Origin: Stereum hirsutum FP-91666 SS1
Taxonomy: Eukaryota > Basidiomycota > Agaricomycetes > Russulales > Stereaceae
DNA: 64,000 nucleotides
Assembly (NCBI RefSeq): GCF_000264905.1
Contig: NW_006763131.1
Span: 534,793-598,792, forward strand
Direction: 5' to 3'
The number at the start of each line of letters is the position of its first letter. Within the stretch, counting starts at the first letter, position 1. Shown here piece by piece: positions 1 through 64,000 of this stretch. The notes beneath the pieces are model-generated. The model did no database searches. It saw nothing but the letters and a program-made list of their open reading frames with translations, and was not told the origin of the DNA. The position numbers and the translations under genes are program-made.

Positions 1-994
1 AAAGTATGGAGGAAACTCACGATATTTGGATGATCCAAACCCTTCAATACCTCCATCTCTCCCCAGACGCTCGACTCATTCCCCTTGACCTTCTTCTTCG
101 GGATGACCTTCAAAGCAACTTCTCTGGTCATATCCTGAGCCTTACCGGCCTTTGACGTCTTGTTCGACGCAGCAGACCCGATCGAGGATGTGGAAGACGA
201 TGAGGAAAGAGAGGGCGAAAGTGGAGGACGATGAAGAGAAGAAGTCGGCGAAGTGGACGGAGACGGGGACGTGGAAGACGTGGAGGAGGATGAAGACGGC
301 GGCGCGAGGGATGATGCGGCTGCGCCACGGAGGGCAACATTGATTTGTTCGGGTGGTACATGCCATGTTGCGCGCTGTATGAAAAAAGAGGGATGTTAAG
401 TACAGTGATGTGCTTGTCCCGGAACGACGTGAGTCTACAATGCGCTGGCTAAGAAGGCCTTTAAGAGATGTCCCTCTGCCCGCAAAGTCGAGACGCAGAC
501 TTCGTGAGAATAGGGGATAGCAGTCCCACCCCTTGTAGTTTAGGAGAGTCGTGGAGTTCTGCAAGATACCACTTTGTACACGACATCTCCACACACTGCG
601 GATATCTAGGGTGGAACATATGGATGGCTAGTGAAGTTATCCTCTCCTTCCGTGGTCAGCACGGCTGCACTCCAAAGGCATAAAAACTCGTCGAAATTCG
701 TGTTGTTCCTGTGAAAGCTACCGAGTGCTCGATGTCCAAGTTCACTGATAAAACGCAAGCGATCGCGCTCTCCGTGTATTGCCACCCACCAGCATTGTCT
801 GAGCTAGTGTTTATCTCCCTCGCACACCCTCTCTGCATCACGCACTATACTTGCCACATTTAGAAAAGAGACAAACGCACCATGACTTTACCAAAAGTCC
901 CCGTGCCGAGCACATCTTTAACCTCGTACTGTTTCTTCTTTGTGAACGATGCTGGCTGAGGCAGCATCGCATTCGAGATTGCCGACAGATTCAT
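1..994 (-). CDS. Calcium/calmodulin-dependent-type Ser/Thr protein kinase, N-terminal part
   Basis: Partial gene; the rest lies beyond the left edge. Exon 1 (994-881) encodes about 38 residues with the ATP-binding glycine loop GTGTFGKV. After an intron of about 506 bases (880-375), exon 2 (374-21) gives RATWHVPPEQ, a Ser/Pro/Thr-rich low-complexity insert of about 50 residues, then VALKVIPKKKVKG with the ATP-anchoring lysine and a helix C region ending GLDHPNI. A third intron starts at 20 (GTGAGT). The order glycine loop, VALK, LDHPNI is the kinase N-lobe, and the wording around it is that of fungal CaM kinases (family knowledge). The catalytic loop and any calmodulin-binding tail are outside the window. 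The ATG at 994 was chosen because the residues just after it lead directly into the kinase fold; an upstream ATG at 1084 adds residues with no kinase character. Confidence 0.85.
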
Positions 995-1336
995 CTTCAA
1001 CGACTGGCTGTCTGATGAGCAATAAAAACAGTGAGACAAAAGACCAAAAATACGGAAGATGATAGACGGATGGAGGAGAAGCAAAGCACAGCCCGCCTTG
1101 GTTCAGTTACGAAATCAAAGCAGGCACGAGGCATGACGCGCCTTCGGTGCCTGGTTGATCCCTTCCTCTTTCGTTTGTCTGCATCAAACTCCGACGCAAA
1201 AGGTCGAGCACTCCTTCGTTACAACCACCATCATCTCTAGCACTACATCCTAGGGAGTTATTTTTGACAATACGGTGAGTCAATTTTTATCAATACGGCT
1301 AGTCTTATGTTCAAGCGAAGGTAGTACGTCGACAGG
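995..1336. other. Spacer between divergent kinase and F-box genes
   Basis: About 340 bases between two genes transcribed away from each other, so both promoters should lie here. I see no clear TATA box, no RNA gene and no conserved ORF. Confidence 0.6.
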
Positions 1337-2974
1337 ATGGCTTCCTCCACCCCCAACACTCAGCGTTTTGCAGCACAGTCTGTGATCCAACAACGTCGAG
1401 GACCTATCGCCATGCTCGCGAACGAGATCTTGCTCACGATTTTTTTACTCCACCGACCAAGCCACTCGAATGATGCCGTGGGCGATTGGACTTGGCTGAG
1501 CATCATTCACGTGTGCAAGAGGTGGCGCGACATAGCTCTTTTGTCCGCCCAAATGTGGACGGAGATCATTTGCTCTCGACATACCTCTCTTACAGAGTTC
1601 ATGCTCGAGCATTCTCAGAATATGCCTCTTCTCATCTGCCACACGCACGCTCCCAAGCTGCTACCGTCTTTCCGTAGCATCTTATCCCGGGCGAATCGCA
1701 TCCAGAACGTCACCGTCCGCGCAGAAGACGGCCAGTTGCTTGATCTCCTTCTTAAATCGTTCTCGACAAGCCCCGAAAATATACTTTCGGTGTTTGATTA
1801 TGATATCCTACCGATAAACCACGCAGAGTGGCACGTCAGCGATGGCACACTTAACGAGCAGTTTATATCACAGCTTCCCAAGAGACTGGTCTGGCTCAAG
1901 CTCCCTCGCATTCGAGTTATATCGCCATTCATGCAGGTACAGACGTTCGACAACCTGACAGAATTCTTGGTGAAGGTTGTTCCACCAACTTCTCTTGCCG
2001 ACATACATGCCCTGCTCGGACATTTTCCAAATCTGGAAGTATTCACTCTCCACAGCTACATGAATGATGTCGATCATGCGACATTAACCGCCCAAACCGT
2101 CACTCTTCAGCATCTGAAGGTTCTCACGTTCGCCGAATGTAGACCGCTCAGGGCTGTTGCACATCTAGGTTCTATGATCATGCTTCACGCTGATCTCTGC
2201 ATAAACCTACAATTCCTTATAATCCCAGAATATATCACTGGAATACAGTTATTCCTCCAGGCCCGACAACGCCAAGGAAGGACATTGTTCCCTGTCGGTA
2301 TTTTACTTCAGGACAATAGTGCGATAGATCGTCTCAAGTGGACGAGACGCTTATTAATTCAATGCAACTCATTCATCGAGCCAGGTTCCGAGTTAACCAG
2401 ACATCCAGCCACTCAGGTGCAAGGCCCACGGCCAGGGCCTGGCATTGTACTTCTGAATGGGATGTACCAGGCTAAAACACCCACTTCCTCTGTAATTCAG
2501 CAAATCATGCCCCTTCTCGAGTTGTTAGAGTTCAGACACATACAGCACTTCACCGTGTGCATCCAGAACCGCAGCCTCCCTTATCAACCATCGGCTCTCT
2601 TCCCAGTTTTGGACCAGCTAGTTCAGTTGACTCATCTCCAGCTGGATGGATTCTTTGCCATCTACACTATTGCCCTCTTTGTCCAGAAAGACAGAGCTAT
2701 TGGCTATCAAGGTGGCAAAATCCCCTTTCCATCGCTTCAACACCTTGCACTTCGGGTGCCCCTGGAGGAACATGACGACATCATTAGGAACATGCTAAAT
2801 GACATTGTGGATGCGCTCCGGGATCGAGAGGCATGTGGGGGTCAACGACTTCAGATGTTCACAATACGCCTCGAGAAGGATTCTATACAAGATGTGGTGA
2901 ATAAGCTGCCGGATAGTGGGATCACGGAGCGGTACGATATAACGGGCCCAAACGATTCAGATTCAGAAGAATGA
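1337..2974 (+). CDS. F-box protein with LRR-like C-terminal region
   Basis: Single uninterrupted reading frame of 545 residues, unusual for this intron-rich window but common for mushroom F-box genes. Residues about 20-75 carry an F-box: PIAMLANEILLTIFLL, then WLSIIHVCKRWRDIALLSAQ and MWTEI. The rest has repeated leucine-rich stretches such as FPNLEVFTLHSY and LTHLQLDGFFAIY, as in the solenoid part of fungal F-box/LRR-like proteins. Such proteins act as substrate receptors of SCF ubiquitin ligases through Skp1; the target cannot be read from sequence. The tail is acidic (NDSDSEE). A truncated relative lies at 59260-60204. No introns, frameshifts or missing start were seen. Confidence 0.85.
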   Translation: MASSTPNTQRFAAQSVIQQRRGPIAMLANEILLTIFLLHRPSHSNDAVGDWTWLSIIHVCKRWRDIALLSAQMWTEIICSRHTSLTEFMLEHSQNMPLLICHTHAPKLLPSFRSILSRANRIQNVTVRAEDGQLLDLLLKSFSTSPENILSVFDYDILPINHAEWHVSDGTLNEQFISQLPKRLVWLKLPRIRVISPFMQVQTFDNLTEFLVKVVPPTSLADIHALLGHFPNLEVFTLHSYMNDVDHATLTAQTVTLQHLKVLTFAECRPLRAVAHLGSMIMLHADLCINLQFLIIPEYITGIQLFLQARQRQGRTLFPVGILLQDNSAIDRLKWTRRLLIQCNSFIEPGSELTRHPATQVQGPRPGPGIVLLNGMYQAKTPTSSVIQQIMPLLELLEFRHIQHFTVCIQNRSLPYQPSALFPVLDQLVQLTHLQLDGFFAIYTIALFVQKDRAIGYQGGKIPFPSLQHLALRVPLEEHDDIIRNMLNDIVDALRDREACGGQRLQMFTIRLEKDSIQDVVNKLPDSGITERYDITGPNDSDSEE

Positions 2975-3113
2975 GAGGCTATCCAGTCCGGACCTGGTGG
3001 TCAGTATATATCTGTGCGGCAGTCGGTCTCGTCGGTATTCGCATTAATCCTTGGGTATTGCAATGCATGTATATACTTACATCGAGAGGATTGAGAACGA
3101 CACTGGATTTTTT

Positions 3114-3380
3114 ACACGTCGGAAATTTGACCGACAAGACATGATATACAATAATTACAGTGTTTCACGTTCGTGTCCTACGCGCTCCTAGTCTCGCGAC
3201 AACACTAGTCCCGCGACAACACCCGTCCCGTACCATCCCTCCGAAAGAAGTCTCTGGGGTATCCTATAAGTATACTCCAAATTAGGCTCGGACAAGGCGG
3301 ACGCGAAGCCTTCCTTGACCTCCCACATATTCCTCAGAAGTTCAGATTCCTTCCCCAATCAACCTCTCCGGCCGCTCATG
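3114..3380 (-). repeat. Diverged duplicate of the 3' end of the E2 gene
   Basis: About 265 bases here align by eye, with scattered substitutions and small gaps, to 6230-6476. Shared blocks include cctacgcgctcctagt, gctcggacaaggcgga and ccttccttgacctcc. Read on the minus strand the copy still spells PERLIGEGI followed by a stop, the C-terminus of the E2 acyltransferase at 6439-8175. Upstream coding sequence is not duplicated. The copy sits just downstream of the stop of the kinase-like gene (3475), matching its position relative to the E2 gene, so it may serve as 3' UTR/terminator sequence there. Confidence 0.85.
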
Positions 3381-3474
3381 ACGAGGCACAAAGGGCAAGA
3401 AAAAATCAATAGCAAGCCATACGCGAGAAGGAACGAGATGGAAGAGACATTTATGGAACACCTGGCCAACATCT

Positions 3475-5665
3475 CTACTGCTCGCTGTCCATCTCGTCCT
3501 CAAATTTCTTCAACATATCAAGGTCATGCTCATGCATGATCGATCCCAGGACAGTAGCATCCTCCGGCCACTTGATCTCCTTGTTCCTGCTCGCCGGGTA
3601 CGTCACCTGGCCCTCCGTTCCCGCCCAGTCAAAGTCCACAACCATGGCCTTGTCCTCCATGATCAAAATATTCGCCCGTCGAATGTCACCATGCACAAGG
3701 TTTTTACCGTTCAGCGCATCCACAGCGTCCCGCACGTCTCTCTTCACTTGTTCTCTATCCACCTTCCTCGTCTCCATGGAGCACTCTTCAACATAATCCA
3801 TCACAATCGCCCACCAATCTCCGAGTTCAGGAATACACTGGCAATACCACAGCTTGGGTGCGAGGGGCCTCACCCGATTCGCAAGGCACTCGTGCGCCTC
3901 TTTCGAGTATGTGCGCGCAAACTTGACGGCGACGGGGTGGTGAACTTCGGTGTCATCGATGCAAGTCGCCTTGAAAATCGCCTTGCTGGTATATTCAGGG
4001 AGGAGACGCGCCGTATACATGAGCTTATATGTCCTTCCATCCATCTTGAACTCTGTGAAAGCTGGGCCAAAAAAGGACGGCATAACGAAGCCGAAGGACA
4101 TTTCTTGTCGTGATGTTGAGGTCGAGGGGACGAGGGACTGGTTTCGCATCGACGCACGGGAAGAAGAGGGCTGTGATGAACCGGCTGGCTTTGTTTCTGG
4201 AGCGGGAAGGTCCCTATAGTACTTCTCAAGAGATAGCAGTGCTTTCCGCAGAGCGCGAAAGATGCACGCGACACGAACGATAGAGTTGTCGAGGTTGCCA
4301 TGCAAGTCGCTAGCGCCAAGGTAGATAAAGTCGGTCAGGTGCTGCGCCATGAATCGGTCTGCGAGGATTGCTCCCTCAATGACGAAGTATGGTCCGGCGA
4401 TAGCGAGGAGGAACGCTGGGCAGCAAGAGACGGCGCGAATGGAAGCGTACTGGCCATGCACGGTCATGAGTTACCAAGGACTCGAAAGAAAGAAAGAAAG
4501 AGATGCACCTTGTCTGTTGAAACCAATGCCCTGAATGCGCATCCTGCCTGCCACAAAGGATCGCATCTGCCCTCTCCAACCTCAGTCCTGTATTCCATGA
4601 TAAGACGCAAGGCTTTAGCAAGTCTATGATTGAGGCAGACCGTGAAGGCATGACCGTCAGGCTTGACAGATGACGTACCTACAGGAAAGGTCGTTTCCTG
4701 AGAGATGACTCCGCAACCGAAAAATATCGACGCCACAACTTCTTCCAACTTCTCCTGACGCTCGACTTCATTCTCGTAGAATTCAGACGATATGGCTATG
4801 AAGTCGTAAGCGGTCTCCACCTCTTCCTGGGTAAGCGCGGAGGTGTCCGACATGTCGCGGGCGAATTGGGAGAAGACAGGGTGGTAGATTAAGATAGGGG
4901 TCGGCGAAAGAGAGATCGGTCTCCCATTATAGAGAGCATCAACGTTCCTGGACGTTTGCTGGCGCCGCATCTCGTGCGCCTGTGTACTCGTCGAAGGAGC
5001 CTTGCGTGTCTTGGCCTTGTTGACCACATCATTGCGCCCTGCGTCCCCATAGAATCAGCACAAAAGGAGCGAACTAGCGAATGCATTACATGCCGAGTGC
5101 GTGTAGTTTCTCAGATATGGCATCGAGTCTTTGTGGTTGATGTATCTCAGAAAAAGGTTGTATTGGATCAGGCGAGGCCGGCGGGGGATCATGGACTAGG
5201 ACACCGTCATTCATGCGATCAGGGGCGCAATTGAAGTGGACAAAGCTTACCAAAGATGGCACAAACCATAGTACTGACAGCACTCTCTCCGAGAATTATA
5301 TCTTCCACATTCTCGCTGTGAGCAAGCAGGAAATAGTCGTCCGACTGATCGAAAAAACTACTCGGGATTTGTTTGAAATGATCATTGACGAATTTCCAGG
5401 CCTCTGCTTTCGGCACGATGGGGGCATCGGGGTCCGTCTACAAACATTATAAGAAGAATCGAAAATTTAATATATGGTCGTGGCGCACCATTTGGTAAAA
5501 CTCCCAAATACCGGCCTGCGACCGTGTCCGAGCTGGAATAACACGTTGACTATTCCGAAGGAAAACGGCGGCGGTGTCTGTCGAGGAACAGGACAAGTGT
5601 TGATGTGACAGAAACCTGGTGCGCTTGAGGTCATCTTCGAAGATGAAAAGCGAATAGGCGGGCAT
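3475..5665 (-). CDS. Fungal protein-kinase-like protein (uncharacterised family)
   Basis: Multi-exon gene. The last exon (4449-3475) ends in a kinase-like C-lobe: MDYVEE, then NGKNLVHGDIRRANILIMED (catalytic loop HGDxRxxN) and MVVDFDWAGTEG (DFD in place of DFG), then a region ending HDLDMLKKF. This arrangement is common in a large basidiomycete kinase-like family of unknown substrate. A clear intron runs 4508-4450. Upstream exons continue with VVNKAKTRKAPSTST, RYINHKDSMPYL and KAEAWKFVNDHFKQI. I placed the start at the ATG at 5665 (MPAYSLFIFEDDL), but coding-like sequence in another frame reaches about 5769, so the true start may be further upstream through a small intron or a frameshift. The 3' flank carries the duplicated E2 segment. 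Confidence 0.65.
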
Positions 5666-6229
5666 GACGATGCGGCGTGCAAGCTTGTATACTTAAGACG
5701 GAGGTGGGTGATGTCGAGGGTATGGTCGTGCTCGTCAAGTTCAACGCGAGTCGGCAACCGCCCCGCCACAGACCTGGTCCAAGCCTGGTCCTCTGTTCAT
5801 GATCATGTAGTCGCAGGTCGTGGCCTGCAGGCTTAGTGTTACGATTCCTTGAGCGGAGCAAGAGACTCGTCTTTACGGCCTTTCCGGCAAGCTTTCCGGA
5901 AGCTTGTCTTCAGCTAAACTAGTTACCAGTTCCACAAACTTCGAGGGTGGTCAAACCGAATCCGAAGACAGGCGTTCAGATGGGGCCAAGACTAGATATT
6001 ACACAAATTCTGACAAAAGGATGTTTTCATTTATGCAGGACAATATGTGAGTGTCCAAAGAATCTCCCAATCCAGGCAGAGCACACCAGAACGGAAAGGC
6101 AGGCGGTGCGCCTGCCGATCGGGATCTCTCAGCCGCATACCGCACCCACCCGCTTAACGCAAGAGAACCTCGAGCTGCGAGCTGGGGTCGGCTCGCGGCT
6201 CGCGTTTAAGATTGAGCTGCCCTAATTGT
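5666..6229. other. Spacer with possible 5' extension of the kinase-like gene
   Basis: The first 100-200 bases may still be coding for the kinase-like gene on the minus strand (frame containing ELDEHDHTLDITHLRL). Beyond about 5870 I see no supported feature. Confidence 0.4.
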
Positions 6230-6476
6230 ACACGTCGGAAACGCGACCGACAAGAAATAATATCACACGCAGGTCCTCACGTTTGCGTCCTACGCGCTCC
6301 TAGTCCCCGCGACAACGGCCGTCCCATACCGTTCCTCCGAAAGAAGCATCTGGGGTATCCCATAAGCAGTAATTTGGCAGATTAGCTCGGACAAGGCGGA
6401 CACGAAGCCTTCCTTGACCTCCTGCATATTCCTCAGCTTCAGATTCCTTCTCCAATCAACCTCTCCGGCTGCTCGA
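6230..6476 (-). repeat. 3' end of E2 gene, copy matching 3114-3380
   Basis: Presumed source copy of the duplication. It holds the last dozen codons of the E2 acyltransferase (stop at 6441-6439) and about 210 bases of 3' flank. It is taken as the source because it is continuous with an intact gene while the other copy is not. Confidence 0.8.
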
Positions 6477-8175
6477 CATACGACCTCCAACACTCCACGA
6501 ACGCCGCCAACTCAGCTCCCTCAACGACCCTATGATCCGCACTCCAACTCACCCCAACTTTTAATCTCCTCTCACCCTTCCTATCACCTCTCTCCACGTC
6601 CCAAACCCACTTTGCCCTTCCAATAGCAACGATCGCCACACCTGTCCCGGGAACTAGCACCGGCATGGCGAATTCACCTGCTCCGATGGCTCCGACGTTG
6701 GACACCGTGACTGTTCCGCCGCGTTTGGGCATCTCATTCGGTGTGAGGGCGGAGGGAGTTTGACGGCCGAGGTGGGAAATATGTTTGAGTGAGGAGGCGA
6801 GTGAGCAAATAGAATGCGTGTTGGCACGTTGGAGCGTGGGGATGTAGAGACCTGTGGGTGTTGAGAGTGCGATACTGATGTCGGAGTTGGGGCGGATGGT
6901 GAGTGTGGGTTTGGCGGAGGGGTCAGAGGAGGGTGTGATGGAGGAGCGGAAAAGGGGCCATTCGAGCATTGCTCTGGAGAGGGTCTTGAGGAGGATGGGG
7001 AGGTAGGTGAGTTTGGTGTATTTGCCTGAGTCGGGGACGGGTGGAGGTGAGGGAGGAGTGTAGATGGAGGTGGGCGAGACCATTACGGGTGTTGTGGGTG
7101 GCGAAGGGAGGAAGTGGGTGGGTATGTGGGCGTTTAGTGTCGGTAGGAGGTGGTGAAGTGCGGTCAGGTCGAGGTACGTCGAGTAGCTGAAGCAATGTCA
7201 GTACAATAGCATTACGAGATGTGAACAGAGACGACTCACCCGAAATGTGGAATCTCTAAACTCTGTAACCGATATTAGAGTAGAGCTGGAGAGAGAATGT
7301 GTCCCAAACGTACCTTGGTCATCGCCTTCCACATCCCGTACCTCGTCCGTCCCAGTTCAACAACAACATCTTCCTCGAGGGCAGCAGTCTTATTCTCTGG
7401 ACTCTGCTTTTCAGCAGCGAGATATCTCTCCACATCAACCTTCTCTATCCTTCCGTTCTTTCCACTCCCCGGAGCAAGCAGCGTCAAATCTACCCCGCTC
7501 TGCCTCGCAAGATGTCTGACCGCCGGAAGCGCCAGTACGTTATCCTGACTCGTCGTCGATGGTGGTTTGTTTGGATCCAACGGATGCGGCTGTCGTGATT
7601 CAGAAACTGAGGGTAGAGGAGGCGTTGCAGAGGATTGAGTATTGGCAAACGAATCCACTTCAGATTGGGTGGCTTCCTGCTCTTGGTGAGGTTGTGGATT
7701 GCTAACGGGTTCAACTTGAGCTGGGTCAACACCTTCGAGCGTTTCCTCATCAACCTCGATGATACAGAGGTCAGAGCCGACTTTCGCGACTTCGCCTTCG
7801 TCGACGAGGATCTGCTTCACCACGCCGTCGAACGGACTCGTGATCTCGACGCTCGCCTTGTCGCTCTGAACTTCACAGAGCGGATCGAACATGGTGACAG
7901 AGCCCTTAGGCTTCACGTTCCTGAACAAAGACAATGACACAACGCAAACCAATAATGAGTTTGACGGAAGATGATGGAGAGACTGAAGTCACTCACCATT
8001 TGATGACCTCACATTCTGTTATTCCCTCTCCGATGTCTGCCAGCTTAAACTTCTGCAAGACCTTTCTGGACGCATGCCAGACTGAAGAAGTATGAAACCC
8101 AGAGTTGTAGTAGAGCCTACGGCCGAGAAGGATACGGCGGTAGGAAGACAGGAGCATCGGAGTGTGGGGTAGCAA
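6439..8175 (-). CDS. Branched-chain 2-oxoacid dehydrogenase E2 (lipoamide acyltransferase), mitochondrial
   Basis: Four exons (8175-7997, 7920-7314, 7262-7240, 7186-6439) give 518 residues, a normal length. The N-terminus is Arg/Ser/Tyr-rich and suits a mitochondrial presequence. It is followed by LADIGEGITECEVIKW and the lipoyl domain, with the lipoylated lysine in VQSDKASVEI. A Pro/Ser/Thr/Gln-rich linker leads to the E3-binding domain (LALPAVRHLARQSGVDL, GRIEKVDVERYL). The catalytic acyltransferase domain has IPHFGYSTYLDLTAL, GTVTVSNVGAIGAGEFAMPV and the active-site region SWSADHRVVEGAEL. Exon 3 is only 23 bases. The DHRVVEG form and the single lipoyl domain favour the branched-chain enzyme over pyruvate or 2-oxoglutarate E2. 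The enzyme transfers acyl groups to CoA in Leu/Ile/Val breakdown in the matrix. Confidence 0.9.
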
Positions 8176-10188
8176 TAGAGAGCGGGGTGAGTATTGGAGT
8201 TGAATCCGTTCTTATTTGGTACCGCTTTTCGGGCGGATCTTAGTCTTCGTCAACTGACGAGCACGAGCCTGACACAAAGATGTGTCCCAGATGGGCAGAT
8301 GAGTTACATAGTATTTGCCGGTATGTATCATGTTACAGGGATAAGTAGGTGTCGAAGCTGGAGATGGGAGACGGAGCCAACGTTGGTACGGAAGAAAGAT
8401 TAACGCAGCATAATTGGTTATGGGGATGAAATACTGTGCCACAGTGGCGTAAGTACGATCAAATTCCAAGGAATCCTCAGGATTAATTGTGAACATCGAG
8501 TGAAGAGGGACCATCGAGTAAGGATGCATCGGTGCAGTAGAAGTAACTGGACAATCAAACATCACTTGGAGCAACACTGATGGCCATCAGGAGCCATCGG
8601 CCGTGACTGAGCAAACTTTGAAAAGGTCAAGCAAAGATTATCCTTCAGGCAGCAGGCTCGTCACCGCCGCAAGCAAGATTTCTGTGTCTTCGGATTTCCA
8701 GTGAAGACGTTATGCCGGACCTTTCTTCCAGGATCAGTAGCTCTGAATCCATGAGGCCGCAGGCAAAGTATACCACCGTGACCCCTTGACCCCGTGGTGC
8801 GCAACTCCACCATCTCGATGAGTTGCCGAAAAGTGAAGCGGAGAGGTCCATAGTGCGTGTTTCAATGTTCATTCGACGGTTAACTGTGCAGAAAAGGCTC
8901 TACGATGCGACATATTTGCGACATCTATGGAGGAGAAATGTCACTGATGAGAGCGGTGTCGACATGGTCAAGGAAAGAGTAAGTACACCCTGAGTCGAGG
9001 GGCATACCGAGGTCGTCTGCATGGCGTGGCACAGAAAGTGCTGTTAGTAAGGTGCCATATCTAAGGAATATCAGCGAACACGGTGAGAACAGAAGTACCG
9101 TCCCATTATAGTTCGACAAAATAATGGGCCACAGAAGCCCACAGACTGTCAAAGGCGACGGACATGGAGGACGTCTCAATCGAGCTTCCCAATCATTCTG
9201 GGAGTGCGTCCAGGCAAATGCATCCTATATATGGTGCAAGAAGGCGATCAGTAATTATCTAAGGGGAACGACTGTCTTCCCCTCCTTAGGTCTGACTGTG
9301 GGAGACTAATCAGTAGCATCTCGGGAAAAGGAAAGAAGTTAGCGTTTTGAACTAGCACGTCGTGACGGCCTTTGAGATTGTGAGGTATTGGCCTGAAGTG
9401 GAAGGTTTATGGTATCCGCATCCTGAATGCACGATAATATACGTAGGCCTATGCGGTCCTTCCGAGTCAAATGGTGGGGGGATAGGCAGCAGATCGCGCC
9501 AGGGCAGATTTCACTAAGATCTCTTCAGCACGACCGCCGTTGCTGATCCAATATGCACCAGGTGAAGACCGAGAGATGTACCAATAATTTAACAGGGTAT
9601 ATCCCCGTGTATCCGCGCTCCACCAGAATTGCGAGACGGGGAGAAATCCGGGAAAGCGTGTATGCAAAAGTATTTTTGGGAAAGGGAGTTCGGGGGTTCC
9701 GGAATGTCGAAAGGTCGACGGCGAGCATCGGAAAGGTCAGTGAGAAGCTTATTGCTCCATCCACCATGGATAGCGATCCATCGTCCCAGGGAAAAACAAA
9801 AAGAATGGCTTAGATGAGAAGGTGGGCCTCAGTCGTGAGCGTTCGGGACAGGAGAACGTTCGCCACACTCGGCGCCACACATATAGTAGCGCACAGGGCC
9901 GGGAAATTCCGTGTGATCGCCGGTCGTACTTTTGACTCGGTCTAAACTCTTCCCCATCGTCTCTAAACTTGCTCTGAACGCTTCTTCTGTTGTCCTCTAA
10001 CACGGTTTATTTGCTGGTAGTTCTCTGTGTTTTTCTTTCATTCCTAGAAGTGGCCCAAAACTTGCCGGCATCCATCCTCTTTTGACCCGGTCTATACCCA
10101 CCAATCTTGCACCAATCTTCGTTATAACTCGCCCACTTGCATTGCTCGGTTTTCAGTTCGAATCCCAGTCGAATATCTATCATATCTA
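8176..10188. other. 2-kb gap without a supported gene
   Basis: The spacer between the E2 gene (minus) and met2 (plus) must hold both promoters. The ORFs in it are short, show no recognisable motif and do not join through credible splice sites into a longer protein. No RNA gene or long repeat was seen. Confidence 0.5.
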
Positions 10189-12266
10189 ATGGCTCCAACC
10201 GCAGCTTTTTCATCTCTCATAGAGCAGACCATCCATACCGTTCCGTCATTCGAACTCGAATGCGGCCATGTCTTGAAGCAGGTTCCGGTCGCATACAAAA
10301 CATGGGGCAAGTTGAACGAGAAGAGGGATAATGCTATGATCATATGTCATGCGTTCACTGGTAGTGCTGATGTTGAGGATTGGTGCGTGTACGTTCCATA
10401 CTCCCAATGATACAAAATTCTGACGTTAGCCATTGTATTCACAGGTGGGGACCTCTCATGGGACGAGGGAAGGCCTTCGATCCCAGTCGCTACTTCATCT
10501 TTTGCGCCAACGTGCTCGGTTCACCCTATGGAACCGCCTCTCCTATCACTACAAACCCAGAAACCGGCGAGCTGTACGGTCCAGAGTTTCCAGGAACCAC
10601 TATTCGGGACGACGTACGGTACGTGACTTGAACATGTCTTCTATTCTTCGTCTATGTTTCTTTCGTTCTGGAGCATTGGGGTGTGTCATGCGTATCATGA
10701 CCACCATTCAAATACTTGGGATGCTCGGTCCTGTGAGGTACGGAATGTGCGTCCACAACTGCATGGGTTCGCTATTGGTCGTGGGCCATTGTGGCACCAA
10801 TATCGTTGAGCTTGAGCTGCTCACAGTAATAGACTGCTTATTGGCATTCAGACAAGCCTGGTCTGCTCTTTGACGTATCTGCATGTTTCAACGTGCATGT
10901 TGTTTGGAGACGTTGTTCGGGTGTAAACATGTACCCTGTGTCCTTTCTTATCCCCTATACTTCCGGACGCGGCGATCTTATTCCCAACTCGGAAACGTAC
11001 GGATGTTTCGTTCGGCGCTTTGGAACCTGCCTGTATTTAAACCCGACATTATACACGCAAACAGCGTCTTTTTGCCTAACACCGCGCAACCATTCGGAGA
11101 AGCCGTATTCCCTTTACGGTGTTAGGATCGCCTCATCATGTCTATTGCGACCTAATTCCATCTTGTTTGGCGGTCACGAAAACTTTATTCATAAAACTGA
11201 CTTGCACCTCCCTGTTAGCCTACACAAACATGTCCTCGACCATCTCGGCGTAAAATCCGTGGCTGTCGTAGTCGGTGGCTCCATGGGCGGCATGGCCGTC
11301 CTCGAATGGCCCCTCTGCACACCCCCAGGCTACATCCGCCACGTCGTCCCCATCGCCACCTCCGCCCGCCACTCCGCCTGGTGCATCAGCTGGGGCGAAG
11401 CCCAGCGCCAAAGCATCTACAGCGACCCGATATACGAAGACGGCTACTACTCATCACAACCCGCCTCTGGACTCGCCGCCGCACGCATGGCCGCACTGCT
11501 CACGTATCGGTCTCGAGACTCGTTCGAGAGTCGATTCGGTAGGAATGCGCAGGTGAATAGGACGATGGGGGCGTCAGCGTCGGCGGAACTGATTACTCCT
11601 CCGAGGAGTCCTGTGCTCTCGCCAGACGATGCGCGGCAGGCGCATAACGATGGGCTCAGGAACTCGAAGCCACGCCCTTCATCGCGCGCCGCCGGTTCGA
11701 TCTCGGAGGGATCTGCGTCTTCACCACCTCGTACCCCCGCTTCCCCACCTCCGATTTTCTCCGCTCAGGGTTACCTGCGTTATCAGGGCGACAAATTCAC
11801 GGCCCGATTCGACGCGAATTGTTATATCCATATCACCCGCAAAATGGACACGCACGACCTCGCGCGCGGTCGTGTACTTCCAACGGACTCGACCACCACG
11901 TCGCCCTCCTCCGTTGCGAAATCCGAATCTGACGCCCTTGCGAAGGTTCTCGCTCGTCTGCCGCCTCGTGCGCTTGTTATCGGCATCCAGACTGATGGTT
12001 TGTTCACTACGACGGAACAAATCGAAATCGCATCAGGAATTCCGGACGCTGAGCTCATTATCATTCCTTCTCCGGACGGGCACGACGGGTTCTTGTTGGA
12101 GTTTGAGAGGATCAACAGGCATTTGATGGAGTTCCTGAGGAGGGAGTTCAAGGAGTACTATGTAGGGGAGCGTGGGGAGGAGCTGGAGGTAGTCCCAGAG
12201 GAAGGCTTCGATGTGAAGAAGACGAGCATGTTTGGAGAGGCGGAGGCGGATATTGCAGCGTGGTAG
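10189..12266 (+). CDS. met2: Homoserine O-acetyltransferase
   Basis: Acetylates homoserine with acetyl-CoA in methionine/cysteine synthesis. Three exons (10189-10382, 10445-10618, 11219-12266) join in frame to 471 residues. Alpha/beta-hydrolase (MetX) motifs are in order: [48 protein letters not shown], the nucleophile elbow [15 protein letters not shown], the acid region [14 protein letters not shown] and the histidine in [12 protein letters not shown]. Intron 2 is 600 bases, about ten times the local norm. The lid region carries a Ser/Pro-rich insert of about 55 residues after NAQVNR (starting [15 protein letters not shown]) and a second Ser/Thr-rich insert after HDLARGR. Both are in frame and look disordered. 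The start ATG directly precedes conserved sequence. Confidence 0.93.
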
Positions 12267-13629
12267 AATTTGGGGGTCCGGTAGTGCCAAGGTTAGAGTC
12301 TGCGCTTTGCTCATGTTTTTTTGGTGTTTTCTCTTGATGATCGCAGAGATGGTGGATGTGGCGTAATGCTCGAACATTTATAGAGCCTGTCCTGGTAGTA
12401 AAGGCGGACTCTTGGATTCAACATCCCTTGTAATACTCACAGTGTAGCGTTATCCAACTAATGTACATGTATATGCTCTTGAACTAGACTGGTAACTACT
12501 TTCTATAGCAGGATATGTAATGGCTGCGCGTTCCTAGCCGTAAATCGGACGCTCGAGGTGATAACGGTCCGAATCGTTGGTCTACCTTCATTCAGGTTGT
12601 GCGGTCGGTTTGCTTTGAGCGGAACCGACACCGTTTTCAGACTTTATGACACTAGTAATGCTCAGAAGTAAGCTCCCCCGTAGCCCAAAACATCCTGGAC
12701 CATAGCGGTTAACAACCCCTTTAGCTCTCAGGATCCATTGAAATCCCGGCCGCCAGTCGTGAGCGGCGCGCGAGAAGGTGTTTAAGAGCTCATTATCAGT
12801 CCGGTGATTGGGCCACGGGGATGGAAGTAGGTTGCAGTTGGGTGAAGAAGGCTAGATACGTCAGGCGCAGGGTCCTCCGAGGACTTAGAGCTTGCAGGAG
12901 ATAGGACAGGAACGATCTGTTTTGGAGATCCTGTCGTAAGAGAAAGAATCATACCGTAGTGCGATTGGGCAAATAGTGGTGATTGTTATGTATTAACAGG
13001 CGCCATAGTACGCCTCCAAAACACAACTCGAGCATAGATCCGATAAAGAAACGACTTATGGGGGCTAGCGTACCATGGTCCGCACATATCGATGGCTCTT
13101 ACGCCCGCTATCTCCTAGTGGTGGTTGCAAACCCCTTTGTGAAGGGCCGAGCGGTGGAGCAGTGTGGACGTTAAAGAGCTCCGCTCACGAACTACACCTG
13201 AGTAAGCTGCATACGAGCCTCGAACCTGGATACCGGTGACCAGAAGGAAACCTACGCCGAGGATCACAGGCGCTTTGATATTCAGGTAGAAGACAGTATC
13301 ACCCCACTAGGATCACAGCCATACGGAAGTTCATGAACACGAATACCGATTTGTCTGACGATAGGAACCAGTGGGTGCAGAGGTTCTAGTTTGGTGGCTG
13401 ATGGTCGTACGACTGTCGGCGGCATGCAATAGAGAGCCGGTAAGCACACACAGTCATTCCGCATAAGTTAGCAGGGATTGAGGTGGACATCATCCGCGCC
13501 TCGCTCAATCTCGTGGCGGTAATTACAAATGTGGTCCATCGTCGATAAAAGAAAAGGACCGGAAACGAGGAATGAGGTATCCTCACCCCCAACAATCCCT
13601 TACCTTTCGGCCTCCCTACTCCTACCACG
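12267..13629. other. 1.36-kb spacer upstream of the terpene synthase
   Basis: No supported gene. The ORFs are short and without motifs. The terpene synthase promoter should lie near the right end. Confidence 0.5.
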
Positions 13630-15102
13630 ATGATCGCAGTACAGCCTACCACGCAGGCCGTCATCACATCCGCAGGATATGCCTCCTTGCAGCCTGAGGT
13701 CAGTCTTCGTTAACGCCTCGCACGATATGACATTCGGTGCGCTGCTTGAACGAACATGTTTTGACGTGATCATATTCAGCTCGTGGAGACAGAGCCGAAC
13801 CTCGAGCTCGACGTGCCCATGACGATACCGTATCGTATTCCCGATATCTTCGACGGTTGGCGTTGGAAGACAAGTCGGAACCCGCATTATGAGGAGGCGA
13901 AGGCAGAGTCCTTGGCGTGGTTTAGGTCTTTTGAAGATTTCTACAAGGAGAACGAGGATAGCATCGAGGGATGTGACGGGAGTAAGTCGGCGTATGAATA
14001 TATCCTCAGCCTCATGATGCTGAAGCACCTCGCGCTGGATTAGTGCTGTTCGTGGCCTGGGGCTTGCCTGTGACCGATAAACGTAAGAATTACCTCGATG
14101 CTGAGGGTAGATAATGACACAACTCACATCATATTCAGAGAGGTTGCGCTGCTGTGGCGATGTTAACACTCTGCTTTTCGTCGTGGACGACATTCTGGAT
14201 TACGAGAGTGATGATGTTGTCAAGGATAGGATGCGGATCATCCTCAGCGCTCTGAAGAACCCACACACCCCTCGGCCTCCTGGAGAGTGGGTCGTGGGAG
14301 AGATGACTCGTCAGTGAGTATGAAGCGCCTTCTTGATTATCCCTAATAACTCTTACCTTTCCTGGTCTAGATTCTGGGAGCGAACCATCGAGGTCGCAAG
14401 CCCGCTCTGCCAAAGACGGTTCGTCTCCGGCGTGAAGGATTGTATGGTCGCAATGGCTCTTGAATCCGATGCTCGCAAGACGTCGTCTGCCCATAGCAGT
14501 ATCAGTTCATTCCTGAAGACGCGGAGGGACAGTGCGGGCTGTGCCCTGGTATTCGCACTCATGGAGCTTGAAATCGCCCTACCCGACGAGGCCTTCTACC
14601 ATCCGTACGTCCGAGACCTGATCGTGACAATACAGGATATTAGTGTCATGGCGAATGTGAGTAGTGTCAATCATTCTTACTTTCCGCCGCCCTGTCTCTC
14701 GGCGCCCATCACGTCGAAGAACCTGTCGTTGATCGTAGAACGGCGTTCATCTCATCTCAGGACGTGTTCTCCTATCGCCGGGAACAAGCACGTGGCCGCA
14801 CCGAAGACAATATCATCACGGTCGTGATGGATATTTACGACTTGGACGTCAACGGGGCGATTGATTGGGTGGAGAAACGTCACAAGGAGCTCGAGAAGGA
14901 GTTCATCGAGAAGTACGACAAGGTGCCCAAGTTTGGCGAGCCGGTCGATTCGCAGGTGGCTAAATATATTGAGGGTTTGGCGAATTGGGTCTGGGCCAAT
15001 GCGAGATGGAGTTTTGAGTGCGGACGGTATTTTGGGGGAGAAGGGTTGGAAATCATGGAGAAGACGAAGTGGGTGGGCCCTGTGCCCAAGCTGCGAGCCT
15101 GA
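13630..15102 (+). CDS. Class I sesquiterpene synthase
   Basis: Six exons (13630-13698, 13780-13981, 14044-14082, 14139-14313, 14371-14656, 14761-15102) join in frame to 370 residues, the usual size for a fungal sesquiterpene cyclase. The Asp-rich metal site is at about residues 120-124 (VVDDILDYES). The NSE triad is at about 257-265 (NDVFSYRREQARGRTEDN), and the C-terminal Arg-Tyr is in ECGRYFGG. Spacing between the two metal sites is normal, so the enzyme looks active on a prenyl diphosphate, most likely farnesyl diphosphate, in the cytosol. The WVWANARWSFECGRYFG tail resembles basidiomycete cyclases of the protoilludene/trichodiene-like type (family recollection). The product cannot be predicted. 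Exon 3 is only 39 bases. Its neighbours are housekeeping genes, so I see no terpene cluster around it. Confidence 0.88.
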
Positions 15103-15791
15103 TTGCGTGGACATGAATTATGGACAGTTCGTGGGTTTCTGGATATCCAGTCTGGAGGGATGTATCAGTGTTGTAGAATATTATGGGACATGTACAGCCG
15201 TACGATTTATATGTTGTATATACTACCTTGCCTACTACCTGTACTACGATCGAACATCGAGACCTTTCGATGCTGAGCGCTGAAGTGCTGCTGAAGGTCG
15301 CAATTCGCGATGGTTCGTCTATCCCTGTGCGATGAGTTCCAATTGAGTCGTTATACTGAGCTCGAGCTGTCACTTCAATGAAAAGGTCGTGAAGGTTGAA
15401 GTTGGTTTGAAGGATTGTATGTCAGCCACATCCGAGCGCTTCCTTGGCATCGCGGGCGTTCGCGGGTGTGGCAGGCCAACCGAAGCCATGGCGCATTTTC
15501 TTATGCTACGGTGGCGCCATGTCGAGCAGAGTCCTGTCGCACCAACATTTTCATGAAAGCGTAAATGGGCATTACTATAGAGAGGGATCCAATTGAAGAT
15601 ACAAACATATGCTGGTCATGAAAGAAGTAAAACACGGGAGAAAGAAAGGGAAGATAGAGACGGAGCGAAAATGAGGGAAGGAAAACATAAGGTAAATGAG
15701 TGTATGAACTTGCGAGACCGGGACCAAAGACCAAACCGACGAACAGTAAGACCAGAAATCTAACAATACGAGACGGTAGAAGCGGAGACTC
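15103..15791. other. Convergent 3' spacer
   Basis: About 690 bases between the stop of the terpene synthase and the stop of the dynein gene. It should hold both 3' UTRs. I see no further gene or RNA. Confidence 0.5.
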
Positions 15792-18700
15792 TCAGAACCT
15801 CCTAGGACCCCCGCCGACCAAGCCCTCAATCGACTGATGCTCCAAATCATTCCTCGCCTTCAAAATGCTCGCATGCATCTCCTTCATCGCGTTCCCCAGC
15901 TTCACCCCAAACCTGCTCAGAATATCCCTCTGCCAAGCATCATACTTCGCGTTCACCCTCGCCTGCACCTGCTCGTAATCGATCACGCAGACGCCGAACG
16001 ATTTCTGCGTCTCCGAGGTATCGAACGTCGAGCGCGTCTTCTTGATCTCGGTGAGGAGCTGTTGCCAGTGCGCGAGAGAGTCTCCGAGGCGGTTGAAGAC
16101 GTATTCGGCTTCGAGGTCCCAGAGGGATTGGAACTGGAGCCACTTGTTGACGTAGTCTCGGAGGTGTTGGATTTTGGCCTCGACGAGGGCGAATGGCCGG
16201 GCGAAGGTGTCGTCGGGGAATTGTGTGACCTGGTAGCAAATGCTCCGTCAATGATATATTTCTCGAAGCGGACCAATAAGAGCTTACCAGTGATGTATAT
16301 GTTGTCTCTGTAACGGTCTGCCCCTGCATCTGAAGACCAATCTCGTACCGCGAACTCTGTATGCGTCGTAACCGGCAGATTATACCTGGAATGACCCTGT
16401 GTCAGTAGACTCATCGCTGAATCAGTGGAGGCATGGACATACCGAGCCAGTCGTGAAGCTGTTGGATCCAAGTCTGACGAGCATACTCTATTGGCGGGTC
16501 CAAGAAGATGACTTGATTCTGTATCCGAATCTCGTGCACGATAGGTTTCAACGTCATGCCCTCCAGGTGCTATAGGCAAAACGGAGTCAGTTGTTGTCGC
16601 GTGCTGACAGTGCATGGTCGTCAGAGAGCCCACCTTCTCGTTATGGCGCTTATCCCCTCGCTTCTTCGTGATGAGTCCGGTAGCATCTCTTCGCGTGTCA
16701 CCATCGTCCGATCGGTCAAACTCTTGACACCAGAGATGGATGATGTGCGTAAGCCGCTGAAGAAGGATGCCTTCGATCTTCTTGTCCAGCTCTGCAACCC
16801 ATTGGTCGAGGTTCGCGTAGCCTTCCAAGTTCAACCTGTCGATCTGATTCATATCGTCAGATGCGATGCAAGGGGAGAGACAGACGGAAGAAGGCTTACT
16901 GCTGCTTGAATACGACCGAGCAACTCAGAGAATACCTCACTCTGATAGGAGCATGTGGATAGATCCTCGACGGCCCTGAGAATGTCTTTGTACAGATCAA
17001 TAACATTGTTCGTCTTGTCCTGTATATAGTACGGCCGCGAGTGAGCACAAAAGTAGCCAAATCTTAAGGGAAGTGGCGAACCTGCAAGACAGAGACCACG
17101 CTAGCGAACTCCCTGACGAACTGAATGTGCCTCTGATCTCGTCCGTCGCTCGCAGGAACATACCGCGCCGCATCATACTGACTGACGAAATGGTCCCACT
17201 TGATGTTCATACCTATTCCACTCGTAAGCTCCTCGGACCACACAACATGCCTGAAAGTCCCAAGCTCACCTCTCGTGACCATCCTCTGCGCCTCGTTCCT
17301 GTACTCAGCGACAAGCCACTCGATCCCCTTATTATTCTCCACCAAATCCAACGTCTGCCCGTAAGTCCGCACCGTCTCCATCAAGCTCACCGCATGCGGA
17401 TAAACCCTCTTCGCGTCCTTCGCCATATTCGTGATCGCATGCGGCACCTGAAAATTCAACCACAGCAAATTCCTAACCTCCTTGAACAGCGTGATAATCT
17501 GCGGATCGAAGTTCACCGCCAACTGAAACCCTCCCCCCCTCAACCTAACAATCTCGAACAGCCTCCCATTCACACCCATATCGCGCCGGTTGATATCGTG
17601 CAGCCAGGCGTCGTAGACCGGTCGGGTGTCCAGTTTCTTCCGGAAGGCGGACGATTCGGATTGGAGTTTTTGGCCCTCGGCGTAGAGTTCCCAGCCTTTT
17701 CCGAGGACGTCTTCGACGCGCTTCATGTAGGTGAGGAGTTGTCGTTCGATTTGACGCGCCCAGATGATGGCGCCGGCTATTGGGGGGAGGTCGCGCATTT
17801 GGGACATGTGGTAGGCTTCAGAGAAGCGATATTGGGTTTTGAACTAGGTAGGGGAAAAGGAGTTAGGGAGTGTTTGGAGGAGGTGGAGGGAAAGAGAGGT
17901 ACCTTGTCGTGGAGGCGTTTGATGTCCTCTTTGACAGAGTCGATGAGCTGGGTTTGGTACTCTTGAATGGCGCCACGGATCTGTTCGAATGGTCAGTTAT
18001 TTGAACGTCTTTGGAAGGGCTTGTATGTACCTTTGGTCGCACGAACAGAGCGTTGAACTTCGAGAACACACGGAACATCTCGTTAGCATTGCGAGCCGTC
18101 CCAAGTCTATCCCTCAGTCGGGAGATGATCTGGTTCTCGACTCGTGCCACCCGCTCGTTGTAAGCGTTCTCCGCAGTGACCCATATCTCCGTGCCCTCTG
18201 CAATACATATCAGCTCGTATCCACGCGAAGACAGAAAAACAGAGACCGCTCACCGGTCGAAACATCAAGCACATCGATCCTCTTCATAACCTCATACGCC
18301 TCCTTCACCTCCTCCTCCATATCCATCCCTCCCACTTCCATCCCCACCGCCCCCAATCCCTTCGTCGGCCCCGTCATCACCGCCAACTGCTCATGTTGCT
18401 TCCTCCACTCCCTCAAATACCTCGTCCTTTCCTGCAACTTCGCATGGGCCGGAACGACCTTAATCGGAATAAACTTCTCCAACCGCTTCCTCGTCACCTC
18501 CCGCGCCACATTCGTGAACTCCTTGATCAGATCGTCCCAGGTGCGGAAGATGGTGATGGTGAGGTTCAGGAGACGCTCGAAGGTCTCGTACGGCGTGTAT
18601 AGAAGTCGATGCGAGGTCAGGATGCGGAGGAGTTGGTCGTTGAAGTCCCGGGAGATGGCTTCGACGAGGGGGAGCGCGCGACGGATCGGGTAGGGTGAGA

Positions 18701-20086
18701 GTTTCAGTTTACGGTTGATGTGGCCGAAGATGAGGATGAGCGATTCTTGGATCTTGTCCAGGTCGGGGGCGGAGAGAAGTTCGTTGAGCGGGAAATCTTT
18801 CATGAGCTGGTTGTACTTGTGAACTGTGACAGTGAGCGTCAGTATGATAGAACGGCCAGATCAACGAATGGGAATGACAAGGTCTTACCGTCATCGGAGG
18901 CGTCCTTCAGGCCGGTATCAGCGATGAAACTGACGGTGGCCAAGAACCGTTTCGCGTTCCGCAAGCAGTCCATCACCATGTTGACCTCCTCGCTGCGGAG
19001 CTGGTTCTCAATATTCTCGAGGGCTCGCTCCTTGCTCAGCCAGAAGTTAATTTCTTGCGAGGCAGTCCCGGACGCGACGTCGCGGTTCAGTTTGGTAACG
19101 GTTTGGATGGACTTGATCCATGTGTTGACGTTCGAGTGCAGGGTGTTGAGGAAGTTGGAGTCGTTGAGGATCTTAGCGGGTATGTGGGAGATGTTTGGTC
19201 TTGAGCCGGATGAACGAGCCTGACGGATCATTTAATGAGCGAAGACGCAAAGTGAATAAGAAAGTCGATAGTTACCTGTTCGACGGCCTTCTGGATGACA
19301 GGGTGAATGATAAGGTGGATTTCGGGGATTTCGACGTTTTGTTGTAAGTGGAGCAAGGAGAGTTCGAGCTCGGCGAACTTCTTCTTGGTTACGGGGATAC
19401 CTGTGGCGCCAACCAGAGGTCAGTATGAAGGGAGGCTCGTAAACGGAGTATACCCACCCATCTTGCTAACGCCATCCTTCCCTCCGCCTCTCGCGCCCAC
19501 AAACGCGTCGAACCAAGGTTTGACACCGTCCCTGACGACGGCATGCAAACTCTCGTACGGCGTCTCGTCTCCTCCGAACAGGTTCAGGATGTGGATTTGA
19601 GTGGCGAGTGGCGAGAGAGGGTCGAGTGTAGGTCCTCGTTTGATGAGTGCGAGCGTGGTCATGTTCGAGGGCGTGTACGTGAGATGTGAGGTGAGGTGAT
19701 ATGTATATGTTTGTGTTGCATCGTCTGTATGAATATCGACCATGTTCAGCACAAGTCCGGAAAAGCAAACATTGAAACAGCAACGCACCTTCGACTTCAT
19801 CTCGTCGTTTGACCACATACAAAGCTGCGCCTCCCTCCGCCGCAAATCTCGCTATCCGCTCCTCGAATTCTTCGTCGAATATGCCCTCGACCTCGTCCGT
19901 CGACGCGCCGAGCACAGGTGGCAAAAGTGAAAGCAGATAGCTCCTGAAGATGTTCGGATCGAAAGCAGAGGTCACGCTCGTAGGCGGCGCGTCGTCGTGT
20001 GGTATCAGCCCGTTCCCGTTGGTGGTGCCATTGCCATTGGTGAGCGCCGGTGTATACGATGCGTCCATTGAAAGAGTGCCGTTCAT
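15792..20086 (-). CDS. dhc1: Cytoplasmic dynein heavy chain, N-terminal tail subunit (split type)
   Basis: Large gene with about ten short introns and roughly 1,250 residues. It begins at the ATG at 20086 ([20 protein letters not shown]). Successive exons show the dynein tail (DHC_N1-type) region: ITKLNRD-like [76 protein letters not shown] and [20 protein letters not shown]. It ends with [32 protein letters not shown] and then VGGGPRRF and a stop, where a full-length heavy chain continues into linker and AAA+ motor. No motor sequence follows within the next exon-sized stretch. In Agaricomycetes the heavy chain is known to be encoded by two genes (dhc1 tail, dhc2 motor, described in Schizophyllum commune), so this is the tail gene and not a broken copy. 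It should dimerise and bind intermediate chains, supporting nuclear migration. Confidence 0.92.
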
Positions 20087-20406
20087 GGCGAAATATGCTG
20101 CGTGTTACGCGTAAGGCTGGGGCCACGCTCTCCGTTGCGGTCTGTCTCCGATCCCGGGTATCCCCAACACGTCCTGTATTTATTGTGAGTTGATTAATAA
20201 CAGTGAAGTCGAAAGGGACATTACAGTCGTTATGAGTCTCTATTACAGATACTCTTGTGGAAATGGCAATAGAGCTCGATGTCTACAGCAATGAACAAGG
20301 TGGCGGCTCGAAGCCAAAGCTGCCCAAATGAAATGTTGCGTCGCTAACCGGTTGAGTTGCCTTTTGCATTACCGTATGATGATACGTCTATTTTTATCGG
20401 TTGCAT
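20087..20406. other. Spacer between dhc1 and tRNA-Val
   Basis: 320 bases upstream of dhc1 on the minus strand, presumably its promoter. Nothing else recognised. Confidence 0.5.
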
Positions 20407-20480
20407 GGTTCGATGGCGTAGTTGGTTATCGCATCTGTCTAACACACAGAAGGTCCTCAGTTCGAGCCTGGGTCGAATCA
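20407..20480 (+). tRNA. tRNA-Val (anticodon AAC)
   Basis: A 74-base cloverleaf without intron. The acceptor stem GGTTCGA pairs with TCGAATC (one G-U), followed by discriminator A at 20480. The D arm is GGCGTAGTTGGTTATCGC. The anticodon arm TCTGT/ACAGA encloses the loop CTAACAC with anticodon AAC. The T arm is CTCAG/CTGGG around TTCGAGC. Box A and box B promoter sequences are internal. A T-rich run (20502-20510) follows and can act as Pol III terminator. Confidence 0.95.
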
Positions 20481-20939
20481 TCAATGAGAACTACACATTA
20501 TTTTTTTCACCCTTTTACTTACTCACATATCGCCAACATATTGCTACAGTATGACCCTTCCCCTGAGTTTCGACTACATGGCGTCTACAGCACCAGTGTA
20601 AGGATATATCCCTCGACTAATAGAGACGCAAAGGCTGACCGTCACAGAACCCCTACAATTCAGAGGAATTTGGGTCTGTAAGAGTTCGAAAAAAAATGTG
20701 ATCTACCAATATCTTATAGGCGTTGTAAGCAGGCTCAACAAGGCTGCATGGAACTGGTCTGAACAATGAGAGAGTTCGCTCTCAGTGAGTCAGTGATCAC
20801 TCAGGGGCCTCAGCGCCACCTGTAGGAAGATCCAAAGTGTGGCGTCCAAGCTTCGTCACCGTGCCCCACATTGAACCCTTCTCATCGCCATCGTCAACGA
20901 CGACGAGCACTGAATCCCTAGGCTCATCTCATCCTATCA
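20481..20939. other. Spacer between tRNA-Val and the cullin gene
   Basis: About 460 bases with the tRNA terminator and presumably the cullin promoter. A start at 20837 in another frame is possible but not supported by cullin-like sequence. Confidence 0.45.
20502..20510 (+). terminator. Pol III T-run after tRNA-Val
   Basis: A T run (attatttttttc) about 25 bases past the tRNA 3' end, the expected place and kind of signal for RNA polymerase III termination. Confidence 0.5.
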
Positions 20940-23900
20940 ATGTCCCTCGACATTTTCAGCCTCCTAACTCTCGGACACAGCCCATCCACATCCACTGTCG
21001 GGGCAGCGTTCAGCGCCTACAAGTCTTCCAACCCCGTCCAATTGCAACTTCCCGATGAATCTGCTGGGTCGGCATCTCCTGTCCATGTCCACAAGGTAGC
21101 ACGTCTGGACAGCGACTCTGACTCTGCTTCTGCTTCTAGGTCGAGGGCTGGGGAGGCTGCTGCGACTACGAGGAAGAGAGGCGTTGCGCAGGTCAAGATC
21201 ACTGGATCGGCTTGTGAGTATGCTTTGTGACATCGACTTTTGGGCCACAAATCATTCTGGCGTTCTCGTTGGAAGAATGAATTGCGGAAATTATAGCTAA
21301 GCCATCCACGAGATTACCTACACCTACCAGATCATTACCAGATCAACTCGGCATATTCAATTTTGGCTCGTCCATACTCATCACCTTCCCTGTCCCTATC
21401 CAGATCGTCCCTCAGACCGCCGTCAATCCACCCAAAGCGGCTTCACGGACCTCCAACGCTGCATCATCAACATCCTCTCCCTCGACGAGCCCACACCGCG
21501 CCACACCCTCCCCTACGAACGCATCTTCTCCACATGCCTTCATCTCGTCTGCGCCGCCGGCCGTGGCCAGGACCTCGAAGATGTGCTTAAGCTCGAGTTG
21601 GAGAAGTCGTTGGCGAGGCTGAGAGGGCAGTTGGTGGGGAAGGAGACAAAGGGGGAGATGGAGTGGGTTGAGTATTTCGTGAGGATGTGTCGGATGTTCG
21701 AGGGTCGAATCGTGCGTTCTTTTAAATCTGTGTTGTTGGAGCGAGCGCAGAGTGTGTTTTACTGATCGGAGTCTCATTAAATTTACAGAGACTGTTGCAG
21801 AACTTGTTGGCGTACTTGGACCGTGTGTATATGATTGAGATCAAGGGCTCGGAAGGAATCGAGTGCGTTCTGTTCTCTCCATATAGCGTCTCGTATGATA
21901 TTGCTCTCCTGAACATGACATACTTCCAAAACGCAGGAATATGGCCTACGGCCTCTTCACCGAGGCGATCCTCGAGCGCGAGTCCGGCATAGTTCAACGC
22001 ATAAAGAAAGGGATCGAAGAATGGGTCACTGCTGAACGTCTGAATCCGTCCGTACTCCCCTTCCTCCTCTTCCTGCTCTTTCTGCTCCTCCTCCTCCCTT
22101 TCCTCCTCCTCTTTCCATCTTCCCTCTTGTAATCTCAATTCACTTGGTCTAATCTCGTGTTATTTTCCACTTGCACAGTGACACCCCACACCCGTCCCGC
22201 CCCACAATCCAAAACCTAATCGCCCATCTACACCGCCACGCGCGCTACGAACCCATCTTCGAGTCTTTCTACCTCTCCCTCCTCGCCTCCTTCTACACCG
22301 CCGAGTCATCGAAATTGGCTGCAGAAGAAACTAGGAATGCACGGGAGTTCATCGTCCATTGTGACGCGCGGATCGCGCAGGAGATGAAAAGGGCGGAGGA
22401 GGTGCTGCCGAAGAGTAGTTGGGCGATCGTGAGGAGCAGGACGGAGTATGCGCTGCTGGAAGGACGTGGGGGGTGGTTGGCGCAGGATGGTATGTCATCT
22501 ATCCATCCATTCCCTTCCCATTTTGTTCTCCCCCCTCCCCCTTTCGTGAGTGTGAGTATGGATAGGCTGATTCTGATTGGGCGGGTGCAGGAATGAAGGC
22601 GTTGATGAATAAGAGGGATATGGATGGGTTGAAGAGGATGTATAATCTCTTCGACCGGATCAACGGCAAGAAAGACCTGCTCGTCCAATTCAAGAACACC
22701 GTCCAAGTAGGTACCATTCAATCCCCATTTTCCTCATCGGTCACTCATCATTCTACATCTACGTATACGCTGCAGGACACCGTGAAACGAATAGTCGAAG
22801 ACCAACCCCGGGACGACGAAATGGTCTCCCGCCTGATCTCCTTCAAACACTTCGCCACCACGACCCTCTCCACCTCCTTCGCCTCCTCCCCCGACTTCAA
22901 CTACGCGCTCCAAGACGCCTTCACCACCGGGTTCAAGTGCCGGCGCCTCAAGCCCGCAGAGATGATCGCGAAGCATGTCGATAGGTTGTTGAGGCAGGGA
23001 CAGGCGGGGAGGGAAGAGGCGGAGTATAAGAAGGAGTTGGAGGATGTGTTGGGGTTGTATAGGAGTACGGACGATAAGGATGTGTTCAGGACTTTCTATC
23101 AGAGGGCGTTGGCGAAGAGGTTGTTGTTGAAGAGGGCGGCGAGCGATGATGTGGAGAAGGCGATGTTGGATCGGTTGAAGAAGGGTGCGTATTCCTCCAC
23201 CATCCTCATTCTTCTCTACTGACCGCGTGTTTGACCAGATTACGACCCCGAGTTCGGAATGGGCGACCAGATGTTCACGGACCTGAACCTCTCGCGCGAT
23301 CTGGGGAAAGATTACCGCGAAACTCTCGCAGGGAAGAACAACAATACAGACTCAGACCTCGTTCCGGAAGTCATGATCCTCCAAGCGAGCGTATGGCCCT
23401 TCACGTCCCGCAAAGGCAAAATCACGGCCGTCCTGCCTCCATATGTACGTGCGTCTCCTCGTCTCTTCCTCCCTCCTCCTTCTCCTTTCCCCACTTTCCT
23501 TTCCTTTCCTGGTCCCTCCCTTCCTTTCATCCCAATCCCAGTTCAACTGACACCTCACACTCCCACGTCCTCCAACGACCAACAACGTAATCGTAATGAC
23601 AGCTCCAAGAACAACTAACCTCTTTCACGGCCTACTATAAATCCAAATACAAAGGCCGCACGCTCGAATGGGACCACTCCCTCGGCACCGCGACGCTCGA
23701 GGCGCGTTTCCCCAAAGGCACGAAGAGACTGACGGTGTCGCTCTATCAGGCCGTTGTGTTGTTGTTGTTTAATGAGGAGAAGGAGCTCGGGTTTGGGGAG
23801 ATTAAGGTTGGGGCGGGGATGGGTGCGTATTCATCTCCTGTCTTGTGTTCTTCCCATTGCAGGGAACTGATATGAGAATGTGTGTGTTTTTTTTGGTGTT

Positions 23901-24415
23901 GGTGTGGTGTGATGTAACAGAGGACGCGGAGCTCAGACGAACACTACAGAGTCTTGCGTGCGGGAAGAAGAAAGTGCTCACGAAGCGTCCGGCGGGGAAG
24001 GACGTGAATGACGGGGATGTGTTCGTGTTTAATGAGAAATTCACGGATCCGAAGCCGGTGGTGCATATTAATTCGATACAGTCGAAGGAGACGGTGCGTT
24101 TTCTCTTATCCGTCCATCTCATCTCACCGAATCCTACTGAATGCACTCTACCCCACCCAGGCCGAAGAAACAACCCGCACGCGCAACGCCATCGAAGGCG
24201 ATCGCAAGCACCTCCTCGACGCGGCCATCGTCCGACTCATGAAAGCGAAGAAACAGATGCACCACGGGCAGATCGTGAACGAGACGGTGCAAGCGGTCCA
24301 GAAACATTTCGTGCCGAGCGTGGCGATGATCAAGGAACGGATCGCGAGTCTGACCGAGGCGGAGTATGTGAGGAGGGACGAGGAGGATATGGGGCTTTAT
24401 ATTTATGTTGCGTGA
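20940..24415 (+). CDS. Cullin, CUL4-like ubiquitin ligase scaffold
   Basis: About a dozen exons. After a Ser/Asp/Arg-rich N-terminal region the cullin repeats begin with [20 protein letters not shown] and [17 protein letters not shown]. Later come [75 protein letters not shown] and the cullin-homology segment [20 protein letters not shown]. The C-terminal winged helix has [17 protein letters not shown], with the lysine expected to carry NEDD8, and ends MGLYIYVA. Cullins hold a RING protein at the C-terminus and substrate adaptors at the N-terminus. The long disordered N-terminus and the [18 protein letters not shown] segment fit CUL4 best; the paralogue assignment is my inference. Residues 1-90 are low complexity, so the exact start is uncertain. 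Confidence 0.87.
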
Positions 24416-24777
24416 GCTTGGGAGGGGGGTGGATGTGCCAGTTGGATAGGATCTGCTTTCTCTTGTATTCTTGAATTGATGGTGATCATCATGTACTTTT
24501 ATGCAATAGACGCTGTTGTAGAGCTGTGGTATATTTCCTCTGAATTTATACCACCAAGTGCAGTCGTTTCTCGTCTACTTAATACGCGATGTGGCCTGTG
24601 TCGTGCCCTAGAGCGGCGATGCGATAGACATGATGAGCCGCGACAGTGTCACAACCATTAACAAAATCCAAAATATTCCGGTTTACCAGGCCACCGAAAT
24701 ACAGCAATACAAATACCTATAACTAAAGCAATCCACCCCCTCCCCCAACTGCCTATACCCTCTCACCAACATCAACA
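24416..24777. other. Convergent 3' spacer
   Basis: About 360 bases between the cullin stop and the SDR stop. No feature beyond the presumed 3' UTRs. Confidence 0.5.
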
Positions 24778-26199
24778 TCAACTCTTCGGCTTCACACTGA
24801 CAGTGGAAGGACTAAAATTATACTTCCGCGCCGCCCTCCTCTCCACGAACCCCGGCCAAATCGCATACACGAACTGCACCCACCAATACCACGCCGGCAC
24901 GAAGACCGCCTGTCCGCGCGCCCAGCCCCCTTTTCCACTCCCATCTACAATCTCGACCACCTTTTTCGCTACGTACTCCCTCTTCAGGCCTTTACTCTTC
25001 GTGTTCGTGGTGGCGTTCGGGTCGTCCTCGTGCAATGGGCCGAGGGACGCGTCGACCGCACCAGCCCTAAAATCACCCTCCACAGTACTCGGCAATGTAT
25101 AGCTGAACCCAATAGCGGGATGTTCGATGGAGAGACTGCGGTAGAGCTGCAGGGAGGCGGATTTGGTGGATGCGTAGATCGTGCGGGTGGGGGCGGGGAT
25201 GGAGGACGCTAGAGAGGATATGAGGTGGATTGAGGGCGAGAGGGAGGTTTGGGAGAGGAGGGCGATCTGTTGGGTGTGTTTTTTAGTACGGGATTTTGGA
25301 ATATGGGAACGATGAACATAATATCATTCGACTGTGGCGCCACACGACGCCACACTGCGACGGCCAAGTCAGAGACAGAAAGCACTAGTAGTAGTACTCA
25401 CAAAGGTAACGGCAGTGATCAATGGACCTATGTAGTTCCCATCCACAGCAGCAGACGCAATCCTCGACGCCCTTTCCACGCCTTCAACACTCGGCACCGA
25501 GGTCTCGTTCGAGCCGGGTTCGACGCCAGCGAGGGTCATGAGCGGTTGCAGCGCGGATACCCCAGCAGAAACGATTATTGTGTCCAGGCCTCCCCATTCT
25601 TTTGTACAACATATCCAGCACATAAGTCACAGTGCAACAGACCGACCTACTATATCATCATCGAGAATAAACGTACCTCGTTCCAAAGTCTCCCTCAACG
25701 CGACCATCTGCTTCGGATCCGTGAAATCCGCCCCGAGCCCCAGTACCCTCTCCTGCCTTCCTTCCAATCCCTCAACAACCTGCACCGCAGCACACTCCTC
25801 ACCTACCCTCACAGCCTCCTCTTCCCTCCTGCCCGTGATACATACTCTCGCACCTCGACGCGCGTAGAGCAAAGCTATAGCGCGTCCGATCCCGCTCGAG
25901 CCTCCGACGATGAGGACGCGTTCGGAGTTCGGAGGGATCAGTTTCGTTCGTGGCTTATATAAACACCGTCGAATGAAGGAGAGGACGTAAAAGGTGGATC
26001 GGAGAGCGAAGAGAGAGATTGTCGTAGCGAGGAAGAGACAGAGTGTGGTGGCGAGGATGACGGTCGCTGAGCTCGGTAGAGTCATCGGTGGCACGTCGGG
26101 GGATGATAGCATTCGCCATTGGTTTAGAGGCGTACTTTTCGGGTCGGAGATTTGGCGTGCGGAGAAGCGTTGGATGGCCTGCCAACGTTGGCCTGCCAT
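24778..26199 (-). CDS. Membrane-anchored short-chain dehydrogenase/reductase
   Basis: Three main exons. An N-terminal hydrophobic segment (SATVILATTLCLFLATTISL) should anchor the protein in a membrane, probably the ER. The Rossmann fold follows: VLIVGGSSGIGRAIALLYAR (cofactor loop) and VCITGRREEE (a basic residue after the strand favours NADPH). Then come LDTIIVSAGVSALQPL, LISSLASSIPAP and the catalytic YASTK. The C-terminus has a second hydrophobic patch (AWYWWVQFVYAIWPGFVE). Overall this matches membrane SDRs of the DHRS7/3-ketosphinganine-reductase type; I cannot choose between them. The start at 26199 is the longest choice. The ATG at about 26085, just before the hydrophobic segment, is a reasonable alternative. 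Confidence 0.82.
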
Positions 26200-26944
26200 T
26201 TTGGAGATGGGGGTATGTACTTAGAAAGAATTTATTGTAATTGAGTGCGGTTGTGAGAGAGGGTGGATGCACGTGTTTGTTTGGTTGTTGTGGCGTAAGT
26301 ATGAAATATCGTGTTGTGGCAAAACACGAGTTTTGCGGTATACTTAGATAGATCAGCCAACGATATAGTATTAGGAAGAGAAACAAGATGCTTGCCCATC
26401 ACTTCACCGCACAATATCCAACGAATTACCTTGACAAATCATCGACTGTAACAAACGGTACCGAGGTTGCAAAACCTCACAAAGCGGCAGCAAGGACCAA
26501 AGGAATCGTCCTTAGAGGGAAACAACTTCGCGTAGTTCATTTTGAAGGTACATACTTGGATGCACGGTCATGCATGCATCGCGACATGTATATTACCGAT
26601 GGAGAAGACAAAAGACATGCATTAAGTCGTGGAATTTCCGGAACTCGGCGAGGACCCAGATAGTCAGATGCGCCAAAGAACGCTGCAGATCAGTTCTTGA
26701 AGGGCTGTGACTACTGTACTATTGGAGTGAACATGATTTTTGGTTATGAGCATCTGATGTAGTAGATGTGTGGACAGTGCAGCAGGATTAGCGATGTATA
26801 CACATGTATGAGATCGTCCCAAAACGATTGCGCGACAAGAGAGCAAAGCACTGCGAGATATCAATGGGAGTGGGAATCAATGAGGGCAATAATCGAAGAA
26901 CGCGACTTACCGGAAAGCAAGAAACAAAACTTCGACAGCAGATC
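26200..26944. other. Spacer with no supported gene
   Basis: About 745 bases upstream of the SDR gene and downstream of the chromo/HMUDK-type gene. A small perfect hairpin (gaggttgcaaaacctc, about 26463-26478) is the only structure noticed. Confidence 0.45.
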
Positions 26945-28711
26945 CTACGCCACACTCTTCCTTCCACTCTTCCTCCGCCCCGCGCTCTCGCTCTCCGTCG
27001 TCGACGCTCCATACCCCGACATCTCTCTAGCCTTCTCCTCAATCTCCTCCTTCCTATCGTCCCACGCCTTAATAACCCCATGCACGCCGTCCTCCAATAA
27101 CCTGTCCCTCGTCTGCCTAGTATCCCACTCCGGTCCCCACGTGTCCCACCTCACCGTATACCAAACCTCCTCGTCCCTCTTCCTCTTCTTCGAACTACTG
27201 CTCCCAGAATCCGTATGCTCCTCCATCACGATATGCGAAACTTCGTACTCAGGGTCCTCCGCGTCCTCATCAACAGCCCCACGGCACTCGTACGTCTTTC
27301 CGTTTCCGTTCCTCGCGCGACTAGCGGCGGCAGCGGTCGACTTCCTCTTCTTAGAAGACCCCCATTTCGACTTTTTCGATTTCTTCGGCTTAGAGGCGAG
27401 AGGCATCATCATCTCCCTCTGTCTCTCCATCCATTTCCTCGGCACCTCCGTCGTCGGCCTCGGCCTTCCCTCTCCTTTCCCCAACGGATCGAACCGTCCC
27501 CTAACATCAACCTTCTTCGACACCTTCAGGCTCTCCTTCGGATGCTTCAGCCGGGCGTACTTACTCACTTCACAAAGCACGTGCTCGAAATCGACTCTGC
27601 TGACATACGGCGGAGAAGAGGGCGTGAGGCGCGGACGGAGGGAAGGTGCGATACCGTAGGCGGAGAAGTAAAAGTCTTGGTTGTCGTGTAGGTGGCTTAC
27701 GGCGGGGCCGACGTAGGGCCCGATTTGGGGGCCGAAGATTTTGGAGAGGCATTCGGTGGCGCCGGGGCCTAGGAGGGACCAGTTTTCGGGGAAGGAGAGG
27801 GAGGGGATGAGGTTCAGGTCGAGGGATAGTCTGGGAGAATAAGGGTCAGATATATTAAGGTATTTGTACGGGGGTGTGAGGAGAAAAGCGTACTGGTATC
27901 CAAGGAAGGCGCCATTCATGGAGGGATAAAGTTGGACCTGGCCGAGGATCTCTTGAAGAGACTCCGCTTTCGCGAGTTTCTCGCATAGGCCGGTGGTCAT
28001 CATCAACACTAACAGGCGAAGGTGCTTCAGCCAATTTGGACCCTCACCCAACGGAGGAGGCGGCATCTGGTACGCTGCCCCGTACATTTTCGCGCCCTCG
28101 GCACTCGCCTCAGCGAATGCCTCCGTATACGTATCCATGTCAAAGTTCTTCCAGGTGGGTACACCGAAACGATCCTGCAAGAGCCTCCAAGTGTCGTAAC
28201 GCGCAAAGAAACGAAACAGGATCACTCGGAAGGCGGTTTCTTTGAGGTCCTGAGGGCCTTTGGAGATGACCTCGCGGACGATGTATTGCGTCATGCGGTC
28301 GTAGACGCGGTAGACGTTCACGAAGGGATACCTCTGGAAGTATTCGTCCGATGTCCACGGGGCGGGTTCGCCGGCTAGACGACGTTGGAAAATAGCATGG
28401 CGTTCTGCCATCCAGGTGAAGAGTGTCTCGAGCACTGCGGTGGGTTTGAAGGTCATGGTCTGTTCCGTGCCGTCGTCGTCGACACCGATGACGATGGTCA
28501 CCTCTTTGGGTTTCTCTAATTTCGGCGTAGGGAGAGATGGACGCGCTTTGGCCTTGGTCTTGGACTTGCCTTTAGGTGGCAGCGAGACCGACGAGGTTTC
28601 TTTGAGCGGATTCAAGGAGAGTGGTTCGTCTAGAGACGTGAGCGAAGACGTCGCAGAAGAGGTACAAAATGAGGAAAATGGCACGGATGAGGACGAGGGT
28701 GTTTCAGCCAT
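26945..28711 (-). CDS. 5-hmdU DNA kinase-type helical domain protein with chromo-like C-terminus
   Basis: Reads as one open frame, but 27893-27831 is an in-phase 63-base intron (GTACGC..CCCAG). Its removal gives 567 residues from the ATG at 28711 (MAETPSSSS). The N-terminal 75 residues are Ser/Pro/Lys-rich. Residues about 95-340 match the helical domain known from phage thymine-hypermodification enzymes and found in many mushroom genomes: TWMAERHAIFQRRLAGEPAP, PFVNVYRVYDRMTQYIVREV, ETAFRVILFRFFARYDTWRL. After splicing GAFLGYQLSLDLNL leads to LLGPGATECLSKIFG. A Lys/Arg/Ser-rich nuclear-signal-like stretch (KPKKSKKSKWGSSKKRKS) precedes a chromodomain-like segment: YEVSHIVMEEH, VWYTVRWDTWGPEWDTRQT, GVIKAWDDRKEE. 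The role in fungi is unknown; nuclear, chromatin-associated action is an inference from the chromo-like part. Confidence 0.82.
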   Translation of the reverse strand: MAETPSSSSVPFSSFCTSSATSSLTSLDEPLSLNPLKETSSVSLPPKGKSKTKAKARPSLPTPKLEKPKEVTIVIGVDDDGTEQTMTFKPTAVLETLFTWMAERHAIFQRRLAGEPAPWTSDEYFQRYPFVNVYRVYDRMTQYIVREVISKGPQDLKETAFRVILFRFFARYDTWRLLQDRFGVPTWKNFDMDTYTEAFAEASAEGAKMYGAAYQMPPPPLGEGPNWLKHLRLLVLMMTTGLCEKLAKAESLQEILGQVQLYPSMNGAFLGYQYAFLLTPPYKYLNISDPYSPRLSLDLNLIPSLSFPENWSLLGPGATECLSKIFGPQIGPYVGPAVSHLHDNQDFYFSAYGIAPSLRPRLTPSSPPYVSRVDFEHVLCEVSKYARLKHPKESLKVSKKVDVRGRFDPLGKGEGRPRPTTEVPRKWMERQREMMMPLASKPKKSKKSKWGSSKKRKSTAAAASRARNGNGKTYECRGAVDEDAEDPEYEVSHIVMEEHTDSGSSSSKKRKRDEEVWYTVRWDTWGPEWDTRQTRDRLLEDGVHGVIKAWDDRKEEIEEKAREMSGYGASTTESESAGRRKSGRKSVA

Positions 28712-29357
28712 GATGATGGCGGTAGTCGAGATGAAGAGCAAGACAATCCCTCGCGACCATCGCGCTCTAAGTACCGCGTACGTATTTGCTCTCGTCACGC
28801 TCGCGTCCTGTCACACCGCCGCTCACCTTTGTACGCTTTTGTACGTCGCGAATGCGATCACCGTGGCCGGTTCTGATGCCAATGCCAAAAAGATGTATAA
28901 AATCCTCCTAACGGAGAAGGAAGATCCACTAGAACTGTCCATATCCGAAAACAGTGGTACGGACTCACACGAGCGCAACGAGCCAATACCGTTCGAACGT
29001 TTCACGGGCCTGGCAAAGACTCATGCGTTGGCGAACACTACTGGTTATTGTGGATGTGTGATACGAGCGGTGTTCATAGCATTGCAGCAGCGGGACAGAT
29101 ATGATATGAGCGCACGGCGAACTGAGAAGATGATGGGCGTGAACAAAATTGTTCTCGATTCACATCGCCCTTCACAGGGCCACATTTATCCGTGCGGTGC
29201 TCGGGGTGCTTTCTTCCATAAATGGGCAGAATTAGGGACTCCGGACACCTGGTCCTGTTTTCCGAGTTCGCGACTTTGCAATTCCTCGTCGCGCTCACCG
29301 TTCTCACCGTTCTCTGTATCGTCCTGCTGTCCGTCGTCGCCGTCATCGTCGCCGACA
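28712..29357. other. Divergent promoter region between the HMUDK-type gene and mL44
   Basis: About 645 bases. The gene to the left runs leftward and mL44 runs rightward, so both promoters should lie here. The ORFs in it are without recognisable motifs. Confidence 0.45.
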
Positions 29358-30411
29358 ATGTCAAGAGGAATACGATCACTAAAACACGCGAGTAGGGCCG
29401 TTGATATTTCTGCAAAATCCTTCTTGACACGGTCGCCGGGTTCGTGCGCCTCTACTCCGTCCAGTACACTCCGAGTTGTTCCAGTGAACCAAAACTAAAG
29501 CTTTATTTGATCTCCAGTGACGCGACGATGTCTTCATTCGACGACTTCGAGGCTTGATGCTGCAGCACTGGCAACGAAGCCGGTACTGTCAGCGCAGGAC
29601 GGCCCCATACCTTCAACATCGTCTAGCGGGTCTTCGCTAGGAGTCCGAATGGCAGAACATCTGAACGAGGTCTTCGCACCGCTAGAATTTCCACCAGAGG
29701 TCGCGCAGAGGGTGTTGACGCATTTGAGTCACAAAGATGCTGTCCAGGGACACAACGCTCGCTTTGCGTTCATGGGTGCGTCACCGTCGAGTTAGTTGCT
29801 CGTGTGGACAGCTTGCTCACTGACATATCCTGCTTCGAACGTACATTGTACTTTCCACCAGGCCGCAGAGTTCTCGAAACATATCTTCAGCTGTTTCTCC
29901 ACTCTACGCCAGGCTTGCAGGCCACCTCATCACCTGATTATGACTTCGACAACATCACCGCACGCACCCTCAACACCTACGTCCTCGGCGAACACGTAGC
30001 CCCGCAATGGCGTCTTCCAGACATAATGCGTTGGAGGCCCGTGGCGAACGATGGGCTGAAAACGAACGATATGAGGAGTATAGGGCTGTATAAGGTTTCG
30101 GGGACGATGGTCGAATCGGTCATGGGCGGGCTATTCCACCAATTCGTACGTCGACTTCAGTCCTCGCCTTCCATAGGTGCTAGTCTAAACATCTCACATG
30201 AAATATCCATATCATGCAGGGAGGCTCCGTAACCCACCGCGTCTTCCACACCCGCGTATTGCCCCATATCCTCCTCCCGAACCGGCCAGAAGGCCTACAC
30301 TCCGCATTCCACGATCACGCGAAAGACGTCTGTCGTAACATGGGTGGACCGGAAGGACCGCTGGTTCTTCTCGGAGGGGCGGCGGAACGGCCGTCAATTC
30401 TTGAAAAGTAG
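29358..30411 (+). CDS. Mitochondrial large ribosomal subunit protein mL44 (RNase III fold)
   Basis: An exon beginning at about 29517 gives an Arg/Ser-rich, mitochondrial-presequence-like start (RRCLHSTTSRLDAAALA), then FPPEVAQRVLTHLSHKDAVQ and HNARFAFMG. After an intron comes RRVLETYLQLFLHSTPGLQ, then TLNTYVLGEHVAPQWRLPD and GTMVESVMGGLFHQF. After another intron GGSVTHRVFHTRVLPHILL runs to a stop at 30411. The HNARFAFMGRRVLETY arrangement is that of the RNase III-like fold of mL44 (yeast Mrpl3), a structural mitoribosome protein without nuclease activity. No ATG opens the 29517 exon in frame, so an upstream exon is needed. 29358-29391 (ATG, donor GTAGGG) joins in phase and is my tentative first exon. 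Confidence 0.75.
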
Positions 30412-31920
30412 CACGTTACAACCTACAACACATAGCATATCTTCACGCGAGGGCTGGGATAATACATATTTGCTGTGAGTCTTTTCGCTGTTGAGGTGGA
30501 TGGCGGAGTGTGCTCTGCGCAGATTGGGAGGGACAGAGGCTGACTTTGATTCTTGCTCTACCTATCTTTTTACAGTTGCATGATGAAAATATGGCCGCGG
30601 TGACCTCCGGACCATCTAAGTGTGGCGTATGCCTTCGATCGTGTTTCGAACAACGCCGGTTTGCATCCAGCCACTGATTTTGGCTAACTGCGATCGGGCG
30701 TTGCAGTCTTACTGCACAACGTACCGGGATACTCGTCCGTTTCGTCCAAGGCTCGGAGTTGTAGCGACGACTCCGCTCGCACTTCGATTGGTGGCGACGC
30801 CAGCTATGCTCGCTTTTAGCGAGCAGGCCGCTACTAGACTGATCATTTCTGTTGGCGTGTCCGATCTCGTCATTATTGCAGTGCACGTCTGCCGTCGTCG
30901 GGCTCGTCACCCTGGAATAACACTGCACAGAGAGCCGTGCCAGCGCCAGACCTGGCTTTGGTCCTCCGCTATGGTCGCAAATCAGGATGCGGCATACCAT
31001 ACCTCAGTTGTCGGCAAAACCACAATGCACCTCTTGTCCTTGAGCTAGTGATACTGGTTTGCAGGTGCCCCATCGGACCACACCCTGCCTGAGTTCAGAG
31101 GCCAGACAATCGAGACACCCCACCTTTAAATTGACTCCTTACCTGTGCTCTTTCTTACTCCTAGAATTGATGATCAAGGCGTTCAGGCATTATCATCTAT
31201 TTGACGTTTTTATCCACGGCGTCGCTCCTTATTTCCGCCTGCAAATCCCAGACGACATGTCATTGACATGCGAAACTACTGGGGGTAGTTCCACCGTAAG
31301 TCTGCTTGAACCGCTCTGTACCCTCGTGAGCATTTTCACCGTAAAGTTTGCTTTAGGACTTGAGATTGTCAACTTGTATTGCATGGATACGAGTAACTTT
31401 GGGTTGCTACGGCCCACCATCCGAGTCAGCTACAGCACGCACAAGGTCCATCCATCTCCTTCCAACGTGACTCCCTCCACTATACATTTAAACATATATT
31501 TTCCCTCAAGTTCTCGACCACTGGACTAACCACCCGCTTCTGTCTTCTTCGCTAAATACCAGACCAGCACCTGCTTCAATCGGCGCCACGACCTCCAGAA
31601 CAGCATCGACTGCTGCGGGTACCTGCTCTCCATCGTCTAGCAGGGGCGCCGCCACAACACCACAGATGAAGCCCGATAAACCTAGGAACTCTCGCGCAAA
31701 GTATATCTTCGACTCGGATGCCCTAGAATTGTAGCGTTCCAAAACTCAAATATCATTCAATATACCAGTAACACATAAGTGCGAACATACTGACTGCCTC
31801 GAAGCTATGGTACGAATCAAGAAGAAGGTCTGACGTACAATTAAGCACTTCAAGACATCATGCAGGCTGGTGCGATCGAATGCTACAAGAGTCTGCTTGG
31901 TCTCTCCAACCGCTTTCTAA
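30412..31920. other. 1.5-kb gap at the left border of the accessory locus
   Basis: No supported gene. The longest ORFs (30620-31048, 31059-31529) have no recognisable motif or signal peptide. A minus-strand ORF at 31506-31742 has an alanine/valine-rich composition that could be coding, but it stands alone. Confidence 0.4.
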
Positions 31921-32611
31921 TTACAGATCGTACGAATCGTAGCCGAAGACGGTCGTGTTACGGAAACCGACTCGAATGTCTGTCCACTCCGCCCAATTCT
32001 TCTCCATCTCCTCATAGACCTGACCCCAGTCTTCGCAGACATGTGTTGCCCCCGTCCTCTCCACCTCGAAGTCGCGCGTCAGAACATCCGGAGGCTCCAA
32101 CGTCAAATCAGGACTGCACAGAATCATTTGCCGAATATAATTCAAGCAATGTTCCACGTGAGCCTGAATGACCGGCCTGTAGTCTCCATCTAGCGCGGAC
32201 CGCATCAAACGGATACAGTGAAACTGGTGGAACATCGATATCGCAAACGCGCGATGCTCGTCCCCAAGCCTGATATATCCAAAACCCTTGGGCGAGCTCG
32301 TCGCCCATTCCTCAGCGGCATCGAGGCCATGAATCGGGTAGTGTGCGCTTTCTTCGACGGTCATGGCGACGGATGGCCTTTCTTCGAGGTGCCAAACAGG
32401 AGGATAATCCTCTCCTCGGTAGGCTAATATATATCACTTTAGCGTGAACGCAGTCTTTCTAGAGCGAATGTATATACACACTGTATTTTTTTCTTCCTGC
32501 AGGGTTAGGGTCGAACTCCCTGTACAATACGGCATTGAGATTGAGCACGGACAGGGCAAGGGCACACGTCCCAAGAACATAGAGACAGGTTGGGTGTGTC
32601 AGTTGGAACAT
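31921..32611 (-). CDS. UstYa-type (DUF3328) oxidase-like protein, copy 1
   Basis: Two exons (32611-32482, 32423-31921) join in frame to 210 residues. The N-terminus has one membrane segment (CLYVLGTCALALSVLNLNAV). The lumenal part has YRGEDYPPVWHLEERPSVAM, HYPIHGLDAAEEWATSSPKG and FGYIRLGDEHRAF. Both HxxHC motifs that define the family are intact: FHQFHCIRLM and HVEHCLNYIRQMILC. The end has THVCEDWGQVYEEM. UstYa proteins are membrane-bound, probably metal-dependent enzymes that oxidise, hydroxylate or cyclise ribosomal or non-ribosomal peptides in fungal pathways such as ustiloxin and cyclochlorotine (family knowledge). This is the best preserved of three copies here, closest to copy 2 (34581-35555). 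Confidence 0.85.
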
Positions 32612-33300
32612 GTTTGGAGGAGTGGGTGTACTGGGAAATCTGTCGTCGTGACTGCACAAGAAAGCCACAGAAACCTAACGGCGTTGCTTGCCAGAATATC
32701 CATCAGTAGTAAGTCCTGACTCCTTATCTGAGCGTCGAAAGGCTGATTGGAAAGGAAAAAAATCACAGGCACGTACCCATAGAAGCGAAGAAAAAAAACC
32801 ATCGCACATACGGACGCCTCCACTGACAATCTACGGTTGGAACGGAGCATCGTCGCGAGTTGGAGGCCAATCTACTGGAGTCACGGTTGTGCAGAAGTGG
32901 TTGGACACCTGGCACTCCGATCCGCGCGCTCACCGTGCTTCAAAGACGTCGCTTGTATTTTCTCATGCGACTAGAGACGGGATCTACGGAAGGCAACAAG
33001 GTTCTTGTCATCGTACGCTAAAGAAGGCACCTTGAAGGCGAACTGCTCCCGGAGGATTCTGGCGCCTTCCCACTATCCATTACACGGGATGTGTTACTAA
33101 CAATCCTAATTATCGATTACATGATACCTTGACTAGAAGAGAAAGATTCGATTGTTTCGCTTTACGACATCTGCTCCGAGTCGCACTGCCGGGCGCTGGG
33201 ACCTGAAAGGTCAACACTGGCTACCATCTCCCGGTCCACTCTTCTCGCTCAGTTCTCATTCAACTGAAATACTCTGACTATCTTACTATTCTCACTGAAA
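32612..33300. other. Divergent spacer
   Basis: About 690 bases between UstYa copy 1 (leftward) and the membrane-protein gene (rightward), presumably a shared promoter region. No gene seen. Confidence 0.45.
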
Positions 33301-34360
33301 ATGTCTACAGTGTTCCAATACCAACCTCTTTCAGCCGACGAACCCTCAGTGCACGCCGAGGAATATGATCTGGGAAAGGCGCACTTGCAAGAAGGCACAT
33401 ATCTGCTTTAATTTGGTTCCACCTCCTTCAAAATCAAAGGGCTGACTTTTTCTGTTGCAGACCTAACGATAACAGAGCGACGCCGTGGTCAACGAATGGT
33501 CTTCTGGGCATGCATCGTGGCCTTGTCCTGTTCCTTGCTCAACGTCCTCGTCCTCGGGGCACAATCTGTTGCACCTCGTACACTTTTTTCAGCACAGAAC
33601 CCGCCCAAATTGGAGTACGCGAGCTCTTACATCGGGCTAGAGACCGCTGTTCGGGATCCCTCTTCTCCCCCCTTACCCCCCATATCCAACTTTCCCATCG
33701 TACTCGCACAGGTCAACGCCTCACAGCCGAACAATGTGCTGTATGACAGCCATCGCTGGCGCTCAGGATTTGGTATGATCTACCCTGAAGATCGTCGCTT
33801 CTTACTAACACTAGACGTATGAAATCTCTTTGGCATCACCTTTCCATTATCACCCACCGCTCAGTGTAAACAATATTTGATATATCTTCCCTCCAGGTCT
33901 CTACCATCGCCCAATTTCGTGCAGGAGACTTCGGAATGGAGAGATGCTCCCTCATTATGTCCATACCATATCTCCTGAATCTGGAAGAAGATATGAATAT
34001 CACGTCGCCGTCTTTCTTCTCTGACCCTGTTGTATTCGTCGACGTTTGGAAGGCGGATGTGGAAGAGATCGACCGTCGCAAGCTTTCCTGGTCGACGCGT
34101 CCCACGAAGCAGAGTATGTTTGCGTCGCTGGAGTTAGGCTTCGGAGTTTCATGGGAATCCGCCGAATTTTTCTGCCGCTCTGGATCCTACCACACCTTTA
34201 CTTTCAATCTGGGCGGGGGAGAAGTAGACGGTAGGGTTGATTTCAGGCAGGATCCGAGGAAACCGCAGCTTGGTAGGCGTTTACTTATCCTCAGCACTTT
34301 GATGGCTGTTTCCTAACATCGCTCTCAGGGCTTTTACTGGTCCAACGGTCGTCTCTATAA
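33301..34360 (+). CDS. Uncharacterised single-pass membrane protein of a basidiomycete family
   Basis: I do not recognise a function. Exon 1 starts at 33301 (MSTVFQYQPLSADEPS). The only in-phase join to exon 2 (33461) uses a GC donor at 33395. Exon 2 has a basic stretch (ITERRRGQRM), then a membrane segment (VFWACIVALSCSLLNVLVLG) and an extracytosolic part: PPKLEYASSYIGLETAV, PISNFPIVLAQVN and GMIYPEDRRFLLTLDV. After an intron STIAQFRAGDFGMERCSL continues, and a last short exon ends at 34360. The QFR-x-DFGME-C region recalls a large mushroom family of unknown role. It sits between two UstYa genes, so it may belong to the same locus. Confidence 0.6.
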
Positions 34361-34580
34361 GATGCACAGTAGAATTTGAATCAGATTGCACTTTATTCTC
34401 CCATATTTGTTTCAATTTTCGGATTATAAACATACGTTGGTTCACTTGTTGCGCCCCATGAGTCGTGACCCAGCTATGTTGCTCTCAGATCTTGTTGATT
34501 GAAATGCCTGAATTTTAAGATCTCATAAATCTAGAATGTGCGGCCTAGACGACCACCAACGCATGAAGCGGTGAAACTTG

Positions 34581-35555
34581 CTACACGTAACAACTCCATG
34601 ATGAAGTAGAAATTACTGTAACTTCGCGATGCTGAGCGGTGACTACGAGCGAGAGCGCGAAGCGAACACTCTGGTCATTGACCAAACAAGATCTTCCGAG
34701 CACTGCTCGACAACATACTGATAACTTTACTCTCGATAGATACTCTCGTCTCCTTTCCCCTGATACCTCCTGCAGGGGGCGACAGCTCAACTGCGCTGTG
34801 CTAGCGTAACGGCGACCGGTTTTACTGGATGAAGTTACTTTGATCAGTCCTCGGATGGATTCTCTCCATGGAAGTGCGTGTATACTCACAGTGTCGAAGT
34901 CATCATCTCGCACCCGTACCCACTCCTCCCAATTTTGGGCCATGGCTTCATAAACGAGCCTCCAGTCTAGACAGGTGTGCGTGCCTCCAGAGCGTTCGAC
35001 ATCGTGGGATCTCCAAAGAGCATCTGCCGGCTCCAAGGTCAAATCTGGAGAGCAGAGAATCATCTGGCGTAGATAATTCAGGCAATATTGTCCTCGTACA
35101 GCTGCAGGCTCACTTCCTTCGAGTAGAACACGGAGAATGCGTAGGCAGTGTGCTTCGTGAGACATGCCTATGGCAAATGTCCGATGCTCTTCCCCGAGCC
35201 TCAAATAACCAAAACCTGCAACTGAGCTCGACGCCCATTCTTCCTTCGCATCTACACCGTGTATAGGGTAATGACCCGTCTCTTCGACGGCCAGTGCTAC
35301 TAAGTGTTCCTCGAGAGGGTAGTACTCAGGATAGTCGTCGTCGATGTATGCTTAGAAATGGAATGTGAGCATTAATACGTCATGGCTTCAAGTACACCTA
35401 CAATACGTCCGAGGTTCATTGAAACCATACTCGGCGCTATTAGCCTTCAGTATGGACAAGGCGAGGTTTGCGATGGAAAGGAGGGCGGGTAGACAAGCCA
35501 GTACAACACCAGCATAGAATTGCAGTCGGGAACGACCATACCAGAAACGAGCCAT
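34581..35555 (-). CDS. UstYa-type (DUF3328) protein, copy 2
   Basis: Exon 1 (35555-35402) gives MARFWYGRSRLQFY and a membrane segment (AGVVLACLPALLSIANLALS). Exon 2 starts at 35350 with YIDDDYPEYYPLEEHLVAL, HYPIHGVDAKEEWASSS and FGYLRLGEEHRTFAIGM, closely parallel to copy 1. The first HxxHC motif is intact (SHEAHCLRIL). In the second, both histidines are lost (RGQYCLNYLRQMILC). GGTHTCLDWRLVYEAM matches the C-terminal block. Sequence similar to copy 1 ends near DDDFDT at about 34892, where GTGAGT could start a last intron. The read-through to 34581 has no family character, so the real C-terminus is probably shorter or in a small exon I could not place. Loss of the second motif suggests altered or lost activity. 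Confidence 0.75.
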
Positions 35556-37439
35556 CGAGGTACGTAGGGCGCTAAACGCGACGATATGGACCACAAGCTT
35601 CAAATTGTACAACGAAAGTGCTAGGGAAAAGTAAGGGTGCCAGTGCGGCAAGGCACATGAGCACTTAGTAGCCGCTCGACAGCCGCTTCATCCACAGGCC
35701 AGTGGCCACCTTCTGACGTGCGTCGCACCTATCAAGCTCCAGCCCAGTGCGAGCTGTCCACGAGAATGTGTTGGAGATCATGTTGGCCTTCTGTTGGCTA
35801 CTCAAAAGATTCTGTAAGTGCCAGGGTCCGGAGTAAGCTGCCCCCGGCGCCCGCACAATGGCCTCGGCAGTTTCCTGACTCGCCGATTTTTAGAGCGCCA
35901 CAAATTCCTAATCCTGTTTTTTGTCCGCCATCTTCCTGCGCTCGTTGTTCACCGTTCAGCGCTCAAGAAAATTTTGGAATCCACCGCGAGGCACTTGCAG
36001 CTCATTCCATATCCGATAGTTTGCACATAGAACCCTTCGGTCGCCCAATCGATTGACATCTCCCCAATCATAGCTCAGCGCTCAGGTTCGATGTACAGCC
36101 TACTATGATGGAACACCTTCCCTTACGCCAGCCCGTTCATCAGAACTCGTCTCAGAAAACTTCCGGGCCCGCAGGATTTAGGTGAGCGATACTATCTTCC
36201 ACATGTAAGTCCAAACTTTATGCCTCGCTCGTCATGTTATAAACACAATACCTTCTGATGGCGTCGTCACCTTTAGAAGCACAAATACAAGCCATAGGGC
36301 GGAAGTTCCTGTATGTTCCCCCGGCGTAACTCTGGGGTGCCAGGTATGCTACACCTGAGTTTTTTTGGAGGACTGGATATCAACTAGGGTCACTAGACAA
36401 TGCGATATCAAAAGAAATATGTAGGTGATTCTCCACTGTCCTCGAGGAGAACCGATTTCAAGTCGTTACACAAGGCTTGTCACCTGTTTCCCCATATGTC
36501 ACATTTACACACAAAGAATGTGTATCGGGAGCCCGAGACAAACTTCACATGCTGGAAGAGCACAAAGGCCTTCAACCTAGAAATAATGTTATTCCGGATA
36601 CACCGAGAGGACGGATCAGGGCCAACTTCCAGAATACAGTATCGTGATGGAGTCAGCATCCTCATGCCTCGTATTCTATTCAAGAGGAAACTGCGGGCTC
36701 TCTCCGAACTTGCGTCGTACCGGGTGGAATTAGAAGCCCTATGCTGAAACTATTCGCAGGATGTCGTGATAATAGTCTCCGTCTCAGGCTTCTGAAGACT
36801 TTCACATGGCCACTTTTTTCCGATTCTCTTTTGTTCGTTCAGCCACCCGAGTTACTTACTACTTCTTTCATTCACACCGTGTCAAGGGTCATCAAGTACC
36901 TGGGCCGAAAAAAACTCTTTCTCACATCAACCCCTCGCTCCTCGGTGCATAGATGTTTGTCACCGGTCTAGGAGTTATCAGCATCCAGTCGATTAGCGCC
37001 TCTGCACGATTAGTTGGGAAGGCTGATGCGATGCACTTGCTTCCATATTGACGGAATGCGTTGGATGTCTCTTGTTCATTATTAGAGCAATCGCCGACTC
37101 CGTGTCATACCTGAACGGGACGGATAATCGCTTGCTTCGTGTAGCATGTTCTCTTTGAGATCCCTCAGACGCAGGGGCCGCGAACCTTCCGCATCCGTAT
37201 CTGGGGTCCTTCTAGGCCGTCTTCCCTCGTGCATTCCTCAGACCTCTGAACGTGAGTACGTGAAGATGGGATTTGAATCCTTTGAAGAGAGCCTCCCGAT
37301 AGAATCTTCACTTGGGTTATGCGTGAAATAGAAGTCTTCGCGTTCGGCAGTGGGCGTTCGAGGAGACGAATCGTGTCATCAAGGCTCTACCTTTGTGTCC
37401 TTTCTCTTTCACCACTGACCTCTACCAGTAACTTCACCG
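35556..37439. other. 1.9-kb gap within the accessory locus
   Basis: No supported gene. An ORF at 36400-36747 (115 residues) and a small one at 37146-37331 lack motifs, and splice sites around them do not build a protein. Confidence 0.4.
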
Positions 37440-40096
37440 ATGAAAAATTCCTCAAAAATGGGCTCTCCGGTCATTGACCAGAGCAACTTGAATCCGGAGA
37501 AAGACCTGCCTCCAAACCAATCCAACATTCAAGTCGATCCTGTCCCCGATGTCCCTTCAAAGTTAGTCTATCTTCTCCTCTCACAATGACTCGTACTGAT
37601 ACACAGCAGTAATCTTGCGATAGTCATTCCTGCGTAGGACTCTCACCAGCTCTTTTGAATCTGCGCCTGACCGATTTAAACTGTGCAGAATTTTGCTGCT
37701 CAGTATGTCGTCCATGTCCAAGCAGAAGTTGGGCATGATAGTGATTATTCTCAGTTTTAATCCCCGCCCTTGATCAGACAATCACATCTGTGGCACTACC
37801 AACCATCGTCAGTGAACTTGGTGGCCAGAATGCGTACAGTTGGATTGGGGCTGCGTATTTACTTGGTGCGTGAGCTTCGCGTTCATCCTTTCTCAATCGA
37901 GGTGTTGAATCGTGTGTGCGTAGCTAGTGCCTGTCAGTTAGCCCAATCAGTCTTTGAGCTGCTTGTTCTAACGATTTCCTCAGCTTTTTCAACTATCTAC
38001 GGAAGGCTTTCTGTCTGTCGCAATTCGTTGTCTGGCAGAAAATACTCAGTACTCACTGTCTTGGGTAGGACATCATAGGGCGCAAGCCAGTATACTTCAT
38101 TGCCATGACTTTCTTCATGGTAGGATCTGCTCTTGGTGGTGCCGCGCAAAGCTTTTTGTGGCTTGCGATAGGTATTTTCTTTTGTTCAGCTTGTGTATGA
38201 TCCCTGCTGACACTGCTACCGATTGGTAAGCTCGTGGCATTCAAGGTGCCGGAGGTGGAGGACTGATTCAGCTTAGCATGATCACAATTGCCGATATAAG
38301 TTGGTATTTTTCTACTGAGATATCGAATAGCTGTCCTGACTCATCGTTAAAAAGCTCCTTTGGAGAAACGTGGATTTTATATTGGCTTGGTAGGAACGAC
38401 TTGGGGTACGCTCACTTCAATCACAGAACCCCACCATTTCATCTAGAGCTAAATATAAGGACAGGTGTTGCCAGCGTTACTGGCCCCATTGTAAGCGTCA
38501 TGGTATCTTATCCATGAAGGCCTGCTCTCATGTACCATAAAGGTCGGTGGCGCTTTGACGGATCACGCTTCATGGCGGTGGTGTTTCTGGATGGTAAGCT
38601 GTCTCTCATCTCATGTTGATACGACTCATGAGCACCATTCTAATCCTTGCGTAGAATCTTCCTGCAGGAGGCATTCTGTCCTTGATACTTCTATTCTTGC
38701 TGAAGTTGAAACCAGTGCCAAGGCGTCCTTTTGGTCAGGTTGTCCGTCAGTTCGACTTTATTGGACTGTCTCTGGTTATCTCTGGGGTGGCTTGTTTCCT
38801 AGTGGGCCTTGAGGTCGGACAAGATCACTGGTCATCTGCCGCTGCCATTGCTCTTATCTGCATTGGAGTAGTATTAATTATGGGGTGCTGCCTCCATGGG
38901 TTGTTCACCGAGCGTATCCCTGTCTTGCCCTCCCGACTTTTTTGCACGATGACCCCTGCAGCCGTACTGATCTGTGCATTTATCCACGGTATGGCGGTAT
39001 TTACGGGGAGCTACTACATTCCTCTATATTTTCAAGTCTTGGGATCGAGCGCCACAATCGCCGGAATCAAGACCATGGCCTTCAGCCTTACGTCTTCGGT
39101 ATCGGGAGCGTTGGCCGGTATTATATCCGTAAAGGCAGGGTATCGACTGGTACTCTGGGTGTCTTGGGCATTGATAGCGGTTGGTTATGTCAGTACTTTT
39201 TCTCAAAATCAACATTGGATGGTTTTCCGACAATATAGTGGGCTGACAGACGACTAGGGGCTGATGATACGACTCGATAGCTCGACGAGCATGTTTGTAT
39301 CAGCATCACTACGCGAGCGATATCTTGTGACTGACTCTCTTGGCAGCCCTCTGCAGATAGTATATATATTCATTGCTGGAGTGGGAGTGGGAGGCGTATT
39401 CCAAATTCCTCTCATTGGTACGCAATTTTTCGGATATCTCCTGGGCCCCGTGCTCATCATTTGACATTAGCACTTCATGCGAGCATGCCCGTCAGCGATA
39501 TTGCCATGTCTACATCTGCCTTCATGCTTCTTCGGTATGTGAAACAACCACGAATACTATCTTCACGTTTTTAAAATGTCTAGTCATAGGCTACTCGGAA
39601 GCGCTGTCGGTGTCTCCGTAGGCGAGGCAATTTTCGTGACCGAAGTAAAAAAGCGCATCTCTGCCATAACCAACTATAGCGTCGGAGACAGTAATACCCT
39701 CACGGATAATTTGACTGGCCTACATAACATCCAGGTATTTTTCGCCGTTGTTCTTGATTGACTTAGCTAACCGGTGTTCTGCTAGCCTATCAGCACGCGC
39801 AACGAAGTCCTGCATGCTTACAGCCGTAGCTTGTCGGTTATCTGGTATGTATCCTTGTGATTGCCGTGACGTTCACAGTGCTCTCACTCACTTTCTTATT
39901 AGGGAGGTATTGACACCTATTGTCACAGTCGGTTTTCTGCTCTGTAAGTTCTTGGTGTCATTTTCGGAATGAATATTGACGACTACCAGCCTTGTCCGTG
40001 CGCAAATACTCTCTCCACGAGAAGCCGACGGAGGAAGCGGATCCAGCCAAGATACCTGGCGATAAATCACTCATACAAGGGGAAAGTTCTGTCTGA
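37440..40096 (+). CDS. Major facilitator superfamily drug:H+ antiporter-2 type transporter (14-TM)
   Basis: At least ten exons. The hydrophilic N-terminus is MKNSSKMGSPVIDQSN. Exons join in phase through LIPALDQTITSVALPTIVSE (the ALDQTI signature of 14-TM drug exporters), YSWIGAAYLL, a 9-base microexon and FSTIYGRLSDIIGRKPVYF. Next come [73 protein letters not shown] and MNLPAGGILSLILLFLLKL. Later membrane spans include YYIPLYFQVLGSSATIAGI and GVGGVFQIPLIALHASMP. The hydrophilic C-terminus has RKYSLHEKPTEEADPAKI and ends at 40096. All motifs are intact, so the exporter looks functional. It would move small molecules out of the cell and is a natural partner for a biosynthetic locus. Confidence 0.87.
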
Positions 40097-40874
40097 GACT
40101 TGCATATGTATTTACGATCTTTCTGAAATCTGCTGTTTGCGAACTGTGGTTCACGTTCAGGCTTCCGTCAATGCTCGACTAGGACGTAAGCTTCCACAAG
40201 TGTGAATTATTCACGTTATACCTTCAGCTTGGTTTAAAAAGCTCTGTTTGTTGTTGAATCTGATGCACCACGAGAGCTGTTATGTTGTAATTATGACTAT
40301 GTGTACCACACAAAGTCCTTTTGTATTCGTTTAATCAGGATATTACCCGGCTCACGCTGGATACTCATCTGCCCGTTTCGGATTGGTCACGCTGATATGA
40401 CTCTGTACGTTCCTTTATGCGGCACAGATGTCCGGACAATATCTTACCAGTTACTTTCGAGCTAACCCCAATAACTCAAGCCAGCAGAATACCATTTGTT
40501 GCTAGAGCTGACTTCAAAGGACTCGACGATAGATAAGTCAAAGTACAGCTTAGACTGAACAAGAATGATCGAAATACTTCGTGGTACACATATGTTTCTG
40601 ATATATCCTAGTGATGCTTGACGTCAAACTTACCGTTCGGCGAATGCACAAGGCTCAAAACAGGGTAGAGGTTCACATGATCATTGATGAGTCGACTGGA
40701 ACACAAAAGCAGGACAACTCTGCCAAGCTCGCAAAATCCTCATGCATGTTCGTACAAAAATTTGATTCGCAAACAGTGAAGGCTAACAAGCGTCACCGGG
40801 CAGTAATCTGTTAATGAGGTGAATCAACTGTTGAATGTACAATAATACCCGAAGATAAAACCTACATGTCACGA
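40097..40874. other. Spacer with no supported gene
   Basis: About 780 AT-rich bases between the MFS gene and the small peptide gene. It holds their 3' flanks; nothing else was recognised. Confidence 0.4.
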
Positions 40875-41116
40875 TCAGAAATCAACGCGGTCACATATGT
40901 CGCTAGTGAGGCCGGGGACATCACCGTCGTCCCAAGACATAGCAGCTTTGGGAAGATCGAGAGTATCTCCGCTGCAACCTGAAGAGGTAGATGAGCATGT
41001 ATCAGGTACCTCGAGTCGATGCGACAATCAAAGGATGACATACGCTTCACTTCGGATTCGATGAGAGGAAAGGCAACAGCAACCACCGCGAACAGGAGAG
41101 AGAGATAGAGCTTCAT
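40875..41116 (-). CDS. Small secreted peptide precursor with Lys-Arg processing site
   Basis: Two exons (41116-41044 and 40978-40875) around a canonical 65-base intron (GTATGT..CTTCAG) give 58 residues. The first 22 or so form a clear signal peptide (MKLYLSLLFAVVAVAFPL). A short acidic stretch (IESEV) and Lys-Arg follow, a typical Kex2 cleavage site. The remaining 33 residues start with Cys directly after Lys-Arg and contain a second Cys near the end (TSDICDRVDF), several Asp residues and one Trp. Without splicing the frame also stays open, which hides this structure. I know no homologue. Position between the MFS exporter and other genes of a locus with three UstYa proteins makes it a candidate peptide substrate (inference). 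Alternatives are a small secreted effector-like protein or an unrelated secreted peptide. Confidence 0.6.
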
Positions 41117-42750
41117 GTTTGACTCGTTGAGGCTTTGTGGATTTGATGAGGGGTGCTTGTGGATGTAAGTTTCCTCGAAGGGACCACAGTCCTTTAAAGC
41201 TAATTTCGGTCTAGTATAACCGCGGGATGAGAGGGGTTCTAGAAAACAGCTACGTAACATGTAAACAGAAGCGAACTCATCATCCGGCTACTAGAACCTA
41301 GTATTTGGCCATGGCTGCATGGAGCTACGCCGTGATATCGACTATTGAGTGGATCATCCTGCTTTTTATTTATTAATATTATAAATTACAGCCCTTTTCC
41401 TTGGGTCATCTCGATGTCATTGATTTGCCCCGGTCCATTGGGGAGAATCTCCTAGTTGATTTGTAAGCCGCACAAACGCAGAGATTCCCTATACACACGG
41501 TAAGGAATCTTCTCCCCGCACACTACCGAGTTACTGATAAAGACCGCACTGACCGTCCTCAGGACCTCAAGAGAGTGAAGATACACAGAGATTCGCACAA
41601 CTAATACCAGCCTGTGGAAGTTTCTCACCATGCCAGCATCACGCAACCATGTAGACGATCGTACTGTCCTGTCCGGGGCAGGACCCGGGCTAGGAACGGC
41701 GACTCTGAGTAAGTACTTACCCACATTTCGGTCATTCGAGCGTTCTGTTATGGTGCCTGTAGGAGATCAGTCAGAAATAATGTTCTCTACGTGTCGATTC
41801 TTTTTAGCCCTTTGGCACCGTGGCCCCGTCGTTTGCGAGGAATCTCTCGAATGTAGTAGGTCGGAGATGATCTTACAGATGAACCAGTCCAGTGGGAAAA
41901 TACTCAGGGAATCGCGGGCATTTTGAACCTGAATCCGGTCATTGATCAAGAGGACCCCCAATGCTACGGGCTCAATAATCAATAATCGAGAAGAAGACCG
42001 CTCCGACGGAGTACGAGGATTGGTAGAGCTGAAGAAATTTGGACCTCTAAGTGATTGTAGGCACTTGACAAAATCCGACTCTAAATCCATCAGGCCCTCG
42101 GGAGCTTGTCGGCTTGTTGTCGGCAGCTGTCGGCAGTTGGTTGGTAAGGTAAAAGTGTCGGCGAATTCCGGGTCTTCCCAGCTGTACAGCTCGTCCTCAA
42201 CTCGTCCTATTACAGATTTACATTCATCTTTCGCCTTTCTTTTCTGGAAGCCTTCAGCTGTCCTTTTCCACAGATCTAGCCAGAAACACATCTCATGCTG
42301 TGAAACGGTGCTCTGTTTCTGTTCACCGGCACAACAAACACTTACCAAACCTCAACCCTTCGATCCCTTCTGCTTATTGTCAACCAAGCATTGGGTAGAT
42401 GTAATGATGCATCTCATCACAGGAAGCCTCTGAGCTCTATTGTTCATCAAGATGGTAAGATTTTTAGTGCTCTACTTAGGCGGTACCAACGTACCATTTC
42501 CGGGATCATGGCAGCAGCGACGTGGTGAGCACGTCCCGATGGATCGCGTGAACGACAGCAAACATGTATCCAGACATGGGTAACTCGGAAGTCCAAATTG
42601 ATTGATTCTTGTTGATTGTGCTGTACACCGTAGACGCGCAGACACTGGGGTCAGCTGTCTATAAAGTCAGACTGGTCATTCGTTCCGTGAATAAAAACAC
42701 CTCAGCACCTTGTCGGACGGATAATCACTACGTGGATTAAAAGACCCGAG
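41117..42750. other. 1.6-kb gap within the accessory locus
   Basis: Overlapping ORFs on both strands at 41767-42433 have no recognisable motif, and neither strand is clearly coding. A TTTAAAG element near 41200 on the minus strand may be the TATA-like element of the small peptide gene. Nothing else supported. Confidence 0.4.
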
Positions 42751-44753
42751 ATGTCATCTGCATCGGATCATCCTGGTACGATAGTCGAGTTCGTCGCAGT
42801 GCTTGCAGATACTGGCCTTTATGGAATCACAATCATGCAAACGTAAGTTGGTCATGTTAGATTATTATTCCCTGTCTCCTTCAGATGGTCAAGGACCACA
42901 GCACTAATGGCAACCTTTTCGGTTCGTTTTCACTAGCTTCCTATACTTTGTCTAGTATGACTTCAAAAATCTCGTTGCAATAATTTTTTCTCACTATCTT
43001 TTCAACTTAGCCACTCTCGCCATGACGGATGGACGAAGCGTTTCTTAGTAAGCCATGCTTGTTACTTGACTATTCTATCCGAATTCCACAGTTATATTCA
43101 GACTGATCATCTGCTTTCAGGTTATCTATTTGCTGTACGATTCTACGCAACACCAGTAGCTCACTGCGATATCTCATTCACTGCTGTGATTTCGTCTACA
43201 GCTGCATGAACACCGTCCACGAAGTTTTGGTCAACAGGGGTTGTGCGTGCTATCCTCCAGATACCGCTCATCGGAAGAATTGATGTATAATTGATATTTT
43301 TCTTAGTTTGGGTCTTGATATCTCGAGTTGATGACCCATTTGTACTGTCTCAGTAAGTGCGCTCCATGATACCTAACAAATATCTACGGATATTCAATGC
43401 CACCCTTTGATACTAGAGAATATCTAGTACGTTGATTCTTGGCCCAATCAGCTCGAAGGCTGAGCAGTTTCATCATACAGTGGGGAGGATTGTTCACAGT
43501 GAGTCTTGGATCACCACCTCCGTCACCGGCACGCTGCGCTCACCGGACTCCAATCTCTACAGGCACTGGTCGCCTTGCCCACACAGCTTTTCTTTGCATA
43601 CAGAGTTTGGCAGTGTATGTCTTATGTTTGATGTTATATGTCGGAACTCGTATCTGAAGAGCAGGTTTAAATATCCTAGTCAGTGGAAATAAGTGGATAT
43701 TTCCAGCGATATTTGTAGGTTTACCGAGCCGCTAGAGCGTATGATTCAAACCTCTGACCTGACACTCAGGTTCCGTGCTCCCTGTTTCAGTTCGGTAGGA
43801 TTTCCAACTTGATACATTTACTTTGATCGTCACTGACATTGTGATTGTATGTAGCGGGATATATTGGTGGGTTGCATTGACCCTCTCATCAATTGCATCT
43901 CTGACTCATTAAGCTGATGTAAACACGCTACAGCATTTATTGCACTCTGGTACGTTTTGGATTCTATGTAAATCACACGCTTGCCTTACTATGAGGGCAT
44001 AGTCTCAACGGTGGGCCCACCGCACAGATTATCTTCGCCATAGAGGTAAGTCAGATCAGCTTTTAAATGCGATACGAAAAAAACTGATTGATGGCCTACT
44101 GGGAAAGAAATTGCCCATGGCGTTTTGGGGTGTTAGTGCAGCCGAAGACATGCTGATCTCTCTTGCCTTAATGTGGTTCATATGGCGCAAGCGGGCTGGG
44201 GTAGGGTTTGACAGGTAGTTTTCCGGTTGATGTATACGTCGTCTTCTAATCCATCCTCTTGTGCAGCACGAACCGTATCCTGCATCGACTTTCAGTTTTC
44301 GTAATCAATACTGGCCTCTGGACAGCTCTCTGTGCACTATTTGTCATCGTAACGGTGGGTGGTACTGGTATCTTATTCGTCTCATAACAACTGAAGACTT
44401 CTTCAAGATGGCAGCATACCCACAAGTTCAGATTTATGTCTCGCTATACTTCATCCTTTGTCCATTGTACTGTAACGCTCTGATCGCCAATCTGAATGCC
44501 CGGGCATACATACGTGGAGAAGACGTATACCAATCTGAATTCCATGACGGTATGCAGTTCGCAAGCAATCACAACGTTCCGGTGAGTGTATAATCGTGAA
44601 GACATGATTCCAGCTAACAAGATTCGCTAGTATGGGACGCAGCAGCAGATTTCTCTCAATGCTGTTGGAGAACAGTCGGACCCTTCTCAGACGACGCTGG
44701 AGACTAGAATAAATATCAAGCCTGGGAGGTCAGTCGAGGGATCGAGCGTTTGA
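42751..44753 (+). CDS. DUF6534-type multi-pass membrane protein, possibly disrupted in its 5' half
   Basis: The 3' half is clear. About 43990-44753 encodes LNGGPTAQIIFAIE, AAEDMLISLALMWFIWRKR, then TNRILHRLSVFVINTGLWTA, LCALFVIV, FILCPLYCNALIANLNARAY and a hydrophilic tail ending at 44753. This is the C-terminal domain of the mushroom DUF6534 family, seven-span membrane proteins of unknown role. The 5' half begins well at 42751 (MSSASDHPGTIVEF, ADTGLYGITIMQT), but the most natural next exon (from 42937) meets an in-frame TAG at 42953-42955, just before a membrane-like stretch. Middle exons (43130-43900) could not be joined convincingly. Either I have missed a splice variant or the gene is decaying. 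Confidence 0.5.
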
Positions 44754-45405
44754 ACAACTATGACGATCTCAAGTCATATGTTATGACTTGCATTATGTGA
44801 ACACCACGTCTAATATGTTTTCCCTTTGGCACCTTACTTTTGAAATGTTATTTATTTCAGTCCGATCCGGACACTATAGGCATCTCGTCGAAAGAGGAGA
44901 CGCATCATCGGGCTAACCTCCTGCGTATATCATTCGCACCACTATATTTACTTACCACATGAATACGACAATCCAATGTTGCACGAGCTGATTCCTCGTG
45001 ATATGACAGAGGTTCGCAATTGATCTCAGTAACTCATTACTCGAGGTGATGATTTCAACACAATCGCATTTCGACAACATGCAATCAGGAAGGAGGTTTG
45101 GACCCGAAAAATTCAACATTACTCCTCTCTGTTTTCTGGATGACATATACTGTAGCCTCGCCGTCCTACATAATTGTATTCATCTCCGTTTGTGTAGCAT
45201 GGGGCCCGTAACCGAAGTCGATCGGCGACAATATCGTTTTGACCTTGCTCATGATTGGGATGAGTCGACGCTCGCCGACTGACACAAAAATTTCTTATTG
45301 AGACAAGAGACAACGAAAACAAAACGCCAGACGTAAGCTATATGATTGCCCTGGAATGTACAGATACATGGTCCTCTCCTTCACAGCCGTGCCTCACCAG
45401 GCCAA
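44754..45405. other. Convergent spacer
   Basis: About 650 bases between the DUF6534 stop and the FAD-monooxygenase stop. No gene seen. Confidence 0.45.
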
Positions 45406-47269
45406 TCATGATGTTACGACCCCTATCAACTCCTTCTCCAACAAAGCGACCGCGTGTTCCAACTCATCCTTGGGATGCCCCGTCGAAGCCCATTCACTAT
45501 TCTGCTGAATCTCCTTCGCAAGCCTCGTCAGATCCCAGTCGCTCGAATCTGAGCCACGTTGAGAGTCATGGAATGCATATTGCAGGCCACCACGGCGCGA
45601 TCGCTCAAGAACATCATAAGCGAATGGTAGGCGGATTTGAGAATACACTTTCAGAGCTCGAGGCGCGTTGTCTCGTGTGACACCGGGATGTGAAAGAAGG
45701 TTCGACAGGACGTAAGCATCCTGGGGAACGGATACAGCGTGGTGAGTTACACCCGAGAGAAGAATGACGGATCGGCGCACTGTACCTCGATGGCTTGTGC
45801 CGCCCCCGCTCCTTGAAATGGGGTCATAGCATGGGCCTGGATGAAGTTCAGTATCCAGAGCATATGAACAATCGTACACTGGTAAGGAAAACAACGCACT
45901 GCATCACCCAGGAGCACCACGCGTGAGTCGACGAAAGACGGCAGCCCATTTACAACGTTGACGGCCCATTGATTGACAGTCAGGCCGTCCATACACTTCA
46001 AGATAGTGATCACGATCAGAATTCAAGAGTAATAACACAAAGGATACGGAGTGACATACGCACCCCAATGAGGTCTTGGACTTCGGGCTCCCAGCCACGG
46101 AATGACTCTATCACTGCCTTAGTATCGACGTCGGTAGTGATCCAGGGTTCAGGGTACACAGTTCCTTCCCTGTTATAGTCAGCCTCAAATACAGCGACGT
46201 TCACGAGGCGACCTTGCGAGATGGGGTAGACCATCAGGTGCTGTAAAACGAAGTTCAAAAACAAAATTGAATCAGACAAAGGACGGGTTATGATGTCTGA
46301 GTACTTACACGGTCTTTTCCTAGATACTTCGAAGCACTCAGTAAACAAATCTAGGCATCATCATGTTAAGAAAAGAAGACTAACTTGAAGATTCCTAGTG
46401 AAGGCTCGATGATTTGGAGATATAGCGCGGAGTTTCTCTGCGGGAATGAGAGCTCGTAATACGAGAACTCCACTCCAGCGCGCCCTAATATGTGATCGCA
46501 GCTCCGATGCTCTGAGATTCTCGCCGTCTAGCTCCTCCTTTGTCGCCAGTGCCTCGAACATAGATGAGCGGACAACGGATTTCACTCCATCCGCTCCGAT
46601 GAGAATGTCGCAGGTGGCACTAGAGCCATCTTCGAAGTGTAGGGTGATGGGCTCAGAGGCCTTGTGAGGTGATTCCTCGTATGCAACCAGGCGTTTAGAC
46701 GGGAATGTTGCACAGCGAGAAGACAAACGTTTCATAAGAACCCCGTGGAATTCTGAGCGCAGGAAAGTTGTATATCCGCCTGACGAAAAGTGAGCAACAC
46801 AGAATGCTTGTTGGAAGGACGCCAGTCTCTCACCTCGAGTCATAGTATCCATGAAACTTATACCTTCACCTTGGTCCGACTTACGACAGTGCGTAGCGGG
46901 GACTTGGAAGGAAAAAATTGTTTTAGAGAGGGAGAAAATGTCTGGAAGAATGTTCTTTTACCCATGTCTTCGGAAGGGGACGCGGGCAAAAGCTGCAACA
47001 AGTCCTCCTCTAATCCTAGCTGCCTGAGAACCATCCACCCTCTCCAAGTCACCCCGATACCAGCACCAATCTCGGCGAACTTAGAGGCAGCTTCGAAGAC
47101 GTTAACCTCGATATTCTTACACAGCCCAAGGGCGTATGCCGCAACTATACCCCCAACGCCACCACCACTACAACCAGGACAGGATCAGGGACCAATCGCT
47201 TCATCATCCGTCAATTCGAGGACCTACTCACCATACTGCTACTCGCATTTTGTGAGGTGTGTTGCTCAT
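45406..47269 (-). CDS. FAD-dependent aromatic-ring hydroxylase-type monooxygenase
   Basis: About seven exons. The start at 47269 (MSNTPHKMRVAV) splices to CGGGVGGIVAAYALGLCKN, the FAD/dinucleotide-binding GxGxxG strand-loop. Then come VFEAASKFAEIGAGIGVTWR and a middle part with LRSEFHGVLMKRL. The FAD/NADPH DG motif is CDILIGADGVKSVVRSSMF. Later exons give HLMVYPISQGRLVNVAVFEA, then SRVVLLGDA joined to AHAMTPFQGAGAAQAIE, the GD motif that binds the FAD ribityl chain, and a helical C-terminus (KVYSQIRLPFAYDVLERSRR). All cofactor motifs are present. Group A flavin monooxygenases of the salicylate-hydroxylase type usually hydroxylate aromatic or electron-rich rings; the substrate is unknown. Divergent from UstYa copy 3, with which it could share a promoter. 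Confidence 0.87.
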
Positions 47270-47802
47270 TGTCTCCAGTGCGACCACTTGAACGTAGAAA
47301 AGTTTAGGAAACTGACAAGATACAGAGGGATGACTAATCCCTAATCCTTTACGCCGTTCTTGCAGGCTCAGCGAGATCGATGGTGGAAGGTGTGGGACCT
47401 TGCGAGTATGAAACAAGTTTGAGATTCAATCCGGATCCTTCCTTCCATTCTGCCAGAATCTGAGAAGTCGATGCTGGGAGTTGCTTGTAGCGTGAGTGTT
47501 CTATAAGGTACGTAGGCATGCTCAAGACCCCGAACACACCAATTTGTCATCAGACGTACACTCTCACGATCTCCAACGCTTCGAGTTCGACTACACCTTA
47601 GGTCTCGCTTCTCGGGCACTACATACACCGTAACCTGACTAGAGATCTTATCGTCAACTCTTCATATTTCTTATTGTGATGTCTCGAGCGCTGGATTCAA
47701 CCTGTATTTCGTTCTGCCAAAGCACTTTGGTCCTGCTCTCACAAGTCGGTATCGATCTTCGTCTTTCCTCAACTACATTTTTTACGATTTTCTATCGCAG
47801 AC
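47270..47802. other. Divergent promoter region
   Basis: About 530 bases between the FAD monooxygenase (leftward) and UstYa copy 3 (rightward). Its ORFs are without motifs. A shared promoter is likely. Confidence 0.45.
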
Positions 47803-48451
47803 ATGTCAGCACCCATACGATACGCCATCATTCTATCCGCCGTTCTCGTATCAGGTCTGCTTGTCCTCATCGTCTCGCTCAACCTGAGCTCATCCAGCTC
47901 TGCTTCTACGGAGGGCATTCGTAAGCAATCGTTCAATAGTATTTCATTATATAACTGATCAGGCTTTCGTAGGTTTCGATTTCCACAATACGGCGCCGAC
48001 ATGGGACATCGGTCCTCTACCTGATGTGCTCATGTTCGTAGAGAGTACCGCCAATTACCAGCTCAATACGTCTGGTGCCACTGAGCAGTGGTCGGCCCTA
48101 GTCCCCCATGACGGCATCATTCATCTCGGCGCAGAGAATCAGCCATTCATGTTGTCGATGTTTCACCAATTGCGATGTCTGGACATCATCAGACAAGCAT
48201 ACTCCAGCCACCACGACGAGGCTTCTGTAGCTATCAGCCATCATTGCCTGAATTACCTTCGGCAGATGGTACTCTGTCGGAGAAATCTACGCCTCGAACG
48301 CGTCGTGGATCCTGTCCAACTACCATCTGTTCAGCCATGGGGTAGGCTCACGTGTAGGGACTGGCGTATGGTGTATAGAGAGGCTGAGCGGAATGCAGCA
48401 GAGCATCAGGCCCGGGGGTGGGCCCCGCTAGAGGTCGACAATCAACTTTGA
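47803..48451 (+). CDS. UstYa-type (DUF3328) protein, copy 3, diverged
   Basis: Two exons (47803-47920, 47973-48451) join in frame to 198 residues. The membrane segment follows a short basic start (MSAPIRYAIILSAVLVSGLL). The ectodomain has a short replacement of the proline-rich region, then IIHLGAENQPFMLSMFHQLR and HHCLNYLRQMVLCRRNLRL, and the C-terminal block RLTCRDWRMVYREAERNA. Relative to copy 1 the first motif reads HxxRC (FHQLRC) and the second lacks its first His (ISHHC), so the full metal-ligand set is not present. The overall fold, the CLNYLRQMxLC core and the CxDWxxVY block are kept. It may have changed chemistry or act as a partner subunit of another UstYa protein. Confidence 0.8.
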
Positions 48452-50015
48452 CTGTGAGCTATTGGTCTCTTCCCATATTCTGAGCGTTGTTGACTTCCTA
48501 CTATCTGCAATCCGCAGCCCTGCTGATGCGCAAACTACTAGATCGATGAGTTTTGATGATGCTGTATCAATTTACTGATTGGCGACGTCAGAGAGCCCGA
48601 TTTCATGACAGGCTCGTGCGCGAGACGTCCTTGTCGGCGAGTGCAAGCGAAGTACTATCGAACCCCCAAGTGCTGTATAAGATACAACTCGATTGGTATA
48701 TCATGCTTTAGGCAGCGTTTCATGGCGCGTATACAGTAGAGGTGACCACCTCACCATAATGAAGTGCGTGGTTCGTCGCTTACTCCACGTCTCTCATAAT
48801 ACGCCGGGTGTGCGAATAGTGAAATTCCCCGTTACGCAATCTTTCCTGTATCAGTTCTTTCTGTTGGAAAGCCGTGCAGCGAGGGAAGGCAGAACAGGAT
48901 GCCTGAGATGTTACGTACCGGAACTGCTGAGAGCTTTGCATATGGAATTCTGACGGGCCGCACATTGTACGAACGAGACTGAAATGGCAACGCGGTAGTT
49001 GAGGTCAGTCTCATCCGGCTACTTCCCATGAAGACGAAAACTGATACCACTACCTTGTACCTTACTGTATGAAACGGTCGGTCACCATATCCATGTCATT
49101 CCTGGGAGTCGTGAGGGACATCGTGGGTGCTGTGGGCTCCAGAATTGAGATTTCAGCGTTCACAACCATTTCAGCTGCCTAGTATTCTCCTTCACCGTTT
49201 AGCAGCACTCTCCGACACTGTTCTAAGAGTTTCGGATCGTATAATAAGCTGGGCTATTTCGAAAATGTGAGAGGGCTCGAGGCACACTTACTACGGGGTT
49301 TTGGTCCTGAGACTACCGGTCTTCGGGTCCCCGTCAGATGCAAGCGATACGCCAGACGGCGCACTGGTGTTCTGCTTACTGTATCTCGGACCTGGAGTCA
49401 GGCGCAGAATCGACCCATCATCGGAATCGTCGCGGTACTTCCTGCATCGATATCTCATACCTCACGCAACACTGATCCTCGGACAATCGCACTGATACCA
49501 CCCTATACCACCGCGGTATCATTTCTCCACGAAGACGATAACTTCCCGAAGAACTGCATCCGATTTTGCCAACCCACTGACAATTAACCGCGCATGAGCG
49601 CACCATGCGGTACCATCATAACGCAGTAGGTATACTACTAGAACAGGAGAATCGGGAATGAGTTACTAGTAACAATCTGATATAAACACTAGAGTCCCGC
49701 CAAACGAGTGGGTCTAACTAGTTTACAGCAAGGCATCTTCTCACTCGGACACCGTAATCTCTCGTAATGTCAGATCATACTCAAGCGCCAGTCCCCAACT
49801 ATCCCCTGTTCTGTAACGAATCGTCTCACCAGAACTTGTGATCTTTCCGGAATCTGGAACGTCGGCACATGCCTCATGCTATCCCAAGGAGTGTATGATA
49901 GGTATGCGTAAACACAACTCTATCATGAGTAGACAATCAGCTCTGCTTTTTCTGCGCCTCGATCTTGCCCCACCGCGCCTCTCCAGTCTTAACGACGTCC
50001 GCTCTTACATTCGGA
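48452..50015. other. 1.56-kb gap within the accessory locus
   Basis: No supported gene. The ORF at 49267-49587 lacks an ATG start and motifs. No RNA gene or long repeat seen. Confidence 0.4.
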
Positions 50016-52187
50016 ATGACCTCGGTAGGGATCATAGGCTCTGGACAGTCTGGCTTGATAACCGCCTATACTCTTCATCGCGATGGATTTAACATCGAGG
50101 TATTGACGAGGGACGTCAGCGTTGGTGGGGTATGGTCAAAAGCGCGCGTTTACCCCAATCTCCGTCTCAATAAGTGCGTTGTAACATATCGTCTCAACCC
50201 AGCATTCAACTGACGTCGTACCCTTCCGTAGTGTTCACGGAGAATACAGATTCTCAAACCTTCCGATGGACCTACCGCCGGACTCTGAGCAGACGGGAGG
50301 CAGGCTCACTGGGCCTGGCATGCAGTGTTATATGGAGACTTTCGCAGACAGATTCTTGAATGGCTGTATTCGATTTCAAACCGAAGTACTTCAAATCTCA
50401 CGAGACGACGAAGCCCAACTGTGGCGCATTGCCATCCGAGATATCAAGAGTGGGTCCGAGACGACCTTGACTTACGATAAAATCGTTCTTTGCACCGGCG
50501 TGAGTGTCCACCTGCGCCCATCTCTTCTTATAACGACCAGCTTACCTATCGTCCAGGGCTGTAGCACTCCAAAGATTCCCGACGTGTTGTCGCAACGTGC
50601 CGCTCATGATGCCGAGTTCGCCGGAATGGTGTTCCATTCAATCCATTTCCGAGCTCGCCTCGACGAGCTCTTAGCGTGGACTAAGGGTTCTACAGACTCC
50701 CATTTGCCTAGCTCCACTCCGTCTGTCGTGATTGTTGGAGGTGGTAAGTCTGCGCAGGAGTACGTTCCCTTCCCCCATTATGAGTACCCTTCAATAGTCT
50801 GATAGTTTGATCCTTCCAGTATCGCTGCATACCTTGCGAACGAAGGTCGCAAAGTATCCATCGTCTTTGAGAAGGCGGACCCCTTCACTGCCGGCGCAAA
50901 GCCATTGCCTGGCTTTATTAGGAGAAGCAGGTCTGTATATATTGCTCACCATTATTTTGATTACGATTGATTTTGTCGGATAGGTTACTATCGATATTTT
51001 CTCCCCACATACAGCTAAACACCTGGCTCGAGTAAGTGAGCTTATGATGAGTTATTCGTATCTGACATGTTCCTGTCAGGTGGTTCCTTCACAAGACGTG
51101 GCTCGGGAACAAAATTGTTTCTGGCATGTGGGATTCGATGGCTACCGGTGCAGTACGTCTTATTAGCCTTCATGCTGCCTAGGTCCATTGATTTCGTGTA
51201 GTTTGAAGCAGCTGGTGTACCAGAAGATTCTCCTTTACGCCGCACCCATTCGATGTTTTGGTCCATCCGCACGAATGACGAAGGTGTCCCACGTCCGAAT
51301 GGGTTTCACGCTTTAGTCAACGAAGGCAAGATCGACCTAATCGCACCGACACGAGTGGAGAATTACGGCACGGACGGTCACTCCGTCGTTCTCAAGAACG
51401 GTACGACCTTGCGCGCGGACGCAGTCATCCTCGCGACTGGCTACTCATCGTCTTGGGATCACCTCTTCGATGGTAGGTCGCAACCATCGTCCACACAAGT
51501 CGCTATTTATTTTCTTGTGTAGATCATACAAGCGAGAACCTTGGGCTCATGCGTCACCCACCTATGGGGTCAAAGACTTATAATTGGGGCTACACGACAC
51601 TAGCCAACCCGCCTTCTGCTCACCCACAGGAAGACCAATGGGCTTCATCAATTTACCGTGGTCTAGTGCCTGTCAAAAATCTGCTCCGTCGTGATTTCGC
51701 CGTCAATGGCGGTATTGTACGTTTCTTCACCAGAAGTTCCTCGTCTTTCTGTTCATTGACCTACATCTACAGTTTTCACCAAATAACGGCTACACGTGCG
51801 AGGTTGCCTCACATTGGATATCGTCTTATTTCCTGGGGGATTCGATGCGTTTGCCTTCGACGCTCGCTGAGGGATACGAACATACCGAGCGTAATGCGGC
51901 CTGGATGCGCCGAAGATATCCAGATCAGTTATTGTGGATGGATGAGAGCTACACGACTTCGATCGCTTGGTGGACGTACGTGTTTTATCCCCGGATCAAT
52001 TCTAACAAACATGTCTAACATAATAGTTCGATGTAGCTGGCCACAGGTCGTCGACGAGCTGCTCGAAGACATGGGGCTGCGCTCCATGAGAAGTGGGGGG
52101 AACTGGTTGACTTGGCCTTTTAAGGTCATAGATTTGAGCGAGATCGCTACTCTCAAGGAGGAACGTGATGCGAGGCAAGGTCGTTGA
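50016..52187 (+). CDS. Flavin-containing monooxygenase (FMO/Baeyer-Villiger-like)
   Basis: About nine exons with short introns. The start at 50016 leads directly into TSVGIIGSGQSGLITAYTLH, the FAD-binding GxGxxG. Then come VGGVWSKARVYPNLRLN, VHGEYRFSNLPMDLPPD, MQCYMETFADRF and YDKIVLCTG. The second nucleotide-binding site is SVVIVGGGKSAQDIAAYLA (NADPH). An internal part carries NKIVSGMWDSMATGAFEAA, and the typical ATGY motif is in DAVILATGYSSSWDHLFD. Later exons give PVKNLLRRDFAVNGGI, the histidine-rich CEVASHWISSYFLGD and SGGNWLTWPFKVIDL before the stop at 52187. This is the layout of N-hydroxylating or FMO-type enzymes in basidiomycetes. All cofactor motifs are intact, and the substrate is unknown. 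It is the second flavin monooxygenase of the locus and is not closely related to the one at 45406-47269. Confidence 0.87.
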
Positions 52188-54410
52188 CCTCTCATCTTTG
52201 GCTTTTCGTTCTCTTGGAAATCATGTTGGATTGAGGTCTCCTCGACGAGTTTTCCTGTATCATATATCCTGGCCTTTGAGCTCTATCTTGTTCATCCTTC
52301 GGAAAGGAACCCATACGTGAAGGGCTACTAATTGATGTAATCCAATTTTTGGACTACTAGCTCAAACTTCATCTGTCAACCTTACACTGTTCTACCCACC
52401 GACAGGACACAATGCGACAATGTGCTCGAACGGCGTAGACCAGCGTAGACCACTGAGTAAACACATTTTGTATGACCCACTGGTATTATCTCGCTGCCAA
52501 AGTCACGACGCTCCTTTTGTCAGCGAACACCCGTTGGTCAAACCAGAGCCAGTGCCTCTGTACAGACGTGGAGATGATTGGCGTGTGCGACGATTAGTGT
52601 TCAGGTGACTACTCGGACATTGACAAGGGCCGGTACTAAAGTAGGTACTTGATGCATTCACCTAAGGACCTGGGATCATGGAAGCCGAGCACGATGCAGT
52701 CTTGATGAAGTCCTCCCGAACAGTTTTAACGTGCTTGCCAGTTTGTTGCCAGTGTACGAGCCGTATCGCAAGCAGTCGAATCGTGGTGCTAGTGGCGGCG
52801 CCTAGCCAGGAACCTATTCTCATGAAACATAGGTGGATATTTATAACATAGGTGGATATTTATAAGGCTCCTACCGACTTGGTTATCCAATTGCCTGGAA
52901 GTATTTATACCATTTCGCTATCAGTCTGCGGGCCACACAAGGGCCACACACATTTCTTGGGTGAGGACCCATGCCGGGAACTGCCGACGAGTTTGCTTGC
53001 ATCACCACTTCCTTCCACCGCACCAATTACTCCTACTGGTTTATCCTGGTTTTCTCTAGAATGACAACCAATGCTCAATCCGACTAAATGTGGGAGATTT
53101 GATCATCTCAAACTTGATAGACTCAAGCTGGGCCCTCAGCGATGTCCTGCTTCGGCAGACACTCATCGAACAACGCACACAAATCAGAAGATCCGAGTCT
53201 CATTATACGAAGCATAGCAGTAGATGAGGAACAATACCTTTTCTGGTCGTTATCATAGTCAGCCAAAGGACAGAACGGTGCGTGTGCTTAAACTGCAAAT
53301 AATGCACCTCATCGAATAACAGCCTCTTTCTTATTCTATCGTAGCTGGAACAGTACCCCGCCCCATCAGTCTCTACGGCGCCCTGTGGCCTACGAAGGTG
53401 CACACCAATATCTCTACGGTGGAGCCATTCTCCATGTTTCTGATGTCATGGCTCCCTTGCTGAATATAAAGCCGTAAGCCGTGACACGCTATAAAATCAT
53501 GTGTGCGTGGGCTGCAGGAGTCGCCACAACAGCATCGTCGTCATTCCAAACTTCAGTCTTGTTCCTTCACAACCTCCAAGTTGATGCTGCGTCTCACGAA
53601 TAGCTGTCTCCTCGTCTGTTTCTCCGCCGCATGTCCAAGTGCCCGAGCGTAGAACTAGCTCTGCTTCTCATGTCATACATCCAATAGGACCTCCCCGAGA
53701 ACCGTCTACAGAGGATAAATGGCAGAGCTTGCCACTTCTTGCCAAGTGGTAGAAATTGTCTGTCTTTGATCTTCTTTGACCACTGCCTGAGACGGTGGCC
53801 ACTCGGGATGCGCTGCTGCAGATGGCTCGGCGAGCTAGGCTGTTAGCGACGTACCTTTGTCTCTCCTTGCATATGGCTTCGCCGGTCTAATCCTACGGAC
53901 CAACTTGCAAGGTAGCACGTGGCTGCGAGTCAACCGCTGACGGGTCATACGCGCATTCTTCTCGGTCCAAGAGAAGGAGCGTCTTCGCGTGTAGCTCATC
54001 GACCACGATGGTGTAAGATACTTTATGCGCACCAACAAATGGTCATACGTCGTGCACAATGTCTCTAAGCCTGTGTCGCCGATCCCAGAGGACCCCTGAA
54101 ATATTCCATGGTCAGCTCGACGATCCGCCGTCCGTGCCACAAGACCAGAAAGACCCCGTATTTTCCCACTGTATATTCTCCCGCATGTACGCGAACATCC
54201 ATTTCTGTTTGCTGTGGTGCTGCTCATGAATGTTTGGGAGAAGCACGGTTGATGCGAGCCGCTCGTTGATCATCTCCGTCCCTCCGAGAGCTCTCCGTGG
54301 TACCCCTGAGCGAGTTCCTTTTATACTGCGTCGAACTTCTCTTCTGCTAGTGCTACACTCGAGCTCATTGATCCCAGCCATCCGTGCCCAGGCATCTGCT
54401 CTCAACAAAA
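52188..54410. other. 2.2-kb gap at the right border of the accessory locus
   Basis: No supported gene on either strand. Contains the small tandem repeat at 52828-52865. The minus-strand ORF at 53835-54227 has no motif. Confidence 0.45.
52828..52865. repeat. 19-bp perfect tandem duplication
   Basis: The unit cataggtggatatttataa occurs twice without spacer or mismatch. It contains tatttataa, so it may also double a TATA-like element, but no gene start follows closely. Confidence 0.9.
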
Positions 54411-56676
54411 ATGGCGCTTGGATCGCAGCTATACACCTTTCTGCTTCTCGCGCCCTTGTCTTTTCTCGCTATTACCTGTCAAGGAGCGAGCGTTTCCTCA
54501 AGTCCTTCCCAAACTTTCAACGGTATCGGAGGCTCCGGCGCTTGGTGGCCCACTGACCTCTTCAACTTTCCCGATGACGTCAGGCAAAACCTCAGCACTC
54601 TCTTGTTCGACCAAAGCGGTATGGGGCTTTCTAGCTACAGGGTTCGTTACTGCCGCGCTCTTCCTCTTGCTGCACTTTATGACATCTATCTTTTGTAGTA
54701 CAACGTCGGTTCTGGCGGTGAGCGACTCTCCTCTCTCAACAGGATGTACTTGAAATCATTTCGTTCCTATTTCGTTATCAGGGGTGAACGTATCCAATCC
54801 CACCCGCGCAATACAGTCATTCTGGGTGTCTCAAGGAGTTTACAACTGGGACGCGGATCCAAGCGGTGTCTACTTCATGCAGCAGGCCGCCCAGCACAAC
54901 GTCCCATCCATCACTGCTTTCGTCAACAGTGCACCTGCCGTTTTGACCTCTGGTCATGCAAGCTGCAACGGCGACTTTGTGACCGGTTCGTCGAAATTAT
55001 TGCACCCAGGTTGTCGACACGGACTCGTGACCTTCGCTGATTGTATTGCCGCTGACATTTAGGTACTGGGAACGAGTACGGCCAGTTTGTTGCCGATGTT
55101 GTCTCCCACTGGAGAGGCCAGGGGATCAACATTACTCGTGTTTCACCCATGAACGAACCTGACAGCACTTTCGGGCCGTCGCCTTGTGGTCAGGAGGGAA
55201 TGGCTGTCGCTCCCAGTCAGGTACATAATATCGTCTCCAAGAAGCCAGCATCTTGACTAACGGAGTCGCCTTGTCTGTCCTGCATTTTCTTTCATCTCGC
55301 CCATGAAAGCGAGCTGAGGTCGTCAACGGGCTTTACCAGGCCCTCGAGAACAACGGGCTGACGGGGACTGTCGGTATCATTGTAGACGAGTCTAACACGA
55401 TGGAGAAGGCTACCAGCGAGTATTCTGCCTGGCTCCCACAGGTCAAAGACAAGGTCATTGGACTCTCGTCGCTTTCTATGTGCGCTACTACTGACGAATG
55501 TTGGTTTTCCTTCAGGTCTCCGCCCTATGTCACCATACCTACGAGTTCCCCAGCGACAGTGAATACACTTCCTTTGTACAGGATGTACAGGCGAATTACC
55601 CTGGGATAGAAACGTGGATGTCGGTTCGTATATTTTAAATACCTCACATCATCATTATATGCTGAAGCACGCCACAGGAGATATGCTGTTCCTTGGGACA
55701 GCCTGATGGTTCTGGCAAAGGCTACGGCGGAGGCTACGATCCTACGTACGCATATTCCTTATTTTCACAGCGTGTCTTGGTGTTCATGAGATGCACGCTA
55801 GGATCACCAACGCTTTGATGTTCTCTGGCATGGTTTTCCAGAGTCTCGTTCTTGCTGGAGAACCACATTATGACGTAGGTTGTTGAACATGCTACAAAAC
55901 ATCTCATGTCTGACATATGATATGTACAGTTCTGGACATTGGTATCCAATGGTGCGTTATAAGTCCATCAACTCTCCACGAGTATCACAGCTAATGGCTG
56001 TTACTCCTCCACTATAGCAATCGGATGCTCCCCTGGCTCGAGTTCTTCGTGCAACCCCAGCGTGGCAAACAGTGGTGGATGGACGGTAAGCGTCTTGATA
56101 CAAACCTCCAACAATACGCGCAGTGCTGACTGAGCGGGACCAGGATGGACTCATATATTACGACTCGAATTATGCTTCAAACGGAAACCACAACCTTTGT
56201 CAGTTGCTTCCTTGTCATGAACTCTTTCAACCTACTAACATCGGACATACTCAGACTTGACGAAACACTTCTGGACCTATAAACATTTTGGCAACTTTGT
56301 TAAACGTGAGTAGCTAGTCGTGCATGTTCTATTTCACTTCCAGTGGCTTTAACTATTGTCTCATACCATTGTACTCTTCGCAGCCGGTAGCCAACGTCGC
56401 GCCATCACCGGTGATGGTTCTACCGAGACCATGATGGCCGTCACCGACTCCAGCAACTACTACGTTCTCGCCATGAATACAGGAACCAGCTCAACTAGCC
56501 TCAGCCTTACCTTCCCGGAAACCGTCTGCGGTACGGCAGCTGTACGCACGTCCTCGAGCGAAGATTTCACCTCTATCGGTGCGGCCACACAGTCGAATGG
56601 GGCGTGGACGCTGCCGTTGAACGCGTTGAGCTTGACGACATTCACGTTCAAGAAGGGGTCTTGTCAGGCATTGTAG
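54411..56676 (+). CDS. Secreted glycoside hydrolase family 30 enzyme
   Basis: About ten exons. The signal peptide (LYTFLLLAPLSFLAITCQGA) follows the ATG at 54411. The catalytic domain opens with TFNGIGGSGAWWPTDLFNFP and SGMGLSSYRYNVGSGG. The acid/base glutamate is in ITRVSPMNEPDSTFG. HHTYEFPSD follows and the nucleophile glutamate is in the SEICCSLGQPDGSG segment. Later parts (LTKHFWTYKHFGNFVKPGSQ) lead to a C-terminal beta domain with TMMAVTDSSNYYVLAMNTG, ending GSCQAL. Both catalytic acids are present. GH30 in mushrooms includes endo-beta-1,6-galactanases and beta-1,6-glucanases acting on plant arabinogalactan or fungal wall glucan. The NPD-less MNEPD and the SEICCS form favour the endo-1,6-galactanase type (inference). 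Convergent with the thaumatin-like gene. Confidence 0.88.
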
Positions 56677-57065
56677 GATTGTGGGGAGGAATAATACGTC
56701 GTGTAGATGTTTTGGAAGTATTTTGGAATGATGAATTCGTTGTGCAAGGACATCGGCATTGTTGAGGAGCATCAGTGTGGCCCATCGGTGCCATTTGAGA
56801 CCTTTCAGTTTCTTTGACGAGCTGAAGCCAGAAACTCGACAAACGGCAACTATTTTTTGAGTAACGCTACGATGACCCCATACACCAAACACACAGTACA
56901 CTGATACAACATGTTCACCGCACCATAGTCCATCGCGGTAGCGCAAGAAAGTCCATCATAGTAAAACAAGAAAAGTCCAGAGAAAGAGTCCGTGATCGTA
57001 ACAAATGTTCTTTCTGTCCATGATATACCCGTGTTTTATATAAAGTGACTTTTGGGATCCATCGT
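56677..57065. other. Convergent 3' spacer
   Basis: About 390 bases between the GH30 stop and the thaumatin-like stop. Only presumed 3' UTRs. Confidence 0.5.
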
Positions 57066-57792
57066 TTAACAGAAGGAGACGGTGTAGGAGGTGCCAGTCG
57101 CACAGGTGGAGGTGTCGCCACATCCGGTTCCATCCCCAGCAGCGTTCGTGCAGGAAACGGCACCGGTCGAGCCTATAGGCCCAAATAAAAAGCATAATAC
57201 CATCACGATGAGAAAATTCTCCAGTGAATGAATGTGAATAGAAGGACAACATACAAGAACTGTCAGGGGTGATGGTGGTGACCAAGTTGAAACCGTCCGC
57301 CACGCTGGGATTGAAGAAGTCCAAACTTGAGAACCTAATATAGTGTCACATTACGCGTCAACAAAGCAGTGTTCAAGACCTGTCCCGAAAGTATACGCAC
57401 CCATCAATAGTGAACTGAGCGATAGTAGGGCCAGTCAGAGAAGGTCCGGTGCAGTTCACGCCACCTGCCGAACATTGGCCTGAGGAACAGTTGCCGTCCG
57501 AATCACACCCTTCCCTCCCCCAGATCCTTCCACTGTACCCATCAGGAAGACTGACGGTATTCTGGCTGCCAGCGGAAAGAGCGAAGCCGCCGAGTCCATT
57601 GTCAGCAGCGGGGAAGATGGCAGGGTCAATCTGATCTCCGCAGTTGTTAACGATCGTGACCGAACTGTATCAGGAGGGGGGAGGATAAGAAGTAAGTCAG
57701 CGCTCAGAAAAAAGCTGAGTTGAGAAAGCGTACGTTGCGACGACCGAAGTGACTGCAGCGGCAGCAAGGATGACGACGCGGGCGAAGAACAT
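57066..57792 (-). CDS. Secreted thaumatin-like protein
   Basis: Four exons and about 180 residues, shorter than plant thaumatins but normal for mushroom thaumatin-like proteins. The signal peptide is MFFARVVILAAAAVTSVVA. The mature part begins VTIVNNCGDQIDPAIFPAAD, then SVSL-type SLPDGYSGRIWGREGCDSDG and CSSGQCSAGGVNCTG. Next are PTIAQFTIDGFSSLDFFNPS and VADGFNLVTTITPDSSC, with a Cys-rich end (CGDTSTCATGTSYTVSFC). The many Cys residues imply disulfides. Thaumatin-like proteins in fungi are linked to beta-1,3-glucan binding or hydrolysis in the wall (family knowledge). All junctions join in phase. A TATA box lies about 100 bases upstream. Confidence 0.9.
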
Positions 57793-59259
57793 GACGGGGT
57801 TCGTGAGAATCGACGTGAAGAAGAGCGAGGGCGAAGAGTGTGAGGTGAGAAATGTGTGAGGAGTGAGTGCACAACATCCAACCTTATATCTTTATATACT
57901 GCACCCTCAATTGCGATACACGGACATGCGTTGGCCGCGCGTGACATCGTATGCGGTCATAACAGCTTCGACGGAGGTCCAAGACCACACCAGGCCATCA
58001 GAGGCCGTCCGAATCAGCGCCTTGAACGAATCGACGTGTGTCGGACGCTAGATGTCCTCCACGTGAAGTCCGAAGAACTCCACTATAATGTGAAACTGCA
58101 AGCAATATCTAGAAGGACCTGATCATGACGGAGGTCGGTGATATTGAGTGGAGGATCAGTGCTATATCGATGTGGCACACCATATGCCTATGCAGCATAT
58201 TACTGGTAGACTGTTCTTCAGTCTAGCCCAACGGTCGCTCCATGAGAGAGAAGTATGCAAAGATACTTAGAGTGAATACAGAACAAAACAGATAAGAACA
58301 GTCCTCTAGTCCAGAGTTCAATACGCCACGAAGATGCCGTCCAACAGTCCAATTTGAGAGAGTGAGGTAAATGGAACGCCGCCAGCATACGTTATGACCC
58401 TAGTTTCGCTCAATTCATAGGTGGCCCGTGATGGAAGGTCAACAGAAGTTCTAAGTCTGGAAGAGGAGCGCGGGTCATGAAAGGTCATGAAGGACGTTAG
58501 CTTTCTGTGGGTGTGGCGAGTGTGGTGTCCGAGTCGTCTGGCGTCGCTGAGACGAGAATTGTTATCCCTGAGGGCTATGTATGTTAGTATTGCCTCGATG
58601 CATCAGAAAGATCGAAGTCGGTGTTATAAAATGGGTAGGAATTCAAAGCAGGTCAAAGCCGCCACAACCGGAGGCGGTCCACTACATACTGCGGGGACGC
58701 ATTTAGATTGCTGCATATACCAAGCTTATGTCACTTCATCGACATCCAACGAGTGATGAGCTCAGTTTCTATTGCAGACTGCGATCGCAGGCGTGCAGCC
58801 AAGTGCAGAGACTTAGATGATATGGCCAGTGTGGCCATGCACGTAACTGTGTATTGTTCGATAGGGCATGGTGATGGCAGCGGAAAGCGCATGGTAGAAC
58901 TAGCTGAAGAATGACTGTCTATTAGAAGGGATTTGACACGGCGAAGGAATTCTAGGCGCGATGCAGTATAACATGAGCGGAGATGACAACCAGCTGGGAA
59001 CAGCGAGGGAAGTTTGAATGATGGGGGGACGTACAATGCGGCGATTCGACTAGAGAAAACTCTGATACCATGTATGGCCCGCTGATAGTTGGCCACGATG
59101 TATCAAAATAAACCCATAGCGAGAATGATTTTCTCTCCGATTGACCGTCTGGAGGAATAATGAACGAGGGACAGTCAGCAGCCGCCAATCACGGCCACTC
59201 GCCCCCACTCGAGCAGAACGAAAGAACGAAGGAACGTGTGCTACAAGAGATTTTCTGAC
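57793..59259. other. 1.5-kb spacer
   Basis: Contains the thaumatin-like promoter at the left end. No further gene, RNA or repeat supported. Confidence 0.45.
57889..57899 (-). promoter_or_regulatory. TATA box of the thaumatin-like gene
   Basis: On the minus strand the sequence reads GTATATAAAGA, a near-consensus TATA box about 98 bases upstream of the ATG at 57792, the right place for a strongly expressed secreted-protein gene. Confidence 0.6.
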
Positions 59260-60204
59260 TTACGGAGAATCCCTTCTTAGCTTCGTTGGCTTGGCATCCC
59301 AAACGACAGCCTCTTTCACGACAGCCTCTTCCCGAAATCGAGACACGGTATGTTCATGTATGCCACATTCCGTGAACATCAAGGTGTCCAAATGTACCCC
59401 GCTCTCCGCTCTGAGCGTCAATACGTCGAGTAAGGTATCGAAAGGCTCGTCCTCGTCCACGTCTGGTGGGCTAGTCGGGGGGACCCTAGGATATGAAGGT
59501 GGCGCAGGGCGGGAATGATGTGGCCTCAACACATCTTCCATTGACGCTGTGACGGTCATTATTGCAGCAGCGGAGTCCAGAATGAGGTAGGTCAAAGCTG
59601 TCAGGTTCTCGAGTGCGGGAAGAAGAAGCGGTTCCGATGGATCTTCCTTCAAGTGTACGGAGAGCGTGAAGTGCTGTATTCCAGCGACGCGCAATGCTTC
59701 AAAAAGTTCGCGCAACATCAAATGAAACATGTCCGTGACGGTGAGTTTGTACTCGCATGTGAAGTACAGCACAGGGTGTTGGGGACTTAGCAAGCGAGGC
59801 ATAACGTCGGTGTGCTGAGAACTAAAGGAGGGTAAGATGATGTGGCCCGTGCGTGTGAGGCTTTCGCCTTTGCTGACATCGTTCAAGATGGTCAACGTGA
59901 CGCACGGAAAGCTGAGTGCCTGACGGTTCTGATACACTTGCCCTCCGGGCATCACCTGGTCCCTCCGATGAAATGGTTTGAGTAAATTTTCGAAGTAATA
60001 GGATTTTTTGGCATGGATCCAATATCTATCCTCGTGGCTGAGCCGCGAACAGAGGATGGTAGGCCACTGTCGCGCCAGGGCTTCGCCCAGCCGCTTCGTG
60101 GCCCACCTCTTGCCCCCTTCACGCGCAGGGGCTTCGCCCCACGCGAATATCTGCAAGAGCCTTGTTAGGCTCATTATAAGTTCACTGCTGAATGTGTCCA
60201 TCAT
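59260..60204 (-). pseudogene. F-box/LRR-like family fragment lacking the F-box
   Basis: An open frame of 314 residues. The C-terminal two thirds resemble the LRR-like part of mushroom F-box proteins, including the gene at 1337-2974. GIQHFTLSVHLKED parallels HIQHFTVCIQ there, and LENLTALTYLILDSAAAI parallels LTHLQLDGFFAIY. The N-terminal 80 residues have no F-box and are partly translation of a repeat (GEAPAREGGKRWATKRLGEA comes from the block with two agggcttcgccc-type copies). The most likely history is loss of the F-box end through a repeat insertion or rearrangement. A functional truncated protein cannot be excluded because the frame is intact. Confidence 0.55.
60074..60139. repeat. Direct repeat inside the F-box fragment
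   Basis: gccagggcttcgccc (60074-60088) and gcaggggcttcgccc (60125-60139) differ at one to two positions and sit 36 bases apart in a GC-rich block unlike the flanks. It looks like a small inserted element. Confidence 0.6.
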
Positions 60205-60612
60205 TATTGATCTGTTCTAACTCATCGGGAAACCAGTCCGCCCCTAATTCCGCGCTAGCTGTCAGCTATTGAGGCGGCACTTAGCCACCCACCTCTCGAC
60301 GCGTCCCGCTCATTAGCGCGTCTTAGCGCGTCGTTATGGCGAGGTGTTCCGCAGGCACCACAATAAAGGTGCACTCGTAGTACACTTTCTTTATTACAGT
60401 CATGGTCAGCAATGTCTACGCATTGGGCAGTCGCACTTCGACATACCCTCTGCTGACGCATAGATTATTTTATGTTGCTCTAAGACTGCACTTGTTGATG
60501 TACATTGTACATCTGTGTCCTATTTTTCCGACTTTTCCTCTCATTTATCTCCATGTCGTGCATATCTGTGGCGTCGGGCCACTGCCAGAAAGCCGCCAAG
60601 CCCAAGAGTTGA

Positions 60613-60654
60613 CCCAAATTCCCGCTTGCCCTTTGAAGCGAGCGGGAATTTGGG
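60613..60654. repeat. Perfect 14-bp inverted repeat (hairpin)
   Basis: cccaaattcccgct (60613-60626) is the exact reverse complement of agcgggaatttggg (60641-60654), with a 14-base loop. Confidence 0.9.
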
Positions 60655-60832
60655 CTCACAGCAGCGGCCCGTAAGGCCGTGGCGCACTCGCTCCAGCTCT
60701 AAGTACTCGCTCTTGTCTGAATCTGTCTGCTGGACTTCTGCTAATGTGTGTATATTAGAGAGTAGCATATAGTGTCTAGATTAAATTCAGGCTCAGAGAG
60801 CCGGATGAAAAGGCCAGGTGGTTGCGTATAGG

Positions 60833-60888
60833 AAACCTGACTGTTTGGTGTCAGGCCGTCTTCGGCCTGATAGAAATCAGTCAGGTTT
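60833..60888. repeat. Nested hairpins
   Basis: Outer stem aaacctgactg (60833-60843) pairs perfectly with cagtcaggttt (60878-60888). Inside it tcaggccg (60851-60858) pairs with cggcctga (60863-60870) around a 4-base loop. A T run follows the outer stem (60886-60890). Confidence 0.9.
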
Positions 60889-60942
60889 TTCAAACTCCGC
60901 TGGATTTATCCGGTAAAAATTTCGTTGCTTTTGCGCCACAGA

Positions 60943-60987
60943 CAGGATCTTTGCACTTCACCCTGTCTTTGCATGCTGCAGATCCTG
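60943..60987. repeat. 8-bp inverted repeat
   Basis: caggatct (60943-60950) pairs with agatcctg (60980-60987). It follows the nested hairpins within 60 bases. Confidence 0.75.
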
Positions 60988-61277
60988 CATACCATATAGC
61001 ACTTGTAATTCAACCCACGGCACACATCCAATCTATATCATGGAACACTGTGGTTCGAAGGGTGAACCAAAGATAATGGCCATACATGGGCCACAGAGTT
61101 TAGCTCTACTAATATTGGTGCGCTTTTCGACACAACTGATAGATAAAAATAATGAGATAAACATATGGGACTCTGCGAGAGGCCATCAGCGTTCGACGAT
61201 TCAGTGTGGTGACTTTGTCGAAATATAATGTAGCAGAAGACCTAAAGATCGCTGCTTGCAAGTGTGGGAAAATTGAA

Positions 61278-61393
61278 CTAATGTAGTAGGACGTCTGGAA
61301 AACGCGATTCGGGTGTGGAGTGTGGGAGATTAGGCCTAATGTAGAAGGACGTCTGGAAAACGCGATTCGGGTGCCGAGGGTGGGAGAGTATGC
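61278..61393. repeat. 58-bp tandem repeat, two full units with partial flanking units
   Basis: Units start at 61278 and 61336 and share gaaaacgcgattcgggtg and gtgggaga blocks with a few substitutions. A diverged unit end precedes 61278 and a unit start (ccaatgt) follows at 61394. Confidence 0.85.
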
Positions 61394-62096
61394 CCAATGT
61401 GGCAGCTTAAGTGGTTGTAAGACCTGATCCCTGTAGGGACCAGGAATATGATCGGATGAAGGAGAATGCGCTGAGGATATTTTCGTCCCCAATGGTGTAG
61501 GACACATCGAGGTGAAGGTCCTTAGGGACATGGTACAGTGCGGAAGAATGCATGAAGGATATCAGGATTCTCGTTCCATAGACATCGCCACTTTCCGGAT
61601 CCTCGCACCCGCCGGTTGAACACCGTCTACTCTGCTTAAGGAGACTAACCGCTGGCAGACATGGAGAACATTACTCCATGAAAATGCGGACCTCCATATT
61701 TCGCGCTTGAGGTCTTCGGGGGCTGTTCTGATCCAGAGGAACTGCATGATCTGTATGATGTCGGTACTTGGCTGGTTTGTGTGGCGCGAGTTGAGCGCCA
61801 CATACATGGTCAGAGGTGCAGGTATGCGGGCGGAAGAAGTATAGTAGTGACACCGATTTCTGGCACGACAAGGTGGAAACAGTTAAGCAGTATGAGCAAA
61901 CCCCGTCAACCTATGGTCCTGGTCGTCATTTCTACGGAGTCGTCTTCATGAAATCAACCATTGGAAGTTTGAATTTCGGTTCAGCTCGTAAACATCTGCA
62001 GAGGACTGTACTCTTTATCAAGCGGTGCATGTCCTTTGAACGCGCAGCATCCAAGAGAATAGACATGCAAAGTAAGTGCCGCCAATAACCGCCCAA

Positions 62097-64000
62097 TCAT
62101 TCTCCGTACGCCAGCGCCTCACTCCACTCCGGCCCCTCCAGATCCTCGAAAAATCCAATCTTACACTCTTCGTACTGAAACTTCTCCAATCCATCAAAAT
62201 AATCATCATACTCCGCGCTCAAGGCCCCAGATAGATCCTGCGCTTCTCCATTGGGAAAGATGGAGGACCAAGGGGAAAGGCATGAGGATCCGGAACAGCG
62301 ACGGAGAACGAGGAGCAGGGCGTCGAGACGGGGGGCAATGGTGGTGTAATCAGTGTTGTTCACGGTGGCGAAGGAGAAAGTTGACTTGGAGTTGATGGCG
62401 AGGTTGGTGAGTTGGTAGGGATCTGTCTGTTCATGGTTCGTGATAGGGTCAATGAAGCAAAAGGGAAGATGCAGGTTCGATGGCAGGGGGGACCATACTT
62501 TGAGATTGAACAGCTCCCGCTCGCCCGTACACCAGACCCCATAGACCCACTCATCGTCGTCGTCATTCACTCGCAACGAGCGATAGGTCTGATTCCGGAA
62601 CACTCGATCTGTAAACAAAAGCGCGATTAAAAAGCGGCATCTTAATGACGTCTGGGTCTGTCCATCTCGCGAAACACGACTAACTAGCATAGATACCCTC
62701 CAATATTCCAACATTCCAATACTCTGTGATGGTATGTCTAGGCTCCTCCACTGGGGAAGTCCTATTCACGTCTGTTGTAGTTTGGGTGCCATTATCGAAA
62801 GCCGGAGTAACGAAAGATATTGGTCGACCATCGAGAGTGTAGTTCGCCGTGGCACCGGCCAGATCGAGAATTGTGGCCCCTAGGTCGGGCATGGAATAGA
62901 CATCGGCAGCATTGGTGACGTTAGGCGCGATTCCTGGACCACGGATGAAGAGTGGAATGAGGACATCTATATGTCAAACAACATGAGCGGTCAAGCCGAG
63001 AAATTAAATCAGCGACCGAGGAATCATAACTTGAAGGTGTCGAAGAGCGTTCAACAGGGATGAGAAGACGCACCTTCCTGGAACGGGAGCGTTTTACTTG
63101 GTTGACGGCGGTGTGAGCCGAGGGCATAGCCGTTGTCCGCTACGCTGCAGTTGAAAAAATGTTAGATATGAAAATCAAGTGAAGAAGAGGACGAGTAACG
63201 AACTAGATGATGTACGTATTGTTCGCGATTCCCGCGTCCTCGACTTGTTGAACAGTGTTCTCTACCAAGTCATCCACGGTTCGCAGCGTTCGCAACCGTT
63301 GACGATACACATGATCAACCTGAAGCACAATCACTCAATACGTCAACCTTGCTCCAATGCCAACAAACAAACCGAAACACAACACGCACATAACTTAAAA
63401 CGGTCTCATTCAATGCCTCCAGCTCCTTCAACCACGAAACCCCGCCACCCGGGCCACCCACCGGAACATTATAATTCGGTACCCTGGGTACCACAGTCTC
63501 GTTGAACAGCCCGGCGTACTCTGGAGGAGGAATCGGTTCGGTGAATGAGCCGTTGAGTTGGACTTCCATGTGTGGTGCCGTGGGAGCGATGCCAAGGAAG
63601 AATGGTTGGGAAGAGGAGAGGGCTTGTTGGAACATGGCAATGGATTTTTGGACGATGAGGTCCATTTGGTAGGTTCCTTCATGATTGATGGCGGCTTCGC
63701 CTGGATACATCACGAATGTAAGTGGTAGATAGGAATATATGGAATGGACGGAATAGGGGAATGAGTAGGTAAATAGGGGAATGAGTAGGTCATGGTGATC
63801 GTACCATTAGCAGAGAAAGACGAGTTGTAGAACAGGTAAGTATTCGGATCGACTAGGAAGTCTGCATTCGTCCATCCAGCCGCTGGAAGTTGTTGTATGT
63901 TGTCAACTTGCATGCCGTTCATCTAGCGAAATCGTCCACAGTTGAGCACTTACGACGGGGATTAAAGACTGTGATAACTTGACTGTCAGACGCACCAGCT
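62097..64000 (-). CDS. Arylsulfatase-type sulfatase, C-terminal part
   Basis: Partial gene; the N-terminus, with the CxPSR-type formylglycine site, lies beyond the right edge. Visible exons give MNGMQVDNIQQLPAAGWTNA, then NHEGTYQMDLIVQKSIAMFQ and PFFLGIAPTAPHMEVQLNG (conserved His). Next are VDHVYRQRLRTLRTVDDLVE, ADNGYALGSHRRQPSKTLPF (the ADNG/GxHR segment of the sulfatase active site), FQEDVLIPLFIRGPGIAPNV and DVYSMPDLGATILDLAGATA. The C-terminal subdomain (VWCTGERELFNLKV, DPYQLTNLAIN) ends at 62097 with EWSEALAYGE. The wording is that of secreted fungal arylsulfatases related to N-acetylglucosamine-6-sulfatase. They cleave sulfate esters for sulfur scavenging. Several N-glycosylation sites fit secretion. 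Confidence 0.88.

Follow-up and report, generated by a model that had tools for sequence, protein, structure and literature searches.

The gene and its two domains

The window is a stretch of 64,000 nucleotides (contig C1, 534793-598792) from Stereum hirsutum FP-91666 SS1, a basidiomycete of the order Russulales. Its minus strand carries a gene that joins an HMUDK_hel domain to a C-terminal chromodomain, with the following features.

26945..28711, minus strand: whole gene, with ATG at 28711 and the stop ending at 26945; spliced product of 567 aa
27831..27893, minus strand: intron of 63 nt, GT..AG, after codon 273 (Gln), in frame and stop-free
27536..28441, minus strand: HMUDK_hel domain, residues 91-371, intron-interrupted (PF18723, 303.7 bits; phrog_2396, E 4.8e-39)
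27338..27388, minus strand: residues 421-437, a basic linker predicted at low confidence, with KKSK and KKRK; resembles a nuclear-localisation signal by eye only
27017..27256, minus strand: predicted chromodomain (AF2 and VIA), residues 465-544, with Y468, W501 and W504 at the cage columns

The unspliced reading frame stays open from ATG to stop with the intron included. The protein P0001 (STEHIDRAFT_126805, same strain) matched all 567 aa with 100% identity; thus, the NCBI prediction uses the same splice. The predicted fungal proteins P0002, P0027, and P0055 carry extra residues exactly between the positions of Q273 and L274, which were read as retention of the same intron and hence as a sign of common descent. 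When the Stereum genome was searched with PF18723, one gene only was matched, as two exon pieces.

The initial annotation had placed the central domain in the HMUDK_hel family and had proposed a Pfam search of the spliced 567-aa protein. In that search, PF18723 matched residues 91-371 with an E-value of 1.6e-90 (303.7 bits, curated cut-off 25), covering profile positions 1-278 of 281, and all three stretches quoted in the annotation lie inside the match. The family assignment was thus borne out. The unspliced translation was matched with an E-value of 1e-85, and PHROG 2396 also matched the domain; an NCBIfam search of the fungal proteins gave nothing. When 10 fungal and 30 prokaryote-type proteins were aligned (40 in all), 19 columns were invariant, Stereum included, namely F130, N132, R135, D138, Q142, F169, T174, G267, F269, Q273, E288, G294, G296, F305, D353, C359, E360, Y364, and R366. 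K303 was present in all 30 prokaryote-type rows and in 7 of the 10 fungal ones. Since the family-invariant residues are kept in the fungi, the fungal copies seem to be functional and not decayed, despite the variation at K303.

The kinase association made in the initial annotation did not hold for the protein itself. No Pfam kinase model matched the spliced sequence. The sole Walker-A pattern lies within the disordered linker, which was modelled at low confidence, and occurs in 2 of 55 fungal proteins; it was rejected as a P-loop. With no credible P-loop, the idea that the protein alone acts as a kinase was rejected as well.

For the C-terminus, no Pfam chromo model passed its cut-off in the Stereum protein, PF00385 included. 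The C-terminal 122 aa gave only an MSL3_chromo-like match (14.9 bits against a cut-off of 28), and the PDB sequence matches were weak (chromodomains of CBX4, CBX7, and CHD1, E 0.013-0.17). A chromodomain fold was predicted by AF2 and VIA, and orthologues that do carry PF00385 align to this segment, in agreement with the chromo-like domain proposed earlier. A chromo signature, which was composed after the alignment had been viewed, occurred in 49 of the 51 fungal proteins with at least 370 aa, in none of 35 prokaryote-type relatives, and in none of 3600 shuffles. The fusion of HMUDK_hel and chromodomain was present in 41 of 52 named fungal rows, and an aromatic residue occupied all three cage columns in 33 of 33, the cage positions being those of HP1. 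Because the cage looks intact and the fusion is conserved, a role of the Stereum protein in chromatin would be reasonable. One Lenzites betulinus protein (P0031, 949 aa) has a DnaJ domain (PF00226) added to the two domains, probably by a gene-model fusion.

Bacterial and phage relatives

Genome contigs of bacteria and archaea, when scanned, yielded at least 350 relatives, the best with 41% identity to the Stereum query, and a scan of viral contigs yielded 36, the best with 35%. The domain had first been described as phage-type. The family name and phage members such as M6 gp55 agree with that wording, whereas the closest relatives found are in bacterial assemblies.

A quick tree of 91 rows placed all 21 fungal ones on one side of a branch with an SH-aLRT of 95, which rose to 100 without the Asterophora protein P0066. 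The fungal sister group falls among bacterial groups with no exact placement, and the IMG/VR rows are intermingled with bacterial ones. Five phage rows of known genomes branch apart (SH-aLRT 89). In a larger FastTree, a fungal clade of 57 had a support of 100, and one of 60 had a support of 66. Among the fungal branches, that of P0066 (Asterophora parasitica) diverges furthest; the protein has a chromodomain, its GPGA region is closer to the bacterial form, and it may have a separate history. The trees would fit one old transfer from bacteria to Basidiomycota, with Asterophora possibly separate. Phages as the closest source were rejected on the identities (41% bacterial against 35% viral) and the separate phage rows, a rejection to be read with caution given that the bacterial loci were the best 80 of at least 350 when ranked by their likeness to the query, that bacterial and IMG/VR rows are interspersed, and that the fungal clade falls among bacterial groups without an exact sister.

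The gene company was examined in these best 80 of at least 350 loci, using profiles of our own. TS-like genes were found in 48, MazG-like in 53, CapP-like M78 peptidases in 44, CapH-like regulators in 32, TIR in 16, and NMAD2 in 9. All six types were far commoner within 4 kb of the domain gene than beyond (TS 50 near and 2 far, MazG 52 and 1, CapP 41 and 2, CapH 34 and 0, TIR 19 and 4, NMAD2 8 and 0), compared with 746 and 381 for all ORFs. The Pfam types recorded in the bacterial loci were Thymidylat_synt (25.0 bits), Peptidase_M78 with Inhibitor_I42, ThsB_TIR, and Nmad2, and the PADLOC types were capP (E 2.2e-17) and capH (E 2.4e-13); no PADLOC model matched HMUDK_hel or the TS-like protein. 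The kinase counts from these profiles drifted to nearly every bacterial locus and were discarded, and the count of 24 kinase-like ORFs from a single pass was kept. In the DefensePredictor report (PMC13092281), a 5-hydroxymethyluracil kinase and a thymidylate synthase are among the newly validated phage-defence domains, a likeness in name to the present loci.

Other genes were also observed in the same best 80 of at least 350 loci: AcpS-like in 17, acyl-carrier-like in 5, and papain-like in 14 (e.g., L049, L089, and L016, in L015-L094), the AcpS and carrier names being given by eye. These genes hint at an acyl group or another carrier-bound moiety in the bacterial system. In locus L059 (3780-4769), a CapP-like M78 peptidase is fused to a chagasin-type I42 protease-inhibitor domain, and papain-like proteases adjoin in some loci, possibly as a built-in protease/inhibitor pair.

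Among phages, tblastn with the prokaryote-type member P0010 gave 450 records, all below 60% identity. PF18723 matched 5 of 10 scanned phage proteins: PaMx11 gp50 (E 5.6e-41), M6 gp55 (8.1e-56), EP75 ORF126 (1.9e-83), LuckyBarnes gp38 (4.6e-68), and Montesquieu MONT_52; it did not match MONT_42. PF18724 matched PaMx11 gp46 and M6 gp51. The HMUDK_hel gene is adjacent to one for a P-loop protein, as judged by eye, in M6 (gp54-gp55) and PaMx11 (gp49-gp50). In Montesquieu it adjoins a thymidylate synthase/hydroxymethylase gene, and in LuckyBarnes a thymidylate synthase and two glycosyltransferase genes lie just upstream. P0006, P0045, and L096 are kinase/HMUDK_hel fusions. Such neighbours point to a setting of modified thymine, in which the helical protein is a kinase partner. 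PaMx11 gp49 (L131, 39217-39786) and M6 gp54 (L132, 21686-22249) are annotated as terminase small subunits; we read them as P-loop kinases, and the annotation is probably wrong.

Candidate partners and interpretation

Candidate partners were also sought in the Stereum genome. For PF18724, M6 gp54, and the TS-like protein, no match turned up there, in searches run without a positive control. PF02223 matched one place, probably the housekeeping dTMP kinase, and PF00145 had eight matches. PF20515 matched nowhere in the genome, and its controls likewise. Tet_JBP gave one match of 27.8 bits, below the cut-off of 34.9, on another contig (C11:1721319-1721564, minus strand; locus L006). By eye, this frame has the look of a 2OG-dioxygenase core, with HxD and a distal His/Arg; it is unlinked to the gene studied here.

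Around the gene, 20 nearby ORFs were scanned (19 of the 63 listed and one more). They include a cullin, a short-chain dehydrogenase, and two UstYa-type proteins; no TET/JBP, kinase partner, or transposase was found in this partial scan. The ORFs at window positions 31924-32433 (minus), 34584-35351 (minus), 38655-39254 (plus), and 46364-46957 (minus), which are grouped together, comprise the two UstYa-type proteins, a TRI12/MFS-type transporter, and an FAD-binding protein, possibly a small RiPP-like peptide biosynthesis cluster.

When predicted structures were compared, the neighbours of the helical domain included a phage 5-PmdU glycinyltransferase and the structures of queuosine salvage and of the AGOG DNA glycosylase, and it may thus be a base-flipping fold, transferase- or glycosylase-like, rather than a pyrophosphorylase, the clade named in the initial annotation. 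A profile search of PDB sequences gave chance matches only.

We propose that the gene encodes a basidiomycete chromatin protein in which a chromodomain that reads methylated lysine tethers a base-modification domain of bacterial type, which would bind or alter a modified pyrimidine, with the chemistry left unchosen; to this we give somewhat less than an even chance (roughly 45%). The chromodomain would recruit the protein to nucleosomes with a methylated lysine, as its cage and modelled fold suggest; H3K9me is a guess for the mark, taken from the nearest folds. The helical domain, presumably a base-flipping fold akin to phage amino-acid:DNA transferases and HhH-type glycosylases, would capture a modified pyrimidine, e.g., 5-hydroxymethyluracil, and the captured base would then be altered, or held for another enzyme. 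Base flipping is suggested by the modelled fold, continued binding or processing of a ligand by the retained invariant residues, and a thymine-derived base or nucleotide as that ligand by analogy with the phage and bacterial gene company. A bolder version, which we regard as doubtful, is that basidiomycetes run chromatin-guided base chemistry, in which a bacterial immune-type enzyme, acquired early in the history of the phylum, is steered by its chromodomain to methylated-lysine heterochromatin and makes, changes, or removes a 5-hydroxymethyluracil-derived base.

Four other explanations were weighed. The protein may be a non-catalytic reader, whose old active site binds the modified base while the chromodomain adds the second mark. 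The fused reader domain is consistent with this, as are the missing P-loop and the failure of the Stereum genome searches to find a partner kinase. However, the protein keeps the polar residues that are invariant in the prokaryote-type proteins, more than binding alone would obviously need, and we consider a pure reader unlikely.

Somewhat less probable is a DNA glycosylase, the fungal equivalent of TDG in vertebrates, that is guided to chromatin and removes oxidised pyrimidines such as 5-hydroxymethyluracil or TET products. No Pfam HhH-GPD glycosylase matched the Stereum protein up to an E-value of 10, and the catalytic Lys/Asp of HhH glycosylases appear, in our own reading of the hairpin, not to be conserved where they would be expected. 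Moreover, the bacterial and phage relatives sit among base synthesis and kinase genes, not repair genes.

The kinase/HMUDK_hel fusions and the adjacent pairs of M6 and PaMx11 would suit half of a two-part 5-hmU DNA kinase, whose P-loop partner, acting in trans, would be a kinase that is unrelated or has escaped recognition. The absence of an M6-gp54-like match in the control-free genome search and the single, probably housekeeping, PF02223 place make this improbable. Finally, the protein could belong to a domesticated or selfish element and take no part in base chemistry on chromatin, a view to which the frequency of chromodomains in fungal retroelements (PMC2864245) would lend itself. This is very improbable in view of the single genomic copy, the shared intron place, the fungal proteins on one side of a branch (SH-aLRT 95-100), and the absence of a transposase among the 20 ORFs scanned.

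Both domains are already known, and databases label them on many of these proteins. HMUDK_hel is otherwise found in DNA base-modifying phages and bacterial defence-like operons. To our knowledge, thymine base chemistry of such a kind occurs only in phages and, as base J, in trypanosomatids, and we know of no 5-hydroxymethyluracil-derived modification system in fungi. The conserved gene raises the possibility that, in some fungi, uncommon DNA bases are read or altered where chromatin is marked. If the chromatin protein proposed here still acts on DNA through its helical domain, a histone mark would direct base chemistry, one named gene would make thymine modification in fungi open to testing, and eukaryotic chromatin would offer a further example of the reuse of a component of bacterial defence type. 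If the bolder version is true, a fungal DNA modification system would link histone marks directly to thymine chemistry. Even a non-catalytic reader would be a new kind of two-mark recognition. No published description of the fusion was found in a literature search that did not reach the likeliest place, Iyer et al. 2013, who reportedly named the family and may mention the fusion.

Comparison with known systems

Compared with the H3K9me chromodomains of Rhino, MPP8, SUV39H1, and CBX7, the Stereum domain differs by a KKRKR insert and by W for Y at the third cage place; its histone binding is predicted. The predicted helical domain may resemble the structure of PUGT, the 5-PmdU glycinyltransferase of phage PaMx11 (PF18724 ADDT; PDB 8z2m and 8z2n); PF18724 did not match the fungal protein in Pfam up to an E-value of 10 and hhalign gave 0.3% with the fungal profile and 14% with the bacterial-type profile. 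For QNG1/DUF2419 of queuosine salvage and the AGOG 8-oxoguanine DNA glycosylase, the likeness would be structural (7-10% identity), with no sequence-profile match to the Stereum protein. The bacterial HMUDK_hel operons hold the closest sequences to the fungal domain, up to 41% identity among the matches listed; they lack the chromodomain and have a multi-gene setting, whereas the fungal gene has no such company within its scanned surroundings. The phage HMUDK_hel proteins (M6 gp55, PaMx11 gp50, EP75 ORF126, and LuckyBarnes gp38) belong to the same profile family as the fungal domain; they too are without a chromodomain, and in the phages examined their neighbours are P-loop, hydroxymethylase, or glycosyltransferase genes.
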